Notes under the pieces: model-generated
The model's input: only the letters and a program-made list of their open reading frames with translations
The model's database searches: none
What the model was told of the DNA's origin: nothing
Shown: positions 1 to 64,000 of the stretch, piece after piece
How the letters are laid out: the number at the start of each line of letters is the position of its first letter
Position numbering within the stretch: position 1 is the stretch's first letter
Translations under genes and position numbers: made by a program
Source of the DNA: Asticcacaulis aquaticus
GTDB lineage: Bacteria; Pseudomonadota; Alphaproteobacteria; Caulobacterales; Caulobacteraceae
DNA length: 64,000 bases
NCBI RefSeq assembly: GCF_028550415.1
Contig: NZ_JAQQKX010000011.1
Location: 62,001 to 126,000 of the forward strand
Reading direction: 5' to 3'

Positions 1-756
<756 letters not shown>

Positions 757-760
757 ATTT

Positions 761-809
761 CCCTCTCCCTTGAGGGAGAGGGTGGCGCGGAGCGCCGGGT
801 GAGGGGTAG
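761..809. repeat. GC-rich palindromic repeat, unit A
   Basis: The unit opens with a near-perfect hairpin, ccctctccct-tga-gggagaggg, and ends with gggtgagggg. That tail is complementary to the start of unit B at 877-913, so A and B can also pair with each other. The same type of repeat occurs at 49595-49635. Short repeats of this kind are widespread in proteobacterial intergenic DNA and often sit after stop codons. Confidence 0.75.
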
Positions 810-876
810 CTGTTTCCTATTGTACTTATGTGGCGTTTTAAAGTGTCTGATCCTCAAGCGCGTGTGTGCGGCATTT

Positions 877-913
877 CCCCCTCACCCTAACCCTCTCCCT
901 CAGGGAGAGGGGA
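877..913. repeat. GC-rich palindromic repeat, unit B (inverted to unit A)
   Basis: Begins cccctcaccc and ends with the hairpin ccctctccct-ca-gggagaggg, in inverted orientation to the unit at 761-809. The roughly 65 bp between the units and the 120 bp that follow up to surE contain no gene. The paired units could act as a transcription end for serS, but there is no clear T-run. Confidence 0.75.
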
Positions 914-1037
914 TTTTGAGAGCGAGCCGTGCCACCTGCTCCAAGTGACGGGTGCAGGGTCCGCGACCCTGCATAACTTGACTTTCCGACTGCGACCAAG
1001 CTTGCGGATTTACGCGAAATCGCAGTAGTACGGTTGC

Positions 1038-1835
1038 ATGCGTATCCTCCTGACCAATGACGACGGTATCGACGCCTACGGTATGACCGTGCTGCGTGAG
1101 ATCGCCGCGCACCTGAGCGACGATGTGTGGGTTTGCGCGCCGTTGTATGAGCAGTCCGGTAAGGGGCGGGGGATTACCTTGCACGATCCGATCCGGGCGC
1201 ATCGCCGGGACGACAAGAGCTTTGCGGTGAGCGGGACGCCGACCGACTGCGTGCAGATCGCGGTCAATGATTTGCTCCCCGAGCCGCCGGACCTCGTGCT
1301 GTCGGGGGTCAATCGCGGCTTCAATCTGGCGCAGGACGTGACGCTGTCGGGGACGGTGGCGGGCGCCCTGCAGGGCATGAGTCTGGGGATTCCGTCGATC
1401 GCCCTGTCGCAGTGCCTCGATTTCGATATCGACGTCGAGGCGCAGTGGGAAGCGTCGCGCATCCATGGCGCGCCGGTGATTAGCGCTTTGTTGTCAAAGG
1501 GCTGGGCGAAGAATCTGATCTTCAATATCAATTTCCCCGACTGCGACGACGCGGCGGTGACCGGCGTTGAAATGACCCGTCAGGGGTTCCGCGACCTGCA
1601 CGACCTGCATGCGGTGAAACGCGTCGATCCGCGTGGGCGCAACTATTACTGGCTTGATTTCCATGCCCATCAACATACGCTGCTCGATGGCACGGATTTG
1701 AAGGCCGTGGCGGAAAACCGTATTTCGGTAACGCCGCTGCATCTGGACCTGACGCATTATGAAACCCTGAACGATTTCAAAGGTGTGCTGGGTGGAGCCG
1801 TGCCGAAAAAAGTCATGCTGGAGGCCGATCAATGA
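1038..1835 (+). CDS. surE: 5'/3'-nucleotidase SurE
   Basis: Metal-dependent phosphatase acting on nucleoside monophosphates, 265 residues, usual length. The N-terminal signature MRILLTNDDGIDA carries the metal-binding pair D8-D9. S40 in the YEQSGKGRG loop and N92 in SGVNRGFNL complete the expected metal site. The start is the only reasonable ATG, at the family's conserved N-terminus. The stop overlaps the pcm start (ATGA), so surE and pcm are translationally coupled, the classical surE-pcm stress and survival pair. Confidence 0.97.
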   Translation: MRILLTNDDGIDAYGMTVLREIAAHLSDDVWVCAPLYEQSGKGRGITLHDPIRAHRRDDKSFAVSGTPTDCVQIAVNDLLPEPPDLVLSGVNRGFNLAQDVTLSGTVAGALQGMSLGIPSIALSQCLDFDIDVEAQWEASRIHGAPVISALLSKGWAKNLIFNINFPDCDDAAVTGVEMTRQGFRDLHDLHAVKRVDPRGRNYYWLDFHAHQHTLLDGTDLKAVAENRISVTPLHLDLTHYETLNDFKGVLGGAVPKKVMLEADQ

Positions 1836-2485
1836 TGGACGATACGGATAAGGGCCAGACCCGGATCGAGCGTCTGCTGGAGAGCCTGAAGGCGCAGGGC
1901 ATCAGCGACGAAAAGCTGCTGCACGCGATGGAATATACGCCGCGCGATCTGTTCGTGCCGGAGCTGTTCCTTGACCGGTCGTGGGAGGATTCGGCCATCC
2001 CGATCGCCGCAGGCCAGACGATTTCACAGCCCTATATCGTCGCCCTGATGACACAGGCGCTCAAGCTGGAAGGCCGTCACCGGGTGCTGGAGATCGGCAC
2101 CGGGTCGGGCTACCAGACGGCGATCCTGTCGCGGCTGGTGCGGTATGTCTATACGATCGAGCGCTACCGTTCGCTGATGCTGGAGGCGGAAATCCGCCAT
2201 AAGCGGCTGATGCTTGAAAACATCATCTACCGTTTCGCCGACGGCTGGGCCGGCTGGCCGGAGCAGGCGCCGTTCGACCGGATTCTGGTCACCGCTGCCC
2301 TGCCGGACGAGCCGATGCCGCTTTTGTCGCAGCTCAAGGTCAAGGGGATCATGGTCGCGCCGCAGGGCAAGGGCTCGGTGCAGCGTCTGCTGCGCTATAC
2401 GCGGACGCCGGACGCCTATGAGGTCGAGGATCTGGGCGAGGTGCGTTTCGTGCCGCTGATCGAAGGCGTGGCTAAGGACGGTTGA
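1832..2485 (+). CDS. pcm: Protein-L-isoaspartate O-methyltransferase
   Basis: Methylates isoaspartyl residues in damaged proteins using SAM, starting their repair. The 217-residue protein has the PCMT substrate-loop motif AGQTISQPYIVALM (60-73) and an intact SAM motif I, VLEIGTGSGYQ, at 85-95. The start overlaps the surE stop; a second ATG three bases later is equally possible. It converges with the minus-strand sigma operon, overlapping its last gene by 14 bp at the 3' ends. Compare the degenerate PCMT-like protein at 26387-27016. Confidence 0.96.
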   Translation: MMDDTDKGQTRIERLLESLKAQGISDEKLLHAMEYTPRDLFVPELFLDRSWEDSAIPIAAGQTISQPYIVALMTQALKLEGRHRVLEIGTGSGYQTAILSRLVRYVYTIERYRSLMLEAEIRHKRLMLENIIYRFADGWAGWPEQAPFDRILVTAALPDEPMPLLSQLKVKGIMVAPQGKGSVQRLLRYTRTPDAYEVEDLGEVRFVPLIEGVAKDG

Positions 2486-2759
2486 ACCGCGCCTGACGCA
2501 GGATCGCGAAGACGGCGGGGATGGCGCTGATCATCACCACGAAGACGGGCAGGGCATAGAGGCCGTCCAGCACCGGTGCAACGGCGGGCGTCAGGGCCAC
2601 GGCGGCTATCAATAAAGACAGGGCGACGACGATCATCTGACCGACATGGCGGCGGAAGCGGCGGCGCTCGACGGCGGCCATGACGCGTACCTCGAAGGCC
2701 CAGTCGCGCGTCGGCACGACCGGTTCGGCGGCAAACATCGCTTTCAGGCTATCAGTCAT
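2472..2759 (-). CDS. Small membrane protein, putative anti-sigma factor
   Basis: 95 residues, starting at MTDSLKAMF, whose ATG overlaps the stop of the upstream sigma gene by 8 bases (ATGACTGA). The N-terminal half is cytoplasmic and charged (a WAFEVRVMAAVERRRFRR segment). The C-terminal half forms two membrane segments. No zinc-binding His/Cys motif is present, so it is not a ZAS-type anti-sigma factor. The position directly after an ECF sigma gene and the membrane topology suggest that it restrains that sigma factor; this is inference. No named family recognised. Confidence 0.75.
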   Translation of the reverse strand: MTDSLKAMFAAEPVVPTRDWAFEVRVMAAVERRRFRRHVGQMIVVALSLLIAAVALTPAVAPVLDGLYALPVFVVMISAIPAVFAILRQARFNRP

Positions 2760-3282
2760 TTTCAACTCCCAGCAGCGCACACAGCCGCGCACGGCCCCGC
2801 TGAATATGCGATTTTACGGTGCCGAGGGGAAGCCCCAGAATCGCGGCGGCCTCAGTATGGCTGTAGTCTTCGGCGACGCAGAGCGATACCGCGGCACGCT
2901 GCTCGACCGGCAGGGTCTGCATGGCGGCGTCCAGCGTCAGGCGCGTCTCGTGCGCGGGCGTCTCGGCGTCGTCGCGCAGGGATAGCCAGGCGGCGTCGCG
3001 TTCGCTGCCGCGTTTCAACCGTCGCCGGTCGTTGAGCGCCTTGCGGTAGGCGATGCCGCAGACGAAGGTGCGGAACGCGACGCCCGGCGCGATACGGTCA
3101 AGGCGCGACCACGCGGTGACGAAGGCTTCCTGCGCCAGATCGTCGGCATCGGCGGGGGTGGCGACCAGACGACGCAGGAAGGCGCGCACCGCCTGCTGAT
3201 GCGCGCCGACCAGAGCCGCGAAGGCCTGATCCGATCCCTGCTTCGCCTGCGACAGGCGTGTGTCGTCCCCCGGCTGGCGCAC
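2752..3282 (-). CDS. ECF-type RNA polymerase sigma factor
   Basis: 176 residues with both ECF domains. Region sigma-2 lies around residues 20-65 (AFLRRL, DADDLAQEAFVTAWSRLD). Region sigma-4 is at about 120-170 (LPVEQRAAVSLCVAEDYSHTE, then the recognition helix LGLPLGTVKSHIQRGRARL). Translation starts at GTG (3282), one base after the stop of the membrane protein upstream, with AAGGA about 5 bases before. Operon order is membrane protein, sigma, membrane anti-sigma candidate. The target regulon cannot be read from the sequence. Confidence 0.93.
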   Translation of the reverse strand: MRQPGDDTRLSQAKQGSDQAFAALVGAHQQAVRAFLRRLVATPADADDLAQEAFVTAWSRLDRIAPGVAFRTFVCGIAYRKALNDRRRLKRGSERDAAWLSLRDDAETPAHETRLTLDAAMQTLPVEQRAAVSLCVAEDYSHTEAAAILGLPLGTVKSHIQRGRARLCALLGVEND

Positions 3283-3283
3283 C

Positions 3284-3676
3284 TCAGTCCTTACGCTCGG
3301 TGCGCAGGCGGTAGATGAGCAGGATCAGCATGATCAGCGCGGCGGGCGCGAAGCCCAGACCCAGCGCGATGAACACGGTCTCGCCCGTGCGCCAGCCGGT
3401 GTAGCCAAACGCCAGCGCCAGCGCCGCGAACACGGTGAAGGCGGAAACGAGGCTGGTGATACGGCCGGAGCGCGTGCCGCCGCAGCCGTCCGTACTGTCG
3501 TTGTCGCTGAGGGTGGCGAGCAGGGCGGGCGGAGGTTCCTTGCCCTGTTCGACGTAGAAGCGGATCAGGCGGATCTTCTCGGTCCGCGCGCGGTGGGCGC
3601 TGTACATGCTGAAAAAGCCCATCCCCATCCCGAGGATCGGGAAGATCAGCCACCAGTACTGATGAAAATAGTCCAT
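3284..3676 (-). CDS. DUF6249-like membrane protein
   Basis: 130 residues: an N-terminal membrane segment (WWLIFPILGMGMGFFSMY), a short basic cytoplasmic stretch with the family-like IRLIRFYVEQGKEPPPALL, then two more membrane segments and a charged C-terminus. Such proteins are often encoded beside ECF sigma genes. It is the first gene of the three-gene operon, with a good ribosome site (AAAGGAAATCAATC-ATG). The function is unknown; a role in sensing or signalling to the sigma factor is inferred from position only. Confidence 0.8.
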   Translation of the reverse strand: MDYFHQYWWLIFPILGMGMGFFSMYSAHRARTEKIRLIRFYVEQGKEPPPALLATLSDNDSTDGCGGTRSGRITSLVSAFTVFAALALAFGYTGWRTGETVFIALGLGFAPAALIMLILLIYRLRTERKD

Positions 3677-3899
3677 GATTGATTTCCTTTGCGCCGGACG
3701 ACCCCTGTGGCGTCCTTATGCGACTGAATGTCCGCCGGGGCGGGTATTGGATGCGGATCACGAAAATTTTTTCGATTCGATCCCCGAATTCCTTTTCAAA
3801 ACGTGACTGGAACGCGCGCACGGTAATCTTTCATTATCCATAATTCCCCCATAAAGAGCGCGTAAAGACGTCCTGAAGAGATTTGTCGGGAGAGACCCC

Positions 3900-5051
3900 A
3901 TGCGCGTACCGTTTCTTTTATCCACGCTTCTGGTGGCCGGTGTCGGCCTGACCGGGTGTACGGTCGCGCCGCAAGCTCCCAAATATCCGATCTATATGCA
4001 GGACAAGCCGGTCGCCGAAGCGCCTTCGCCGGAAAAAGCCCTCACCCCTGAAAAGCCGGTCGATGAAAACGCCGGGGTGCAGGGATTGGGCACGAAGGGT
4101 GAGATCACCACCAACGAATTGCCGCCCCCACCGCCACCCCCGCCGCCGCCGGTCGAGAAGGTGGTCGCGGTGAAAGCGCCCGAGGTGAAACCGGGTGCGC
4201 CGAAACCGGCCGTCGCCCCGGCGGTAAAGACGCTCACGGCGGGTTATGTCTATACGCTTCAGGCGCAGGATACGCTGTACGGCGTGTCGCGCCGGTTCGG
4301 CGTGCCGATTCAGACGCTTTATCAGATGAACGGCCTGACCGCGGCGTCGGTGACGCGCATCGGTCAGAAGGTGCTGCTGCCGGAAACGGCGAAGGACAAG
4401 GGGCTTGAGGCCTATGCCAACGGTCCGGCGCCGGAAAAGGTGAAGACCGTCGTCGCCCAGGCCGACAAGGCACCCGCGCCTAGGCCGGTCGAAAAGCCGC
4501 CGGTCAAGGTGGTCGACGCCACGGTCGTCACGCCGGCGCCGAAGCCCGTCGTCGTGCCGCCTGCGCCGAAACCGGTCGTCAAGGAGGCCGAAAAGGTCGA
4601 GCCGATCAAGCCGGCGGCCCCGAAGGTGTTCCCGGATTCGACCGGTATCGCCAGACTGGGCAAGGGTAAATTCGTCTGGCCGTACAAGGGCAATGTGCTG
4701 GTTCGCTACGGTCAGCTGGGGCCGAACGTGCGCAATGACGGCATCAATATCGGTGGTCCGGAAGGGGCCGAGGTCGTGGCCGCCGATGAAGGCATCGTCG
4801 TCTATGTCGGCGATCAGGTGAAAGAACTGGGCAACACCGTCTATATCAAGCACGCCAACGGTTTCTATACGGGCTATTCGCATCTGGGCAAGGTGAGCGT
4901 GAAGGCCAACCAGAAGATCGAGCAGGGGCAGGCGTTGGGGACGCTGGGCAAGACCGGGGCGGTCGACCGCGCGCAACTGCACTTCGAGATCCGCTATACG
5001 CCGTCGTCGGAAATCGCCAAGCCGATCGATCCGACCCTGGTCCTGCCGTAA
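3900..5051 (+). CDS. NlpD-like LysM/LytM lipoprotein (probable amidase activator)
   Basis: 383 residues, exported lipoprotein: signal peptide with lipobox LTGC, so lipidated Cys20. A proline- and alanine-rich linker follows (ten prolines at 75-84), then a LysM peptidoglycan-binding domain at about 116-162, a second Pro/Ala linker, and a C-terminal LytM/M23 domain from about 265. The M23 zinc site is incomplete: the usual HxGxDI reads NDGINI and the HLHFE motif reads QLHFEIR, while GYSHLG keeps its His. E. coli NlpD is degenerate in a similar way and activates cell-wall amidases, so a regulatory rather than hydrolytic role is likely. It lies between pcm and yajC. Confidence 0.88.
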   Translation: MRVPFLLSTLLVAGVGLTGCTVAPQAPKYPIYMQDKPVAEAPSPEKALTPEKPVDENAGVQGLGTKGEITTNELPPPPPPPPPPVEKVVAVKAPEVKPGAPKPAVAPAVKTLTAGYVYTLQAQDTLYGVSRRFGVPIQTLYQMNGLTAASVTRIGQKVLLPETAKDKGLEAYANGPAPEKVKTVVAQADKAPAPRPVEKPPVKVVDATVVTPAPKPVVVPPAPKPVVKEAEKVEPIKPAAPKVFPDSTGIARLGKGKFVWPYKGNVLVRYGQLGPNVRNDGINIGGPEGAEVVAADEGIVVYVGDQVKELGNTVYIKHANGFYTGYSHLGKVSVKANQKIEQGQALGTLGKTGAVDRAQLHFEIRYTPSSEIAKPIDPTLVLP

Positions 5052-5181
5052 ACCGTTTGCACGATAGGCCCTCATAAGGGCGCATAAAAAGCGCATTGAC
5101 CTTTTTGTTTCTGCGCCTATGTATGGCGCATCGATAATTGCGCCTGTTTTCAGGCCCCAATGAGACTAACGGAGAACCGTC

Positions 5182-5481
5182 TTGGATCAAGCTGCCCTGC
5201 TTCAGCTTCTGCCCTTCGTGGCGATTTTCGCCCTGATGTACTTCCTGATCATCCGCCCGCAGCAAAAGCGCGCCAAGGAGCATCAGGCCCAGATCTCCGG
5301 CATCAAGCGTAATGACACGGTCGTCCTGTCGAACGGCATGATCGGCAAGATCACCCGCGTCGAAGAGGCCGAGGTGATGGTCGAAATCGCGTCGGGCGTC
5401 AATGTCCGCGTCGTCAAGGCGATGGTCACCGAGGTGCGCACCAAGGGTGAGCCCGCCGCCGCCAACGACAAGGCCGCCTAA
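5182..5481 (+). CDS. yajC: Preprotein translocase subunit YajC
   Basis: Small inner-membrane partner of SecDF, 99 residues. A single N-terminal membrane segment (LLPFVAIFALMYFLIIRPQQKR) is followed by the typical cytoplasmic domain with RNDTVVLSNGMIGKITRVEE. The start codon is TTG with GGAG eight bases upstream; no better ATG exists. A terminator follows at 5501-5533, so secDF, though adjacent, probably has its own promoter. Confidence 0.96.
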   Translation: MDQAALLQLLPFVAIFALMYFLIIRPQQKRAKEHQAQISGIKRNDTVVLSNGMIGKITRVEEAEVMVEIASGVNVRVVKAMVTEVRTKGEPAAANDKAA

Positions 5482-5500
5482 TACCTCTCCGAGCTACCCG

Positions 5501-5533
5501 GCCTGTTCGCATATCCTGCGGGCAGGCTTTTTG
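5501..5533 (+). terminator. Rho-independent terminator after yajC
   Basis: An 11-bp stem, gcctgttcgca / tgcgggcaggc, with a five-base loop (two G-U pairs), followed directly by a run of five T. Confidence 0.75.
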
Positions 5534-5540
5534 TGTTAGA

Positions 5541-5585
5541 GCGATATGTCGAAAAGTGTACAGCGGTTTTCGACTATAATATCGC
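5541..5585. repeat. REP-like palindrome, 45 bp
   Basis: Nested inverted repeat with outer arms gcgatat / atatcgc and inner arms gtcgaaaa / ttttcgac. The core cgaaaagtgtacagcgg is shared, with one change, with the palindrome at 40340-40384. It sits between the yajC terminator and secDF. Confidence 0.8.
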
Positions 5586-5621
5586 GACAGTCAAAAATAG
5601 TATATTCAGGTTTCTCCGCCC

Positions 5622-8210
5622 ATGATGCAAACATCCCGCTGGAAAATCGCACTGGTGGTCATCGCCACCCTTGCCGGTATCTGGTTTTCCCTGCCGAATC
5701 TTCTGCCGCAGGGCGTAAAGGACGACCTGAAGTTCCTGCCGCAGAACGGGCTGAACCTCGGTCTCGACCTTCAGGGCGGATCGCAGCTCCTGCTTGAGGT
5801 CGATACCGATGCTCTGGCGGCGGAGCGCGTCAAGAACCTGACCGAAGAGGTGCGCGAACGTCTGCGGACCGCGAATATCGCCTTTACCGGCCTGACGGCT
5901 CAGGGCGACACGGTGCGCGTCAATATCACCGACGCGGCGCAGGTGACGCAGGCCCAGACGGCGCTCAACGCCCTGTCGACGCCGCTGGCCAATAACCCGT
6001 CGGCGCGCGAATTCACCTTGAACCGCGACGGTCAGGCCCTGCGCCTGACCTATACGACCGAAGGCAAGGCTTCGGCGGCGACCGGGGCGGTGGACGCCTC
6101 GATCGAGACGGTGCGTCGCCGGATTGACAATCTGGGCACCAAGGAACCGACCATCATCCGTCAGGGCAGCAACCGCATCATGGTGCAGGCCCCGGGCGAG
6201 AGCGATCCGGAGCAGCTCAAGCGCGTCATCGGCACCACGGCCAAGCTGACCTTCCAGATGGTCGATCAGTCGGTCAGCCAGAGCGATCTGGCGGCCGGGC
6301 GTATTCCGCCGGGTTCCGAGCTGCTGCCGACCTCCGACCCCAAGCTGGCCCCCGTCATGGTGGTCAAGAAGCGCGTCGTCGTGTCGGGTGAGAACCTGAC
6401 CAAGGCCTTCGTCGATACCGATCAGAACGGTCGCCCGGCCATCGGCTTCCGCTTCGATGGTCAGGGCGCGCGCAAATTCGGCGAAGTCACCGCCGCCAAT
6501 ATCGGCAAGCCGTTCGCCATCATCCTCGACGGCAAGATCGTGTCGGCCCCGAACATCGTCAGCGCCATCACCGGCGGTTCAGGTCAGATCACCGGCGGCT
6601 TCTCGATTCAGGAAGCCTCGGAAATGGTCAATATCCTCAACGGCGGTGCGCTGACCGCGCCGCTGAATATCGAGGAGCAACGCGTCGTGTCGGCCGAACT
6701 GGGCGCCGACGCGGTGGCCAAGGGCGGCCTGTCGACCGTCATCGCCTTCATTTCGGTGCTGATCTTCATGGTGCTGGCCTATGGCTGGCTGTTCGGCGGT
6801 ATTTCGATCGCCGCACTTCTGGTCAACCTTGTCCTGCTGATCGCCGGCATGTCGGTGACGCAGGCCACCCTGACCCTGCCCGGCATCGCCGGTCTTATTC
6901 TGACCCTCGCCGTGGCCGTCGACGCCAACGTGCTGATCTATGAGCGGATGCGCGACGAGGTACGCTCGGGCCGTAATGTCATCGGGGCGCTCGACGCCGG
7001 TTTCTCGAAGGCTATGGAAACCATTATCGATGCCAACCTGACCTCACTGGGCGCGGCGGCGATCATGTTCTTCTTCGGCGCGGGTCCCGTGCGCGGCTTC
7101 GCCTGGACCCTGTCGCTCGGCGTCGTGACCTCGGTCTTCTCGGCGGTTCTGGTGACGCAGGTTCTGCTGGCCTGGTGGTATCAGGCGCGCCGTCCGAAGA
7201 CCCTGCCGATCGAGGATCACGTCTCAAACTCCAAGTGGCCGCTGATCAAGATCCTGCCGCAAAAGACCAATTTCAACTTCGTCCGCTTCTCGAAAATCGC
7301 GGGCATGGCCTCGGTGGTTCTGGTCTGCGCCTCGCTGTTCTTCACCATCTGGCCGGGCACCCCGCCGTGCGGCGGCCTGAACTGCGGCGTCGATTTCAAG
7401 GGCGGTACGATCCTCGAAATGTCGAATCCGCAGCCGGTCGGCGACGAAGCGGTGCGCGATAATCTCAGCAAGCTGGACCTCCACGATCTTCAGGCTCAGG
7501 GTGCGGGTACCACCGGTCAGGACGTGCTGATCCGGTTCGAGACCCCGACGGGTAATCCGCAGATTGCCATCGACAAGGTTCAGAACAGCCTCAAGGCTGA
7601 ATTCCCGGGGGCGACCTTCAAGCCCGCCACCGTGGTCGGCCCGAAGGTCTCGGGTGAATTGCTGACCGGCGGCGTGCTGGCCCTGGTCTGGGCCATCGGC
7701 CTGATGATGGTCTATATCTGGTTCCGGTTTGAGTGGCAGTTCGGTCTGGGGGCCGTGTTCGGCCTCGTCCACGACGTGATCCTGACGTTCGGCCTGTTCG
7801 CCGTCTTCAAGCTGGAATTCACCCTGACGGCGGTCGCGGCCATCCTGACGATCATCGGTTATTCGATGAACGACACCGTCGTCGTGTTCGACCGCATCCG
7901 TGAGAACCTGCGCAAGTACAAGAAACTGCCGCTTAAGGACGTGGTCGACCTGTCGATCAACGAGACCCTGTCACGGACGATCATCACCGGCGTGACCGCG
8001 GTCATGGCCCTGACCGGTCTGGCCGTGCTGGGCGGCGAAGCGCTGTTCTCCTTCTCGGTGGCGCTGATCTTCGGGATTATCATCGGCACCTATTCGTCGA
8101 TCTATGTGGCGGCGCCGGCGATCCTGCTGTGGGGCGTCAACCGCAACCAGACCGAAGCCGAGGTCGTCGATGTCGGCGGCTTCAAGGGCAAGAAGTCGCC
8201 GCAGGGTTAA
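5622..8210 (+). CDS. secDF: Fused SecDF protein-export protein
   Basis: 862 residues joining SecD and SecF in one frame; together they use the proton gradient to drive late export through SecYEG. The SecD half (about 1-530) shows LGLDLQGGSQLLLEVD, the P1 periplasmic domain and six membrane segments including AVAVDANVLIYERMRDE. The SecF half (about 545-862) begins with a membrane segment, then GVDFKGGTILEM, and has the conserved GYSMNDTVVVFDRIREN. The joint falls around YQARRPKTLPIEDHV. Many relatives encode secD and secF as two genes. Two adjacent ATGs are possible starts; the ribosome site is weak. A strong terminator follows. Confidence 0.96.
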   Translation: MMQTSRWKIALVVIATLAGIWFSLPNLLPQGVKDDLKFLPQNGLNLGLDLQGGSQLLLEVDTDALAAERVKNLTEEVRERLRTANIAFTGLTAQGDTVRVNITDAAQVTQAQTALNALSTPLANNPSAREFTLNRDGQALRLTYTTEGKASAATGAVDASIETVRRRIDNLGTKEPTIIRQGSNRIMVQAPGESDPEQLKRVIGTTAKLTFQMVDQSVSQSDLAAGRIPPGSELLPTSDPKLAPVMVVKKRVVVSGENLTKAFVDTDQNGRPAIGFRFDGQGARKFGEVTAANIGKPFAIILDGKIVSAPNIVSAITGGSGQITGGFSIQEASEMVNILNGGALTAPLNIEEQRVVSAELGADAVAKGGLSTVIAFISVLIFMVLAYGWLFGGISIAALLVNLVLLIAGMSVTQATLTLPGIAGLILTLAVAVDANVLIYERMRDEVRSGRNVIGALDAGFSKAMETIIDANLTSLGAAAIMFFFGAGPVRGFAWTLSLGVVTSVFSAVLVTQVLLAWWYQARRPKTLPIEDHVSNSKWPLIKILPQKTNFNFVRFSKIAGMASVVLVCASLFFTIWPGTPPCGGLNCGVDFKGGTILEMSNPQPVGDEAVRDNLSKLDLHDLQAQGAGTTGQDVLIRFETPTGNPQIAIDKVQNSLKAEFPGATFKPATVVGPKVSGELLTGGVLALVWAIGLMMVYIWFRFEWQFGLGAVFGLVHDVILTFGLFAVFKLEFTLTAVAAILTIIGYSMNDTVVVFDRIRENLRKYKKLPLKDVVDLSINETLSRTIITGVTAVMALTGLAVLGGEALFSFSVALIFGIIIGTYSSIYVAAPAILLWGVNRNQTEAEVVDVGGFKGKKSPQG

Positions 8211-8233
8211 GCCGTTCGCCTTTAAAAACATCA

Positions 8234-8266
8234 AACCGCCCGGTCAGTGCCGGGCGGTTTTTTGTT
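8234..8266 (+). terminator. Rho-independent terminator after secDF
   Basis: Perfect 10-bp stem aaccgcccgg / ccgggcggtt with a six-base loop, then tttttt. Confidence 0.9.
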
Positions 8267-8298
8267 GCTTTTGCTGCCGGTGGGTTTAAGCGAGCGTC

Positions 8299-8991
8299 AT
8301 GTCCGAAGCCTTGACCGATAACGAAACCGTGCCGCGCGACGAGATCGTCCGCCTGAGCGCCAACTTCATCGACGATGCGCAAAAGCGTGAGCAGGTGCTG
8401 GCGATTTTCGCCTTCATCGAACTGCTGCGCGACGTTCCGGCGCGCGTGTCGGAGCCGCTGCTGGGCGATATCCGCTATACGTGGTGGCTTGAGGCCATCG
8501 AGGAAATCGCGGCGGGCGGCAAGGTGCGTTACCACCCCTTAAGCGCCGCGCTGGAGCCGTTGATCCGTGAGCACGGCCTCGACGCGGAGGCTTTCCGTGA
8601 GGCCATCGAGGCGCATCGCGTCTTGCTCGATGGCAAGCTGTCGATGCGTGATGCGCTTAATGTCGCCGATCAGGGCATCGTCGTGTTGATCCGGCAGGCG
8701 GCGCAGTTGCTCGACGCCGAGGCCGATCTTGACACCCTTGCGGCGCCCGCCCGCTTTCAGGCTTTGGCGGCGTTGAAAGCGGCGCGTCTGCTCAAGGCCG
8801 AAGAGGCTGGGGAGGTCGAATACCGGCACCTGTATCGCGAAGCCCGCGCGGCGCTGAAACGCGTTCCCACGGCTTTGTTGCCGCTGGTTCTGCCGTCGGC
8901 TCTGGCAGGGGATGCGTGGTTCGGCCGGACGCGCGGGGCGTTTTCGGTCCGCGCCCGCCTGTTGTGGGCGTTCGTGTCGGGCCGGATTTAA
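8299..8991 (+). CDS. Squalene/phytoene synthase-family protein, NDUFAF6-like
   Basis: 230 residues, all-helical, resembling the non-enzymatic branch of the trans-isoprenyl synthase fold. The family landmark is LAIFAFIELLRDVPARVSEPLLGDIRYTWW, comparable to the EPLLGxIRxxWW stretch of NDUFAF6-like proteins. The two Asp-rich DxxxD substrate motifs of true phytoene synthases are not visible and the chain is short. A helper role, for instance in respiratory complex assembly as for mitochondrial NDUFAF6, is more likely than terpene synthesis; this is inference. It overlaps the convergent lipoprotein gene by four bases. Confidence 0.82.
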   Translation: MSEALTDNETVPRDEIVRLSANFIDDAQKREQVLAIFAFIELLRDVPARVSEPLLGDIRYTWWLEAIEEIAAGGKVRYHPLSAALEPLIREHGLDAEAFREAIEAHRVLLDGKLSMRDALNVADQGIVVLIRQAAQLLDAEADLDTLAAPARFQALAALKAARLLKAEEAGEVEYRHLYREARAALKRVPTALLPLVLPSALAGDAWFGRTRGAFSVRARLLWAFVSGRI

Positions 8992-9662
8992 CCAATCCCG
9001 AACAGAGGCTTCTTCTTCGGCTGTTCCACGATCACGGGCTTCGGCGCATAGGCCTTCCAGCCTCTGGCCACCATTTCCTCGAAGCCCTTGCACTGCGGCA
9101 GAACCATTACCACACCGGTCTTGGGTTTCGCAAAGGGGGCGGCCAGTCGCACGGTTGGCTGTGCCGGATTGATAAAGACCCAGTCCGATGCCAGACCGTA
9201 GCCGCGCTCGCCGCCCTGACGGACGGCATTATAGGCGATGCGGGCCTCGATCTCGCTGACGCCCCATTTGCGCATGGCATAGTAGAAGATGTCGTCGGCA
9301 TCCTTGCGCTTGCCGGTCTCACCGATGGCATAGAGCCAGTCGTGGATGATGGCGGCGCGGATCGTCGGGCCGTTGGTATTGACAGCCATCTGACCGTACC
9401 ACGGCACCGAGGCGAAGTCCGTCTGGAACCATTTCGGCACCACGATGACCTTGCCCGTCGTGCGGTCGCAATAGGGGAACTCGTCGTTCAGGGTATAGAG
9501 CTTGCGCCCTTCCTTCTGCACGTCGAACATCAGGACCGGTTGCGGCGTCAGGGACGAGGGGATGACGACCGGCTGCTGAATGGGCGCAGGTCCGTCGGTC
9601 GCGCACCCGGTCAGGGCCAGAACGCTCACGCAAACAAAAGCTTTCAGCGAGGTCTTAAGCAT
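8988..9662 (-). CDS. DUF1353 lipoprotein
   Basis: 224 residues with a signal peptide and lipobox LTGC, so a lipoprotein. The DUF1353 core is clear: [19 protein letters not shown] followed by [26 protein letters not shown], with the conserved FxTDxASVP and HDWLY motifs. Function unknown; DUF1353 is also found in phage-linked proteins, but nothing here suggests a prophage. Its ATG overlaps the trmFO stop by eight bases (ATGCTTAA), so the two are co-translated. Confidence 0.85.
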
Positions 9663-11094
9663 TGGTCGTCTCGGATTGGGGCATCAGCCACTGATCGATA
9701 TCGCGCAGGGCGCGCAGGCTCATCAGGCGTTTTTTCGCCCGGCCGCGTTCCTTGAGCGGGATCTTGACGCCGTTCTCATCGACCTTCGGCGCTTCCAGCG
9801 GCGGCAGCAGGCCGTAATTGATATTCATCGGCTGGAACGAGGCCTTCTCGTCGGCTAGGTGCCCGCCGGTAATGTGCGCAATCAGGGCACCTAAAGCCGT
9901 CGTTTCCGGCGGTGCGTCCAGCGTCTCACCCTTGGCCTGAGCCGCGGCAAACCGCCCGGCCAGCAGACCGATGGCCGAGGATTCGACATAGCCTTCGACG
10001 CCGGTGATCTGCCCCGCGAACCGAAGAGAGGGAAGCGATTTCAGACGCAGATTGCGATCCAGCACTTTCGGTGACTGGATGAAGGTATTGCGGTGCAGCC
10101 CGCCCAGACGGGCAAATTGCGCGTTTTGCAGACCCGGAATCATGCGGAAGACCTCCGCCTGTGCGCCGTGCTTCAGCTTGGTCTGGAAGCCGACCATATT
10201 GTAAAGCGTGCCCAGCGCATTGTCCTGACGCAACTGGATGATGGCGTGCGGCTTGACCAGAGGATCTCGTGGATTGGTCAGGCCGACCGGCTTCATCGGG
10301 CCGAAGCGCAGGGTTTCGCGGCCGCGTTCGGCCATGACCTCGATCGGCAGGCAGCCGTCGAAATAGGGGACGTGCTCCCAATCCTTGAAATCGGCCTTGG
10401 GGCCGTCCAGCAGGGCATCGATAAACGCCTCATACTCAGGCTTGGTCATCGGGCAGTTGATATAGGCCGCCGCGTCACCGCCGGGGCCTTCCTTGTCGTA
10501 GCGCGACTGACGCCAGGCAATGTTCATATCGATGGAGTCGGTATGCACGATCGGCGCGATGGCGTCGAAGAAGCTCAGATGCCCTTCGCCGGTCAGTTCG
10601 AGGATGACGTCCGACAGGCGCTCGGACGTCAGCGGCCCGGTGGCGCAGATGACATTGTCCCAGTCCTTGTCGCGCAGGGAAGTGACTTCCTCGCGCACCA
10701 GCGTGATCAGCGGATGCGCGGTGAGGGCCTTCGTCACAGCCTGCGAAAAGCCTTCACGGTCGACGGCCAGAGCGCCACCGGCCGGCACTTGATGCTTGTC
10801 GGCGCAGGCCATGATCAGCGAGTTGGCGCGGCGCATCTCGGCGTGCAGCAGGCCCACCGCGTTGAATTCCCAGTCGTCCGAGCGAAACGAATTGGAGCAG
10901 ACCAGTTCGGCCAGCCCGTCGGTCTGGTGCGCATCGGTGCCGCGCGTCGTCGTTTGACCGGCGGCGTCGGTCGTTGCCGAACCGCGCATTTCGTGAATGA
11001 CGACGGGCACACCGGCCTGCGCCAACTGCCAGGCGGCTTCGGAACCGGCCAAGCCACCGCCGATGATATGAACTGGGGAATAAGAATGTGTCAT
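9655..11094 (-). CDS. trmFO: tRNA (uracil-54-C5)-methyltransferase, folate/FAD-dependent
   Basis: Makes ribothymidine-54 in tRNA using methylene-tetrahydrofolate and FADH2, unlike SAM-dependent TrmA. 479 residues, typical length. The FAD-binding Rossmann motif [17 protein letters not shown] is at the N-terminus. The family signatures [35 protein letters not shown], the [21 protein letters not shown] region and [21 protein letters not shown] are all present. Starts at ATG 11094. It is followed by the DUF1353 lipoprotein in the same transcript. Confidence 0.97.
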
Positions 11095-11250
11095 GCGCGC
11101 TCTATAGTCTCAGCGTGTCGTCATGTCACGGGGCGACGACAAAATCATGGCAGGCTTGCCTTTGCGCTTTAAAAGCGAAATGATTTGTTTCAGATTGGCG
11201 CATGATTAAGGCTTGGGGTTAAGGCCTTTGTGTGTGGGGATATGGGTGTC

Positions 11251-12039
11251 ATGAGTTTCGGTCCGGCGTTCCATCTGGTGGGCGCGTTGAAAAGCGCGGT
11301 GACGACCTTGCCGACCCTGTGGCGTCAGGCGTGGCTGGCGCTGCTCGTCCTGTTCGGGCTGGTTCTGATTAGCCAGTTACCGCAGATCGGCCTGGGGACG
11401 CGCCGCGCGCTGATCGTGGCCAGCCTGCTGTTTCAGTTCGTGGTCGCGGGCGGCCTCTACCGCGTCGCCCTGTTTGGGGAGCGCTATGCCAAGCCCGAAG
11501 GTCTGGGCTTCGGCGGGGTGCAGTTCGGTAAGCCGGAGGCGCGTCTGATCGGTGCCGGGCTGCTGGCCGGATTGTTCTGGCTGATGGTGTTTGCGACCCT
11601 ATGCGTGGTGCTGGCCCTGTTTCTCGGGGCGGCGGGCCTTGCGGATCAGAGCCACAACACGCCGCACGGCTTCTTCCTCGAACTGGTCAACGGGCCTCAG
11701 CCGCAGGGCGTCGTGCTCCTCGTGGCCATTGCGGGGGTCATGTTGACCCTGACCATCCTGTCGGTGAAGCTGTGGCTGCATCAGGCGGCGACGGTGGCCG
11801 AACACCGGGTCGTGTCGTTGAATGCGCTCACCCTGTCGTCGGGGCAGACGGTCAAGCTGTTCCTCGGCTATCTGTATCTGGCCCTGCCGTTCATCGTTCT
11901 GAGCGCGGTAATTCCGACGGCGGGCAACCTGTCCCTGATCGTCAATCTGGCCTTAGGCGTCGGCGTCTTCCTGCCGGTCAGCATCGCTTTTTTAGCCTCG
12001 GCCTATAGGCAAATCATGGACCTGCGCGCTAAGGGATAG
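11251..12039 (+). CDS. Integral membrane protein of unknown function (paralogue A)
   Basis: About 262 residues with six or so membrane segments and no recognised domain. The start is uncertain: in-frame GTG at 11230, ATG at 11242 and ATG at 11251. The last is preferred because GGGGA ends ten bases before it. It shares a loose pattern with the next gene, including a GxYRxxLxG segment after the second membrane helix and an amphipathic stretch followed by L-T-S-G-Q before the last helices. The two are probably old duplicates. Thirty-one bases separate it from the next gene, so an operon is likely. Confidence 0.75.
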   Translation: MSFGPAFHLVGALKSAVTTLPTLWRQAWLALLVLFGLVLISQLPQIGLGTRRALIVASLLFQFVVAGGLYRVALFGERYAKPEGLGFGGVQFGKPEARLIGAGLLAGLFWLMVFATLCVVLALFLGAAGLADQSHNTPHGFFLELVNGPQPQGVVLLVAIAGVMLTLTILSVKLWLHQAATVAEHRVVSLNALTLSSGQTVKLFLGYLYLALPFIVLSAVIPTAGNLSLIVNLALGVGVFLPVSIAFLASAYRQIMDLRAKG

Positions 12040-12070
12040 TCTGTACAAGATTTCTCCCGAAAGCCGCCCC

Positions 12071-12970
12071 ATGGCCCTGTCCGTCGATTTCGCCTTCGAA
12101 GGGTTTCGCATCATCCGCGAACGCCCCATCCTTATCGCGTGGTGGGGCGCGGTCTTGCTGGTCGGGGTCGTCCTGTCGACGGCCCTGCTGATGTCGGTCG
12201 CCGGGCCCGAGTGGAACGCCCTGATTCAGGGGCAGGTGCCGGAAGACCCGCAAAAAGCCGCCGATATCATGCTGCGTTTCGGACCGGCCTATCTGCTTAC
12301 CCTGATGATGTCCCTGATATTCAATGCGGTGATCACCTGCGGCGTCTATCGCGCCGTGCTGGGCGGGCATTCACCGCGGTTCGGCTACCTTAGACTGGGG
12401 GCCGACGAGGTGCGGCAGATCGTTCTCTATTTTATCCTGTTGTTTCTGGTGCTTGTTGTCGGCCTGACCTGCGCCGTGGTGCTGAGCATTGTCGGGGGGT
12501 TGCTGTCCATGATCGCCGGGGCCGTCATGTCGGCTCTGGTGCCATTGGTCGGCGCGCTGACTTTTCTGGCGGCGGTCATGGCCAATATCTGGCTGATGGT
12601 GCGTCTGTCGATGGTCAGTGTGCAAAGCTTCGAGGAGCGGCACCTCAATATCACCGGCTCGCTCAGACTGACTCAGGGGCGGTTCTGGTCGTTGCTGGGC
12701 GGTTTCGCTCTGGCGTTTCTGCTGACCGTGGTCGTTATCGTACTGTTTCAGTCGATCTACATGGCGCTGGCCGCGCTGATTAGCGGTAAGGACATCGAAA
12801 CCCTGTCTGAAATCCCGCGCCCGGATATGTCGCAACTGGCCAATATCCTGCTGCCGCTGAATGCGCTGTCCCTGCTGGTCAGCGGCCTCATCGCGCCCCT
12901 GACCACAGCCATTCTGGTCGGTGCCGGAGCCTCGGCCTACAAGATGCTGAAAGCGGCCCGGGCGGTTTAA
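12071..12970 (+). CDS. Integral membrane protein of unknown function (paralogue B)
   Basis: 299 residues with about six membrane helices. The N-terminus (SVDFAFEGFRIIRERPILIAWW) looks like a cytoplasmic amphipathic helix leading into the first membrane segment. The organisation resembles the preceding gene: GVYRAVLGG after helix 2, a FGYLRLGADEVRQ loop, and SLRLTQGRFWSLLGG before the final pair. No catalytic motif is seen. Its 3' end overlaps the convergent carbonic anhydrase gene by four bases. Confidence 0.8.
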   Translation: MALSVDFAFEGFRIIRERPILIAWWGAVLLVGVVLSTALLMSVAGPEWNALIQGQVPEDPQKAADIMLRFGPAYLLTLMMSLIFNAVITCGVYRAVLGGHSPRFGYLRLGADEVRQIVLYFILLFLVLVVGLTCAVVLSIVGGLLSMIAGAVMSALVPLVGALTFLAAVMANIWLMVRLSMVSVQSFEERHLNITGSLRLTQGRFWSLLGGFALAFLLTVVVIVLFQSIYMALAALISGKDIETLSEIPRPDMSQLANILLPLNALSLLVSGLIAPLTTAILVGAGASAYKMLKAARAV

Positions 12971-13845
12971 CCGCCGATAATGTGCAATATGTCGCGGCCC
13001 TGCGCCGTCTGGATCGGGCGGGCATTGGGGCCGGTCAGGCGCTGATAGGCGTCGACCTGTTCGGCGCTGATCGACAGCGGCGAGGCATAGACCAGCCAAG
13101 TGACGTTTTCCGAGCACGGCGGCGTGGTCAGCGAGCCCGAATAGGCATAGAATTCCTCGGTCGCCGGCATCAGGTCGCGCGCATTGATCAGCACGTCGGG
13201 GATGACCGCCGCCGGACCGGGATCGGTCGGGAGATACGTCCAGATCGGCGCCAGCATCGGGTCGGCGACCCCGACATCCGACAGGACGCCGATGACCAGC
13301 AATTCACCCTTATCGTTCTTATGGACGAAGTGCGCCTCGATGGCGGCGCGATGGCCGTCGATCGTGTGTTCCGACGGGGTGTGGAAGTGGAACTGGATCA
13401 GCTTGTACCGCACATTGTCCATGATGACGCCGCCGCCGTCGGTCGGCGAGACCTGAACGACGTGGCCGAGGTTCTGGATCTTGGCGGCGGACGAGGTGTA
13501 GTCGAGCGTCATATTGACGGTCTTGGCCCCGGCCATACCCGACAGGTTGATCGGCGATTGCCGGTGCCCCGTACCGCAGGTCTTATTGTCGCCACCGAGC
13601 TGGCTCCAGTGGGTCGGGCCATCGTCGCCTTCGTAGCTCCAGTGGGCGATCTGCGCCATTTGCGCGCCACCGTGTTCAGCATCGCCGTGTCCGGTATCCG
13701 CCGCATCACCATGGCCTTCGGCCGCCGCATGGGCATCGCCGCCGCCGTGATCGGCGCCATGTTCAGTTTTAGGCTTGCCGCCGCAGGCCGTCAGGCCCAT
13801 CAGGGCGAAGGCGGCAACCGAAAACAACAGGGCAGGGCGGCGCAT
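12967..13845 (-). CDS. Alpha-type carbonic anhydrase lipoprotein with His-rich linker
   Basis: Interconverts CO2 and bicarbonate outside the cytoplasm. 292 residues: signal peptide with lipobox LTAC (lipidated Cys21), then a linker at about 28-68 with seven or eight His among Gly, Ala and Asp, then the alpha-CA fold. Zinc ligands are H153 and H155 (QFHFHTPSEH) and H172 (EAHFVHK). The gate residues are in SLTTPPCSE (about 238-246), and C90 and C244 probably form the usual disulfide. The start ATG is supported by the signal peptide. The His-rich linker may hold zinc; this is inference. Confidence 0.93.
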   Translation of the reverse strand: MRRPALLFSVAAFALMGLTACGGKPKTEHGADHGGGDAHAAAEGHGDAADTGHGDAEHGGAQMAQIAHWSYEGDDGPTHWSQLGGDNKTCGTGHRQSPINLSGMAGAKTVNMTLDYTSSAAKIQNLGHVVQVSPTDGGGVIMDNVRYKLIQFHFHTPSEHTIDGHRAAIEAHFVHKNDKGELLVIGVLSDVGVADPMLAPIWTYLPTDPGPAAVIPDVLINARDLMPATEEFYAYSGSLTTPPCSENVTWLVYASPLSISAEQVDAYQRLTGPNARPIQTAQGRDILHIIGG

Positions 13846-13937
13846 GGCGGAATCCGAATCTGAGCGGGAATGTTCTCAGATTAGATGCCCGAATAGGGTT
13901 AACGCCGGGTTCATAGGTTGGCTACGATGTGAAGAAA

Positions 13938-14093
13938 GGATTGGCCACGAAAAACACGAAAAGCACTAAAAAGATGCGTCACCGGCTTTGCGCGAAGCGC
14001 CACAAATTGAGCCGCACCGCTATGCAAAAGGCCCTTTGGGCAAATATGTTTTAATCTGCTTTTTTGTGCTTTTCGTGTTTTTCGTGGTTAAAT
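13938..14093 (+). repeat. Interspersed 155-bp element, copy 1
   Basis: A roughly 156-bp unit with long terminal inverted repeats: left end ccacgaaaaacacgaaaag, right end the complementary cttttcgtgtttttcgtgg. The interior has aaaaagatgcgtca, gcgcgaagcgc and a gccctttgggc hairpin. A second copy, inverted, lies at 56039-56193 with the same ends and interior landmarks. It fills the space between the carbonic anhydrase start and the uvrA stop. No open frame is seen. It could be a miniature inverted-repeat element or a structured RNA. Confidence 0.82.
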
Positions 14094-16997
14094 CTACTTT
14101 TTCTTCCGCGTCTTGTGCCGCGCCAGAATGTCTTTCAGATATTTGCCCGTCCACGATTTCGGATTGTCCGACACCTTTTCCGGTGTGCCGAAGGCGACGA
14201 TTTCGCCGCCGCCATCGCCGCCTTCCGGGCCGAAATCGAGCAACCAGTCCGCCGTCTTGATGACGTCGAGATTGTGCTCGATGACTACCACCGTATTGCC
14301 GTGGTCGGTCAGTTCGTGCAGCACTTCCAGCAGCTTGCGCGTATCCTCGAAGTGCAGCCCGGTCGTCGGCTCATCCAGAATATAGAGCGTCTTGCCCGTC
14401 GCGCGTTTCGACAGTTCCTTCGACAGCTTGACGCGCTGGGCTTCGCCGCCGGAGAGCGTCGTCGCCTGCTGACCGATCTTGATATAGCCCAGCCCCACGC
14501 GTTTCAGCGTCTCCAGCTTGTCGCGGATCGTCGGCACGGCCTTGAAGGCCTCGGCGCCTTCCTCGACCGTCATGTCCAGCACGTCGGCGATGGAATGGCC
14601 CTTGAACGAGATTTCCAGCGTCTCGCGGTTATAGCGCTTGCCCTTGCACACGTCGCAGGTGACGTAGACGTCGGGCAGGAAGTGCATCTCGATCTTGATC
14701 AGGCCGTCGCCGGTGCAGGCTTCGCAGCGCCCGCCCTTGACGTTGAACGAGAAGCGCCCCGGACCATAGCCGCGCGCCTTGGATTCGGGCAGACCGGCGT
14801 ACCAGTCGCGGATCGGCCCGAACGCCCCGGTATAGGTCGCCGGGTTCGAGCGAGGGGTGCGGCCGATGGGCGATTGATCGATCTCGACCACCTTGTCGAA
14901 GAACTCCAGCCCTTCGATCTTATCATGCGGGGCAGCATTGGCCGAGGCGTTGTTCAGCCGTCTGGCCGCCGCTTTGTGCAGAGTTTCCAGCGTAAACGAC
15001 GACTTGCCGCCACCGGAAACGCCGGTGATGCAGGTCATGACGCCGACCGGGATTTCGCCGGTGACGTTTTTCAGGTTGTTGCCGCGCGCTCCGATAACCC
15101 TGAGCATCCGCTTCTTGTCGATGGGGCGGCGTTCCTGATCGGTGTCCTTCGAGAAGAACAGCGGGATTTCACGCTTGCCGGTAAGATACTGACCGGTCAG
15201 GGATTTCGGGTTGTTCTTGACCTCTTCGGGCGTGCCTTCGGCGACGACTTCACCGCCATGCACCCCGGCAGCGGGGCCCATGTCGATGACGTAATCGGCG
15301 GTCAGGATGGCGTCTTCGTCGTGTTCGACCACCAGCACGGAGTTGCCGAGGTCGCGCAGACCCTTGAGGCTCTCCAGCAGGCGGTCGTTGTCGCGTTGAT
15401 GCAGGCCGATAGACGGTTCGTCCAGTACGTATAACACGCCGGTCAGGCCCGAGCCGATCTGCGAGGCCAGACGGATGCGCTGCGATTCCCCGCCCGACAG
15501 GGTGCCGGAATTGCGCGACAGGTTGAGATAGTCGAGCCCCACCGCATTGAGGAAGTTCAGACGATCCAAAATCTCTTTCAGGATACGCCGGGCAATATCC
15601 ATCTGCTTTTCGCTCAGATGCCCCTCAAGCGCCGCGAACCATTCGTGCGCCTTCTTGATCGACAGTTGCGAAATTTCGGCGATGTCGCGGGCATCGACCT
15701 TGACCGCCAGGGCTTCGGGCTTGAGACGCTTGCCGCCACAGGCCTCGCACGGCGTTTCGGCCTGATAGCGACCGAGATCTTCGCGCACCCACGACGAATC
15801 CGTTTCACGGTAGCGGCGCTCCATGTTCGGGATGACGCCCTCGAACGGCTTGGTCACATCGTAGCGGCGCGAACCGTCCTGATAGGTAAACTTGATCTTT
15901 TCCGAGCCCGACCCTTGCAGGATGATGTTCTGAGCGTCGGGCGTCAGGGCGCGCCACTTGGTGTCCATCTGGAAACCGTAGTGCAGGGCCAGGGCCTCAA
16001 GGGTTTGCGCATAGAGCGGCGAGGGGCCTTTGGACCACGGCGCGATGGCCCCGCCTTTCAGGGTTTCGGCCTCGTTCGGCACGATCAGGTTCGGATCGAA
16101 GGTCAGCTTGACGCCCAGACCGTCGCAGGTCGGACAGGCCCCGAACGGATTGTTGAACGAAAACAGACGCGGCTCGATCTCGGCGATCGTAAAGCCCGAC
16201 ACCGGACAGGCGAATTTTTCCGAGAAGATGATGCGTTGCGGTTCGGTCTCGCCTTCAGCTTTATCCGCGAATTCGGCGATGGCCAGACCGTCGGCCAGAC
16301 GCAACGCGGTTTCCAGCGAATCCGCCAGACGCTGCATCAGGCCGCCCTTTACGACGACGCGGTCGACGACGACGTCGATATCGTGCTTGTACTTCTTGTC
16401 GAGCTTGGGGGCCTCTTCGATGGGATAGTATTCGCCATTGACCTTGAGGCGCTGGAAACCCTGACGTTGCAGGTCGGCGATTTCCTTCTTGTACTCGCCC
16501 TTACGACCGCGCACGAAGGGGGCCAGCAGCAGCAGGCGCGTGCCTTCCGGCAAGGCCATGATCTTGTCGACCATCTGCGAAATGGTCTGGCTCTCGATGG
16601 GCAGGCCCGTGGCGGGCGAATAGGGGATGCCGACACGCGCCCACAACAGGCGCATATAGTCGTGGATTTCGGTTACCGTGCCCACCGTCGAGCGCGGGTT
16701 CTTAGAGGTCGTCTTCTGCTCGATGGAAATGGCCGGCGACAGGCCTTCGATCAGGTCGACATCGGGCTTCGACATCAGCTCAAGGAATTGCCGCGCATAG
16801 GCCGACAGGGATTCGACGTAACGGCGCTGCCCCTCGGCATAGATGGTGTCAAACGCCAGCGACGACTTGCCCGAGCCGGACAGGCCGGTCAGGACGACCA
16901 GCTTGCCGCGCGGAATGTCGACATCGACGCCCTTGAGGTTATGCTCGCGCGCGCCGCGCACCTTGATGAAGCCCTGCATCAGGTTCGAGCTGCTCAT
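14094..16997 (-). CDS. uvrA: Excinuclease ABC subunit A
   Basis: DNA-damage recognition ATPase of nucleotide excision repair, working with UvrB and UvrC. About 967 residues from the preferred ATG at 16997 (AAGGA eight bases before); ATGs 14 and 21 codons upstream lack such a site. Two ABC modules: Walker [10 protein letters not shown] (38-46) and GVSGGGKSS, with signatures [14 protein letters not shown] and [14 protein letters not shown]. The second zinc finger is complete (CEAC, CDVC). The first reads CPVSGF and [10 protein letters not shown], so one Cys is Ser. A perfect LexA box lies 169 bases upstream at 17166-17180. Confidence 0.97.
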
Positions 16998-17165
16998 CAG
17001 GGAGTCCTTATCGTGTCGGGCATCGGCCATAGTACGCACATTCCATTCAGCACGGATCAATCCGCCTATATAGGCAGACCCCTGCTGACTGAAAGTGTCA
17101 GTATGAAATTTATCGCTACGTCAGGCAGGCCCACGATCCTTGCCCGAATTCGAGCGAGGGTTCAA

Positions 17166-17180
17166 GAACGTTTTGTGAAC
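17166..17180 (-). promoter_or_regulatory. LexA (SOS) box upstream of uvrA
   Basis: On the minus strand the sequence is GTTC-acaaaac-GTTC, an exact match to the alphaproteobacterial LexA operator GTTC-N7-GTTC. It lies 169 bases before the uvrA start, and no other gene begins in this direction. Damage-inducible control of uvrA is the expected meaning. Confidence 0.85.
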
Positions 17181-17182
17181 TA

Positions 17183-17218
17183 GAGCATGCTGCGAAAAAG
17201 TGGAAACCGGTTTTTCGC
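17183..17218 (+). repeat. REP-like 36-bp repeat, copy 1
   Basis: Starts gagcatgctgcgaaaaag and forms the stem gcgaaaaa / tttttcgc around a GGAAACC-type centre. A copy in reverse orientation at 26163-26198 matches 35 of 36 positions. It lies next to the SOS box, in the space between uvrA and the TadG-like gene. Confidence 0.85.
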
Positions 17219-17258
17219 ATCAAGCCTGCGACCACTAAGGCCGTAAGCGTCGTGTAAG

Positions 17259-18467
17259 CTACTTAGCCAGACGGATATTGGTCAGGCCGCCGCTGCTGCT
17301 TTTGTTCGTCGTTTCGGGCGTGAGGTTCCAGGCCGTCTGATTGACGATCAGGCGGTTGATGACCATGGTCAGGCTGTCGCTGTCCATCAGGGACTGGGCA
17401 TTGAAGGTGACGTTGCGGCTGGGCAGCCAGATCAGGCCGGTCATCTTATTGGATTTGGCGTTGTTGAAGATGAAGTCCGACTTCGACAGGGCGGGCTTCT
17501 CAAAAAACAGCACATTCTTATAGGTGCCGGAGGTCGGGGCCGAGAGGCTGGCGGCAATGCCCGAATTGAACTGAATCTTCGAGGTGTCGGCGAAATAGAA
17601 GGTGACGCCGTTGCCGGTCCAGGTGCCGCCATTGACGTTCCAGCCGCCGTTCTTGATGACATACAGACCGGGCGCGAAATTGACCTTGGCCGCGCCGTTG
17701 TTGAAGTTGAACCAGCCGCAATAGGTGCCGGGGCTGAGGTTCACGCTTGCGTCGTTGAAATTGCCGTTCGAGGCTGTGCAGGCGCTGTCGGCCACGGCAG
17801 GCAGGGTCGGCCCCCAGCTGTCGGCGGCGGTCGCACAGCTTAAGGACAGATTATTGACCGTCGTCGAATTGCGAATGACGTTGCTGCCCTCAAGGCACAG
17901 CTTTTTGAAGTCGAGCGACGAACCGGAATTGAAGATGGCGGCGGGGCTGGCCTTCGACTTGACGTGGATTTCGCATTCGGGCGCCACGATCTTGGCACCG
18001 GAATTGACCAGCAGGGCCTGCGCACCGGTCGGGTCGAGCACGAGGATGCAAGGCCCGGCGGTGCCGGTGCCGGGCGTGCCGATGGCGGTAGCCGCGACGC
18101 GCAGGGGCAGGTGGGAAATACCGATAAGCCCCAACATCAGGGTCGGACTCTGGTAGCTGGCCTGACCGCTCAGGGTGGTGGCATCGGTCGCGTAGGTGGG
18201 GGTAAGCGTCATGTCGGCGGGGAGGTTCGAGGCGAACACCTTGCCGGCCTCGGCCGCGCGCTGATCGGTGTCGCGATGCAGACCAGCCAGCACCGAGGCG
18301 TCCATGGCGTCCTGAAGGCTCGATTTCACCGACCAGGCCGAATAGTAGTCGATCGCGCCGCCGGTCAGGCCCAGCAGAGCCGTCAGGGTCAGGGCAAAGA
18401 TCATCGTCACATTGCCCTTATGGTGACGACGATAGCGTTCGAGCAGGCGCGGCAGGCTGAATGTCAT
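17259..18467 (-). CDS. TadG/TadE-like pilus-assembly family protein
   Basis: 402 residues. The N-terminus has the TadG-type segment RHHKGNVTMIFALTLTALLGLTGGAIDYYSAW (a short basic tail, one membrane helix, then a conserved D-Y), which anchors the protein with the bulk outside. The rest is Ser/Thr/Asn/Gly-rich, beta-rich in appearance, with about six Cys and repeated short Gly-Asn stretches. No other tad or flp gene is in the window, so it is an isolated member, and a role in Flp pili is not assured. The ATG at 18467 is well placed. Confidence 0.82.
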   Translation of the reverse strand: MTFSLPRLLERYRRHHKGNVTMIFALTLTALLGLTGGAIDYYSAWSVKSSLQDAMDASVLAGLHRDTDQRAAEAGKVFASNLPADMTLTPTYATDATTLSGQASYQSPTLMLGLIGISHLPLRVAATAIGTPGTGTAGPCILVLDPTGAQALLVNSGAKIVAPECEIHVKSKASPAAIFNSGSSLDFKKLCLEGSNVIRNSTTVNNLSLSCATAADSWGPTLPAVADSACTASNGNFNDASVNLSPGTYCGWFNFNNGAAKVNFAPGLYVIKNGGWNVNGGTWTGNGVTFYFADTSKIQFNSGIAASLSAPTSGTYKNVLFFEKPALSKSDFIFNNAKSNKMTGLIWLPSRNVTFNAQSLMDSDSLTMVINRLIVNQTAWNLTPETTNKSSSGGLTNIRLAK

Positions 18468-18536
18468 GCGTAAAGACCCCCTTATCCGGGGCAGGGTAAA
18501 CGCTTTCGCCTTAAAAAACCGATAAGGTCTATGTCT

Positions 18537-18977
18537 CTAGGCCTTAAAGCCGTAGTTGAGCGAATGGGCCGCCTTGTCCCTGAGGCCGGCACCGGGGCCG
18601 TAGGTCAGGCTGGGCTTGCGCGTTTCGGCCATTTCGTCGGCGACGGCCTTCATGATGCCTTCGGAGATGGTCTTGGCGGCTTCGACGGCGCGGGCGTGGC
18701 GTTCGGACACAGCCATGAAGCTTTCGGTCGCGGCGCGCAGAGCGGTTTTGGTCGCGACGTCCAGACCGGAGAGCAGCGACGGATCGGCCTTCACGCGGGC
18801 CGTTTCCTGACGGTACAGGGCCGACAGGGCGCGGGTCTCTTCGACGGTGGCGTGGATATCGAACGGTCGATGCGCCTCGAAGGCGGCGATTTCGGCGGCC
18901 AGACGCTCGCTCAGACGCTCGGTCAGGACGAGCAGTTGACGGGCGTGATCCTGAGTGTTGTGGGCGGAAATAGCCAT
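18537..18977 (-). CDS. flbY: FlbY-like flagellar protein (FlgN-type)
   Basis: 146 residues, almost entirely alpha-helical and charged, like FlgN-type export chaperones; no membrane segment. The assignment rests on size, predicted helices and position as third gene of the flgI-cheL-flbY order known from Caulobacter relatives. Its ATG shares one base with the cheL stop (TGATG), so translation is coupled. The sequence alone gives no sharp motif, so the exact name is moderately certain, but a flagellar role is likely. Confidence 0.65.
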   Translation of the reverse strand: MAISAHNTQDHARQLLVLTERLSERLAAEIAAFEAHRPFDIHATVEETRALSALYRQETARVKADPSLLSGLDVATKTALRAATESFMAVSERHARAVEAAKTISEGIMKAVADEMAETRKPSLTYGPGAGLRDKAAHSLNYGFKA

Positions 18978-19279
18978 CAGCCTTGCGCCTCCTGCATCAT
19001 AAGCAACTGTTTCTGGACGGTGGCCGAAATGCCGACCCCACCCGATTTTACCACCTGACCGGCTATGGCGTCGAGATAGAAAGACCGGAAGGCCTCTTCG
19101 CCTTCGCCGCCGCCGAACATGCCGTCGGTCTCAAGGCCTTCGAACATCGGCTTGAGCATCTGGGAAATGACCATCGACTCGAATTCGTCGCCGGTCTTTT
19201 TCGGGTCCTTGCCGGTCGACTTGTGCAGAGCCGCCGATTGCAGGTTGAGGGTGCCGATAGAGGTGTCGGGCGTGTTCAT
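18977..19279 (-). CDS. cheL: Rod-binding protein, FlgJ N-terminal type (CheL-like)
   Basis: 100 residues from the preferred ATG at 19279, which has GGGGAG about eight bases before; an upstream in-frame start would overlap flgI. It matches the FlgJ N-terminal rod-capping family: FESMVISQMLKPMFEGLE, then MFGGGEGEEAFRSFYLDAIAGQVVKSGGVG. The muramidase domain of enterobacterial FlgJ is absent, as usual in alphaproteobacteria. It sits directly after flgI, consistent with rod and P-ring assembly. Confidence 0.88.
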   Translation of the reverse strand: MNTPDTSIGTLNLQSAALHKSTGKDPKKTGDEFESMVISQMLKPMFEGLETDGMFGGGEGEEAFRSFYLDAIAGQVVKSGGVGISATVQKQLLMMQEAQG

Positions 19280-19292
19280 TACATCATCTCCC

Positions 19293-20390
19293 CTACATAA
19301 CTTCAATGTCGGCTTGCAGCGCGCCCGAAGCCTTGATGGTTTGCAGGATCGAGATCATGTCGCGCGGGCTGACCCCCAGGGCATTGAGGCCGTTGACGAC
19401 GTCGCTCAGAGACGCCGTCTCCTTGAGATCGTAGAGCTTCTTGCCCTTTTCTTCCTCGACCGAGACCTGACTGTCGGGCAGGACGGCGGTCTGTCCCTGC
19501 GAAAAGGCACCGGGCTGGCTGGCGAAGGGGCGTTCATTGACCGAGATGGTCAGATTGCCCTGAGCGATGGCGACGCGCGAGATGCGGACATTGTCGCCGA
19601 TGACGATGACGCCGTTGACCTCGTCGATGATGACCTTGGCCGGGGTATCGACCGTGACGGGCAGGTTTTCGATCGAGGCGATGAAGTTCATCATATTGCT
19701 GCCCGGCGGGGCGCGCACGGCGACGATGGTCGGGTTATCGGCATAGGCCGTGCCGGGTTGCGCCTTGTTGATCGTGTCGGCGATGCGCTTCGATGTCGTG
19801 AAGTCCGGGTTTTTCAGGGTCAGGCGGATGATCGGCTGGGCGTTGAAATCGAAGGCGATTTCCCGTTCGATATTGGCTCCGGAGGCGATGCGCCCGGCGG
19901 TCGGCACGCCCTTGGTGATCGAGGAACCCGACGCGCCGCCGGCGGAGACCGAGCCGGTCTGCACCGTGCCCTGAGCGACGGCATAGACTTCGCCGTCGGC
20001 ACCGAGCAGCGGCGTGATGAGCAGGGTGCCGCCCAGCAGGCTCTTGGCGTCGCCCGCGGCGGAGACCGTGACATCGATCTTCGAGCCTGCGGCGACGAAC
20101 GGCGGCAGGCTGGCCGTGACCATGACCACGGCGGCGTTCTTGGTGTTGAGATTGGCGTCGCGGATATTGACGCCCATGCGCTCCATCATGCTCTCAAGGC
20201 TCTGTTTGAGCATGGGCGAGTTGCGCACGGTGTCGCCCGTGCCGTTGAGCCCGACGACGATGCCGTAGCCGATCAGCTGGTTGTCGCGCACGCCTTCGAT
20301 ATTGACGATGTCCTTGATGCGCGACGCGGCATGGCCTGTCATCGGCAGGAGCATGGTCAGGGTCGCGAGGAGCAGGGGCAGCAGACGCAT
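19293..20390 (-). CDS. flgI: Flagellar P-ring protein FlgI
   Basis: Periplasmic protein that forms the P ring around the flagellar rod. About 365 residues from ATG 20390, giving a clean signal peptide (MRLLPLLLATLTMLLPMTGHAAS). Mature signatures: RIKDIVNIEGVRDNQLIGYGIVVGLNGTGDT, NVRDANLNTKNAAVVMVTASLPPF-like motifs, and the C-terminal GVSPRDMISILQTIKASGALQADIE. An earlier in-frame ATG at 20423 would fall at or before the transcription start predicted from the sigma-54 promoter at 20436-20451, which supports the later start. First gene of the flgI-cheL-flbY operon. Confidence 0.96.
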   Translation of the reverse strand: MRLLPLLLATLTMLLPMTGHAASRIKDIVNIEGVRDNQLIGYGIVVGLNGTGDTVRNSPMLKQSLESMMERMGVNIRDANLNTKNAAVVMVTASLPPFVAAGSKIDVTVSAAGDAKSLLGGTLLITPLLGADGEVYAVAQGTVQTGSVSAGGASGSSITKGVPTAGRIASGANIEREIAFDFNAQPIIRLTLKNPDFTTSKRIADTINKAQPGTAYADNPTIVAVRAPPGSNMMNFIASIENLPVTVDTPAKVIIDEVNGVIVIGDNVRISRVAIAQGNLTISVNERPFASQPGAFSQGQTAVLPDSQVSVEEEKGKKLYDLKETASLSDVVNGLNALGVSPRDMISILQTIKASGALQADIEVM

Positions 20391-20435
20391 AATCGGAAAT
20401 CTCACAGAAGTGGCGTTAACCATGTTTTCCAACGA

Positions 20436-20451
20436 TGCGAATGTCGTGCCA
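20436..20451 (-). promoter_or_regulatory. Sigma-54 promoter for flgI
   Basis: Minus strand reads TGGCACG-acat-TCGCA, one base away from the -24/-12 consensus TGGCACG-N4-TTGCA. It points at flgI and would start RNA about 35 bases before the chosen ATG. A cccggcaaat element at 20561-20570, roughly 110 bases upstream, is placed where FlbD-type enhancer sites lie in Caulobacter; that part is inference. Confidence 0.7.
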
Positions 20452-20672
20452 GACGGCAAAAATCTTTTATTTATAGAAATCAAGGTGTTTCAAGCGTCTG
20501 TTTTTGGTCATGTCCTCAATGCGGAAAAAAATGCCGCCCGTTAAGGGCTTGGAAACCGTACCCGGCAAATAATGACCGTTACCCGCGATGTCTATTGAAC
20601 CTTGACGTTGTTTGCGCCAGAACGGCTGTGACCCACATGAGTATATTACCGCTTACCAATACTGGGGCAGCC

Positions 20673-21098
20673 ATGAATATGAAGATCAACGGACCTATGG
20701 GGACGGCCGCGACCGGCGCTGCCAGCGCCCCCAAGCGCGCGGCGGGTGGGTTTTCGCTCAAAGGCTCGGGCGAGGCGCGTTCGACGGCGTCCGCGGCTTC
20801 GGTGTCTCAGGCCATGTCCCTGAGCGGTCTGGACGCGCTTCTGGCGCTTCAGGCCGAAGACGACGTGATGACCGGTCGCCGCCGCCGTCAGATCAAGCGC
20901 TCCAACGATATTCTCGATGCGCTCGAAGACCTTAAGGTCTCGCTGCTGGGCGGCGTGATCGACGATCAGGCGTTGGTCTCCCTGCAAAAGATGATCGAGA
21001 CCCAGCGCGAGGATATCGAGGACGAGCGGCTGCAGGGCGTGCTGAACGAGATCGAGACGCGCGCCTATGTCGAGATGGCCAAGCGCAAGCTGATGTAG
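20673..21098 (+). CDS. fliX: Flagellar assembly regulator FliX
   Basis: 141 residues. In Caulobacter FliX couples early flagellar assembly to FlbD-dependent transcription. The family pattern is present: an N-terminal MKINGP segment, a Ser/Ala-rich linker, then a helical C-terminal half (SLSGLDALLALQAEDD, RRRRQIKRSNDILDALEDLK, LQGVLNEIETRAYVEMAKRKL). The start is ATG 20673 with GGGGCAG upstream; ATG 20679 is possible. The divergent arrangement with flgI is the same as in Caulobacter. An open frame extends far upstream through flgI, but that part is antisense shadow. Confidence 0.9.
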   Translation: MNMKINGPMGTAATGAASAPKRAAGGFSLKGSGEARSTASAASVSQAMSLSGLDALLALQAEDDVMTGRRRRQIKRSNDILDALEDLKVSLLGGVIDDQALVSLQKMIETQREDIEDERLQGVLNEIETRAYVEMAKRKLM

Positions 21099-21384
21099 GA
21101 TTCGCGTATCGGGCGAACGGGGTGAGGTTCGCTTGTGTGCGGCGCACCATTTTCGATTTTTACAAAACCTTTATAAATAAAGGGGTTGCGGGCGCTATTC
21201 GCGACGGCTTTGCGCATTAAAACCGCTTCACAGTTCCCGGAAAGCGCATTATAAGCCGCCCCATCGGACCCGTGCATTTATGGCCTCGCTTTTGCAGCCT
21301 AGGGTGTCATGTCGGGCTATTGTTTCCTATGGGGAAAGGTGGCGCGGGCTCCGGTGAACAAATTCTGTGGGGTGTGGTGCTAAA

Positions 21385-21810
21385 ATGAGTGCAGTCGAGC
21401 TTTCCAATACCGATACCTATCGTCCGCGCGACGACGAAGAATATATGAACGAGCGTCAGCTCGCCTATTTCCGCAAAAAGCTGGTCAACTGGAAGAATGA
21501 AATCCTGGCTGGCTCCAAGGAAACCGTCTCGATCATGCAGAAAGAGACCGAAAACCACCCTGATCTGGTTGACCGGGCCTCGTCCGAATCCGACCGTGCG
21601 CTGGAACTGCGCACGCGCGACCGTCAGCGCAAGCTGATCTCGAAGATCGACGAAGCCATCGGGCGTATCGACGACGGCTCCTACGGTTTCTGCGAAGAGA
21701 CCGGTGAGCCGATCGGCCTCGGTCGCCTGGAGGCCCGCCCCACGGCGACCCTGTCGATCGAAGCGCAGGAACGCCACGAGCGTTCCGAGCGCGTCCACCG
21801 CGACGATTAA
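21385..21810 (+). CDS. dksA: RNA polymerase-binding transcription factor DksA
   Basis: 141 residues; binds the RNA polymerase secondary channel and acts with ppGpp. The coiled-coil tip keeps the acidic pair and Ala (D60-L-V-D63-R-A65), matching E. coli D71/D74/A76. The zinc-finger region reads CEETG and LSIEA: only C103 remains of four Cys, giving a C-T-S-A pattern, as in other alphaproteobacterial DksA proteins. The start is ATG 21385 (MSAVELSN). The 286 bp upstream hold no gene. A clear terminator follows. Confidence 0.95.
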   Translation: MSAVELSNTDTYRPRDDEEYMNERQLAYFRKKLVNWKNEILAGSKETVSIMQKETENHPDLVDRASSESDRALELRTRDRQRKLISKIDEAIGRIDDGSYGFCEETGEPIGLGRLEARPTATLSIEAQERHERSERVHRDD

Positions 21811-21818
21811 AAGCTGAA

Positions 21819-21846
21819 AAAGGGCGCTGGCGACAGCGCCCTTTTT
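21819..21846 (+). terminator. Rho-independent terminator after dksA
   Basis: Stem agggcgctg / cagcgccct with a short loop, flanked by A-run and ttttt. Confidence 0.85.
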
Positions 21847-21903
21847 GCTGTTCGGTTCAACCTGCGCTATACTGCTCACATGGGGACATTGCAGGAGCGC
21901 GCC

Positions 21904-22098
21904 ATGACCGAGCGTTACGACCAGCCGTCCGATCTTATAGACCATTGTCTGAGGCCGCTGAGCCTCGATCACGAAAGCGCGGCCTTCGAGGAGGCCTGTC
22001 TGCGTCTGAGTTATGTGCTGGAGAGCTATCAGCGCCGCCTGACCGAGGCCGGGCAGCCGGTCGAGGTCGATTTCGCGCGTACGGCGGAAACCGTTTAA
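21904..22098 (+). CDS. Small conserved-looking protein, 64 residues
   Basis: MTERYDQPSDLIDHCLRPL, then two probable helices (EEACLRLSYVLESYQRRLTEAG) and an acidic tail. AGGAG lies seven bases before the ATG, and base use matches neighbouring genes. It fills the space between the dksA terminator and gltX. No family recognised; a soluble small helical protein. The ATG at 21880 has no comparable ribosome site. Confidence 0.65.
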   Translation: MTERYDQPSDLIDHCLRPLSLDHESAAFEEACLRLSYVLESYQRRLTEAGQPVEVDFARTAETV

Positions 22099-22169
22099 AT
22101 CCGCACTTTAAAAACGAAGTCACAGGGCGTATGAGAGCCAACTGATTTATTACAAGCTCCGGATACCCT

Positions 22170-23510
22170 ATGACCGTCAAGGTTCGTTTTGCCCCTTCGC
22201 CCACCGGCCGCATCCACGCCGGCAATGTGCGCGCCGCGCTGATCAACTGGCTGTTCGCGCGCAAGAATCAGGGCGTCTTCGTGCTGCGCATCGACGACAC
22301 CGATCTTGAGCGCTCGACCAAGGCAAACGAAGACCTGATCGAGACCGACCTGACATGGCTCGGTCTCGAATGGCAGGAGCGCTATAATCAGTCGAAGCGC
22401 TTCGACATCTATCAGAAAGCTGCCGACGCGTTGAAGGCCGACGGGCGTCTCTATGCCTGTTACGAGACCGCCGAGGAACTGGACCGCCGCCGCAAGGTGC
22501 AGTTGTCGCGCGGCCTGCCGCCGGTCTATGACCGTGCCGCGCTCAAGCTGACCGATGAAGAGAAGGCGGCTTATGAGGCCGAAGGTCGTCGTCCGCACTG
22601 GCGTTTCAAGCTGGAAGGCAAGCGCGTCGCGTGGGAAGATCTGGTGCGCGGGCACTGCGAAGTCGATACGACCTCGATGTCCGACCCGGTGCTGATCCGC
22701 GAAGACGGGGCGTTCCTTTACACCCTGCCGTCGGTGGTCGACGATATCGACATGAAGATCAGCCACGTCATCCGTGGCGAGGATCACGTCGCCAATACCG
22801 GCACGCAGATCGAGATTTTCGAGGCGCTGTCGGCGTTTTTTGGTGGCTCCCCGCTGCCGACGTTTGCGCATATGACCCTGCTGGTCGGGGCGGACGGCGA
22901 GGGCCTGTCCAAGCGTCTGGGCTCGATGTCGATTTCCCAGATGCGCGAAGACGGTATCGAGCCGATGGCCATCACCTCGCATCTGGCCAAGATCGGCACG
23001 TCGGACCCGCTGGAGGTCGCGCCGTCGCTCGACGCTTTGGCAGACCTTCAGGACTTCGACAAGATGGGCCGCGCCCCGGCGCGCTACGACTTCGACGACC
23101 TGATGCGCCTCAATGCGGGCGTGTTGCAGGCCATGTCCTATGCCGAGGCGCAGCCGCGTCTGGCGGCATTGAACGCCGATCTGGGTGAACTGTTCTGGGA
23201 CACGGTCAAAGCCAATCTGCACAAGTTCGCCGAGGTCACCCTGTGGGCGCAGGTCGTCGGCGGTGAGGTCGAGACCACCATCGAAGACGCCGCCTTTGCC
23301 GCCAAGGCGCTCGAACTGCTGCCCGCCGACTATACGCGCGAGAGCTGGAGCGCGTGGACGGCGGCGATCAAGGACGCGACCGGGGCCAAGGGCAAGGCCC
23401 TGTTCATGCCGCTGCGTCTGGCCCTGACGGGGCAGCCGCACGGTCCCGACATGGGCGCGCTCAGCTTCCTGATCGGGCGCGACAAGATCGCCCAGCGTCT
23501 GCAAGGCTGA
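22170..23510 (+). CDS. gltX: Glutamyl-tRNA synthetase
   Basis: Class I synthetase, 446 residues. HIGH-like motif PSPTGRIHAGN at 10-19 and KMSKS-like motif LSKRLGS at 246-252. Catalytic features IDDTDLERS, IRGEDHVANTG and the C-terminal anticodon-binding signature GKALFMPLRLALTGQPHGPDMG are present. Alphaproteobacteria often carry two GltX enzymes; this shorter form could be the one for tRNA-Gln mischarging, but that cannot be settled from one gene. The start ATG is at the family's conserved N-terminus. Confidence 0.96.
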   Translation: MTVKVRFAPSPTGRIHAGNVRAALINWLFARKNQGVFVLRIDDTDLERSTKANEDLIETDLTWLGLEWQERYNQSKRFDIYQKAADALKADGRLYACYETAEELDRRRKVQLSRGLPPVYDRAALKLTDEEKAAYEAEGRRPHWRFKLEGKRVAWEDLVRGHCEVDTTSMSDPVLIREDGAFLYTLPSVVDDIDMKISHVIRGEDHVANTGTQIEIFEALSAFFGGSPLPTFAHMTLLVGADGEGLSKRLGSMSISQMREDGIEPMAITSHLAKIGTSDPLEVAPSLDALADLQDFDKMGRAPARYDFDDLMRLNAGVLQAMSYAEAQPRLAALNADLGELFWDTVKANLHKFAEVTLWAQVVGGEVETTIEDAAFAAKALELLPADYTRESWSAWTAAIKDATGAKGKALFMPLRLALTGQPHGPDMGALSFLIGRDKIAQRLQG

Positions 23511-23568
23511 GACTGGCGAGCCGCGCTGAAATAGCTTAATCTCCCTGACGGGTTCAGGGAGATCGGGC

Positions 23569-24018
23569 ATGAAATATCTTATCGTTGCAGGACTATTGCT
23601 CAGCGGCAGCGCTCAGGCGCAGACCGTAAGCGACCTGTCGTGGCTCACCGGTTGCTGGGTGCAGGACAAGGGCGCGCGAAAGATCACCGAGCACTGGACA
23701 CCCGCCGACGGCGGTCAGTTGTTCGGCATCGGGCGCACCTTTTCGGCGGATAAGGTGCTGAACTACGAATTCATGGTGCTGGGTCAGCGCGACGGCGTTC
23801 TGACCTTCACGGCGCATCCGTCGGGACAGGGAGGGGCGTCGTTTCCGCTGAAATCCTTTAAAGACGGTGAGGCGGTCTTCGAAAATACCGCCCACGATTT
23901 TCCTCAGCGTGTTATTTATAAACGCGGTGAGGGCGGCACCATGAGCGCCGCCATCGAAGGCACGATCAAGGGGCAGACGAAACGCATCGATTTCAGCTAC
24001 GCCGCCTGTCCGAAATGA
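23569..24018 (+). CDS. DUF6265 secreted protein
   Basis: 149 residues with a signal peptide (MKYLIVAGLLLSGSAQA). The mature part matches the DUF6265 pattern: LSWLTGCWVQD, TEHWTPADGGQLFGIGRT, FEFMVLGQRDG-like beta strands, HPSGQGG, and the diagnostic FENTAHDFPQRVIYKR. Periplasmic, lipocalin-like beta fold expected, function unknown. Starts 58 bases after gltX, with AGGGAGATCGGGC before the ATG. Confidence 0.85.
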   Translation: MKYLIVAGLLLSGSAQAQTVSDLSWLTGCWVQDKGARKITEHWTPADGGQLFGIGRTFSADKVLNYEFMVLGQRDGVLTFTAHPSGQGGASFPLKSFKDGEAVFENTAHDFPQRVIYKRGEGGTMSAAIEGTIKGQTKRIDFSYAACPK

Positions 24019-24627
24019 TTACAGCACCTTACGGGTGTCGATATCCTCGTCGTGGCTCGACAGCTCGTTGATCGCGCCCAGGATTTCCTCGACCGTATCG
24101 ACGCTCTTATAGGTACGCAGGAAGCTTTCCGGCGTGAAGTTCGTCGCGATGGTGGCTTCGACCAGTTTGAAGAACGGCTCCCAGAAGCCGCCTGAGTTCA
24201 AAAAGATGATTGGCTTCTTGTGCAGGTCCAGACGCCGCCACGACAGAAGCTCGATGACCTCTTCCAGCGTGCCGACGCCGCCGGGAAGCACCACAAAGGC
24301 GTCGGATTCCTCGAACATCATCATCTTGCGCTCGTGCATCGACTGCACGACGATGGTTTCCACGTCGTCATAGAGACGTTCGCGCGACATCAGGAACTGC
24401 GGCATGATGCCCAGCACCTTGCCGCCGGCCTCGTGCGCGCCGCGCGCCGATTCGCCCATCAGGCCGACCCCGCCGCCGCCATAGACGAGGCGCAGGCCGT
24501 TGCTGCCCAGAATTTTCCCCAGCGCGAAGGCTTCGTCCTTATAGCGCTGATCGACCGCGTCGGACGACCCGCAATAGATGCAGACGGACAGGACGGGGCG
24601 GCGGGGGGCGGGCGAAGCGTCGGGCAT
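24019..24627 (-). CDS. LOG-family (TIGR00730) nucleotide phosphoribohydrolase
   Basis: 202 residues from ATG 24627, with GAGG eight bases upstream; an in-frame start 12 codons earlier is less likely. Rossmann-like LOG fold: LSVCIYCGSSD near the N-terminus, VYGGGGVGLMG (48-58), HERK (98-101) and the catalytic PGGVGTLEE (115-123). Family members cleave the base from nucleoside 5'-monophosphates (in plants this yields free cytokinin). Older databases call it a lysine decarboxylase, which is wrong for this motif set. Confidence 0.92.
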   Translation of the reverse strand: MPDASPAPRRPVLSVCIYCGSSDAVDQRYKDEAFALGKILGSNGLRLVYGGGGVGLMGESARGAHEAGGKVLGIMPQFLMSRERLYDDVETIVVQSMHERKMMMFEESDAFVVLPGGVGTLEEVIELLSWRRLDLHKKPIIFLNSGGFWEPFFKLVEATIATNFTPESFLRTYKSVDTVEEILGAINELSSHDEDIDTRKVL

Positions 24628-24808
24628 ACGGGTATCCTCGGTGGTACTTAAATTACAGGCCATCGCTATTGATCGGGCGATGGCGAAAACGATATGATCT
24701 TAGGGTCAAGACTATTAACGATAATAAAAGTCTGCGTTTGGCGCGCGTCCTCAGGTTAAGCCCGGAAGACGAATTTCGACAAGCGCTTTATCAGATCGGC
24801 CGTGCTTC

Positions 24809-25603
24809 ATGATGTCCTGCAAAACCGCCTGCCTCGTCCTCCTCAGCCTGACAGCCGCCGCGGGCGGATTGTCCGGCTGTGGGCAGGCCGGGCCGGAGAC
24901 GAAAGAGGCCGCTGCCTACGATTCGAGCGCGCTGGGCTACGAAAAGACACCCGAAGTCACGTCTGTGGCGGTGACGGCGGCGGGCGAGCTGCTGGTGACG
25001 GGCACGGCAGCCGCCGAAGGCCGTGTGCGCCTGACCAGCATCACGGGGCAGGCCTATGGCGTGACGGCGGGCAAGGACGGGCGCTTTCAGGCCAGCCTGC
25101 CGCAGACGCCGGGCGGCAGCCTGTACGACCTGTCGATGGAGCAGCAGGGACGCCTGATGAAGGCCCAGGGGCGCTTGTTCGTGCCCCCGGCGACGCGGAT
25201 AGACGAGCCGCCACGGGCCGTATTCCTGCGCATGGGCGCGCCGGGCCTGCCCCTGTGGCCGCAGGCGCCACTGCTGGCTCTGGCTGATTATGACGCCGGG
25301 GGCGCGCTGTCGGTGTCGGGTCGGGCCGAAAGCGACGCCCTGATCGAGATCGACCTGAACGGCCAGAAGGCTGCCGAGGTGCGTTCCGGCGCCGATGGCA
25401 TATATAGCGTGCTCATTCCGTTGGAAGCGTCGGCGATCGGGCAGAGGCTGGTCGTGGGCGCGCGGTCGCGTCAGTCCTACGAAACCCATCCCCTGATCCT
25501 GCGCGCCCCGCGCCCGGCGGCCAGCGCCGGGATCGAGAACGGCGTCTGGTACGTGGACCGGCCCCTGACGGGGGGCGGTACTCAGGTCACCGTGCTTTTC
25601 TGA
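24809..25603 (+). CDS. Lipoprotein of unknown function
   Basis: 264 residues with a signal peptide and lipobox LSGC, so lipidated near residue 24. The mature part seems to contain two similar beta-rich modules, each with a G-x-A-x-A/S-E-G/D-x-x-V/I-x-L/I-x pattern (GTAAAEGRVRLTS and GRAESDALIEIDL), both followed by a short G-x-x-G turn and Y/F-S-V/A; these resemble Ig-like or carboxypeptidase-regulatory-like folds. No named family recognised. Divergent from the LOG gene. The second of two adjacent ATGs (24812) is an alternative start. Confidence 0.75.
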   Translation: MMSCKTACLVLLSLTAAAGGLSGCGQAGPETKEAAAYDSSALGYEKTPEVTSVAVTAAGELLVTGTAAAEGRVRLTSITGQAYGVTAGKDGRFQASLPQTPGGSLYDLSMEQQGRLMKAQGRLFVPPATRIDEPPRAVFLRMGAPGLPLWPQAPLLALADYDAGGALSVSGRAESDALIEIDLNGQKAAEVRSGADGIYSVLIPLEASAIGQRLVVGARSRQSYETHPLILRAPRPAASAGIENGVWYVDRPLTGGGTQVTVLF

Positions 25604-25703
25604 TCCTGCGCGGCAAAAAACTCAAATTGGTGGATAATTTGCAGCTTAAGGCTTGCGTTCCCGGCGGAACCCTTGCTATAGGCCCGTCCTCGCTGCTGAA
25701 TAT

Positions 25704-25779
25704 TCCCCGGTAGCTCAGTTGGTAGAGCAGTCGACTGTTAATCGACTTGTCACAGGTTCGAGTCCTGTCCGGGGAGCCA
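25704..25779 (+). tRNA. tRNA-Asn (anticodon GTT)
   Basis: 76 bases with a full cloverleaf: acceptor tccccgg / ccgggga, D arm gctcagttggtagagc, anticodon stem tcgac / atcga-type with loop ctgttaa, T arm caggttcgagtcctg, discriminator G and encoded CCA. A strong terminator with a ttcg loop follows. Confidence 0.97.
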
Positions 25780-25789
25780 GCATCGCCAC

Positions 25790-25824
25790 AAAGGCCCTGA
25801 ACTTCGGTTCGGGGCCTTTTGTTT
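25790..25824 (+). terminator. Rho-independent terminator after tRNA-Asn
   Basis: 13-bp stem aaaggccctgaac / gttcggggccttt (one T-G pair) closed by a ttcg tetraloop, followed by tttgtttt. Confidence 0.88.
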
Positions 25825-25941
25825 TGGCCACGCGATCCAACACCCAAAGAAAAAGCCCGAACAGATGCCCGGGCCTTGAAAGTTTGGTGATGGTGGGTGT
25901 CTTCAAAAAAGCAAAGACAAGGCTACTTCGCCCGATTTGGG

Positions 25942-25956
25942 TTAATGGCGCGTTAA
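25942..25956. promoter_or_regulatory. CtrA-type box TTAA-N7-TTAA without a clear target
   Basis: The sequence TTAA-tggcgcg-TTAA is an exact match to the CtrA consensus. It lies between the 3' ends of the convergent tRNA-Asn and tRNA-Cys genes, so no promoter is obviously served. A chance match is possible. Confidence 0.35.
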
Positions 25957-26005
25957 TTTTGCAACTCCCGTTACGGGAAAGCGTTTTTTATGAAAATGGA
26001 GGGGG

Positions 26006-26079
26006 TGGAGGCCTGACCCGGAGTCGAACCGGGCTACACGGATTTGCAATCCGCTGCGTAACCGCTCCGCCATCAGGCC
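26006..26079 (-). tRNA. tRNA-Cys (anticodon GCA)
   Basis: 74 bases, minus strand. Acceptor ggcctga / tcaggcc, D arm with gcggagcggttacgc, anticodon stem cggat / atccg with loop tgcaaa carrying GCA, T arm cccggttcgactccggg, discriminator U (the Cys identity base) and encoded CCA. Confidence 0.97.
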
Positions 26080-26386
26080 TTACCTGAAAACACCGGGGAC
26101 GAAGCAGTTGCGGTTATCCGTCCCGATGCGCAATCTAGTCCCTTAAGGGTCGCATGCCTGGCGCGAAAAACCGGTTTCCACTTTTTCGCGGCATGCTCAA
26201 GATCGCGAGACAGCCCTGCTATCAGATGATTCCGGCCGCTTCAATGCGTTCGTGGAATTATTTACAGGAAAAAATGCCACAGGCGGCGATTTCGACGTCG
26301 TTTGCCCGCGCCGTACATTGAAGCGGCGCGCGCAAACGCCTATAAGCGCAGAATCTAGAACGGTAACTGTATCAAGGCCCGACCCA
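26080..26386. other. 307-bp space between tRNA-Cys and the PCMT-like gene
   Basis: Holds the promoter region of tRNA-Cys on the minus strand, the 36-bp REP-like repeat copy at 26163-26198, and about 185 bp upstream of the PCMT-like gene. An in-frame start at 26252 for that gene exists, but the added residues do not look conserved and the codon use is poor. Confidence 0.5.
26163..26198 (-). repeat. REP-like 36-bp repeat, copy 2
   Basis: Read on the minus strand it begins gagcatgccgcgaaaaag and matches the copy at 17183-17218 in 35 of 36 positions. It has the same gcgaaaaa / tttttcgc stem. Confidence 0.85.
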
Positions 26387-27016
26387 ATGGACTATTTCGC
26401 CGCGCGTCAGAACATGGTTGAATCTCAGGTGCGGGTGAACGACGTCACCGACGCGGCCCTGCAAAAGGCCATGCGTCATATCGAGCGCGAGCGTCTGGTC
26501 GCGCCGGGTCAGGGTTTTGCTGCCTATGGCGAGGTCGAGGCCTCGGTCGCCCCCGGTCGCGCCCTGATGAAGGCCCGCGATATCGCCAAGCTGCTGCACG
26601 CCGTGAAACCCGCCGCCGGTCAGTCGGTGCTGGCCATCGCCGCGCCCTATGCCGCCGCGGTTCTGAAGCACGCCGGTCTTGATGTGACGGCGCAGGAAGC
26701 CGATGCGCGCGTGCAGACCGTGGTCGAGCCCTATCTGACGTCGCTTGGTGTAAGCGTCGTCAATGCCGACCTCAAAACCGCCGCCGAGGGTCAATACGAT
26801 ATCATTATCGTCGAAGGCGCGGTCGCCGAGGTGCCCGAAGCCTGGCTGGCGGCGCTTAAGCCGGGCGGTCGTCTGGGTGTCGTGGTGCGCACCGACGCGG
26901 TCGGCCATGCCAAGGTCTTTACCCGTCTGTCGCATGGCGTTTCCGAGGCACACAGCTTCGATTCCAATCCGTCGCTGCTGCCGGGCTTCGGCAAGACGTC
27001 GAGCTTCGTGTTTTAA
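26387..27016 (+). CDS. PCMT-like protein with altered SAM motif
   Basis: 209 residues from ATG 26387 (MDYFAARQNMVESQVRVNDV). The fold matches protein-L-isoaspartate methyltransferase: the N-terminal MVESQVR-x-x-D-V segment, ALMKARDIAKLLHAV, then beta-strand signatures DIIIVEGAVAEVPEAWLAALKPGGRLGVVV. The SAM-binding motif I reads VLAIAAPYAAAVL where the true Pcm at 1832 has VLEIGTGSGYQ, so the glycines are lost and methyltransferase activity is doubtful. Such a gene directly before tolC is common in alphaproteobacteria; its role is unknown. Confidence 0.88.
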   Translation: MDYFAARQNMVESQVRVNDVTDAALQKAMRHIERERLVAPGQGFAAYGEVEASVAPGRALMKARDIAKLLHAVKPAAGQSVLAIAAPYAAAVLKHAGLDVTAQEADARVQTVVEPYLTSLGVSVVNADLKTAAEGQYDIIIVEGAVAEVPEAWLAALKPGGRLGVVVRTDAVGHAKVFTRLSHGVSEAHSFDSNPSLLPGFGKTSSFVF

Positions 27017-27200
27017 AAAACACTTCCGCATCGAAATCGTTTCAAATTTTCCAATGTGAAAAAAGCGTAACTCGCCAAACCCGGTTCCTTCTGTCAGGGT
27101 GCGGCGATAGTCTTCCGAGGGGGCGCGACGCAAACGGGTCAGGCGATGTCATGACCGGCGGGCGGGGGTGCGGACCTTCATCTTCAAGGGAACCATTTTG

Positions 27201-28619
27201 ATGTTCAAGCTTTCGCGCCTGCTGATGGCCGGTCTGTCCTTTGCGGCGATGATGGGGGCGGTGGGGCCGGTGTCGGCAGAATCGCTGGCCGACGCGATTT
27301 CGATGGCCTATGCCAACAATCCGACCCTGCAACGCGCCCGCGCGCAGCAGCGCGCCACGGACGAAACCTACGTACAGGCGCGCGCCGGTCTGGGGCCGAC
27401 GGTCGACGCCAGCGCCAGCACCGACTATACCGACTACGATCAGGACTTTGTCGGCACGCGCTCGACCACGGCCCTCAACCTGTCCGCCAACCAGACCCTG
27501 TTCGCTTCGGGCGGCCTGTCGGCGAGCGTCAAGGCCGCCGAGGCCGATGTGCGGTCCGGTCGCGAAGACCTGCGCGCGGTCGAAGCGCAGGTGCTGTCGG
27601 ATGTGATCAGCGTCTATACCGCCGTCCGCCGCGATCAGGAAGCCCTGCGCATCGGCAAGGAAAACTACGACGTGCTCAAGCGTCAGCTGGATGAAACCCA
27701 GGCGCGTTTCGATGTCGGCGAACTGACCCGCACCGATGTGGCACAGTCGCAGGCGCGTCTGGCCGCGTCCTCGGCGTCTCTGGCGCGGGCGCAGGCGCAG
27801 CTTGACGTCAGCCGTGCCCAGTATGTCGCCATCGTCGGTCAGGCGCCGGTCGCGCTCGACGCGCCGCCGCCGCTGCCGAACCTGCCGGCGACCTTCGATC
27901 TGGCACTGGATCGCGCCGAGGGCAACAACCCGCAGCTCAATGCCGCCAAATGGGCCGAAGCCGCCGCCCGGGCCCGCGTGTCGCTGGCGAAGTCGGGCCT
28001 TGGGCCGCGCGTGACCCTCGGTGCCGGCTATGGGGCCAGCGCCCCGACCGACGATTTCAAGAACCTCGACAGCCGCGACGCGGCGACCGCGACCCTGCGC
28101 TTCACCGTGCCGCTGTTCAGCGCCGGCTATAATTCCTCACGCGTCCGTCAGGCCGCCGAAGGCCACAACGCACAGAAGATCACGGTCGAGCTGGCCCGCC
28201 GCAGCGTGGTGCAGGACGTGTCCAGCACCTGGGCCAATATGACCGCCGCCCGTTCGGCGACCCTGGCCAATCAGGAGCAGGTCCGTGCCGCTCAGGTCGC
28301 CGCCGAAGGCGTCAAGTACGAGCAGCAGGTCGGCCTGCGCACCAATATCGAGGTGCTCAATGCCGAGCAGGAACTGCGGTCGGCGCAGCTGGCGCTCATC
28401 GATGCTCAGCGCGCCGAATATGTGGCGGCGTCGCAGCTTCTGGGGGTAATGGGCGACCTCAACGCCACCACCCTGACGCCGGGCGTCGAGGCCTATGATC
28501 CGGTAAAGAATTTCGACTCGGTCAAGCGCAAGGGCTTCACCCCGTTCGAGCCGGTGATTCGCGTTCTGGACGGCACGGCTGATTCGTCGGGCGAGATCGT
28601 CACGACGCGTCGGCAATAA
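27201..28619 (+). CDS. tolC: TolC-family outer-membrane efflux/secretion channel
   Basis: About 472 residues from ATG 27201 (AGGGA ten bases before); the GTG at 27168 is less likely. Signal peptide (MFKLSRLLMAGLSFAAMMGAVGPVSA), then the two-repeat TolC architecture with long helices and beta strands: SLADAISMAYANNPTLQRARAQ in repeat 1, and a second repeat from FDLALDRAEGNNPQLNAAKWAEA. Forms a trimeric channel joining inner-membrane transporters to the outside; in Caulobacter relatives such a protein serves type I secretion and drug efflux. A terminator follows. Confidence 0.94.
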   Translation: MFKLSRLLMAGLSFAAMMGAVGPVSAESLADAISMAYANNPTLQRARAQQRATDETYVQARAGLGPTVDASASTDYTDYDQDFVGTRSTTALNLSANQTLFASGGLSASVKAAEADVRSGREDLRAVEAQVLSDVISVYTAVRRDQEALRIGKENYDVLKRQLDETQARFDVGELTRTDVAQSQARLAASSASLARAQAQLDVSRAQYVAIVGQAPVALDAPPPLPNLPATFDLALDRAEGNNPQLNAAKWAEAAARARVSLAKSGLGPRVTLGAGYGASAPTDDFKNLDSRDAATATLRFTVPLFSAGYNSSRVRQAAEGHNAQKITVELARRSVVQDVSSTWANMTAARSATLANQEQVRAAQVAAEGVKYEQQVGLRTNIEVLNAEQELRSAQLALIDAQRAEYVAASQLLGVMGDLNATTLTPGVEAYDPVKNFDSVKRKGFTPFEPVIRVLDGTADSSGEIVTTRRQ

Positions 28620-28637
28620 GCTAAGCGGTTGAAATCT

Positions 28638-28674
28638 AAAGGGCGGCAGGGACTGAAACCCTTGCCGCCCTTTT
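28638..28674 (+). terminator. Rho-independent terminator after tolC
   Basis: Long stem aaagggcggcaggg / cccttgccgcccttt with a seven-base loop, then T residues. Confidence 0.88.
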
Positions 28675-28871
28675 GCATTTCGGGGCCGATTCCGGCGGAT
28701 TTATCTCTTGTTAAGCATAATTGTGTTTCGATAGACGCAAATACAGAGTGCGGGCTTTAGAAAATAGCCTGTGAGGCGAAATTCCCCGGCGAAAACATCG
28801 CTTAGCAGTTGCCAAAAACCCCTAAGCCGTGTCTTTATGGCACACTATTTTTCCTTTCGAGCGATTCACAC

Positions 28872-29402
28872 ATGTCCGAGACCGCACACGAACCCACTAT
28901 GGAAGAGATCCTCGCCTCGATCCGCCGGATCATCTCCGAGGACGATGCGCCGGAAAAGGCCCAGCCCGAGCCTGAGCCGGAACCCGAAGTGGAAGCGGTG
29001 GCCCCGGAGCCCGAGCCTGAGCCCGAAATCGAGGAAGAGGACGACGACGTCCTTGAGCTGACGACGCCCTATGTCGCGCCGACCCCGGCCGTCTCCATCG
29101 GCGATATCGACGCGTTCGATCCGGCCCCGGTCGCCAAGGCCGCGCCCAAGCCCGCCCCGAAGATCGACTATGCCCCGACCGAGCACCTGGTGTCCGAACG
29201 CACGGTCGCCAGCGCCGTTTCGGCCTTCGGTCAACTGACCTCGGGCAGCCTGCTGCCGAAGGAAGGCCGCACGATCGAGGATCTGCTGTCGGAAATCCTG
29301 CGCCCGATGCTGCAAAACTGGCTTGACGACAACCTGCCGGCTATCGTCGAAACGGCGGTGCGTGAGGAAGTGGAACGTCTGGCGCGCCAAGCCCGCCGCT
29401 AA
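28872..29402 (+). CDS. popZ: Polar organizing protein PopZ
   Basis: 176 residues. The start MSETAHEPTMEEILASIRRIISEDDAP is the family's conserved N-terminal helix that binds client proteins. A strongly acidic Pro/Glu linker follows (about 28-60, with repeated PEPEPE), then the C-terminal helices that make the polymer (GRTIEDLLSEILRPMLQNWLDDNLPAIVETAVREEVERLA). PopZ forms the polar microdomain that tethers the chromosome origin region via ParB and recruits cell-cycle kinases. Placement just before valS is as in Caulobacter. ATG at 28872. Confidence 0.94.
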   Translation: MSETAHEPTMEEILASIRRIISEDDAPEKAQPEPEPEPEVEAVAPEPEPEPEIEEEDDDVLELTTPYVAPTPAVSIGDIDAFDPAPVAKAAPKPAPKIDYAPTEHLVSERTVASAVSAFGQLTSGSLLPKEGRTIEDLLSEILRPMLQNWLDDNLPAIVETAVREEVERLARQARR

Positions 29403-29432
29403 GACAAGAGCTTACCTTTTTACCTGTTACCG

Positions 29433-29465
29433 GAGCGGCGTCTTGTGCTAAGACGCCGCTCTTTC
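29433..29465 (+). terminator. Rho-independent terminator between popZ and valS
   Basis: Perfect 12-bp stem gagcggcgtctt / aagacgccgctc with a five-base loop; the T-run is short. Confidence 0.75.
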
Positions 29466-29493
29466 CGTATCTGCACACAGCCCAAAAGCGATC

Positions 29494-32193
29494 ATGTTAG
29501 ACAAGACCTTCGACCCCAAGTCCGCCGAACCCCGCCTGTACGAAATGTGGGAAAGCGCCGGCGCGTTCAAGCCGAGCGAAGACGAGGGGGCTGAGCCGTT
29601 TTCGATCGTTATCCCGCCGCCCAATGTAACCGGGTCGCTGCACATCGGTCATGCGCTGAACAACACGCTTCAGGACGTGCTGACGCGCTTCGAGAGGATG
29701 CGCGGTAAGGCAGCTCTGTGGCTGCCGGGCACCGATCACGCGGGTATCGCCACGCAAATGGTCGTCGAGCGTCAACTGGCCGCCGGGAACATCAGCCGCC
29801 GTGATATGGGCCGCGAGGCTTTCGTCGAGAAGGTGTGGCAGTGGAAGGCCGAATCGGGCGGCACCATCGTCGGGCAACTGCGCCGTCTGGGGGCGTCGTG
29901 CGACTGGTCGCGTGAACGCTTTACGCTGGATGACGGCCTGTCGGATGCCGTGCGCAAGGTCTTCGTTACCCTGCACAAGCAGGGCCTGATCTATCGCGAC
30001 AAGCGTCTGGTCAACTGGGACCCGCATTTCCAGACCGCGATTTCGGACCTCGAAGTCGAACAGAAGGAGGTCGATGGCCACTACTGGCACTTCGCCTATC
30101 CGCTGGCCGATGGTGTGACGTTCCAGTATCCGGTCAAGGACGAAGAGGGCGTTGAGGGCTTCGAGACGCGCGACTATATCGTCGTCGCCACGACGCGGCC
30201 TGAGACCATGCTGGGTGATACCGCCGTGGCGGTTCACCCCGACGACGAGCGTTATAAGGACCTGATCGGCAAGGAGGTCATCCTGCCCATCACGGGCCGT
30301 CGCATCCCCATCGTCGGCGACGATTACGCCGATCCCACCAAGGGCTCCGGCGCGGTCAAGATCACCCCGGCACACGATTTCAACGATTTTCAGGTCGGCA
30401 AGCGCCACAACCTGCCGGTCATCAATATCCTGACGGCGTTTGCGACGCTGGATGACAGCGTGCCGGAGGATTATCGCGGCAAGGACCGTTTCGTCGCGCG
30501 CAAGGAGATCGTCGCCCGCGCCGAGGCCGAAGGCTGGCTGAAGGCGATCGAAAAGACCAAACATATCGTCCCGCACGGCGACCGTTCGGGCGTGGTCATC
30601 GAACCGTTCCTGACCGATCAGTGGTACGTCAATGCCGGTGAACTGGCTAAGGAAGCGCTGGCCGCCGTCGAGGATGGCCGCACGGTCTTCGAGCCGAAGA
30701 ACTGGGAAAAGACCTATTTCGAATGGCTGCGCAATATCGAGCCGTGGTGCGTCTCGCGTCAGCTCTGGTGGGGCCACCGTATCCCGGCGTGGTTCGGGCC
30801 GGACGGTCAGATCTTCGTCGAAATGTCCGCCGAAGAGGCCAGCGCTGCCGCCGCGACACATTACGGTAAGGCCGTCGAACTGACTCAGGACGAAGACGTT
30901 CTCGACACCTGGTTCTCGTCGGCGCTGTGGCCGTTCTCGACCATGGGCTGGCCGGAGAATACGCGTGATCTGGAACGCTTTTACCCGACCCATACGCTGG
31001 TCACTGGGTTCGATATCATCTTCTTCTGGGTCGCCCGGATGATGATGATGGGTCTGCATTTCACCGGCAAGGCGCCGTTCCAGCGCGTCGTCATCAATGC
31101 CCTCGTTCGCGACGAGAAGGGGCAGAAGATGTCGAAGTCTAAGGGCAATGTCATGGATCCGCTTATCCTGATCGATGAGTTCGGCGCCGACGCCCTGCGC
31201 TTCACCCTGACGGCCATGTCGGGTCAGGGCCGGGACATCAAGCTGGCCAAACAACGCATTGAAGGTTATCGCAATTTCGGCACCAAGCTGTGGAACGCGC
31301 ACCGCTTCGCCCAGATGAACGAATGCGCCGCGCCCGTCGGTTTCGATCCGGCGAACGTCAAGCTGACCCTGTCGCGCTGGATACGCGGCGAGACGCACAA
31401 GACCGTCAGGACGGTGACCGAAGCGCTGGAGGCCTGCGCCTTCGACGACGCGGCCAATGCCCTTTACCGCTTTGTGTGGAACGTCGTCTGCGACTGGTAC
31501 GTCGAACTGTCGAAGCCGATCCTCAATGGCGACGATGCCGACGCCAAGGCCGAAATTCGCGCCACGACGGCGTGGGTGCTCGATCAGTGCCTGATCCTGC
31601 TGCACCCGGTCATGCCGTTCCTGACCGAGGAACTGTGGCAGGCGACGGAAGGCCGTGCCAATGCCCTGATCGTCCAGTCGTGGCCGACCTATGACGCGGC
31701 GGCCATCGACGCGGCAGCGGATACGGAGATTAACTGGCTGATCGACTTGATCTCGGAAGTCCGTTCGGTCCGTTCGGAAATGAACGTGCCGGGTTCGGCC
31801 AAGGTGCCGCTGACCCTCACGGGGGCCAACGACACGACGAAGGCGTGGCTTGAGACCCACCGCGATCTGATCCTGTTCCTCGGCCGTCTGGGTGAGGTCA
31901 CCACCGCCGAGGCCGCGCCGACCGGCTCGGTGCCGTTCGTCATCGCCGAATCGACGGGTAATCTCAGTGTGGCCGAGTTCATAGACCTTAAGGCCGAGGC
32001 CGCGCGTCTGGAAAAGGCGATTGCCGACTTCACCAAGACGATCGACGGCACCAGGCGCAAGCTCGATAATCCGGAGTTCGTCCGGAAGGCCCCGGAAGAG
32101 GTCATCAGCGAAAATCAGGAACGTCTCAAGGATGCCGAAGACGGCAAGGCGCGCCTCTCGGTGGCGCTTGAGCGGCTGAAAGCCGCGCTGTAA
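29494..32193 (+). CDS. valS: Valyl-tRNA synthetase
   Basis: 899 residues, class I enzyme that charges tRNA-Val and edits threonine. HIGH motif in [16 protein letters not shown] near residue 50 and KMSKSKGNV from residue 544. The editing domain (about 190-350) has [24 protein letters not shown]-terminal coiled-coil arm ([26 protein letters not shown]...) is complete. The start codon is ATG 29494. Terminator at 32198-32230. Confidence 0.98.
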
Positions 32194-32197
32194 TGAT

Positions 32198-32230
32198 AAA
32201 GCCCTCCGGTTTGTACCGGAGGGCTTTTTT
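32198..32230 (+). terminator. Rho-independent terminator after valS
   Basis: Stem aaagccctccggt / accggagggcttt with a four-base loop and a run of six T. It overlaps the last codons of the convergent gene and can also serve that strand (aaa on the other side). Confidence 0.9.
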
Positions 32231-33509
32231 ATTCGGCGGCGGTCGCGACCGGCAGCGATGTCGCCTGTCCCGAAAGACCGGTACGTATCCGGCCGCGCCG
32301 CGCCCACAGCATGAGCCCGGCGGTCGTCGTCAGCAGCAGAGTGAAACTCAGTACCGACAGCGGAATGATCGGTATCGCATCGCCGTCCAGCAGGTTGATG
32401 AGCAGTATACCGGTAAACAGCGCCAGAAAGGCCCAGCTCAGCCAGCGGTAACCGGTGCGTCCCGTTTGCCGCGTAAGCCTCAGCAGGATGACGAGGCAGG
32501 GCGCGACATAGAGGATGTCGTAGTCCATCAGGCGCGGATTGACGAGCTGCGCGATGCCGAGGCCGAAGAGAAGGCGTTCTTCGCCGTTCAGGCGGCCGAA
32601 TTCGGCGATCAGCAGGCCGGTCAGGGCGACGCCCGCCATATAGATCAGGGCCAGCCCCATGGACAGGGGCGCGTCCGGTGTCAGGCCGGTCCAGCTCAGC
32701 CACGCGAGGAGGCCGATGCCGGGCTGCTCGGTCATGACGATCTGAGCGAGGCTGGCCTTCCAGTCGTCGCCCCACGCCCCGGCGGTGAGCACAAGGGTCG
32801 CATAGGCGGCTATGCCCAGAACTCCGGCGGCAAGCCCGACACCCAGACGCGAACGCCAGGGCCGGTCCTGACACAGCAGCACCAGCAGGCAGGTCAGTAG
32901 CGTCGGCTTGAACAGGGCGCCGAAGATGACGGCGGCAATGAACGGCCAGCGCCGCCGGTCGAGCTGAAACAGGCCGCACAGGATCAGGCCGTGCAGGATG
33001 ATACCGATATTGCCCGAGGCGATGCTGGAGCCGGTCAGGACTCCATAGACGGGGATACGCAGCAGCGGCGAGGCCTTGGGGAAGGCCTTGATCATGCCGA
33101 CCCAGCCGATATAGGCGAGCGCCAGGCACAGGCCGAGCAGGTAGAGCCCGCGCGCGGCGTCATGGCCGATCAGGTCGAGCAGCGGCGCGAACGCTCTGGC
33201 GATCTGCGGCGCATAGACGTAGGGCGTGGGACTGAGTCCTTCGCACACCGGCGTCAGGCTGTAAGGCGATTGTCCGCGCCCGACCGTTTCCGCGGCGCAG
33301 GCGTAGGCATCGAAATCGACCAGCCACGGACGACCCTTGACGATGCGTCCGATGACGCCGGCGGTGAGGGGGAGGGTAAAGGCAAGGATCAGCCCGTTCC
33401 GCGCCGCCGTCGTGCCGCATACGCGCTTCAGCCAGCTAATGGCATCCTCAGCGGGGGACAGTTTGCCGGCAAGGCTCAGGCCTCGCTGAGCGGCGGAAAG
33501 GAACGACAT
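32229..33509 (-). CDS. DUF2029/GT-C-type membrane glycosyltransferase, copy 1
   Basis: 426 residues from ATG 33509 (GGAG seven bases before), with about ten membrane helices. Family traits of polyprenyl-phosphate-mannose-dependent GT-C enzymes: a first outer loop with acidic residues (PWLVDFDAYACAAETVGRGQSPYS), the YAPQIARAFAP stretch, and GSSIASGNIGIILHG and NPRLMDYDILY later. Clearly related to the next two minus-strand genes. Expected to transfer a sugar from a lipid carrier on the outer side of the inner membrane; the substrate is unknown. Confidence 0.82.
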   Translation of the reverse strand: MSFLSAAQRGLSLAGKLSPAEDAISWLKRVCGTTAARNGLILAFTLPLTAGVIGRIVKGRPWLVDFDAYACAAETVGRGQSPYSLTPVCEGLSPTPYVYAPQIARAFAPLLDLIGHDAARGLYLLGLCLALAYIGWVGMIKAFPKASPLLRIPVYGVLTGSSIASGNIGIILHGLILCGLFQLDRRRWPFIAAVIFGALFKPTLLTCLLVLLCQDRPWRSRLGVGLAAGVLGIAAYATLVLTAGAWGDDWKASLAQIVMTEQPGIGLLAWLSWTGLTPDAPLSMGLALIYMAGVALTGLLIAEFGRLNGEERLLFGLGIAQLVNPRLMDYDILYVAPCLVILLRLTRQTGRTGYRWLSWAFLALFTGILLINLLDGDAIPIIPLSVLSFTLLLTTTAGLMLWARRGRIRTGLSGQATSLPVATAAE

Positions 33510-33740
33510 GCAGGACTCCGATTTCGAGGCTCTGACCAAAGCGTTTTATTGGGGAGAAATTGAGGCTCGAAATGTGACTTTGTGGCAATGTCGGGTGCGG
33601 GAAACCTGATGCCTTGATTGTAGGGGTTGTGTTGGCTAACCCGGTTTTTGATATAAAAAAAGCATAAAGACAATTTTCATACGAATTTTCAGACGCCCGT
33701 CGCCGAAAAGTCACGAAAATCGCCAGACGGATGATTTGGT

Positions 33741-34955
33741 TCAGATTTTTCGTGCCAGTATTTGGCGAAGCCTGAGGGGCAAGGTGGCGGCCTCGGCCCG
33801 TAAGAGCGGCCAGTGGGCGACGACCACCGCGCTCGTGACGAACCCGCACAGAAGCGCACTCAGCAATATGCCGAGCGGAGCGGCCTTGACGGCGTCGATA
33901 TCGGCCATGCTGAAAAACAGGGTGATGGACGTCACCGTCCACAGGCCGCGTTGCGCCCACCGGGCGGCGGTCGCCCCGGCATGGCGGGCCGTCAGGGCGA
34001 TCAGCGCCAGAAACGGGCCGAGGATCAGGATGTCGTAATCCATGAGGCGGGGATTGAGCAGATGCGCGAACCCCAGCCCCAGCAGGAGCCGCTGATCGGC
34101 GTTCAGGCGCGTGATCTCGGCCAGAGCGAAGCCGCCCAGAGTCACGACGCCCAGATAGACGAGCAGCAGGCCCAGCCACAGCGGGCTGTCCGGGCTGCCG
34201 CCGAAGACCGAGGCCCAGGCGAAGAAGCTAATGCCCGGCTGCTGGGTCAGGACGATCTGATCCATCCGCGCCAGCCATTCCGCATGCAGGGGGCCGCTAC
34301 CGTGCGACACCCCATAAAAGGCGGCGATCCCGCCGACCGCGCCCATCAGGGTGAAGCCGATGCGGCTGAGGATCTTACGGTCCTGATACAGCAGAACGAC
34401 CAGATAGGTGAGCAGGACCGGCTTGATGAAGGCGGCGGTCACGACCGCGATCAGGAACGGCCAGCGGCTGCGGTTGAGGTACAGGGCCGCCGCCAGAATC
34501 ACGCCGTGCAGGATCAGGCTGACATTGCCGCTGGCCAGCGAACTGCCGGTCAGGATGGCGCAGCCGAGCGCGCGCCAGCGCAGGCTCATCTCCGGGAAGG
34601 CCTTGATGAAGACGTACCAGACGCTGAGCGCCACCACGGGCACCAGCATCAGGGCATAGATGAGCCGCAACTGATCGAAGCTGAACAGGGCCGTCAGGGG
34701 AGCGAAAAACGCGGCGATCGCCGGCGGATAGACGAAGGGTGCCGGGTTGATGCCGGCGCAGACGGGCATAAGGGCGTAGGGCGACAGGCCGCGCCGGAGG
34801 TGATCGGCGCCGCAGATGAGTGAATCGAAATCGTTGAGCCACCATTTGCCCTTGAGCATCCGCCCCAGAAGCGACGACCAGACCGGCATGGTGAACAGGG
34901 CGACCCACAGGGTGGTGACCCAGGGTTTGCGGACGGGAGGCGGGGATACGGTCAT
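33741..34955 (-). CDS. DUF2029/GT-C-type membrane glycosyltransferase, copy 2
   Basis: 404 residues, multi-spanning. Shares the same markers as its neighbour: WWLNDFDSLICGADHLRRGLSPYA in the first outer loop, FVYPPAIAAFFAPL, GSSLASGNVSLILHG, FIKPVLLTYL, NPRLMDYDIL. The 231-bp gap downstream holds nothing recognisable. Its ATG overlaps the stop of the upstream third copy (ATGA), so the two are co-translated. Function inferred from fold and motif similarity only. Confidence 0.82.
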   Translation of the reverse strand: MTVSPPPVRKPWVTTLWVALFTMPVWSSLLGRMLKGKWWLNDFDSLICGADHLRRGLSPYALMPVCAGINPAPFVYPPAIAAFFAPLTALFSFDQLRLIYALMLVPVVALSVWYVFIKAFPEMSLRWRALGCAILTGSSLASGNVSLILHGVILAAALYLNRSRWPFLIAVVTAAFIKPVLLTYLVVLLYQDRKILSRIGFTLMGAVGGIAAFYGVSHGSGPLHAEWLARMDQIVLTQQPGISFFAWASVFGGSPDSPLWLGLLLVYLGVVTLGGFALAEITRLNADQRLLLGLGFAHLLNPRLMDYDILILGPFLALIALTARHAGATAARWAQRGLWTVTSITLFFSMADIDAVKAAPLGILLSALLCGFVTSAVVVAHWPLLRAEAATLPLRLRQILARKI

Positions 34956-36190
34956 TGGGGGGACGTCTTCAGGCGGGGCAGGAGGGCGCTCAGAACGATG
35001 TCGCGGCGCTGCGCGAAGGTCAGGACGCCGAGCGTCAGGACATAGAGGCTAAGACCCAGAGTGGCCAGTCGGGTCGTGTAATCGCCTAGTTCCGCCGCAC
35101 CGCCGATCAGGCACAACAGGCAAAGGACGGTCAGGATCGTCAGGCCGCGGTCCTTGAACACCATCAGGGGCTTTGACGGGGCGCTGAGGTCGCGCGCATG
35201 AAGGGCGGCATAGACCAGACCGACGCCGATCAGGAAGACGTCCTGCGACATCAGGCGCGGGATCATCAGCACGCCGAGGCTGAGGCCCAGCCAGATGCGG
35301 GCGCGGGAACTCAGTCTGAGCCCTTCGGCTATGGCAAGGCCGCTGAGGGTCATCAGCCCGGCGAAGACCAGCCAGCCGATGGAGGCGATGGAGCTGTCGG
35401 CGCGGATACCGACCAGCGACAGCCAGCCGTAGAAGCTTTCGCCGGGGGTCAGGCTATAGACGAAATAGGACAGGGTCTGCCGCCACTGTTCGGACAGGGG
35501 GCTGTGTTCGGCGGCGAACAGGACGGTCGGCAACACCCCGGCGACGGCGCCGGCGATAAACAGGCCCAGGCGTTTCCACACGCTGAAATCGAGAAACAGC
35601 ACGACGGCCAGATAGGTCAGGAACACCGGTTTGACGACCCCGCACAGGGCGACGACGGCGACGAACAGCCACGGAAAGCGTCGGGCCGTCATGGCCGACG
35701 CCAGCACGGCGGCGTGGCCGAGGACGGCGATATTACCCCACACGATGGCGCTGCCGGTCAGGAAGGCGGCGAAGGGCAGTTTCTGCATGAGGGTGGGGGC
35801 AACACTTTCCGTCTCTGTACTGTCTTCCTTTGTACCGGGTAGGACGCAATAGGTGCCCCAGAACAGTACTGCCAGACTGAGGACGTAAAGCCCGGTATAG
35901 AGCACGAACAACCCGTCCTGTCCGATGACCCGCACAACCGCCGCAAAGGCCTCGGCCACCACGGGCAGATAGACATAGACCGCCGTCGTGCCGTCCATGT
36001 CCTCGCACTTGAGGTTCATGTCGTAGAGCGCGCCGCCGTCGATGATCTTTTGCGCGCCGCAGGCCACCGCGCGATAGTCGCCGAACCAGGCATTGGACTT
36101 GCTGATCTTGCCCACCACACCGCTGAGGAGCGGCAGGGCGAACAGGAAAATGAGCAGGGCGCGCTTTACCGGCGCTGAAAACAGGGACAT
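34952..36190 (-). CDS. DUF2029/GT-C-type membrane glycosyltransferase, copy 3 (divergent)
   Basis: 412 residues from ATG 36190 (AAGG seven bases before), with about eleven membrane helices. The most divergent of the three: the first loop reads AWFGDYRAVACGAQKIIDGGALYD, with one acidic residue where the other copies have two, and the later motif is IPRLMSQDVFLI instead of NPRLMDYDI. It keeps GSAIVWGNIAVLGHA and VVKPVFLTYLAVVLF. First gene of the minus-strand group, divergent from the GT2-GtrA gene across 148 bp. Confidence 0.8.
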   Translation of the reverse strand: MSLFSAPVKRALLIFLFALPLLSGVVGKISKSNAWFGDYRAVACGAQKIIDGGALYDMNLKCEDMDGTTAVYVYLPVVAEAFAAVVRVIGQDGLFVLYTGLYVLSLAVLFWGTYCVLPGTKEDSTETESVAPTLMQKLPFAAFLTGSAIVWGNIAVLGHAAVLASAMTARRFPWLFVAVVALCGVVKPVFLTYLAVVLFLDFSVWKRLGLFIAGAVAGVLPTVLFAAEHSPLSEQWRQTLSYFVYSLTPGESFYGWLSLVGIRADSSIASIGWLVFAGLMTLSGLAIAEGLRLSSRARIWLGLSLGVLMIPRLMSQDVFLIGVGLVYAALHARDLSAPSKPLMVFKDRGLTILTVLCLLCLIGGAAELGDYTTRLATLGLSLYVLTLGVLTFAQRRDIVLSALLPRLKTSPQ

Positions 36191-36338
36191 CTTTAGGCCT
36201 TCACCCCTCGAAGCCAGCACCCTCTGGTGTTGGTTTGTAAACCGCGATATAGCGGGCGGACATCTTGTCGCCGCTATAACAAGCGAAAGGCCTGTTGCCT
36301 ACGGCGATGACGCCGACCTTATGTTTTAGGAGTTCTTT

Positions 36339-37499
36339 TTGCCAGACGCAAAATTTGCCGCTGACAATGCCCCCGCTCTCAGCCTCATTATCTGTACCCT
36401 GAATGAAGGCGCGGCGATTCGCAGCGTCGTGACCGAGATCGGCGAACACCTGACCGGCATCGACTATGAAATCGTCGTCGTCGATGACGATTCCAAGGAC
36501 AATACCGCCGCCGAAGTCCTCGATCTGGGCAAGACCGATCCGCGCGTGCGCCTGTTCGTGCGCAAGGGCGAGCGTGGCCTGTCCTCGGCGGCGATCAAGG
36601 GCTGGGATATCGCAAAGGGCCGGGTGCTGGGCATCATGGACGGCGACGGTCAGCACGACCCGGTGGCGATCCGCGCCCTGGCCGACATGATTCTGGCCGG
36701 CGACAAGGATCTGGTCTGCGCCTCGCGCTATATCGGCAAGACCGATACCGGCCTGAGCTTTATCCGGGATCTGGGGTCCAAGGCCGCGACTCTGGCGACC
36801 GGTCTGGTGCTCAAGGTGCCGCTGACCGACCCGATGAGCGGCTGCTTCATGATGACGCGCGACTGGTACGATACGGCGCGCCCCAACCTGACCGGTGTGG
36901 GTTTCAAGATTTTGGTCGATGTCGTGGCCTCGACCAGGGTCAAGCCGCGCTTCGGTGAGGTCAAGGCGGCCCTGCGTCAGCGTCAGGGCGGCGAATCGAA
37001 ACTCGATATCCGCGTGGTGCTCGATCTGGCGGCGCTGCTGGTCGAAAAAGCCACCAATGGCATCATCACGGCGCGCTTCGTCCTGTTCGGGCTGGTGGGC
37101 GTGTCGGGCGCGTTCGTCTATGCGCTGGTTCTGGCGGTCAGCCACTATCTGCTGCGCGTCGAAGGGGCCCTGCCGCTCTATCGCTATCAGGTGCGCTGGG
37201 ACGATATCATCAATTACGGTCTGGCCATCTGGCTGTCGATGACGTGGAACTTCTGGCTCAACAATATCCTGACCTTCCGCGACAAGCGCCTCAAAGGCTG
37301 GCCGATGCTGACCGGGCTTCTGGGCTTTTATTTCGCCTGCTCGATCGGCGCGATCCTCAGCCTTGGCGTGGCGATCCTGCTGAAGGATTATTTCGGCTTC
37401 CACTGGTTCGCGGCGGGTATTTCGGCGGCGCTGTTGAGCGGCGTGTGGAACTACTGGGGCGCCAAGGCACTGGCCTGGAACCAGAAGAAGGGGATCTAA
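36339..37499 (+). CDS. GT2 glycosyltransferase fused to GtrA membrane domain (polyprenyl-phosphate sugar synthase-like)
   Basis: 386 residues. The N-terminal part (about 12-230) is a GT-A domain: SLIICTLNEGAAI, EIVVVDDDSKDNT, and the metal/nucleotide motif MDGDGQHDP at 100-108, as in dolichyl-phosphate mannose synthases. The C-terminal part (from about 245) has four GtrA-type membrane helices (FVLFGLVGVSGAFVYALVL...NFWLNNILTFRDKR). It likely makes a lipid-linked sugar from a nucleotide sugar and may help flip it. The start is TTG with AGGAG six bases before. Divergent neighbours are three GT-C enzymes that would use such a donor. Confidence 0.88.
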   Translation: MPDAKFAADNAPALSLIICTLNEGAAIRSVVTEIGEHLTGIDYEIVVVDDDSKDNTAAEVLDLGKTDPRVRLFVRKGERGLSSAAIKGWDIAKGRVLGIMDGDGQHDPVAIRALADMILAGDKDLVCASRYIGKTDTGLSFIRDLGSKAATLATGLVLKVPLTDPMSGCFMMTRDWYDTARPNLTGVGFKILVDVVASTRVKPRFGEVKAALRQRQGGESKLDIRVVLDLAALLVEKATNGIITARFVLFGLVGVSGAFVYALVLAVSHYLLRVEGALPLYRYQVRWDDIINYGLAIWLSMTWNFWLNNILTFRDKRLKGWPMLTGLLGFYFACSIGAILSLGVAILLKDYFGFHWFAAGISAALLSGVWNYWGAKALAWNQKKGI

Positions 37500-37506
37500 G
37501 GGCCTC

Positions 37507-37614
37507 GAAAGCGCATCCCAAAAAGTGCCTTGCGGTTTTTGGAATCAGATGCGCGTCTGTGAAAGCGCATCCCAAAAAGTGCCTTGCGGTTTTTGGAATC
37601 AGATGCGCGTCTGT
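37507..37614. repeat. Perfect tandem duplication of a 54-bp palindromic unit
   Basis: Two identical copies, 37507-37560 and 37561-37614, directly after the GT2-GtrA stop. Each unit starts gaaagcgcatcccaaaaagt and contains an inverted repeat with outer arms gcgcat / atgcgc and inner arms ccaaaaa / tttttgg. It is related in layout to the palindromes at 5541 and 40340. Confidence 0.92.
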
Positions 37615-37622
37615 AAAGACTC

Positions 37623-37659
37623 AAAAAAAGCCCCGCCTCCGGGGGATGAGAGGCGGGGC
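37623..37659 (-). terminator. Rho-independent terminator of the glycine-zipper gene
   Basis: Read on the minus strand: stem gccccgcctc / gaggcggggc, then seven T. It lies 50 bases past the stop of the gene at 37709-38116. Confidence 0.9.
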
Positions 37660-37708
37660 AAGTCGATCTGGAATCCCTCAGGAAGGGACGCTCTTCGGGG
37701 AGAAGGAC

Positions 37709-38116
37709 TTAGTAACGACGGTCGTAGCGATCGCGACGGTCATAGCGGTCGTCGTAACGCTCGCGACGGTCGTAACGGTCGTCATAGCGGTCGCGGCTGT
37801 TGCCGTAGTACTGGCACTTGGTGTTGTCCGAGCCGACCTTGGCACCTATCACGCCGCCGAGGACCGCACCCAGGATGGTGCCTTCGGTCTTGGCGTTGCG
37901 GGCCGAGACGCCGTTGCCGACCGCCGCACCGGCGACGGCACCCAGAATGGCGCCATTGGTCTTGTTGTTGCTCTTCTGATCGCCGCAGTTTTCAGTGTAG
38001 CGGCGGTCGTCGTAACGATCGCGAGCGGAGGCCGTGCCGACCATACCGGCGCTCAGGAGCATACCCGAGGCCACGGCCGACAGAATGATCTTCTTAGTGG
38101 TGTTGATCTTGGTCAT
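37709..38116 (-). CDS. Glycine-zipper secreted protein with Arg/Tyr/Asp tail
   Basis: 135 residues. Signal peptide (TKKIILSAVASGMLLSAGMVGTASA), then an arginine/aspartate/tyrosine segment, a glycine-zipper hairpin (NGAILGAVAGAAVGNGVSARNAKTEGTILGAVLGGVIGAKVG), then a tail of RYDDRYDRR-type repeats. Two Cys flank the zipper and could pair. Glycine-zipper 2TM-like proteins are mostly outer-membrane or periplasmic and linked to envelope stress, with no defined function. The upstream region has a striking repeat operator (38190-38237). Confidence 0.87.
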   Translation of the reverse strand: MTKINTTKKIILSAVASGMLLSAGMVGTASARDRYDDRRYTENCGDQKSNNKTNGAILGAVAGAAVGNGVSARNAKTEGTILGAVLGGVIGAKVGSDNTKCQYYGNSRDRYDDRYDRRERYDDRYDRRDRYDRRY

Positions 38117-38189
38117 GGTGGTTATTCCTCAATTTCGTGAGCGTCGGCGGGGATCGCCTTGGCCGTTGATGACACCCTTTATAAGTCTC

Positions 38190-38237
38190 CGAACCTGAAC
38201 GGTTTTTGAGAAACCCGTTCATCTTCGTTCAGGTTCG
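38190..38237 (-). promoter_or_regulatory. Nested repeat operator upstream of the glycine-zipper gene
   Basis: Outer 12-bp inverted repeat cgaacctgaacg (38190-38201) / cgttcaggttcg (38226-38237), with an inner pair aacggttt / aaacccgtt. On the minus strand TGAACG occurs twice, ten bases apart, a spacing typical of OmpR-type response-regulator sites. Another gttcaggtt is at 38370. It lies 75-120 bases before the gene, a good promoter position. The regulator is unknown. Confidence 0.6.
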
Positions 38238-38403
38238 CTTTTTTCAGGCGGCAGCATTGAGGTGCAAAATCGGGAAATTAGCGTAAGAAAACAATGCTTA
38301 CGGGGTGGTGAGGGCATGTGGGACAGATCAGACCCACGAAACCATCGAAACTTTTTTTCAGATTTTTGTTCAGGTTTTCTCACAGACTGTCTAAGGCCTC
38401 CCT

Positions 38404-39657
38404 ATGAGCGAACTGACGTGTAAAATCGAAAAAGTCGGCTTTCAGGGCGACGGTATCACTGCCGACGGCCTGTTTGTGCCCCTGACCCTGCCCGGCGAAG
38501 AGGTGCGGGTGCGCGCCGACAAGGACCACGCCAAGCTGCTGGAGGTCCTGACGCCGTCGCCTGAGCGCGTCGAGGCGGCCTGCAAGCACTTCACTGTCTG
38601 CGGCGGATGCAGCCTCCAGCACTGGGACCTGCTGCCCTATAGCCAGTGGAAGCAGGAGACGCTTGAGGTCTTGCTGTCGCGCGCCGGGCTTGAGACCGAG
38701 GTGCGGCCGATCCTGACCACGCCGCCGGGTACGCGCCGTCGCGTCGGGTTGCACGCTAAGCAGTTCAAGGGTGCCAAAGGCATCGTGCGCACAGAACTGG
38801 GGTACAAGTTGCGCCGGTCGTGGGATCAGGTGCGCATCGAGGAATGCCCGATCGCCGATCCGATCATCGTGGCGGCTATTCCTGTGTTGACCGAGATCGC
38901 GTCTCATCTGTTCGAGCACCCGAAATCGGCGCCGATCCTGTCGGTCACCGTGTCGCAGACCGGGCTCGACATCGATATCCGCGGTGTCGAACGCACCAAA
39001 AGCGGTGGCCTGAGCGCCCAGGCGCGGATGGAAATCGCCATGATCGCGCAGACCTCCGATCTGGCGCGTATCTCGCTGTCCGACGAAATCCTCTATCAGG
39101 TGCGCCTGCCTGCCGTGCGTTTCGGGCGCGCGATGGTCGAACTGCCGACGGGCTCATTCCTGCAAGCCTCGCCGAAGTCCGAAGCCGATATGGTGGGGCT
39201 GGTCAAGGCGGCGGTGAGCGGTGCGAAATCGGTCGCCGACCTGTTCTGCGGCGCGGGGACCTTTACCTTTCCGCTGGCTGAGACCGCCTCGGTCTATGCC
39301 GCCGATACGGCCGGCGGAGCGCTCAAATCGCTTAAGGCCGCGATCGGACGCACGCCGGGCCTCAAGCCCATCACGGCAGAGGTCCGCGACCTGTTCCGCG
39401 CGCCGGTGGTGGCCGAGGAAATGGCCGGTTTCGACGCCATCGTCTTCGACCCGCCGCGCGCCGGGGCCGAGGCTCAGGCCGGGCAGATCGCCCGCTCGAA
39501 AGCCGGTCGCGTGGTCGGCATCAGCTGCAACCCGCAAACCTTTGCCCGCGATGCCAAGATTTTAACGGCGGCGGGCTTTAAACTGGAGCACGTCACGCCT
39601 ATAGATCAGTTCCTGTGGTCCGGCCATGTCGAGCTGGTCGGGGTTTTTTCGCGTTAG
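38404..39657 (+). CDS. RlmD/TrmA-type RNA (uracil-5-)-methyltransferase with Fe-S cluster
   Basis: 417 residues. A short N-terminal TRAM-like domain is followed by Fe-S ligands C60, C66, C69 (CKHFTVCGGCSLQH) and C148. SAM motif I is DLFCGAGTF (279-287), then DPPRAG (349-354) and the catalytic nucleophile C375 in GISCNPQTF. The cluster motif points to the RlmC/RlmD branch (5-methyluridine in 23S rRNA) rather than TrmA; tRNA U54 is already served by trmFO in this window. The exact rRNA position cannot be told from sequence alone. Confidence 0.92.
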   Translation: MSELTCKIEKVGFQGDGITADGLFVPLTLPGEEVRVRADKDHAKLLEVLTPSPERVEAACKHFTVCGGCSLQHWDLLPYSQWKQETLEVLLSRAGLETEVRPILTTPPGTRRRVGLHAKQFKGAKGIVRTELGYKLRRSWDQVRIEECPIADPIIVAAIPVLTEIASHLFEHPKSAPILSVTVSQTGLDIDIRGVERTKSGGLSAQARMEIAMIAQTSDLARISLSDEILYQVRLPAVRFGRAMVELPTGSFLQASPKSEADMVGLVKAAVSGAKSVADLFCGAGTFTFPLAETASVYAADTAGGALKSLKAAIGRTPGLKPITAEVRDLFRAPVVAEEMAGFDAIVFDPPRAGAEAQAGQIARSKAGRVVGISCNPQTFARDAKILTAAGFKLEHVTPIDQFLWSGHVELVGVFSR

Positions 39658-39666
39658 GTACAGTTC

Positions 39667-40338
39667 TTGATTTCCGTCGTCATTCCCACCCTCAATGCCG
39701 AAGCGTCGCTGGTGCGCACGCTGGGCGCGCTGGTGCCTGCCGTGGTCGAAGGTCTGATCAAGGAAGTGATCATCGTCGATGCGGGGTCGGAGGATTCGAC
39801 GCTGGAAATCGCCGATTCGACCGGCTGTACGATCATCCGCGCCGACGCCAATCGTGGCCTGCAACTGTGGCAGGGATGCAAAGAGGCCAAGGGCGACTGG
39901 CTGCTGATCCTGCATCCGGATTCGCTGCTCGGCGACGGCTGGATGGAGCACGTCCGCGCCCATATGCGGCATCATCCGCTGCGCGCCGGTTATTTCCGGC
40001 TGGCCTTCGACGATCCGTCGTGGTTCGCCAGCCTATGGGCCGAGGTGGTAGCCTTCAATTCGCGCTGGATGGCCATTCCGTCGGGCGACCACGGCCTGTT
40101 CCTGTCGCGGGCGCTGTACGACGCGGTCGGCGGCTATAAGGATCAGGTGGCGTTCGAGGACCTGAGCATCGATCTGGCGCTTGGCCGGGCGCGGTTGCGG
40201 TCGATCCCGGTTAGCCTGACGACCAACGGCGAGCGCTTCCGCAAAGGGAGTTGGTATCTGTCGCTGTTCGGCAAGTTCTTCGGCTTCATCGCCTATTTGC
40301 TCGGTTTCCCGCCAAAGCCGCCGATAAAGAAGAGTTAA
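39667..40338 (+). CDS. Glycosyltransferase family 2 protein
   Basis: 223 residues, single GT-A domain: ISVVIPTLNAEASLVRTLGAL at the start, then KEVIIVDAGSEDST, and LLILHPDSLLGDGW in place of the usual DxD. The C-terminal part ends with a short hydrophobic stretch (FGKFFGFIAYLLGFPPKP) that may sit on the membrane. TTG start nine bases after the preceding gene, so probably translated from the same message. The pattern resembles TIGR04283-like transferases; substrate unknown. Confidence 0.85.
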   Translation: MISVVIPTLNAEASLVRTLGALVPAVVEGLIKEVIIVDAGSEDSTLEIADSTGCTIIRADANRGLQLWQGCKEAKGDWLLILHPDSLLGDGWMEHVRAHMRHHPLRAGYFRLAFDDPSWFASLWAEVVAFNSRWMAIPSGDHGLFLSRALYDAVGGYKDQVAFEDLSIDLALGRARLRSIPVSLTTNGERFRKGSWYLSLFGKFFGFIAYLLGFPPKPPIKKS

Positions 40339-40339
40339 A

Positions 40340-40384
40340 GCGCATTCCGAAAAGTGTGCAGCGGTTTTCGGAATTAAATGCGCG
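40340..40384. repeat. REP-like palindrome, 45 bp
   Basis: Outer arms gcgcat / atgcgc and inner arms tccgaaaa / ttttcgga. The core cgaaaagtgtgcagcgg differs by one base from the palindrome at 5541-5585. It separates the convergent GT2 and lytic transglycosylase genes. Confidence 0.82.
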
Positions 40385-40396
40385 GCTAGAAAAAAA

Positions 40397-42160
40397 TCAG
40401 TGATCCGCCATTACGTCGATGATCTTTGAATCCGACGCGGCCTGAGCCAGCGACTTGCTCTGTTTGCCCATAAGCTGACGATAGATCCAGTAGGACGCCA
40501 CGACCTCTTCGACATATTGGCGGGTCTGGGCCACGGGGATTGATTCCATGACCAGCAGCGAGTCGGCGTCGTCGCCGACCGAGCGCACCGCGTCCTGCAC
40601 CCACTTTTCGCCGGCATTATAGGCGGCCACGACGCGCAGCAGATCGCCGTCGATAATCCCTGATGAGGACAGTTTCAGCACGTAATCCTGACCGACCTGA
40701 AGATTGACCGCCGGGTCGAGCAACTGATCCGGCTTGCTCATCAGGCTGGAGTCGCGCGTGACCACATAGGCGGTGGCGGGCATCAGTTGCAGCAGGCCAT
40801 AGGCCCCGGCATAGCTCTTGGCCTTGGCGTTGAACTTGCTCTCTTTTTTGGCAAAGGCATAGAGCAGGGCCTTGTCGATCTTATAGCCTTCGGTGGGCGC
40901 AAGGTCCGGCATGGCGTAGTTAGACGCGTCGAACAGGCGGTCCGAGGTCTTGACCTGATTGACCGACAGGTCGTGCGCGGCCGCGAGCGCCAGCCAGTTG
41001 TTGCGCGTATCCTGATCCGGCGAACGTTGAATGGCGGTTTGCAGTTCGGTCTTCGCCTCGCCCTTACGGTTCAGTTGCACCAGCATCGAGACGCGCTTTG
41101 CCTGCGGATTGCCCTTGGCCCAGTCGAAATCGGCGTTCAGCGTCGCGGCATAGGCACCGCGCGTGCCTTCCTGAAATACCGGCGGCAGGCCTTTTTGCGC
41201 GCGCATGACGGCGGGCTCGACGCCCAGACGCTGCTCGGCCAGCAGACCGTAGAAGGTGAAGGGGAAGGAGGCCGCGAACTTGAAATAGAGGTCGGCCTCG
41301 TCCTTGCGGCCCAGCTTGGTGGCGATGCGTCCGGCCCAGTAGGCGCCGCCCGACTGGCTCCACGCGTTCTGGCTGGGGTCGTTGACGACGAAATCGAAGT
41401 GTTTCAGCGCCTCGTCATAGCGCTTGAGCCGGAACGCCGCGAGGCCCGCGACCCAGCGGTCGCCGATCTGAACGCCCAGACGGATCGCCTGATCCAGCTT
41501 GCCGTCATTATAGGCCGAACGCGCCGATTTGGGCGTCAGGGCCGAGTCGGGACCGGCGGTGGCGGCCTTGACTTCGGACTTTTGCGGCTGATTGAAGCTG
41601 ACGCCGGAGAGTTTCTGTGCGCCTTCAAGCTTCGGAAACGGTGGGTCTTCGGCACCGTCGGGTTTCTTGCGCTTGGCCAGGTTCCAGGCCCGCATGGCCT
41701 GAGGATGATCGGGATAGCGCTCCAGCCAGCTCATAAGCTCTTCGTAGGAGGCGGTGTAACCGGCGTGGAAGAGCTTGTTGAACTCGACATAGCCCATCAG
41801 GCTCTTGTCGGTGATCTTTTCGATCGAGGCGTCGGCGGCGGCGAAATCGCCTTTTTCGATGGCATCGAACGCCGCCTGATAGAGTTGCGCATCCCACGGC
41901 GACAGGCCGCTATCGAGCGCCGGATTGGCAGGGGCGACTTTCTTGAGGCTGGTATAGGCGACGGGTTTTTTCGGGGTGTCGGACGCCGAGACCAGTTGCA
42001 CCACGCCCTTGTAGGCGTTCTGCGGGGCATTGAGGATGGCATCGACGGTTTTGTCGCCCGTCTGGGCGAGGAGGGGGGAACCCACGCAAAGGCCGGTCAG
42101 CGCGGTGGCCGTCGTGATCAGGGCACGGAGGTTTCGGGCGCGCATCGCGTCTCTGGTCAA
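40397..42160 (-). CDS. Soluble lytic murein transglycosylase (SLT family)
   Basis: 587 residues, periplasmic. Signal peptide at the N-terminus, a long alpha-superhelical (TPR/Sel1-like) region to about 420, then the SLT catalytic domain. The catalytic Glu is E440 in ALLYAFAKKESKFNAKAKSYAGAYGLLQLMP, followed by the conserved AYNAGEKWV near the end. It cleaves peptidoglycan to 1,6-anhydro-muropeptides, which the AmpG-like permease at 48272 could recycle. Start TTG 42160 is favoured by GGAG seven bases before; ATG 42145 is an alternative. Confidence 0.93.
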   Translation of the reverse strand: MTRDAMRARNLRALITTATALTGLCVGSPLLAQTGDKTVDAILNAPQNAYKGVVQLVSASDTPKKPVAYTSLKKVAPANPALDSGLSPWDAQLYQAAFDAIEKGDFAAADASIEKITDKSLMGYVEFNKLFHAGYTASYEELMSWLERYPDHPQAMRAWNLAKRKKPDGAEDPPFPKLEGAQKLSGVSFNQPQKSEVKAATAGPDSALTPKSARSAYNDGKLDQAIRLGVQIGDRWVAGLAAFRLKRYDEALKHFDFVVNDPSQNAWSQSGGAYWAGRIATKLGRKDEADLYFKFAASFPFTFYGLLAEQRLGVEPAVMRAQKGLPPVFQEGTRGAYAATLNADFDWAKGNPQAKRVSMLVQLNRKGEAKTELQTAIQRSPDQDTRNNWLALAAAHDLSVNQVKTSDRLFDASNYAMPDLAPTEGYKIDKALLYAFAKKESKFNAKAKSYAGAYGLLQLMPATAYVVTRDSSLMSKPDQLLDPAVNLQVGQDYVLKLSSSGIIDGDLLRVVAAYNAGEKWVQDAVRSVGDDADSLLVMESIPVAQTRQYVEEVVASYWIYRQLMGKQSKSLAQAASDSKIIDVMADH

Positions 42161-42362
42161 GGGGGCTCTCCGTCGTTGTTGATCCGAGTCGTAGAGTGTC
42201 CACCGTCAGGCCGGAAAATCGCGGCGCGAAATCACGATGTACTAAATCAGCATCCCCCAGTGACCTATTGGTCATGATGCCCATCAAGGATGCAGTTGAA
42301 AGTCTAATCAAATCTTAATGCAAAAGCAAGTCTGACGGCTTGCACGCTTATGTGAGGGCCAA

Positions 42363-43202
42363 TTACAGAGAGGCCGTCGCTGCGAGGAAATCGGCCCAGA
42401 ACGCCTTCTTGGCCAAGGGTTGCGTTAGCAAAAACGCCGCTGGGAAGGTGGCATAGGCGGGCACCTTGGTGCCGTTGGGCAGGGCGATGTCCTGCGGCTT
42501 GCCACGCAGTTTCTGGACGCTGTCGCTGGTCCCCAAGGTCACGCGAATGGCCGTCCCACCAAGCAGAATCACGGTTTTCGGCGCGCTCAGTTCGATCAGG
42601 CGCGTCATGAACGGCGCGGTCAGGGCCACGTCCTCGTCGGTCGCCGGACGGCTGCCTGCCGGACGCCAGAACAGGCCGGGCAGCAGGGTGGCGCGCTCGG
42701 TCAGGCCCAGCGCCTTCAAAGCCGCATCGACCAGACGACCGGGTTTGCCCGTGAACGCCTCCAGCGCTTCGTCTTCGTCCGCGTCCGGCACTTCACCGAT
42801 GATCAGGACCTCGCCTTGAGTCGCGCTGCGCCCCCTGATTACGCCCTTGCCGCCTTCGTAGCGCATCGGCGCGTCGGCAAAACCGTCGATGGCCGTATAA
42901 AGCGCCTCGATCGTTGGCGCCTGAGAGGCCAGCGCGGTTGCCAGGGTGACGGCCTGATCGAGATTGAAATTTTTCAGGTTTTCCGGCCGCAACGCATTGA
43001 CGCGCGTCGCGATCGGCAGGGGTGTGACCGTGGCCAAGGTGCTGGCTTGCGCGGAATTGGCCGGGCCGCCCGCAAAACGCGATTTATTTTCCGCCAAAAG
43101 ACGGTTAGTAGGCTCGGGATCGAAGGTGTCTTCCAGCTCATGGTCGCTCAGAAAGCTGAGATAGCTTTCCCACTCCCGGATCTGTTGGGGGCTTGGCGGC
43201 AT
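42363..43202 (-). CDS. Degenerate uracil-DNA-glycosylase-family protein
   Basis: 279 residues. The fold pattern of family 4/5 UDGs is recognisable: EVLIIGEVPDADEDEA (131-146), LFWRPAGSRPATDEDVALTAPFMTRLIEL, KTVILLGGTAIRVTLG, KLRGKPQD, and ATFPAAFLLTQPLAKKAFWADF. Yet the protein has no Cys, so no Fe-S cluster, and the final motif reads ATFPAAFLL without the His of the usual HP motif. Loss of glycosylase activity, or a different substrate, is likely. Starts at ATG 43202, the only good start. Confidence 0.85.
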   Translation of the reverse strand: MPPSPQQIREWESYLSFLSDHELEDTFDPEPTNRLLAENKSRFAGGPANSAQASTLATVTPLPIATRVNALRPENLKNFNLDQAVTLATALASQAPTIEALYTAIDGFADAPMRYEGGKGVIRGRSATQGEVLIIGEVPDADEDEALEAFTGKPGRLVDAALKALGLTERATLLPGLFWRPAGSRPATDEDVALTAPFMTRLIELSAPKTVILLGGTAIRVTLGTSDSVQKLRGKPQDIALPNGTKVPAYATFPAAFLLTQPLAKKAFWADFLAATASL

Positions 43203-43331
43203 GGCGGCGCGGACACTTTGCGAAAAAAGAACCGATGAGGGTCTTTACAGTCTTTACGGAAACTGTGCCAAAAGATCAAACATCATAATCAAACGCGCCT
43301 CTGCGAAAGGCGCGACCGAGGGTTTAGAGAC

Positions 43332-45002
43332 ATGTCCGACGCCGCAGTTGAACGCGAATCGATGGAATATGACGTCGTCATCGTCGGCGGCGGTCCGGCG
43401 GGCCTGGCGGCGGCAATACGTCTGAAGCAGAAGGTGCAGGCCGACGGCGGCGACATTTCCGTGGCCCTGCTCGAAAAGGGCTCGGAAATCGGCGCGCACA
43501 TCCTGTCAGGCGCGGTGATCGACCCGTCGGGCCTGTCGGAACTGTTCCCGAACTGGAAGGAACTGGGGGCACCGCTGGAAACCGCGGTGACTGAGGACCG
43601 CTTTATCTATCTGGGGCCGCAGGGCGCGCTCGATATTTCGGCCCTGCCCATGCCGTCCTACATGAAGAACCACGGCTGCTATATCGGCTCGCTCGGCAAT
43701 CTGGCGCGCTGGCTGGCCGAACAGGCCGAGGCTCTGGGCGTCGAAATCTATCCCGGCATGGCCTGCTCCGAAGTGCTCTATGACGATAGCGGCGCGGTGG
43801 CCGGGGTCGTGGCGGGCGTGTTCGGTCTCAACCGCGAAGGCGAGCCCAAGGGCGATTATCAGCCGGGTCTGGAACTGCGGGCGAAATACACCTTCTTCGC
43901 CGAGGGCGTGCGCGGCTCGCTGTCGCAGCAAGTCATCCGTAAGTACGAGCTCGACAAGGACAGCGATTATCAGAAATACGGCCTTGGTATCAAGGAGTTG
44001 TGGAAAATACCTAAGGCGAAGCACAAGCCGGGTTATGTCCAGCACACGCTTGGCTGGCCGCTGGATGACAAAACCGGCGGCGGGTCGTTCCTCTATCACT
44101 TCGGCGATGAGTTCGTGGCTATCGGCTTCGTCGTTCACCTGAACTATCAGAACCCGTATCTGTCGCCCTTCGACGAATTCCAGCGCTTCAAGCAGCACCC
44201 GGTGGTGCGCGAGCATCTGGAAGGCGGGTCGCGCGTGTCGTACGGCGCGCGGGCGATCACCGAAGGCGGCTATCAGTCGGTGCCGAAGCTCAGCTTCCCC
44301 GGCGGGGTGCTGATCGGTTGCTCGGCGGGTTTCGTCAATGTGCCGCGCATCAAGGGCAGTCACAACGCCGTCAAGTCGGCCATTCTGGCTGCCGATGCCG
44401 CCTATAAGGCCATTGCGTCCGGCGACGCACCGTCGACTCTGGAAGCCTATGATGCGGCCTATAAGGCGTCGGACATCGCGCGCGAACTGTACGCCGTGCG
44501 TAACGTCAAGCCGCTGCTGACCAAATTCGGCACGACGCTCGGCACGCTGCTGGGTGGGGTTGAAATGATGACGACGGGCCTCTTCGGCGGCTGGTCGCCG
44601 TGGGGTACGCTGAAACACGGCAAGTCCGACGCCCAGTCGATCAAACCGGCGGCGGACTTCAAGCCGATCGCCTATCCCAAGCCCGACGGCAAGCTGAGCT
44701 TCGACAAGCTGTCCTCGGTGTTCATTTCGAACACCAACCACGAGGAAGACCAGCCGGTCCATCTGCGTCTCAAAGACCCGGAGGTGCCGATCGCCATCAA
44801 CCTGCCCAAATATGCCGAACCGGCGCAACGCTACTGCCCGGCGGGGGTCTATGAGATCGTCGAGGACGCGGGCAAGCCGCGTTTCCAGATCAACGCCCAG
44901 AACTGCGTCCACTGCAAGACCTGCGACATCAAGGACCCGACCCAGAACATCGTCTGGACGACGCCCGAAGGCGGCGGCGGGCCGAACTATCCCAATATGT
45001 AA
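43332..45002 (+). CDS. Electron-transfer flavoprotein-ubiquinone oxidoreductase
   Basis: 556 residues; passes electrons from ETF (fatty-acid and amino-acid oxidation) to the quinone pool at the inner membrane. FAD motif YDVVIVGGGPAGLAAAIRLK at the N-terminus, a GAHILSGAVIDP stretch, the membrane-dipping region with FLYHFGDEFVAIGFVVHL, and the C-terminal 4Fe-4S ligands YCPAGVYE and CVHCKTCDIKDP. Full length, start ATG 43332. A hairpin follows. Confidence 0.96.
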   Translation: MSDAAVERESMEYDVVIVGGGPAGLAAAIRLKQKVQADGGDISVALLEKGSEIGAHILSGAVIDPSGLSELFPNWKELGAPLETAVTEDRFIYLGPQGALDISALPMPSYMKNHGCYIGSLGNLARWLAEQAEALGVEIYPGMACSEVLYDDSGAVAGVVAGVFGLNREGEPKGDYQPGLELRAKYTFFAEGVRGSLSQQVIRKYELDKDSDYQKYGLGIKELWKIPKAKHKPGYVQHTLGWPLDDKTGGGSFLYHFGDEFVAIGFVVHLNYQNPYLSPFDEFQRFKQHPVVREHLEGGSRVSYGARAITEGGYQSVPKLSFPGGVLIGCSAGFVNVPRIKGSHNAVKSAILAADAAYKAIASGDAPSTLEAYDAAYKASDIARELYAVRNVKPLLTKFGTTLGTLLGGVEMMTTGLFGGWSPWGTLKHGKSDAQSIKPAADFKPIAYPKPDGKLSFDKLSSVFISNTNHEEDQPVHLRLKDPEVPIAINLPKYAEPAQRYCPAGVYEIVEDAGKPRFQINAQNCVHCKTCDIKDPTQNIVWTTPEGGGGPNYPNM

Positions 45003-45008
45003 TCCTCT

Positions 45009-45040
45009 CACTTTTGCCCCTCTGACGAGGGACAAAAGTG
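45009..45040. other. Hairpin after the ETF-QO gene
   Basis: Inverted repeat cacttttg-c-ccctc / gaggg-a-caaaagtg with a four-base loop; no T-run on either side, so a factor-independent terminator is not certain. It may act as a message-end stabiliser. Confidence 0.6.
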
Positions 45041-45176
45041 GTGGTGGATATCGACAAATTCAGGCTCGGGGCGGCCCTTCGCCTGAATTTGGCATTATTT
45101 TAAGTTGTTTAAGGACTTGATCCAGCCTTGTTTCGCGGGTTCACTGCATGACAAGCCTAGTCCGAAAGCGTCAATT

Positions 45177-46958
45177 ATGAAGTCTATCCTGAAATCCGCC
45201 GTTGCCGTTGCGGCGCTCCTGTGTCTGGCGGCGCCCGCCATGGCGCGTGATGCGCGCTTTACCGACAATCCCTATGGTGATTATCTGGTCGGTAAGCTGG
45301 CGGCGTCTCAGGGCGACACGGAAACCGCGGCGCGGGCGCTGATGGCGGCGGCGGACGCCGATCCGGCCAACAACGCCTTGCGTGAACGCGCCTTTCTGGC
45401 GGCGGTACTGGGCGGCGATATGGACTTTGCCGCGAAGCACCTGCCGGAATCCGGCAGCCGCTTTTCCCGCAATCTCGGCACGCAGGTCAGGGCACTCGAT
45501 GCCGTGCGCTCGGGCAACGGCAAGGCGGCGGTGACCGCCATCGAGGCCTCCGTCGCGCTCGACGCCAACGACCGCACGACCTTGCTGCTCAAGCCGCTGA
45601 TCTATGCCGAGGCGAAGCAGTGGGACAAGGCCATCGACAACGGCCTGATCGCCGAACTCAGCCCCGAATCGGCCAGCAAGCGCGACCGGCTGGTCGTCTT
45701 CCTGCAAGCCGCCAATCAGGCGCGTCTGCTCGAACTGAAAGGCCGCAATGCCGACGCCGAGTCGGTCTATAAGCTGATCTGTCAGCCCGGTCCGGCCAAT
45801 GTCCTGTTCGGGCCCTATTATGCGTCGTTTCTGGAGCGTCGCGGTCGCAAGGACGAGGCGCGCAAGATCTATACCGATATCCTCAGCGTCTCCGAAGACC
45901 GGCTGGTCCGTCATCAGTTGGAGACGCTCGATGCCAAGGGCTATCGCAAACCGAAAAAGCCGACGGTGCGACTGATCATGGCCGACAGCCTGTTCCTGTC
46001 GGCGACGCTCTACGCGTCGGAGCAGCAGCCTGAAATGGCGCTGGCGACGGTACGCCTGTCGCAGTTTTCGTCGCCGGATACACCCGACGCGGCCCGCACT
46101 CAGGACCGGTCGCGGCTTCTGGCCGGGCAGGTGCTGGTCCGCATGCGCGACACACAGGCGGCGCAGGAGGAGTGGGCGTCGATTGAGCCGGACTCGCCGT
46201 TTTATCAGGAAGCGCAGTTGCGCGCCGCCTGGGGCCTGAAGGAAGCCGACGACCTCGACGGGGCGTTCGAGATTTTCACCCGCCTGAACGCCGCCAATCC
46301 GAAGGACGCCGACATCGCGGTCGAGCGCGCCCGCATCCTGTGGGAAAAGGACGACACGGCGGGCGCGATCAAACTGATGGACGACTACGTTGCGCAATAC
46401 GGCGACGGGGCCTTTACGTGGCAGTCGTGGTTCACGCTGGCTGTGTTGCATCAGGCGTCGGGCGACTGGGAAAAGACCAAGGTCGCCGCCAGAAAGGGTC
46501 TGGCGTTCCAACCGGATAGCCCGGAACTGCTGAATCTGCTCGGTTATGGCATGATCGACCGCAACGAGAACCTGCCCGAAGGCGTGGCGATGGTGCGCAA
46601 GGCGCTGGACAAGAGCCCGCGGTCGGGTGCGATCATGGACTCGCTCGGCTGGGGCTATTTCAAGCAGGGGGATAACGATCAGGCCCTGCTGTGGATCGAG
46701 CGCGCCATCGCGCTGCAACCGGCCGATCCGGAAATCAACGAACATCTGGGCGACGTCTATAACGCCATGGGCCGCGATATCGAAGCGAAGTTCCAGTGGT
46801 CGCGCGTCCTGACGCTTGAGGCCGACGACGCGCAGAAAGCCAGCGTGACCGCAAAGATCGAGGCGGCGGATAAGCTTGCGGCGCAGAAGCTGGCCGAGGC
46901 CGATGCGGTGAAACCGGCGCCGAAGCCCGTGACCAAACCGGTTATCAAAACCAAATAA
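45177..46958 (+). CDS. Exported TPR-repeat protein
   Basis: 593 residues from ATG 45177, giving the signal peptide MKSILKSAVAVAALLCLAAPAMA. The mature protein is a chain of TPR and TPR-like helices; the best-formed repeats are near the C-terminus (SPELLNLLGYGMIDRN, SGAIMDSLGWGYFKQGDNDQALLWIERAIAL, INEHLGDVYNAMGRDIEAKFQWSRVL). It ends in a Lys/Ala/Pro tail. A periplasmic or outer-membrane scaffold role is likely. The stop is four bases before ispE, so the two genes are co-transcribed. Confidence 0.86.
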   Translation: MKSILKSAVAVAALLCLAAPAMARDARFTDNPYGDYLVGKLAASQGDTETAARALMAAADADPANNALRERAFLAAVLGGDMDFAAKHLPESGSRFSRNLGTQVRALDAVRSGNGKAAVTAIEASVALDANDRTTLLLKPLIYAEAKQWDKAIDNGLIAELSPESASKRDRLVVFLQAANQARLLELKGRNADAESVYKLICQPGPANVLFGPYYASFLERRGRKDEARKIYTDILSVSEDRLVRHQLETLDAKGYRKPKKPTVRLIMADSLFLSATLYASEQQPEMALATVRLSQFSSPDTPDAARTQDRSRLLAGQVLVRMRDTQAAQEEWASIEPDSPFYQEAQLRAAWGLKEADDLDGAFEIFTRLNAANPKDADIAVERARILWEKDDTAGAIKLMDDYVAQYGDGAFTWQSWFTLAVLHQASGDWEKTKVAARKGLAFQPDSPELLNLLGYGMIDRNENLPEGVAMVRKALDKSPRSGAIMDSLGWGYFKQGDNDQALLWIERAIALQPADPEINEHLGDVYNAMGRDIEAKFQWSRVLTLEADDAQKASVTAKIEAADKLAAQKLAEADAVKPAPKPVTKPVIKTK

Positions 46959-46962
46959 GCTG

Positions 46963-47808
46963 ATGCCCAAAATATCCCGATTGGCCCCGGCCAAGGTCAA
47001 TCTGTACCTGCACGTCGCCGCGCCCGATGCGCGGGGCTATCATCCTCTGCGTAGTCTGGTGGTCTTCGCCGACTATGGCGACGAGGTGAGTTTGTCGCCG
47101 GGGCAGGGTCGGCTGACTATCGACGGGCCGTTCGCTGAGGGCCTAAGTACAGGCGAAGACAATCTGATCCTGAACGCCGTGCGGCGGTTCGAGGCGGCCA
47201 CGGGCGTGAGCGTGGATCGGCACGATATCCACCTGACCAAGAACCTGCCAGTGGCGTCCGGTATCGGGGGCGGTAGCGCCGACGCGGGCGCGGTCCTGCA
47301 CCTGCTGCGCGAAGCCTATGCGCCGGACATGTCTGACGCGGCGTTGGAAGCCGTCGCGGCGCAGACGGGAGCCGATGGTGTGATGTGCCTGTGGTCGAAA
47401 GCCGCGATTGCCGAAGGTTACGGTGAGGTGCTGACACCGGTCGAAGTGCCGTCGCTGGCGGCGGTGCTGATCAATCCGGGCATCGCATGTTCGACGCCCG
47501 CCGTGTTCAGGGCCTACGATGCGCAAGGGTCGTTCGAACCCATAGACGCGGATATATCGGGGGATTTCATCGCGTTTCTGCGCACCACGCGCAACGACCT
47601 TGAGGCCCCGGCGATGGCGCTGCATCCCCTGATCGGGCAGATTTTACGCGCGCTGGAGACCTACGAAGACGCACGATTTGCCCGCATGTCGGGCTCGGGC
47701 GCGACGTGTTTTGCCCTGTGCGATACAGAGGCCGATGCGGACAGATTGGCTGCCAGACTGCGTCAGGACTGGCCCAATGCGTGGGTGCAGGCCTGTATGT
47801 TGAAGTGA
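46963..47808 (+). CDS. ispE: 4-diphosphocytidyl-2-C-methyl-D-erythritol kinase
   Basis: Fourth step of the MEP isoprenoid pathway, 281 residues, GHMP kinase fold. N-terminal APAKVNLYLHV with Lys11, GYHPLRSLVVF, the ATP-binding motif PVASGIGGGSADAGA (96-110; the usual G-A-G-L reads A-S-G-I), and the C-terminal MSGSGATCFAL. Starts four bases after the TPR gene. Confidence 0.95.
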   Translation: MPKISRLAPAKVNLYLHVAAPDARGYHPLRSLVVFADYGDEVSLSPGQGRLTIDGPFAEGLSTGEDNLILNAVRRFEAATGVSVDRHDIHLTKNLPVASGIGGGSADAGAVLHLLREAYAPDMSDAALEAVAAQTGADGVMCLWSKAAIAEGYGEVLTPVEVPSLAAVLINPGIACSTPAVFRAYDAQGSFEPIDADISGDFIAFLRTTRNDLEAPAMALHPLIGQILRALETYEDARFARMSGSGATCFALCDTEADADRLAARLRQDWPNAWVQACMLK

Positions 47809-47811
47809 GCC

Positions 47812-48222
47812 TTAGGCCGTCTCAACCGCGCGCCGGTTGCGCATGGCCTTTTCGACCCTGACCTCCGGGTCTTTCAGGAACTTGTGATAGGCGACGGAAT
47901 CGGCGGGGTAAATGGCGATCTTACCCGCGTGATTATAGTGGGCGCCGAAACCGTAGGTCTTGGTCAGGGGCGAGGCGCGCATGCACGGATGGCCCTTCGA
48001 TAAAAACGCTGCGCGGGCCGCAACATCCTCGCGGTCGATGCCGTTTTTCAGCGCGTGAACGGTGAAGTTCAGATCGTCGATCGTGTATTCGTAAGGATGC
48101 GCTTCCAGCAGATCGAAGTGTAGTCGCGCCAGCGTCCTTGGGCCGTCCTTGTGCGGCGGTACGGTGCCCTGACGGGTTTTCGAATCTTCGGCTATCGTAA
48201 TGAAGGTATTGGTGATTTTCAT
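47812..48222 (-). CDS. DUF6157 protein
   Basis: 136 residues from ATG 48222, with AGGG six bases upstream. Family pattern: MKITNTFITIAEDSKTRQGTVPPHK, HPYEYTIDDLNFTVHAL, FLSKGHPCMRASPLTKTYGFGAHYNHAGKIAIYPADS. Soluble, cytoplasmic, function unknown. It sits between the convergent ispE and the upstream permease gene on its own strand. Confidence 0.85.
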   Translation of the reverse strand: MKITNTFITIAEDSKTRQGTVPPHKDGPRTLARLHFDLLEAHPYEYTIDDLNFTVHALKNGIDREDVAARAAFLSKGHPCMRASPLTKTYGFGAHYNHAGKIAIYPADSVAYHKFLKDPEVRVEKAMRNRRAVETA

Positions 48223-48271
48223 TTCGGCCCTGCTACTTTTTATTATAGCGCCGAACGAAGATACACCCGTT

Positions 48272-49585
48272 TCAGGCGCTTTTAAATAGCCCACGATGCC
48301 GCAGCATCAGACAAAGAATCAATGCGGGAATCCCGGCAAGGGCCGTGCCGACAAAGAAGGCCTGATAGGCCCCGAACAGCCCCAGATCGGGTGTCATCGA
48401 ATCGACGATCTGCCCCGAAAACCCTTTCAGCAGCTTGCCGGCAAGGTCGGCGGCTGAATACATCAGGGCGAAATGGGTGAGAGTGTGTTCCTTGACCGTC
48501 AGGCGGGTCAGGAAGGCGATGAAGGCCGTTTCAGCGATGCCATTGGCGATATTGTCGACGATCAGTGTACCGCCGAACACCGACACCTCGCCCGGATAGC
48601 TGGCCATCAGCGCAAAGCATATATTCGACAGGGGGCCGGTTACCGCCCCCAGCCAGAAGGCGCGCTCGATGCCGAGCCACAACAGGCACGCACCGCCCAG
48701 AGCCACACCGGCAAACGAGGCTGCCAGCCCGATGGTCGAGCGCACATAGGCGATGTCGGCATTGCTCAGGCCGGTATCGCTATAAAGCGGTCCGGCGACC
48801 GGGCCGATCAGATAGTCGGGCAGGCGATAAAGCGCCACGGTCGCCAGTATCCACCACGCCAGAGAAGAACCTTTTTGGGTGTGTTCGCGGAAGAAGCTTT
48901 TCAGCGGTTCAGTGACATAGGTGTCGAAGCTGTAGGGCACTTGCGGCGTCAGGGCCTCAGCGGTTGACGGGCGGGCGATCAGGGTCGCGCCGACCCCGAT
49001 CAGCATGAGCACCGCCAGACCGGTGACCGTTGCAGGCCAGCCATAGGTTTCCGCCGGCAGCAGGATCAGAGAGCCCGACACGATGGCCGCGACCTTGAAG
49101 CCCAGCGAATAAAGGGTGGGGTTGAGCGCTTCGGCGGCCTGACCTTCGGTCTGTTCGATGCGCCAGGCATGGATAGCGATTTCCTGAGACGCGGCGCTCA
49201 GGGCCAGCACCAGAGTCACCGCCACAAAGGCCCAGATGTTGCCGCCAGGGCCGATGGCGGCCATGCCGATCAGGCTGAGGATCACGCCCGCCTGCGCCAG
49301 CAACATGAAGGATCGCCGCTGCCCCAGCCAGGCGTGCAGGATCGGCAGGCGTACCTTGTCCATCCACGGCGCCCACACGACCTTGAAGCCGTAGAACAGG
49401 CTGATCCAGCCCATATAGCCGATGATTGTCAGGCTGATGCCTTCCTCACGCATCCAGAAGCCGAGCGTCGCCCCGGTCATCAGGAACGGCAGGCCCGCGG
49501 AAAACCCCAGCACCAGAAGCAGCCAGGCGTTTGGGGTTTTCAGGGCGGCGAAGATGTCGCGGGCGGTGGGTTTGGTTGAAGCCAT
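48272..49585 (-). CDS. ampG: AmpG-like muropeptide permease (MFS)
   Basis: 437 residues from ATG 49585, about twelve membrane helices. AmpG-type features: LLLVLGFSAGLPFLMTGATLGFWMREEGI, LGQRRSF, ASQEIAIHAWRIEQ, and DNIANGIAETAFIAFLTRLTVKEHTLTHFALMYSAA. Takes up anhydro-muropeptides from cell-wall turnover for recycling. A longer frame reaching 49687 only adds a translated palindromic repeat (PLTPTLSPMGRG), so the later start is correct. The repeat's GGGGGAGA arm lies about ten bases before the ATG and seems to supply the ribosome site. Confidence 0.88.
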   Translation of the reverse strand: MASTKPTARDIFAALKTPNAWLLLVLGFSAGLPFLMTGATLGFWMREEGISLTIIGYMGWISLFYGFKVVWAPWMDKVRLPILHAWLGQRRSFMLLAQAGVILSLIGMAAIGPGGNIWAFVAVTLVLALSAASQEIAIHAWRIEQTEGQAAEALNPTLYSLGFKVAAIVSGSLILLPAETYGWPATVTGLAVLMLIGVGATLIARPSTAEALTPQVPYSFDTYVTEPLKSFFREHTQKGSSLAWWILATVALYRLPDYLIGPVAGPLYSDTGLSNADIAYVRSTIGLAASFAGVALGGACLLWLGIERAFWLGAVTGPLSNICFALMASYPGEVSVFGGTLIVDNIANGIAETAFIAFLTRLTVKEHTLTHFALMYSAADLAGKLLKGFSGQIVDSMTPDLGLFGAYQAFFVGTALAGIPALILCLMLRHRGLFKSA

Positions 49586-49594
49586 CGGTGCGTC

Positions 49595-49635
49595 TCCCCC
49601 TCTCCCCATGGGGGAGAGGGTCGGGGTGAGGGGGC
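49595..49635. repeat. GC-rich palindromic repeat next to ampG
   Basis: Hairpin cccctctcccc-at-gggggagaggg, then tcggggtgaggggg; same family as the units at 761-809 and 877-913. A decayed partner follows at 49660-49711. On the minus strand it forms the leader of ampG. Confidence 0.78.
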
Positions 49636-49659
49636 AACACCGGAGCCGGGCATTTTGCC

Positions 49660-49711
49660 CCCCCTCCTGACCGGCCCTTCGTGCCACCTTCTCCCCACTG
49701 GGCTAAGGGTG
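49660..49711. repeat. Decayed GC-rich palindromic repeat
   Basis: Begins ccccctcctga and contains ggcccttcgtgcc and ccttctccccactgggctaag, a mismatched relative of the neighbouring repeat. The rest of the space to glyQ shows nothing clear. Confidence 0.5.
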
Positions 49712-49827
49712 GTAGAAGCAAAGCGCGATTCTCCGCGATCTGAACAGGTTTTCTTTGCACCCGAAGCTTGCCCGGTGCGGCGCACCTCTCTATGGTCGCC
49801 GCCAAACCAAATTACGGCTTAAAATCT

Positions 49828-50721
<894 letters not shown>

Positions 50722-50726
50722 TTCTG

Positions 50727-53006
50727 ATGGCACAATTACTTATCGAAATTTTCTCCGAAGAAATCCCCGCGCGCATGCAGCTTCAGGCCGCGCGCGATTT
50801 CGAACGTCTGTTCGGCGACAAACTCAAGGCGCAGGGCCTGACGTGGGAAACGTTGAAGGCCTATGTCGGGCCGCGCCGTCTGGCCCTGCACGTCGAAGGC
50901 CTGCCACTGGAGCAGGCTGCCGTATCCGAAGAGGTCAAGGGGCCGAAAGAGGGCGCACCGGAACAGGCCATGGCCGGGTTCCTGCGCAAGGTCGGCCTGA
51001 CTCAGGACCAGCTGGTGCTGGAAAACGGCGTGTGGCTGGCGCGGATCGAAAAGCCTGCCAAACAAACCGCCGAAGTCCTGCCGGGCATCCTTGAAGAGGT
51101 CATCCTCGCCTTCCCGTGGCCGAAGTCGATGCGCTCGGGTATGTCGAGCTTCCGCTGGGTGCGTCCGCTGAAACGCATCATCTTCCTGTTCGACGGCGCG
51201 GTGATTCCGTTCGAAATCGGTGGCGTCACGTCGGGTAACCTGACTCAGGGCCATCGTTTCCTGTCGTCGGGCGAGCCCTTCGCCGTCAGCGATTTCAAGT
51301 CGTACAAGCAGGGTCTGAAAGACAATTTCGTCATCCTCGACCACGCCGAACGTCAGTCGATCATCATCGAAAAGGCGCACAAGGTCACGTCTGAGGCCGG
51401 GTGCGCCCTGATGGAAGACCATGGTCTGCTCGAAGAGGTTGCCGGTCTCAACGAATGGCCGACGCCGCTGCTCGGCGATATGGACCCGAAGTTCCTGACC
51501 CTGCCGCCGGAGGTCATCAAGACCTCGATGCGCACGCACCAGAAATATTTCGCCGTCCGCGATCTCTCGACGCAAAAAATGGCCGCCAAGTTCCTCATCG
51601 TCTCGAACATGAAGGCTGCCGACAAGGGCGCGGAAATCAAGCGCGGCAACGCCAAGGTGTTGTCGGCGCGTCTGTCGGACGGGGTGTTCTTCTGGTCCGA
51701 AGACAACCGCAAGGGCAATTTCGATCAGTGGCTTGAGAAGCTGAAAGGCGTCACCTTCCACGCCAAGCTGGGCACCATGGCGCAACGCGTGGCGCGCATC
51801 GAAGCGCTGGCCGGGAATCTCGCGCCGCTGCTGCGCGCCGATGCGGGCATGGCGAAGGAGGCCGCGCGTCTGGCCAAGGCCGATCTGGCCTCCTACATGG
51901 TCGGGGAGTTCCCTGAACTGCAAGGGATCATGGGCGGCTACTACGCCGAAGCCGCCAAGCTGCCCGGCGATGTGCGCGACGCCATCCGCGAACACTATAA
52001 GCCGCAAGGGCCCTCCGACTCGGTACCCGAAGGCGCGGTGTCGGCGGCTGTGGCCTTGGCCGACAAGATCGATACGCTGGTCGGGTTCTTCGCCATCGAC
52101 GAAAAGCCGACGGGCTCGAAAGACCCGTTCGCGCTGCGTCGGGCGGCGCTGGGCGTGCTGCGTATCCTGCGTCAGCACAATGTCCGTGCCTCGTTGTCGG
52201 ACATGGTGGCGCTTTGGTATCAGACCCTGCTGATCTATGCGGGTCCGGATCAGGCGGTCTATGTCGACACCGAAAACTGGCGCGGGTCGGCCGGTCCGCG
52301 CTGGGCCGAAGGCGAGACGGAGGTCTATGAGAACTATCTGCGCGACTTCCGCGCCGGTCTGCAGGAAAGCCCGGTCTGGGTCATCCCGACCGACCGCGAC
52401 TACGATCTCGATATCAAGTTCGAGCACGTCACCAACGCGCCGAAGGTGGACAACGCCCGCCTGAGCTTCCGCGACTACCGCACGGTCAGCGCCGAATTCG
52501 CCGACTTCTTCGCCGACCGTCTCAAGGTCATGCTGAAGGATGAAGGCGTGCGCTTCGACGTCATCGAAGCCGCCTTTGCGGCCAAAGACGACGATCTGGT
52601 CCGCACCATCGCCCGCATCCGTGCGCTGGAAGAGGTGCTGGCCGGTGCCGAAGGTGAGGCGCTGGAGGCCGGGTTCAAGCGCATCGCCAATATCCTCAAC
52701 GCCGAAACCAAGAAGGGCGCGTTGCCCGATCATGCGCCGAAGGTTCTGCCGGGCGCGCCTGAGGTCGAGGTGACCCTGGTCCACAAGGCCCTGTCGCTGG
52801 CCCCAACCCTCGACAAGCAGGTCGATGATGAACGCTTTGCCGAGGCTCTGACGGCGCTTTCGGCGCTGCGTCCGGATATCGATGCTTTCCTTGACGGCGT
52901 GCTGGTCAATTCGGAGGTGCCCGCCGAACGCGAAAACCGTCTGGCCTTGCTGAACGCGCTACGCCGCCTGATGGACAGCGTGGCCGACCTATCGAAGCTG
53001 GCCTGA
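50727..53006 (+). CDS. glyS: Glycyl-tRNA synthetase beta subunit
   Basis: 759 residues, tRNA-binding subunit of GlyRS. Conserved start AQLLIEIFSEEIPARMQ, GPRRLALHVEGLP, KSMRSGMSSFRWVRPLKRIIFLFD, the HD-like stretch around QRVARIEALAGNL, GEFPELQGIMGGYYA, and the C-terminal anticodon-binding region with ERENRLALLNALRRLMDSVADLSKLA. Ribosome site AGGAAGAGG is inside the end of glyQ. A terminator follows at 53027. Confidence 0.97.
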   Translation: MAQLLIEIFSEEIPARMQLQAARDFERLFGDKLKAQGLTWETLKAYVGPRRLALHVEGLPLEQAAVSEEVKGPKEGAPEQAMAGFLRKVGLTQDQLVLENGVWLARIEKPAKQTAEVLPGILEEVILAFPWPKSMRSGMSSFRWVRPLKRIIFLFDGAVIPFEIGGVTSGNLTQGHRFLSSGEPFAVSDFKSYKQGLKDNFVILDHAERQSIIIEKAHKVTSEAGCALMEDHGLLEEVAGLNEWPTPLLGDMDPKFLTLPPEVIKTSMRTHQKYFAVRDLSTQKMAAKFLIVSNMKAADKGAEIKRGNAKVLSARLSDGVFFWSEDNRKGNFDQWLEKLKGVTFHAKLGTMAQRVARIEALAGNLAPLLRADAGMAKEAARLAKADLASYMVGEFPELQGIMGGYYAEAAKLPGDVRDAIREHYKPQGPSDSVPEGAVSAAVALADKIDTLVGFFAIDEKPTGSKDPFALRRAALGVLRILRQHNVRASLSDMVALWYQTLLIYAGPDQAVYVDTENWRGSAGPRWAEGETEVYENYLRDFRAGLQESPVWVIPTDRDYDLDIKFEHVTNAPKVDNARLSFRDYRTVSAEFADFFADRLKVMLKDEGVRFDVIEAAFAAKDDDLVRTIARIRALEEVLAGAEGEALEAGFKRIANILNAETKKGALPDHAPKVLPGAPEVEVTLVHKALSLAPTLDKQVDDERFAEALTALSALRPDIDAFLDGVLVNSEVPAERENRLALLNALRRLMDSVADLSKLA

Positions 53007-53026
53007 AACGGATAATCTGATGAAAT

Positions 53027-53060
53027 GCGGTAGCTTTCCAAGCTGCCGCGTTTTCGTTTT
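53027..53060 (+). terminator. Rho-independent terminator after glyS
   Basis: 10-bp stem gcggtagctt / aagctgccgc with a three-base loop, then gttttcgtttt. Confidence 0.82.
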
Positions 53061-53252
53061 GCACGTGTATTCGGGCTTTTACGGCCACAGTAAAGGGGTT
53101 GTGATCACCTTGCCGGAGCGGCACCCCTTGAGGCACGCCGCCACAATGGTATACATATTGCGCTGCAATGTAGGCGGACCAACAGTAAAGAATTTTTACA
53201 ATAATCTATTTAGGCGTGATCGCCAGCGTGTTTATATGGCTCACAAAAAGCC

Positions 53253-53271
53253 ACATGAAATATTTTCATGT
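53253..53271. promoter_or_regulatory. Perfect palindrome acatgaaa-tat-tttcatgt upstream of ppdK
   Basis: 19 bp with 8-bp arms, centred about 50 bases before the ppdK start codon and adjoining another small hairpin. It is a plausible operator or leader structure. No regulator is known. Confidence 0.5.
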
Positions 53272-53312
53272 AAAAACAATAATATATCAGACAAATGAAA
53301 GAGGGATTTTCG

Positions 53313-55979
53313 ATGTCGAAACACTGGGTATACGCCTTCAAGGCGGGCGCGGCGGACGGCGATGCGACGATGAAGAACCTGCTGGGCGGCAAGGGCGCCA
53401 ACCTGGCCGAGATGTCGGCCCTGGGGCTGCCGGTGCCGGCGGGCTTCACCATCACCACCGAAGCCTGCGTCCATTATTATAAGAACGACAAATCCCTGCC
53501 GGACGATCTGGTCGAACAGGTCGCGACCGCGCTGAAAAATCTGGAGACCTCGACGGGCAAGGGTTTCGGCTCGGTCGAAAATCCGCTGCTGGTCTCGGTG
53601 CGTTCGGGCGCGCGCGCCTCGATGCCGGGCATGATGGACACGGTCCTCAATCTCGGCCTCAACGACGCCACCGTCGAAGGTCTGGCGGCCCTGACCGGCG
53701 ACCGCCGTTTCGCCCTCGACTGCTACCGCCGTTTCATCACCATGTATTCCAACGTCGTGCTGGACCTCAGCCACCACAATTTCGAAGACGTGCTCGACGA
53801 CCATAAGGACCGTCTGGGCGTGTCGATCGACACCGACATCACGGCGAAGGACTGGGAACGCATCATCGTCGACTATAAGGCGTTGGTGAAGCGCGAACTG
53901 GGCCACGACTTCCCGCAGGACCCGCAGGACCAGCTGTGGGGTGCGGTCAAGGCCGTGTTCGGGTCGTGGATGAACGACCGCGCCAAGTTCTATCGCAAGA
54001 TGCACGACATCCCCGAAGACTGGGGCACCGCCGTCAATATTCAGTCGATGGTCTTCGGCAATATGGGCGACACCTCGGCGACCGGCGTGGCCTTTACGCG
54101 CAACCCCTCGACGGGCGATGCGTCGCTGTACGGCGAGTTCCTGCTCAACGCGCAGGGCGAGGATGTGGTGGCGGGCATCCGTACGCCGCAGACCCTGACG
54201 GTCAAGGCGCGCGAAGAAATGGGCGAGCGCAACCCCTCTATGGAGGAGGCGTTGCCGGACGTTTTCGCGCAGTTCAAATCGACCGTCGAAAAGCTCGAAA
54301 ACCACTATCGCGACGTGCAGGACGTGGAGTTCACGGTCGAGCAGGGCAAGCTGTTCATGCTGCAAACCCGCAACGCCAAACGCACCTCGCGCGCGGCGCT
54401 GAAAATCGCCGTCGACATGGCTCGAGAAGGCCTGATCACGCCGCAGGAAGCCCTGATGCGGCTCGATCCGTCGGCGCTGGATCAGCTTCTGCACCCGATG
54501 CTCGACCCCAAGGCCGAGCGCGTCCTGATCGCGCGCGGTCTGCCGGCCTCGCCGGGCGCGGCCTGCGGCAAGATCGTCTTTACGGCTGATGACGCCGTGC
54601 GTCTGGCCGCCGCCGGTGAAGACGTCATCCTCGTCCGCGACGAAACCTCGCCGGAAGACATCCACGGCATGCACGCCGCCAAGGCCATCGTCACGGCGCG
54701 CGGCGGTATGACCTCGCACGCCGCGGTCGTGGCGCGGGGCATGGGGCGTCCGTGCGTGTCGGGGGCCGGGGAGCTGGTCATCTCGACCGAGCGCGGCGAG
54801 TTTTCGACTCGTGGTCAAGTGTTCCGCTTCGGCGACATCGTGACGCTGGACGGCTCGACCGGTGAAATCCTCAAGGGCGCGGTCCGCATGATCGAGCCGG
54901 AATTCTCCGACGACTTCCATCAGATCATGGCCTGGGCCGACGAATTCCGTACGCTCAAGGTGCTGACCAACGCCGAAACCCCGACCGACGCCAAAACCGC
55001 CGTTGGCTTCGGCGCCGAAGGCATCGGTCTGTGCCGCACCGAGCACATGTTCTTCGACGAAGAGCGCATCACCGCCGTCCGCGAAATGATCCTCGCCGAT
55101 GACGAAGCCGGTCGCCGCAAGGCCCTGGCCAAGCTGCTGCCGCACCAGAAGTCGGATTTTGTCGAGCTGTTCAAGATCATGAACGGCCTGCCGGTGACCA
55201 TCCGTCTGCTCGATCCGCCGCTGCACGAGTTCCTGCCGCATACCGCCGACGATATCAAGGCCGTCGCCGAAGCCACGGAAGTGTCTGAGGAAAAGCTGCT
55301 CAAGCGGACCAAGGAACTGTCGGAAACCAACCCGATGCTGGGCTGGCGCGGCTGCCGTCTGGGGATCACCTTCCCGGAAATCTACGAGATGCAGGTCGAG
55401 GCGATCTTCGAGGCCGCCGCCGACGTCAAGGCCGAAGGGTTCGACCCCAAGCCCGACATCATGCACCCGCTGGTCGCGACCAAGGAAGAAATGGCCAATC
55501 TGGTCGCCCTGACTCGCCGTATCGCCGATGGCGTGCTGTCCAAGCGCGGCGCATCGGTCGAGTACAAGGTCGGTACCATGATCGAGCTGCCGCGCGCCGC
55601 CCTGCTGGCCGACAAGCTGGCGGAATCGGCCGAGTTCTTCTCGTTCGGCACCAACGACCTGACCCAGACGACCTATGGCATCAGCCGCGACGACTCGGGC
55701 CGCTTCCTGAACCCCTATATCGAAAAGGGGATTTTCGAGAAGGACCCGTTCGTCTCGCTCGATCCCGATGGCGTCGGCGCGCTGATCGACATCGCCCGCA
55801 CCAAGGGCCGCACGACCCGTCCGGATATCAAGCTGGGCATCTGCGGCGAGCACGGCGGTGACCCGGCGTCGATCGCCTTCTGTCAGAAGGTCGGCCTCGA
55901 TTACGTCTCCTGTTCGCCGTACCGCGTTCCCGTGGCGCGTCTGGCGGCGGCTCAGGCGGCCATTAACGTCGGTAAATAA
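53313..55979 (+). CDS. ppdK: Pyruvate, phosphate dikinase
   Basis: 888 residues; interconverts pyruvate + ATP + Pi and PEP + AMP + PPi, relevant to gluconeogenesis and PPi balance. N-terminal nucleotide-binding part (GGKGANLAEMSALGLPVPAGFTITTEAC, SVRSGARASMPGMMDTVLNLGLN). Swivelling phospho-His H469 in GGMTSHAAVVARGMGRPCVSG. C-terminal PEP-binding barrel with C844 in GICGEHGGDP. Start ATG 53313 has GAGGG about eight bases upstream; an ATG six codons earlier would have no site. Terminator at 56004. Confidence 0.97.
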   Translation: MSKHWVYAFKAGAADGDATMKNLLGGKGANLAEMSALGLPVPAGFTITTEACVHYYKNDKSLPDDLVEQVATALKNLETSTGKGFGSVENPLLVSVRSGARASMPGMMDTVLNLGLNDATVEGLAALTGDRRFALDCYRRFITMYSNVVLDLSHHNFEDVLDDHKDRLGVSIDTDITAKDWERIIVDYKALVKRELGHDFPQDPQDQLWGAVKAVFGSWMNDRAKFYRKMHDIPEDWGTAVNIQSMVFGNMGDTSATGVAFTRNPSTGDASLYGEFLLNAQGEDVVAGIRTPQTLTVKAREEMGERNPSMEEALPDVFAQFKSTVEKLENHYRDVQDVEFTVEQGKLFMLQTRNAKRTSRAALKIAVDMAREGLITPQEALMRLDPSALDQLLHPMLDPKAERVLIARGLPASPGAACGKIVFTADDAVRLAAAGEDVILVRDETSPEDIHGMHAAKAIVTARGGMTSHAAVVARGMGRPCVSGAGELVISTERGEFSTRGQVFRFGDIVTLDGSTGEILKGAVRMIEPEFSDDFHQIMAWADEFRTLKVLTNAETPTDAKTAVGFGAEGIGLCRTEHMFFDEERITAVREMILADDEAGRRKALAKLLPHQKSDFVELFKIMNGLPVTIRLLDPPLHEFLPHTADDIKAVAEATEVSEEKLLKRTKELSETNPMLGWRGCRLGITFPEIYEMQVEAIFEAAADVKAEGFDPKPDIMHPLVATKEEMANLVALTRRIADGVLSKRGASVEYKVGTMIELPRAALLADKLAESAEFFSFGTNDLTQTTYGISRDDSGRFLNPYIEKGIFEKDPFVSLDPDGVGALIDIARTKGRTTRPDIKLGICGEHGGDPASIAFCQKVGLDYVSCSPYRVPVARLAAAQAAINVGK

Positions 55980-56003
55980 GCGGTTGATTTGAATTTATAA
56001 TTG

Positions 56004-56040
56004 AACGTCCGGTGTCTTTGGCATCGGACGTTTTTTTTTT
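56004..56040 (+). terminator. Rho-independent terminator after ppdK
   Basis: Stem aacgtccg / cggacgtt extended by mismatched bases, then a run of ten T. The T-run touches the start of the 155-bp element. Confidence 0.88.
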
Positions 56041-56193
56041 GACCACGAAAAACACGAAAAGCACGAAAACGCAGGCTGATATATCTTCGCCCGAAGGGCA
56101 AATTTTCAACAGTGTGACCATTCAGGTTTCAAGCGCTTCGCGCAGAAGATGACGCATCTTTTTAGTGCTTTTCGTGTCGTTCGTGGTCAATCC
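56039..56193 (-). repeat. Interspersed 155-bp element, copy 2 (inverted)
   Basis: Read on the minus strand it follows copy 1 (13938-14093): ggattg-a-ccacgaa, acacgaaaagcactaaaaag, atgcgtca, gcgcgaagcgc, a gcccttcgggc hairpin and a right end gtgcttttcgtgtttttcg. The middle third is more diverged than the ends. It directly follows the ppdK terminator. Confidence 0.82.
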
Positions 56194-56353
56194 TTTTCTC
56201 TTCAATTCCCCCCTCAGGGGTATGTCTTGGCGCTGTCATGCAGAGCCGATAGGGTGCAGGGCAATAAGTGTGTCTCCGGCGCTATTGTCAGCCGCCGGGA
56301 TTTGGGGTTAACTCGTTAACGATTTTCATCGGCGGTATTTCGAGGGGTAGGAC

Positions 56354-56758
56354 ATGTCGTCGAAGACGGTATGGGGATTGGGATTATTGCTGCTGGCGGG
56401 CGGTGGCGCGGTAAGTCTGTACAAGATGCTGCCGCCACTTGAAGCCTCGCTGACGGAGCGCGTCGATACGGCGCTCAAATCCGAGGGCATCGACGATGTG
56501 AATGCGCGCGTCGATGGCCTCAATGTTCACTTAAGCCTCAAGGCCGGAGCGACGCCGCCCAGTGCTACCGCGCGTCTGGCGCAGGCCGCCGCCGCTGTGC
56601 GCGCCTTGCAGCCGGAACTGCCGGACACGATCAAGGCCTATGCCCCGCGCGGCGAAGGCTATCTGTACGGTCCGGCGCTTGATGTCGTGACCGATACCAC
56701 GCAAAAACCCATCAGCATTGCCGTCGGAAAGGTCGATCATGCTCTATCTGATCTTTGA
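56354..56758 (+). CDS. Membrane-anchored protein of unknown function
   Basis: 134 residues: one N-terminal membrane helix (TVWGLGLLLLAGGGAVSLYKML), then a periplasmic or cytoplasmic domain in which ERVDTALKSEGIDDVNARVDGLNVHLSLK resembles a BON-like alpha-beta unit (inference). ATG 56354 with GAGGGGTAGGAC before it. First of three tightly packed genes; it overlaps the start of the 30-residue gene by 20 bases. Confidence 0.75.
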   Translation: MSSKTVWGLGLLLLAGGGAVSLYKMLPPLEASLTERVDTALKSEGIDDVNARVDGLNVHLSLKAGATPPSATARLAQAAAAVRALQPELPDTIKAYAPRGEGYLYGPALDVVTDTTQKPISIAVGKVDHALSDL

Positions 56759-56831
56759 ATTGCGCTGGCTGCTGCTGGGGGTCGCGGTGCTGGGGCTGGC
56801 GACGGGTTTCCTCGCGCGCCGCGCCGGTTAA
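56739..56831 (+). CDS. Tiny membrane peptide, 30 residues
   Basis: MLYLIFELRWLLLGVAVLGL, then ATGFLARRAG: a single membrane helix with an Arg-rich C-terminus facing the cytoplasm. GGAAAGG lies six bases before the ATG. It overlaps the previous gene's end and stops nine bases before the next start, so the three genes make one tight operon. Support is position, ribosome site and composition; no homologue known to me. Confidence 0.6.
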   Translation: MLYLIFELRWLLLGVAVLGLATGFLARRAG

Positions 56832-56840
56832 GGGGGATTT

Positions 56841-57527
56841 ATGTTACTGCTTATCCTGCAATCGGCGGCCTTGCTGCTGGGGGTGTTTCTGATCAGTGGC
56901 GCGGTCGGCTGGCTTTTGTCGCCCAAGCCGAAGCGCAAGGCGCACCGGGTTTCGGTCTTTGATGACGCACCTGTGTTTGCGGCACCCGAGCCCGTCCGTC
57001 AGACGGAGTCCGATCCGATGGTCGCCGCCGCCCGTCAGATGACCTCGGCGGAAATCATTCCGCTGCGTCCGGTCGCGACGACGGCCCCGGTGGCTGCGCC
57101 AGTGGGCGTGTCGACCGAACTCGAACCCGCCATCATGGCGCATATCGAAGCGCCGGTCGTTGCCACAACGGTGGTCGCGGAACCGGTTTTGGAAACGCTA
57201 GACCGCACGTCGCGCCCCAAGGCGTCGATGCTGTCGGCCATGACGCCGGAAAGCGTCGAAGCCGCCGTCGAACAAGCGGGGACGGGGCTTGAACCGCATC
57301 GTCTGCGCGGGCCGGACGGCAAGGCCGACGACCTGACCCTCATTTCGGGTATCGGGGCACCGAACCAGAAAGAGTTGAACGATCTCGGCATTTTCCATTA
57401 CTGGCAGGTGGCCAGTTGGACGCCGGAACACGTAGCCTGGCTGTCGGCGCGCATCCATTCGGCCAAGCGCATCATGCGCGAAAACTGGATGGCTCAGGCT
57501 GCGAAAATGGCCGCCCGCGCGGCTTAA
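56841..57527 (+). CDS. Membrane-anchored protein with helix-hairpin-helix-like C-terminal domain
   Basis: 228 residues: an N-terminal membrane helix, a low-complexity Ala/Val/Pro/Thr linker (about 35-140), and a C-terminal domain DDLTLISGIGAPNQKELNDLGIFHYWQVASWTPEHVAWLSARI. This domain is the helix-3-turn-helix type seen in many alphaproteobacterial proteins, sometimes annotated as complex-I 41-kD-like or flap-endonuclease-like. DNA binding is suggested by the fold; the function is unknown. AGGGGGA is seven bases before the ATG. Confidence 0.82.
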   Translation: MLLLILQSAALLLGVFLISGAVGWLLSPKPKRKAHRVSVFDDAPVFAAPEPVRQTESDPMVAAARQMTSAEIIPLRPVATTAPVAAPVGVSTELEPAIMAHIEAPVVATTVVAEPVLETLDRTSRPKASMLSAMTPESVEAAVEQAGTGLEPHRLRGPDGKADDLTLISGIGAPNQKELNDLGIFHYWQVASWTPEHVAWLSARIHSAKRIMRENWMAQAAKMAARAA

Positions 57528-57528
57528 A

Positions 57529-58470
57529 TTAAGCGCGCGGCAGGCTCAGGCCAAGCGACGGACTGAAGCGGAACTGATCGCGGTTATAGGCGTACAATTC
57601 CGCCGGTCGCCCGCCGGTGTCGTCGCGGTAGGCCGCCGTCGGGGTAACAAACCCCGTCCGTTCCAGCGCGCGGCGGAAGTTCTGCTTGTGCAGGCCGAAG
57701 CCCGATACAGCTTCCAGAGATTTTTGCAATTCCAGCTGCGTAAACCGTTCAGGCATCAGCTCGAAAATCACCGGGCGGTATTTTAGTTTACCTCGTAACC
57801 GCGACAGACCGGTGGCGAGGATGCGGCGATGGTCGGACATCATCTCGCAACCGCTGGAAACAGATGTTTGCGACGGTCGTGCGGATTCCCCGATCAGTCC
57901 GGCGCTGTAGAGCAACTCGTAACGATCCAGCACGCGCTCTTCGTTCCAGTGGTCGGCATCAGCCGGAAACAGGGTCTCGATCCGTCCCCGGCGATCGGCG
58001 GTGGACGGTAGGTCCGGGGCATCGTCGCACCACTGACGCAGGGCCTGACGTAAGCCAGACAGGGTCGCGGGCTCGCCCTTGCGCCAGTCTTCCCACGGGA
58101 AAAATGCCGAATAGGGCCGCCACGATGCCGATAAGGCCGACTGAAAGGCGCTGTCCGAGGTCAGGGCCAGATAGCCAAGCGAAATGACGCGTTGCTGTTC
58201 GTCCGGACCTTCGGGGGCCAGAGAGCTGAGGCCCTGACGGCCTTCGTCACCAAAGGAATAGAGCTGTTCGACATAGCCGGGCGAAAAGCCGGTCTGTTCG
58301 GCGACAAATGCCCGCACGGCAAGGTCGAACGTCCGGTGCGCCTCGGGCATGAACGGTCCCGACGGCAGGGCCACCCGCCGGTCGGGCAGGTTCAGGCACA
58401 GGACCATCGCTTCGTTGTCCTTAATGGTGACAACGACGGCGGACAGTTCGATGGTCAGGCTAACGGACAA
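57529..58470 (-). CDS. Nudix-type NAD regulator (NadQ/NrtR-like)
   Basis: 313 residues. The N-terminal part (about 8-140) is Nudix-like but without a full GX5EX7REUXEEXGU box (CLNLPDRRVALPSGPF, LAVRAFVAEQTGFSPGYVEQLYSFGD). The C-terminal part is a winged helix: LKYRPVIFELMPERFTQLELQKSLEAVSG, HKQNFRRALERTGFV, TGGRPAELYAYNRD. This matches the alphaproteobacterial family predicted to repress NAD synthesis genes (COG4111). TTG start with GAGGG seven bases before, ten bases after the HD-hydrolase gene. No nad gene lies in this window. Confidence 0.84.
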   Translation of the reverse strand: MSVSLTIELSAVVVTIKDNEAMVLCLNLPDRRVALPSGPFMPEAHRTFDLAVRAFVAEQTGFSPGYVEQLYSFGDEGRQGLSSLAPEGPDEQQRVISLGYLALTSDSAFQSALSASWRPYSAFFPWEDWRKGEPATLSGLRQALRQWCDDAPDLPSTADRRGRIETLFPADADHWNEERVLDRYELLYSAGLIGESARPSQTSVSSGCEMMSDHRRILATGLSRLRGKLKYRPVIFELMPERFTQLELQKSLEAVSGFGLHKQNFRRALERTGFVTPTAAYRDDTGGRPAELYAYNRDQFRFSPSLGLSLPRA

Positions 58471-58479
58471 ACGAGGCCC

Positions 58480-59109
58480 TCATAATTGCGCGCTTAACCG
58501 TTCGCTTAAAGCCTCGAACCTGTCAACGAATTGCACGCAGGCCTCGCGTGTAGGCAGGGGATCGATGGTCAGATGATAGCCTTCCGGCGGTTGGCCGAAG
58601 AACTGTCGTGCTTCGGCGTCTGAAAACCCGACCAGTTGCGTGGCTTCGAAATAGGCGCAGGCGTGATCGGCGCGCTTGATCAGGGTCTTGATCGCGGCAG
58701 GTATTTTGGCGGGTAGGCCGAAGCGGATATGAATCGCCTGCTCCAGATGATCCTCGAAGCGGCGGTAATCGAGCCCCAGAGCCGCCTTGAACGGGGAAAT
58801 CATGTCGCCGATGACGTATTCCGGCGCGTCGTGCAGCAGCGCCACCAGCCGCCATTTTGTGTCCAGCTCCGGCTCGATATGGGCGCAGATCTCTTCGACG
58901 ATCAGGCTGTGCTGGGCGACGGAAAAGCCGTGTTCGCCGGTCGTTTGCCCGTTCCACCGCGCCACCCGCGACAGGCCGAGGGCTATGTCGTCGATCTCTA
59001 TATCCATGGCCGATGGATCGAGCAGGTCGAGGCGCCGGCCCGACAACATGCGCTGCCAGGCGCGCGGTGCCACCACAGCGGATTTAGACGGGCGAGGGCG
59101 CACAGGCAT
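58480..59109 (-). CDS. HD-domain hydrolase, YfbR-like
   Basis: 209 residues. HD signatures: VARWNGQTTGEHGFSVAQHSLIVEEI near the middle and RLVALLHDAPEYVIGDMISPFK, with the metal-binding HD pair in LLHDAPEY; E and H of GEHGFSVAQHS match 5'-deoxynucleotidase YfbR-type enzymes. A nucleotide monophosphatase role is likely. First gene of the operon with the NAD regulator, as in other alphaproteobacteria. Confidence 0.88.
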   Translation of the reverse strand: MPVRPRPSKSAVVAPRAWQRMLSGRRLDLLDPSAMDIEIDDIALGLSRVARWNGQTTGEHGFSVAQHSLIVEEICAHIEPELDTKWRLVALLHDAPEYVIGDMISPFKAALGLDYRRFEDHLEQAIHIRFGLPAKIPAAIKTLIKRADHACAYFEATQLVGFSDAEARQFFGQPPEGYHLTIDPLPTREACVQFVDRFEALSERLSAQL

Positions 59110-59290
59110 TGGAACTCACGAAGGATTGACGGAAAACTTATGGCTTGAGGCCATATGCCGCGTGCCGAAAATGGCCGGATGGGTCTATATTCAGGCAATG
59201 TTGACGCGTATCGCGGCGACCGGATCATAGCGATTTAGCCGGTTCGTGACACGCCGAAATGCAGCTATGCACAAAAACCGGAGGCCCGCC

Positions 59291-60130
59291 ATGACCGATA
59301 CCCCTGCAACCGCACCCGCTCAAAGCTGGGCGCGTATTTCCATACCGGTATCGGGTTCGGACTCCGAAGCGGTCAGCGTCGATATCGCCGCCAGCGTCGC
59401 GGCGGGCTTTGGGGCGCAACTGAACTTCCTGTTTGCGCCGCCAGATCCGGCCGAACTGGCCCCGTGGCTGGGCGAAGGGTTCATGGGCACGGTGCAGGTC
59501 GCCGCCATGGATGGCCTGAAAACCGCCGCCGAAGAGGCCGAAGCCGCCGCGCGCGAGGCGTTCGACGCGCTCGGTTACGACAGCAAGGTCTTCCTGCCGC
59601 TGAAATCACCGGTGTGGCAGTGTCTGGCGGTCGAGACGCGCCTGTCCGATCTGGTGGTTTTCGGGGATGAGAGCGCGCGCGGACGCGGCCTTCTGTCCGA
59701 GGCGTTCCAGCAGGTGCTGATGGAAGAGCGTGCCGGGGTGTTTATCGCCCGTCAGCCGTTCGACCTGTCCGGCCCCGCCGTCGTGGCGTGGGACGGCAAG
59801 GAGCCGTCGTCGCGCGCCGCCCGCCGCGCCATTCCCTTACTGAAAAAGGCCTCGAAGGTCGTCATCGTCGGCGCGCCGGTCGGCGAAAGCCCCGCCGATC
59901 TCGGTAAGCTGGCGCGCTACTATATGCTGCACGGCCTGAATGTCGAAATCGACCTGCTGTCCAAGACCAATGATCTGATCGGGGCGCTGGTCGAGGCCAA
60001 TAAGCGGCATGGCGCGCAATATATGGTCGCCGGGGCCTTCGGGCGGTCCCGCCTGCGCGAATTCGCCTTCGGCGGCACGACGCGCGCCCTGCTGCATAAT
60101 ACGAACCTCAACCTCTATATGGCGCACTAA
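59291..60130 (+). CDS. Universal stress protein (tandem UspA domains)
   Basis: 279 residues from ATG 59291 (GGAGG six bases before); the in-frame start at 59246 adds residues without a site. Two UspA-like halves: ARISIPVSGSDSEAVSVDIAASVAAGF and GPAVVAWDGKEPSSRAARRAIPLLKKA. The C-terminal half ends with YMVAGAFGRSRLREFAFGGTTRALLHNTNLNLYM, matching the G-2x-G-9x-G(S/T) nucleotide-loop region. Cytoplasmic stress protein of unknown exact role; ends four bases past the stop of the convergent giant gene. Confidence 0.9.
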   Translation: MTDTPATAPAQSWARISIPVSGSDSEAVSVDIAASVAAGFGAQLNFLFAPPDPAELAPWLGEGFMGTVQVAAMDGLKTAAEEAEAAAREAFDALGYDSKVFLPLKSPVWQCLAVETRLSDLVVFGDESARGRGLLSEAFQQVLMEERAGVFIARQPFDLSGPAVVAWDGKEPSSRAARRAIPLLKKASKVVIVGAPVGESPADLGKLARYYMLHGLNVEIDLLSKTNDLIGALVEANKRHGAQYMVAGAFGRSRLREFAFGGTTRALLHNTNLNLYMAH

Positions 60131-63100
60131 ACGCTCGATAAGCTTAAGGCCTTGAGGCTTATCGCCACGTGTGAGAGCAGGGCGGCCCAGTCGTTATGCT
60201 GCGGCTGGAACAGGCGGACCTTGGGGTACCAAGGATAATGATCCGTCCCGAGCGTCGTCCACGTGCCGGTGGGCAGCAGCATCCACACCGTCGCCCCTGT
60301 CGCGGCGGCGATTTGTGTCGTGGCGTTCGACGGGCCGATGATCAGGTCGAGTGCGGCGCAAAGCGCACTCAGTTCGTCCAGATCGTTCATCAGATCGATC
60401 GGCGGATTGTAGATATGGTATCCGGCGGCCTTCGCCTCGGTCAGTTCGGCCTCGACATCGCCATATTGCAGATTGACGAAGACCGGGCCGGATTGCGACA
60501 GGATCGGCGTCCACTGATCGAGCGCCGAATAGAAGCGTGACCGGCGGCTGTCGTTCTTGAGGCTCTTCCACAACAGCCCGACCTTGGGGCCGTCACCGAA
60601 TTTGGCCAGTTCCGCGTGCCAGAAGGCCACGCGCGTCGGGTCAGGTTGAAGATAGGCACCGGAGGCCGCGAAGGCCGCTGTGTCATTGCGATAGACCGGC
60701 AGGAAATCGCCCAGCAAGACCCATTCATCAATCGTTGATAATTCAAGATCCGGCACGCTGCGGTGGCGCAGACCGTCTTCAAAGCGCGTATGGTGGGCTA
60801 AAACCGTCGCTTGCGGGGCAGCGCGTTTGAACAGCGGCACCAGACGCGGTTCTACCGCCAGGGTCAGATGTCCCTCACCCAGATCGCGCAGGACATCCGG
60901 CAGCAGGGTTGCCAACATGACTTCGTCGCCAAGGCCTTGCTCCGCGACCACCAGCAAACGCCTTCCATCAATCGTTGATTTTGGATCGTGACGCGGCACA
61001 TTGATCTCATGGACCACGGCTTGCGGTGTCCCCTGCATATGCCGCGCCTCATAGGCCTTCCAGCCATCGGCGACGCGCCCCAACGCCAGATAGGCATAGG
61101 CCAGCGTCAGTTCGGCGGATCGCAGGTTCGACGGTTCGCTGAACCGGTCGAGGCAGACCTCGATATCGGGCAGGGCCTGGTCAGCCAATCCTTGCTCCAT
61201 CCACGCGCAGGCGCGGTTGAAACGCGCCGCCAGACTGTTGTCGAGGTTCACTGCCTCATTGAAGAATATCAGGGCGGTATCGAGGTCGCCCTGAGCCATC
61301 AATATGGTGCCCAGCGTGTCCCACAACTCGCTCTGTTTCGGATATTCGCCGAGATAGGTTTGCAGGGTTGCGATGGCGACGTCGTATTTCGACTGCTCGC
61401 GCAGGGCCGCCGCATAGTAGTTGACAGCGGTCAGGTGCGTCGGGTCGCGGGCGATGACGTGGGCGTAGAAGCGTTCCGCCATATCGTACTGACCGATGCG
61501 GAAGGCCAGTTGCGCCAGATCGGCGGCGATATCGAGCGAGTCCGGCTCAAGGCCCAGCGCCCGCTGATAGGCGTCGAGTGCTTCGGGCAGGCGGTTGAGG
61601 CGGTCGAGGGCGGTGGCCAGAGCCTGCCACGCGCCGGAATGGGTGGGTGCCACGTGGGTCAGGGCGCGGGCCTGCGCCTCGGCGTCGTCCCAGTCGCGCA
61701 TGAGCAGGGCGCGTTGCACCTGCTGATAGGTGCGGGCGAGATCGGCGGCGGGCGGGGCATCGATCGCTACAGCAATCTCCTCGATCAAGGCCTCGTGCAT
61801 GGCGGTCAGGGCCGGGGTCCAGTCGCTGAGGTCCGGATTGACGAACATGCGCGCCACGGCGTACCACGGATAATAGTCGGTCCCCAGCATCGGCCACGAA
61901 TTGGGCGGGGTGAGCAGCCAGATCGGCGTCCCGACGCCGGCGGCGATATTGCTGGTGGCATTCGACGGCCCCAGCACCAGATCGACGGCGGCACACAGGG
62001 CGCTCAGGTCGTCGAGGTCCTGTTTGAGGTCGATGCCCGGCGGGTTCCAGATCGTCAGGCCTTCGCGCGCCGCTTCGGCCAGTTCGGCGCTGGCGTCGCC
62101 ATATTGCAGATTGACGAAAATCAGCCCCGGCGTGCGCAGGATCGGCTTCCACGACTCGAACGGCGAGTAGTAGCGGTCGCGGCGGGAATGCTTGACGAGA
62201 CTCTTCCACAGGAGGCCAATTTTGGGGAAGGGCCCCAGCTTGTCGAGTTCGCCCTTCCAGTAGGCGACGCGGTCCGGATCGGGGGTGAGGAATGCCGTCC
62301 GTTTCGGGAAGTCGGCCACGGTCTTGCGATACTTCGGCAGGAAATCGCCCAGAACCGCAAAACCGGAATAGGGTGCAACATCAGTGATTTCCGGATAGAA
62401 TCTCACCTGATAGGTACTGTGTTTGGCGGTCAGGTGCGGCGTGACGTGCGCTTGCGGGTACGACCGCTGGAACAGCGACACCAGACGCTTTTCGACGGCC
62501 AGAGTCAGCTTGCCGTCCGGGCCCAGCTCTTCCAGCAGATCGGGCAGGAGAGTCGCAAACAGGATTTCGTCACCCAGCCCCTGTTCGGTTGAAATGAACA
62601 CCGACTGACCGCGCAGATCGGCCATGACATCCAGTTGCGGGATGTCGGTGAGGTACTTCATGCCGTCGTGGCCGTGGGTCTGTTTGCGCGCCTCGTAATA
62701 TTCCCAGCCGCGCGCAAGATCGCTCTTGAGGAAGTAGTTGAAGGCCTGAGCCAGTTGCGCCGCTTCGACGTGATTGGGGTCTTCGAACCGTTTCAGCGCT
62801 TCATCGAGGCTCTCTATAGCCTCATCGACGCGGCCGATATTGCCGAGGATCAGGCCGCGGTTGTGCCAGATCTTGCCGTTGCTTTTATCGTGTTTCAGCG
62901 CCTCGTCGAAGAAGATCAGGGCCGTGTCGAGATCGCCCTGGGCATTCAGCACCGTTCCCAGCGTGTTCCACAGGGCGGCATTGTCCGGGGTCTGCTCCAG
63001 CGCCGGGCGCAGAACCTCGATGGCGTCCTCAAGGCGGCTCATCTCGCGCAAGGAGCTGGCGTAATTGTTGATCGCTTCCGGGTGAAACGGCTCACGCTTC

Positions 63101-63684
63101 AGGACGTAGCGGTAGAACTGTTCGGCGTTTTCGTGCAGCCCCATGAAAAACGCCAGTCGCCCGATATCGTTGGCGATGCCGATATTTTCCGGCTCAAGCC
63201 GCATCGCTGCTTCGTAGCAGGAAAAGGCACCGCTCAGGTCGCCGGATTTTTCGCGACTGATGGCCAGTATGTGCCACGCCGTGGCGCATTTCTCGTCGAC
63301 CTCCAGCGCCTTGAGCGCGTCGTCCCCGGCCTCTTTGAATTCGCTGTCCTTGAGGTGGACGAGCGCGTCCTTCAGCTTATGGAGCAGCTCAAGCTGCTTG
63401 ATGTGGGCCGTGGTCTCCAGCAGCACGCGCAGGGCCTCGTTCGACAGGGAGTCGCCGAGGATGATCGACTGATCGTCGGGATTGCCGACGGGCTGGGGCA
63501 GGGCGGCGTCGCCGGATACCCGGATTTTCGCCGGATCGAAGGTCGCGGCAGGCTTCGGGTCGGGGCCCGGCTCGGGGTTTGGGGCGACCGCCGGCGTCAG
63601 GTGCCGGGCGATTTCGGGCGGCAGGTCGAAGGGAATCGCAGCGGGCTTTTGACCGGATGTCATGGGCCAGGTTTTTTTCGGCAT
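60127..63684 (-). CDS. Tandemly duplicated TPR plus glycosyltransferase protein (probable flagellin glycosyltransferase)
   Basis: 1185 residues from ATG 63684, with GGGAG six bases before. After a Pro-rich N-terminus (20-60) come TPR repeats at about 110-300, a GT9-like domain at 355-620, then a second TPR set at 650-850 and a second GT domain at 905-1165. The halves align over their full length with a period near 548: TLGT(V/I)LxAQGDLDTALIFF at 241 and 790, EQGLGDE at 367 and 915, KSL-x-SRR-x-R-x-YS, VNLQYGD at 524 and 1070, GPSNAT at 572 and 1117, GTD(Y/H)YPWY at 601 and 1146. The layout of each half is that of FlmG, the TPR-containing flagellin O-glycosyltransferase. flbT lies divergently 247 bp away. 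Confidence 0.85.
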   Translation of the reverse strand: MPKKTWPMTSGQKPAAIPFDLPPEIARHLTPAVAPNPEPGPDPKPAATFDPAKIRVSGDAALPQPVGNPDDQSIILGDSLSNEALRVLLETTAHIKQLELLHKLKDALVHLKDSEFKEAGDDALKALEVDEKCATAWHILAISREKSGDLSGAFSCYEAAMRLEPENIGIANDIGRLAFFMGLHENAEQFYRYVLKREPFHPEAINNYASSLREMSRLEDAIEVLRPALEQTPDNAALWNTLGTVLNAQGDLDTALIFFDEALKHDKSNGKIWHNRGLILGNIGRVDEAIESLDEALKRFEDPNHVEAAQLAQAFNYFLKSDLARGWEYYEARKQTHGHDGMKYLTDIPQLDVMADLRGQSVFISTEQGLGDEILFATLLPDLLEELGPDGKLTLAVEKRLVSLFQRSYPQAHVTPHLTAKHSTYQVRFYPEITDVAPYSGFAVLGDFLPKYRKTVADFPKRTAFLTPDPDRVAYWKGELDKLGPFPKIGLLWKSLVKHSRRDRYYSPFESWKPILRTPGLIFVNLQYGDASAELAEAAREGLTIWNPPGIDLKQDLDDLSALCAAVDLVLGPSNATSNIAAGVGTPIWLLTPPNSWPMLGTDYYPWYAVARMFVNPDLSDWTPALTAMHEALIEEIAVAIDAPPAADLARTYQQVQRALLMRDWDDAEAQARALTHVAPTHSGAWQALATALDRLNRLPEALDAYQRALGLEPDSLDIAADLAQLAFRIGQYDMAERFYAHVIARDPTHLTAVNYYAAALREQSKYDVAIATLQTYLGEYPKQSELWDTLGTILMAQGDLDTALIFFNEAVNLDNSLAARFNRACAWMEQGLADQALPDIEVCLDRFSEPSNLRSAELTLAYAYLALGRVADGWKAYEARHMQGTPQAVVHEINVPRHDPKSTIDGRRLLVVAEQGLGDEVMLATLLPDVLRDLGEGHLTLAVEPRLVPLFKRAAPQATVLAHHTRFEDGLRHRSVPDLELSTIDEWVLLGDFLPVYRNDTAAFAASGAYLQPDPTRVAFWHAELAKFGDGPKVGLLWKSLKNDSRRSRFYSALDQWTPILSQSGPVFVNLQYGDVEAELTEAKAAGYHIYNPPIDLMNDLDELSALCAALDLIIGPSNATTQIAAATGATVWMLLPTGTWTTLGTDHYPWYPKVRLFQPQHNDWAALLSHVAISLKALSLSSV

Positions 63685-63930
63685 ATCCAGCTCCCGCAGC
63701 AAGGCCTTGTATTATAAGCAGATTGCGGCAATTTCATCAAAAAAGCGACATTCTGCGATAGTCATGTCATCCTTATGGCTTGATTCGATAAGACCACGGT
63801 AACGGACACGGCGTCATAAACTTGCTGCCGCCCGCGTCGCCTGAAACCTGGTGTTAACTGTGTAAGGGTTAAGTTCGTCTCAGGCTGTGTCCTGAAGCGA
63901 CTGTTTCAGGCCGTGGCCAAGGGGATATCT

Positions 63931-64000
63931 ATGCCGCTCAAACTCTCGCTCAAGCCGGGTGAAAAATTCGTCCTTAATGGTGCGGTCGTGCAGAACGGCG
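63931..64000 (+). CDS. flbT: Flagellin-synthesis regulator FlbT, 5' end (cut by window edge)
   Basis: Only 23 codons are present: MPLKLSLKPGEKFVLNGAVV and on. This matches the FlbT N-terminus; FlbT is a post-transcriptional regulator that acts on flagellin mRNA. AAGGGGATATCT precedes the ATG. The upstream 246 bp contain two TTAA half-sites 11 bases apart (near 63854-63873), close to but not a consensus CtrA box. Confidence 0.9.
   Translation, partial: MPLKLSLKPGEKFVLNGAVVQNG

Follow-up and report, generated by a model that had tools for sequence, protein, structure and literature searches.

A probable fused pair of FlmG-type glycosyltransferase units beside flbT in Asticcacaulis aquaticus

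A single gene adjoining flbT in Asticcacaulis aquaticus encodes two complete units, each consisting of a TPR domain and a glycosyltransferase (GT) domain, and very probably corresponds to two FlmG-type flagellin O-glycosyltransferases fused together. The gene occupies positions 60127-63684 of the 64,000-nucleotide stretch of DNA analyzed here (the window), on the minus strand, as a single open frame of 1185 amino acids, beginning at 63702 at its longest, while the plus-strand reading of the same interval contains nine stops. A preliminary description of the window had recognized the full internal TPR plus GT repeat at this location, with the strand unstated, and the repeat is real: in the half-against-half alignment that had been called for, 226 of 492 positions are identical (46%, E 5e-150), residues 136-627 being aligned with residues 685-1171, a likeness not attributable to chance. 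The motifs named earlier are likewise present in each half (WKSL..SRR, VNLQYGD, GPSNAT, and GTD.YPWY), with EQGLGDE at residues 367 and 915, giving the expected period of 548. Compared as DNA, the halves match significantly only in patches, of 68-77% identity, so the duplication is not recent.

The order along the chain is TPR-A, GT-A, TPR-B, GT-B, with all features on the minus strand. An N-terminal tail of low confidence (residues 1-78, 63451..63684; mean pLDDT of 25-44 in model blocks 1-8) precedes TPR domain A (residues 83-338, 62671..63438), the expected flagellin-binding arm, followed by GT head A (residues 342-636, 61777..62661), in which a GT profile built from the units matches residues 347-632 and both core and FlmG-typical residues are kept. 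A short junction (residues 637-645, 61750..61776) leads into TPR domain B (residues 646-882, 61039..61749) and GT head B (residues 890-1185, 60130..61017), matched by the same profile over residues 894-1174. Both TPR domains have Pfam TPR matches and appear as helical repeats in the model.

The structure predicted for the whole protein has a mean pLDDT of 84.3, each unit being mostly confident, and a pTM of 0.51, so no confidence can be placed in the mutual arrangement of the two units; its alignment held only five fused rows over half B. Head B modelled alone reaches a pLDDT of 91.3 and a pTM of 0.90, and its best matches among solved folds are WaaF (1psw; E 8.4e-9, TM 0.59, rmsd 7.1) and the GT9 protein 3tov (E 2.6e-8), which substantiates the GT9-like fold proposed earlier. 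WaaC and TibC are also in the top rows of this search, along with a chain of the plant NDH-PSI complex at rank 3 and some GPCR entries. WaaF, WaaC, and TibC are thus among the closest solved folds, but without a sequence-profile match, and they have no TPR arm and use another donor. Searches against Pfam with E up to 1 give no match for either head and, lacking a match to a curated GT9 profile, the heads are not filed as GT9 here. A profile of the heads searched against PDB gave only two matches, at E 0.24, and no OGT chain at E up to 1, and no GT41 chain is found among the best 50 fold matches of head B alone. When the whole model is searched with Foldseek, the top hits are eukaryotic OGT and SPINDLY, with TM by query length of 0.17-0.23 in the first five rows, and the sequence match to these proteins falls in the TPRs. 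OGT and SPINDLY (GT41) likewise join a TPR arm to a protein-glycosylating GT head, but the GT41 catalytic domain was not found here.

The architecture of a TPR domain followed by a GT-B domain is that of FlmG, present twice per chain. Ardissone et al. (2020; PMC7591256) report that FlmG of Caulobacter crescentus is needed, and is enough, for flagellin to be modified in a Pse-dependent manner, and that its TPR domain binds flagellin. Expression of this FlmG in E. coli together with a flagellin and the Pse operon has also been reported. It resembles the fused protein in its N-terminal TPR and C-terminal GT-B domains, its flagellar setting and the presence of Pse genes in the genome, and differs in having one unit, of 596 residues, where the fused protein has two, with altered positions in head B. 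With two units in 1185 residues, rather than a single unit of about 600, the latter is best regarded as an FlmG variant, not as a plain member of the group. Relatives with one unit, whose existence had been assumed, are indeed found, one example being a Caulobacter vibrioides OR37 protein (L137), 48% identical to half A. Other examples are the tandem flmG-like pairs of Asticcacaulis taihuensis (L117) and Asticcacaulis endophyticus (L118), which have the same units, in the same place and order, but as two genes. The main text of PMC7591256 contains neither 'Asticcacaulis' nor 'duplicat', and a literature search over titles and the openings of abstracts, mostly outside subscription papers and bioRxiv preprints, returned no duplicated, fused, or multi-headed FlmG.

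As to the distribution of the fused gene, it is present in eight of 25 genomes of the genus (G000, G001, G006, G011, G012, G016, G019, and G023), and an assembly artefact is thereby ruled out. Fifteen genomes possess two adjacent single-unit genes in the same direction, one (G018) has a frame-broken second gene, and one (G005) has one unit only, suggesting that the second unit is dispensable in two of the 25. In G018 the second flmG-like gene (L047 7782-9163) lies in two overlapping frames and looks either broken or mis-sequenced, while the first gene is intact. In 12 of the 15 tandem pairs the end of gene 1 overlaps the first possible start of gene 2, at the place of the junction in the fused protein, by 4-157 nt as measured with the first possible start of each frame, and in three pairs there is a gap of 403-809 nt. 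The fused gene of Asticcacaulis sp. YBE204 is 94% identical in half A to that described here, and a fused gene is also found in Asticcacaulis currens. Across 249 genomes of the family, 192 have a match at E <= 1e-90. Of the matches listed (two candidates per genome were scored, the list ends at about 1e-140, and spanning matches sort first), only those of the eight fused genomes span both halves. Four of 80 named loci are fused, all from Asticcacaulis, in a list that may omit records near the window. One genome (G015; L072, L055), 4% contaminated, has a third FlmG-like gene beside flbT, with its tandem pair on a different contig.

The preliminary description had considered the duplication as internal to this gene, and this part is not sustained: the gene is the fused form of a tandem pair seen in most of the genus. 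In a careful tree of 43 of the 63 units, halves A of the fused proteins (fA) group with the first tandem genes (t1) with 93/91 support, and halves B (fB) with the second tandem genes (t2) with 100/100 support, single-unit relatives falling outside. A tree constrained to unite fA with fB is worse by 57.7 log units (AU p 6.3e-5), so a duplication private to the fused gene is rejected. The 20 rows omitted from this tree comprise long branches and odd copies (G025b, G034b, G026, G018, G015b, G005, and both G020 units) and near-copies (both units of G006, G023, G013, G004, G008, and G022). A quick tree of all 63 rows gives the same grouping, t2 with fB at 100 and t1 with fA, along with three single units, at 93, while a quick tree of the GT domains only disagrees, placing its four fused B heads outside t1, t2, and fA (support 81). 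Each of fA and fB forms one clade and their inner branching agrees, pointing to a single origin of the fused state in this sample. In both subtrees the first split is between fused and tandem forms, a pattern equally expected from fusion and from later fission. Trees and gene order together also place the gene as an ortholog of the flbT-linked TPR-GT gene of Caulobacteraceae.

The position next to flbT, claimed previously, holds: the flbT frame starts at about 63913 on the plus strand, divergently from the fused gene, and runs on past the window end (about 63913..64000; L003 4414-4857). It is followed by flaF and by three flagellin genes, this group also containing one further ORF. A 294-aa ORF lies tail to tail with the fused gene, and a fourth flagellin gene is found on contig C1. 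The third flagellin gene is followed by a 969-aa ORF (L003 9086-11995). In the genus, flbT and flaF lie beside the unit or units in 24 of 25 genomes, and flagellin genes are within the fetched stretch in 21 of 25. A crude count of flagellin Ser and Thr residues, covering 26 of 41 fetched stretches with uncurated starts and some flagellins missed, revealed nothing separating genomes with fused, tandem, and single units.

The A. aquaticus genome also encodes PseB, PseC, and PseI (contig C3, L205 5996-9290), all scoring over the NCBIfam cut-offs; these three steps are the evidence for the Pse pathway in this genome, and PseI is its sole nonulosonic acid synthase. The NeuB family (PF03102) is represented in all 25 genomes of the genus, with one copy in 18, two in six, and three in one. 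A single synthase is present in seven of the eight fused and in 10 of the 15 tandem genomes; G018 has one and G005 two. The explanation that two heads reflect two nonulosonic acid pathways is thus unsupported, and in A. aquaticus itself, with PseI alone, the heads do not track two such sugars. No match to Maf (PF01973) was found in this genome; the four matching controls were all archaeal, so a bacterial Maf may escape this search. In the A. endophyticus group, a 560-aa frame (L208 6963-8645) has a NeuB-like C-terminal part scoring under the PseI and NeuB model cut-offs.

Both GT domains had been thought possibly active, and the comparison of residues supports this as far as the core is concerned. 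The comparison drew on 68 named loci (72 GT domains), 17 single units, and 8 fA, 15 t1, 15 t2, and 8 fB heads, sets that partly share records (for example, L134 is G034). E367, Q368, G369, D372, E373, R400, W493, S495, R502, Q527, and G601 are identical in every row, and K494 has one exception. Asp372 of EQGLGDE in head A (62569..62571) is D in every unit compared, and its counterpart Asp920 in head B (60925..60927) is kept in all eight fused B heads; we take the Asp of this GD motif to be the place of the catalytic base in GT9 enzymes. The eight fused B heads all keep the equivalents of E367, Q368, G369, D372, E373, H417, R428, W493-S495, R502, Q527-G529, and D556. Twelve single-unit proteins from outside the genus share 78 invariant columns, of which 68 are conserved in half A and 63 in half B.

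The heads nevertheless differ from each other. At the position of K554, a Lys in all 38 fA, t1, and t2 units (8/8, 15/15, and 15/15), the fused B heads have L (four), M (two), R (one), or Q (one), the residue in A. aquaticus being Met1099 (60388..60390). At the position of N579, an Asn in the same 38 units, all eight have Q (Gln1124 here; 60313..60315). With a threshold of 90%, no other GT position is both fixed across fA, t1, t2, and a set of nine outside units and lost in all eight fused B heads. Elsewhere, the first is K in 68, R in three, and M in one of the domains from named loci, and K in 15, T in one, and M in one of the single units; the second is N in 66, C in five, and S in one, and N in 16 and A in one, respectively. 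G550 is likewise missing in all eight fused B heads and present in 34 of the 38 other units (8/8 fA, 15/15 t1, 11/15 t2), while W512 is lost in six of eight (L in five, F in one, retained in two). Both positions map to the C-terminal half of the head in the model, 554 to a loop and 579 to the beginning of a helix, and they may face the donor. In 26 distant heads, E367, G369, G371, D372, Q527, G601, and P606 are invariant, R replaces K494, H417 and R428 are not kept, and 554 and 579 are variable, suggesting that the latter two tune specificity and are not catalytic. A loss of sugar-nucleotide-binding residues in one half had been proposed as an argument against two active heads, and the replacement of K, N, and G in fused B heads may amount to such a loss in part, if these positions do contact the donor, but the positions shared with distant heads are intact. 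Judged from these replacements, head B may use a different donor or be weakly active.

Selection has acted on both heads. Across five close pairs dN/dS ranges over 0.065-0.095 in head A and 0.086-0.116 in head B, against 0.017-0.044 in TPR-B, with head B above head A in four of the five; in two more distant pairs the values for B versus A are 0.192 versus 0.217 and 0.184 versus 0.187. These low ratios indicate purifying selection on both heads. Mean identity between the two units is 34.6% (fA-fB) and 33.4% (t1-t2) in the TPR domains versus 48.3% and 50.8% in the heads, while TPR-B is 83.7% identical within the fused B halves. The divergence between units has thus gone more into the part that binds flagellin in C. 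crescentus.

The following model would accommodate these data. flmG would have been duplicated in an ancestor of the sampled Asticcacaulis, producing the pair, which in one lineage is one gene, through either fusion there or a split elsewhere. Flagellin would be held by each TPR arm in the cytoplasm until it is exported, and each GT9-like head would glycosylate Ser or Thr with a sugar taken from a nucleotide donor. Head A would be an ordinary pseudaminyltransferase, and head B most likely would also transfer pseudaminic acid, onto other sites or onto another flagellin. The same donor with different sites is favored for two reasons: the greater divergence of the TPR arms as compared with the heads, and the presence of only one nonulosonic acid synthase. 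The whole mechanism, with both heads of a fused FlmG-type pair placing pseudaminic acid at different flagellin sites, is advanced tentatively, its chances being somewhat short of even. Three other explanations have to be weighed against it. Head B could be non-catalytic in the fused lineage, unit B serving as a second flagellin-binding arm or as a cis partner of head A. This would agree with the replacements at 554, 579, 550, and, mostly, 512, with the elevated dN/dS of head B in four of the five close pairs, and with the tight constraint on TPR-B, but an inactive head should have lost its core, which is intact in all eight proteins, and head B still shows a dN/dS near 0.1, and one slightly under that of head A in the more distant pairs; we consider this explanation unlikely, though deserving of attention.

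The same replacements could instead reflect a two-sugar enzyme, in which head A transfers pseudaminic acid and head B another nucleotide sugar, onto other residues or onto the first sugar. The two positions, otherwise fixed and lost throughout fB, vary in the distant heads as expected of specificity positions. The t2 heads, however, keep both in 15 of 15 cases, so the duplicate has been retained without this change; the substitutions for K554 differ among the fused proteins, which looks like relaxation; and only one of the eight fused genomes has more than one synthase, in a survey of nonulosonic acid donors. On balance, two sugars seem rather improbable. That unit B serves a non-flagellin target, such as another exported flagellar protein, would explain the strong divergence of TPR-B from TPR-A, but it sits poorly with the location of the units beside flbT and flaF almost throughout the genus, and we regard it as very improbable.

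Multiplication of heads is not limited to Asticcacaulis. Of 385 sampled genomes of the class, 52 have a match at E <= 1e-40, and 13 stretches were fetched, picked for long frames or strong matches, so no frequency can be derived from them. They revealed seven multi-headed proteins in six genomes of Alphaproteobacteria, from two families: two-headed in G376, G294, G194, and G111, three-headed also in G111, and four-headed in G329 and G234; in G253 a frame of 1101 aa encodes a single head. These proteins (L192-L194, L196-L198) resemble the fused protein in their repeated units and in their proximity to pse or flagellin genes, but share 27-35% identity with it, have other residues at 579 and, partly, at 554, and R for K494, and in the GT tree a branch with support of 100 separates their heads from the FlmG side. 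In L194 and L198, pseI is on one side of the multi-headed gene and pseC-pseB on the other; L192 is flanked in the same way, by a synthase only 35% identical to PseI. The four-headed proteins (L196 3550-10266, 2238 aa; L197 5480-12223, 2247 aa) have EQG.GD in all heads and are encoded beside pseB and pseC, and in the genome of L197, pseI, a flbT-like gene, and flagellin are about 9-18 kb away (L210). L193 contains a three-headed gene (2837-8809), preceded by flagellin and a flbT-like gene and, about 8 kb upstream, by pseI (L213), as well as a two-headed gene (11436-14942). Tandem single-unit genes are found beside flagellins in G202 and beside pseI in G166; L163 also has three such genes, and L164 and L167 have two each, two of these last three loci bearing the name Phenylobacterium. 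In the phylum outside the class, frames of 1222-1311 aa (G545:C200, G539:C335, and G468:C55) have two matches each and are perhaps multi-headed.

Many heads beside one pse set may be a sign that heads multiply for sites and not for sugars. It is conceivable, if doubtful, that a gain of two to four heads took place on more than one occasion among FlmG-like enzymes encoded close to pse or flagellin genes, allowing several sites of one held flagellin to be glycosylated per visit, and that head B of the fused Asticcacaulis protein has moved to another donor.

In conclusion, FlmG is a case of a cytoplasmic glycosyltransferase choosing its protein via a TPR arm, and one genus now presents such units fused, adjacent, or with one missing, with up to four heads found elsewhere. 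Swapping or inactivating heads makes the number and the kind of flagellin sugars directly testable, and multi-head enzymes offer parts for engineered multi-site O-glycosylation.
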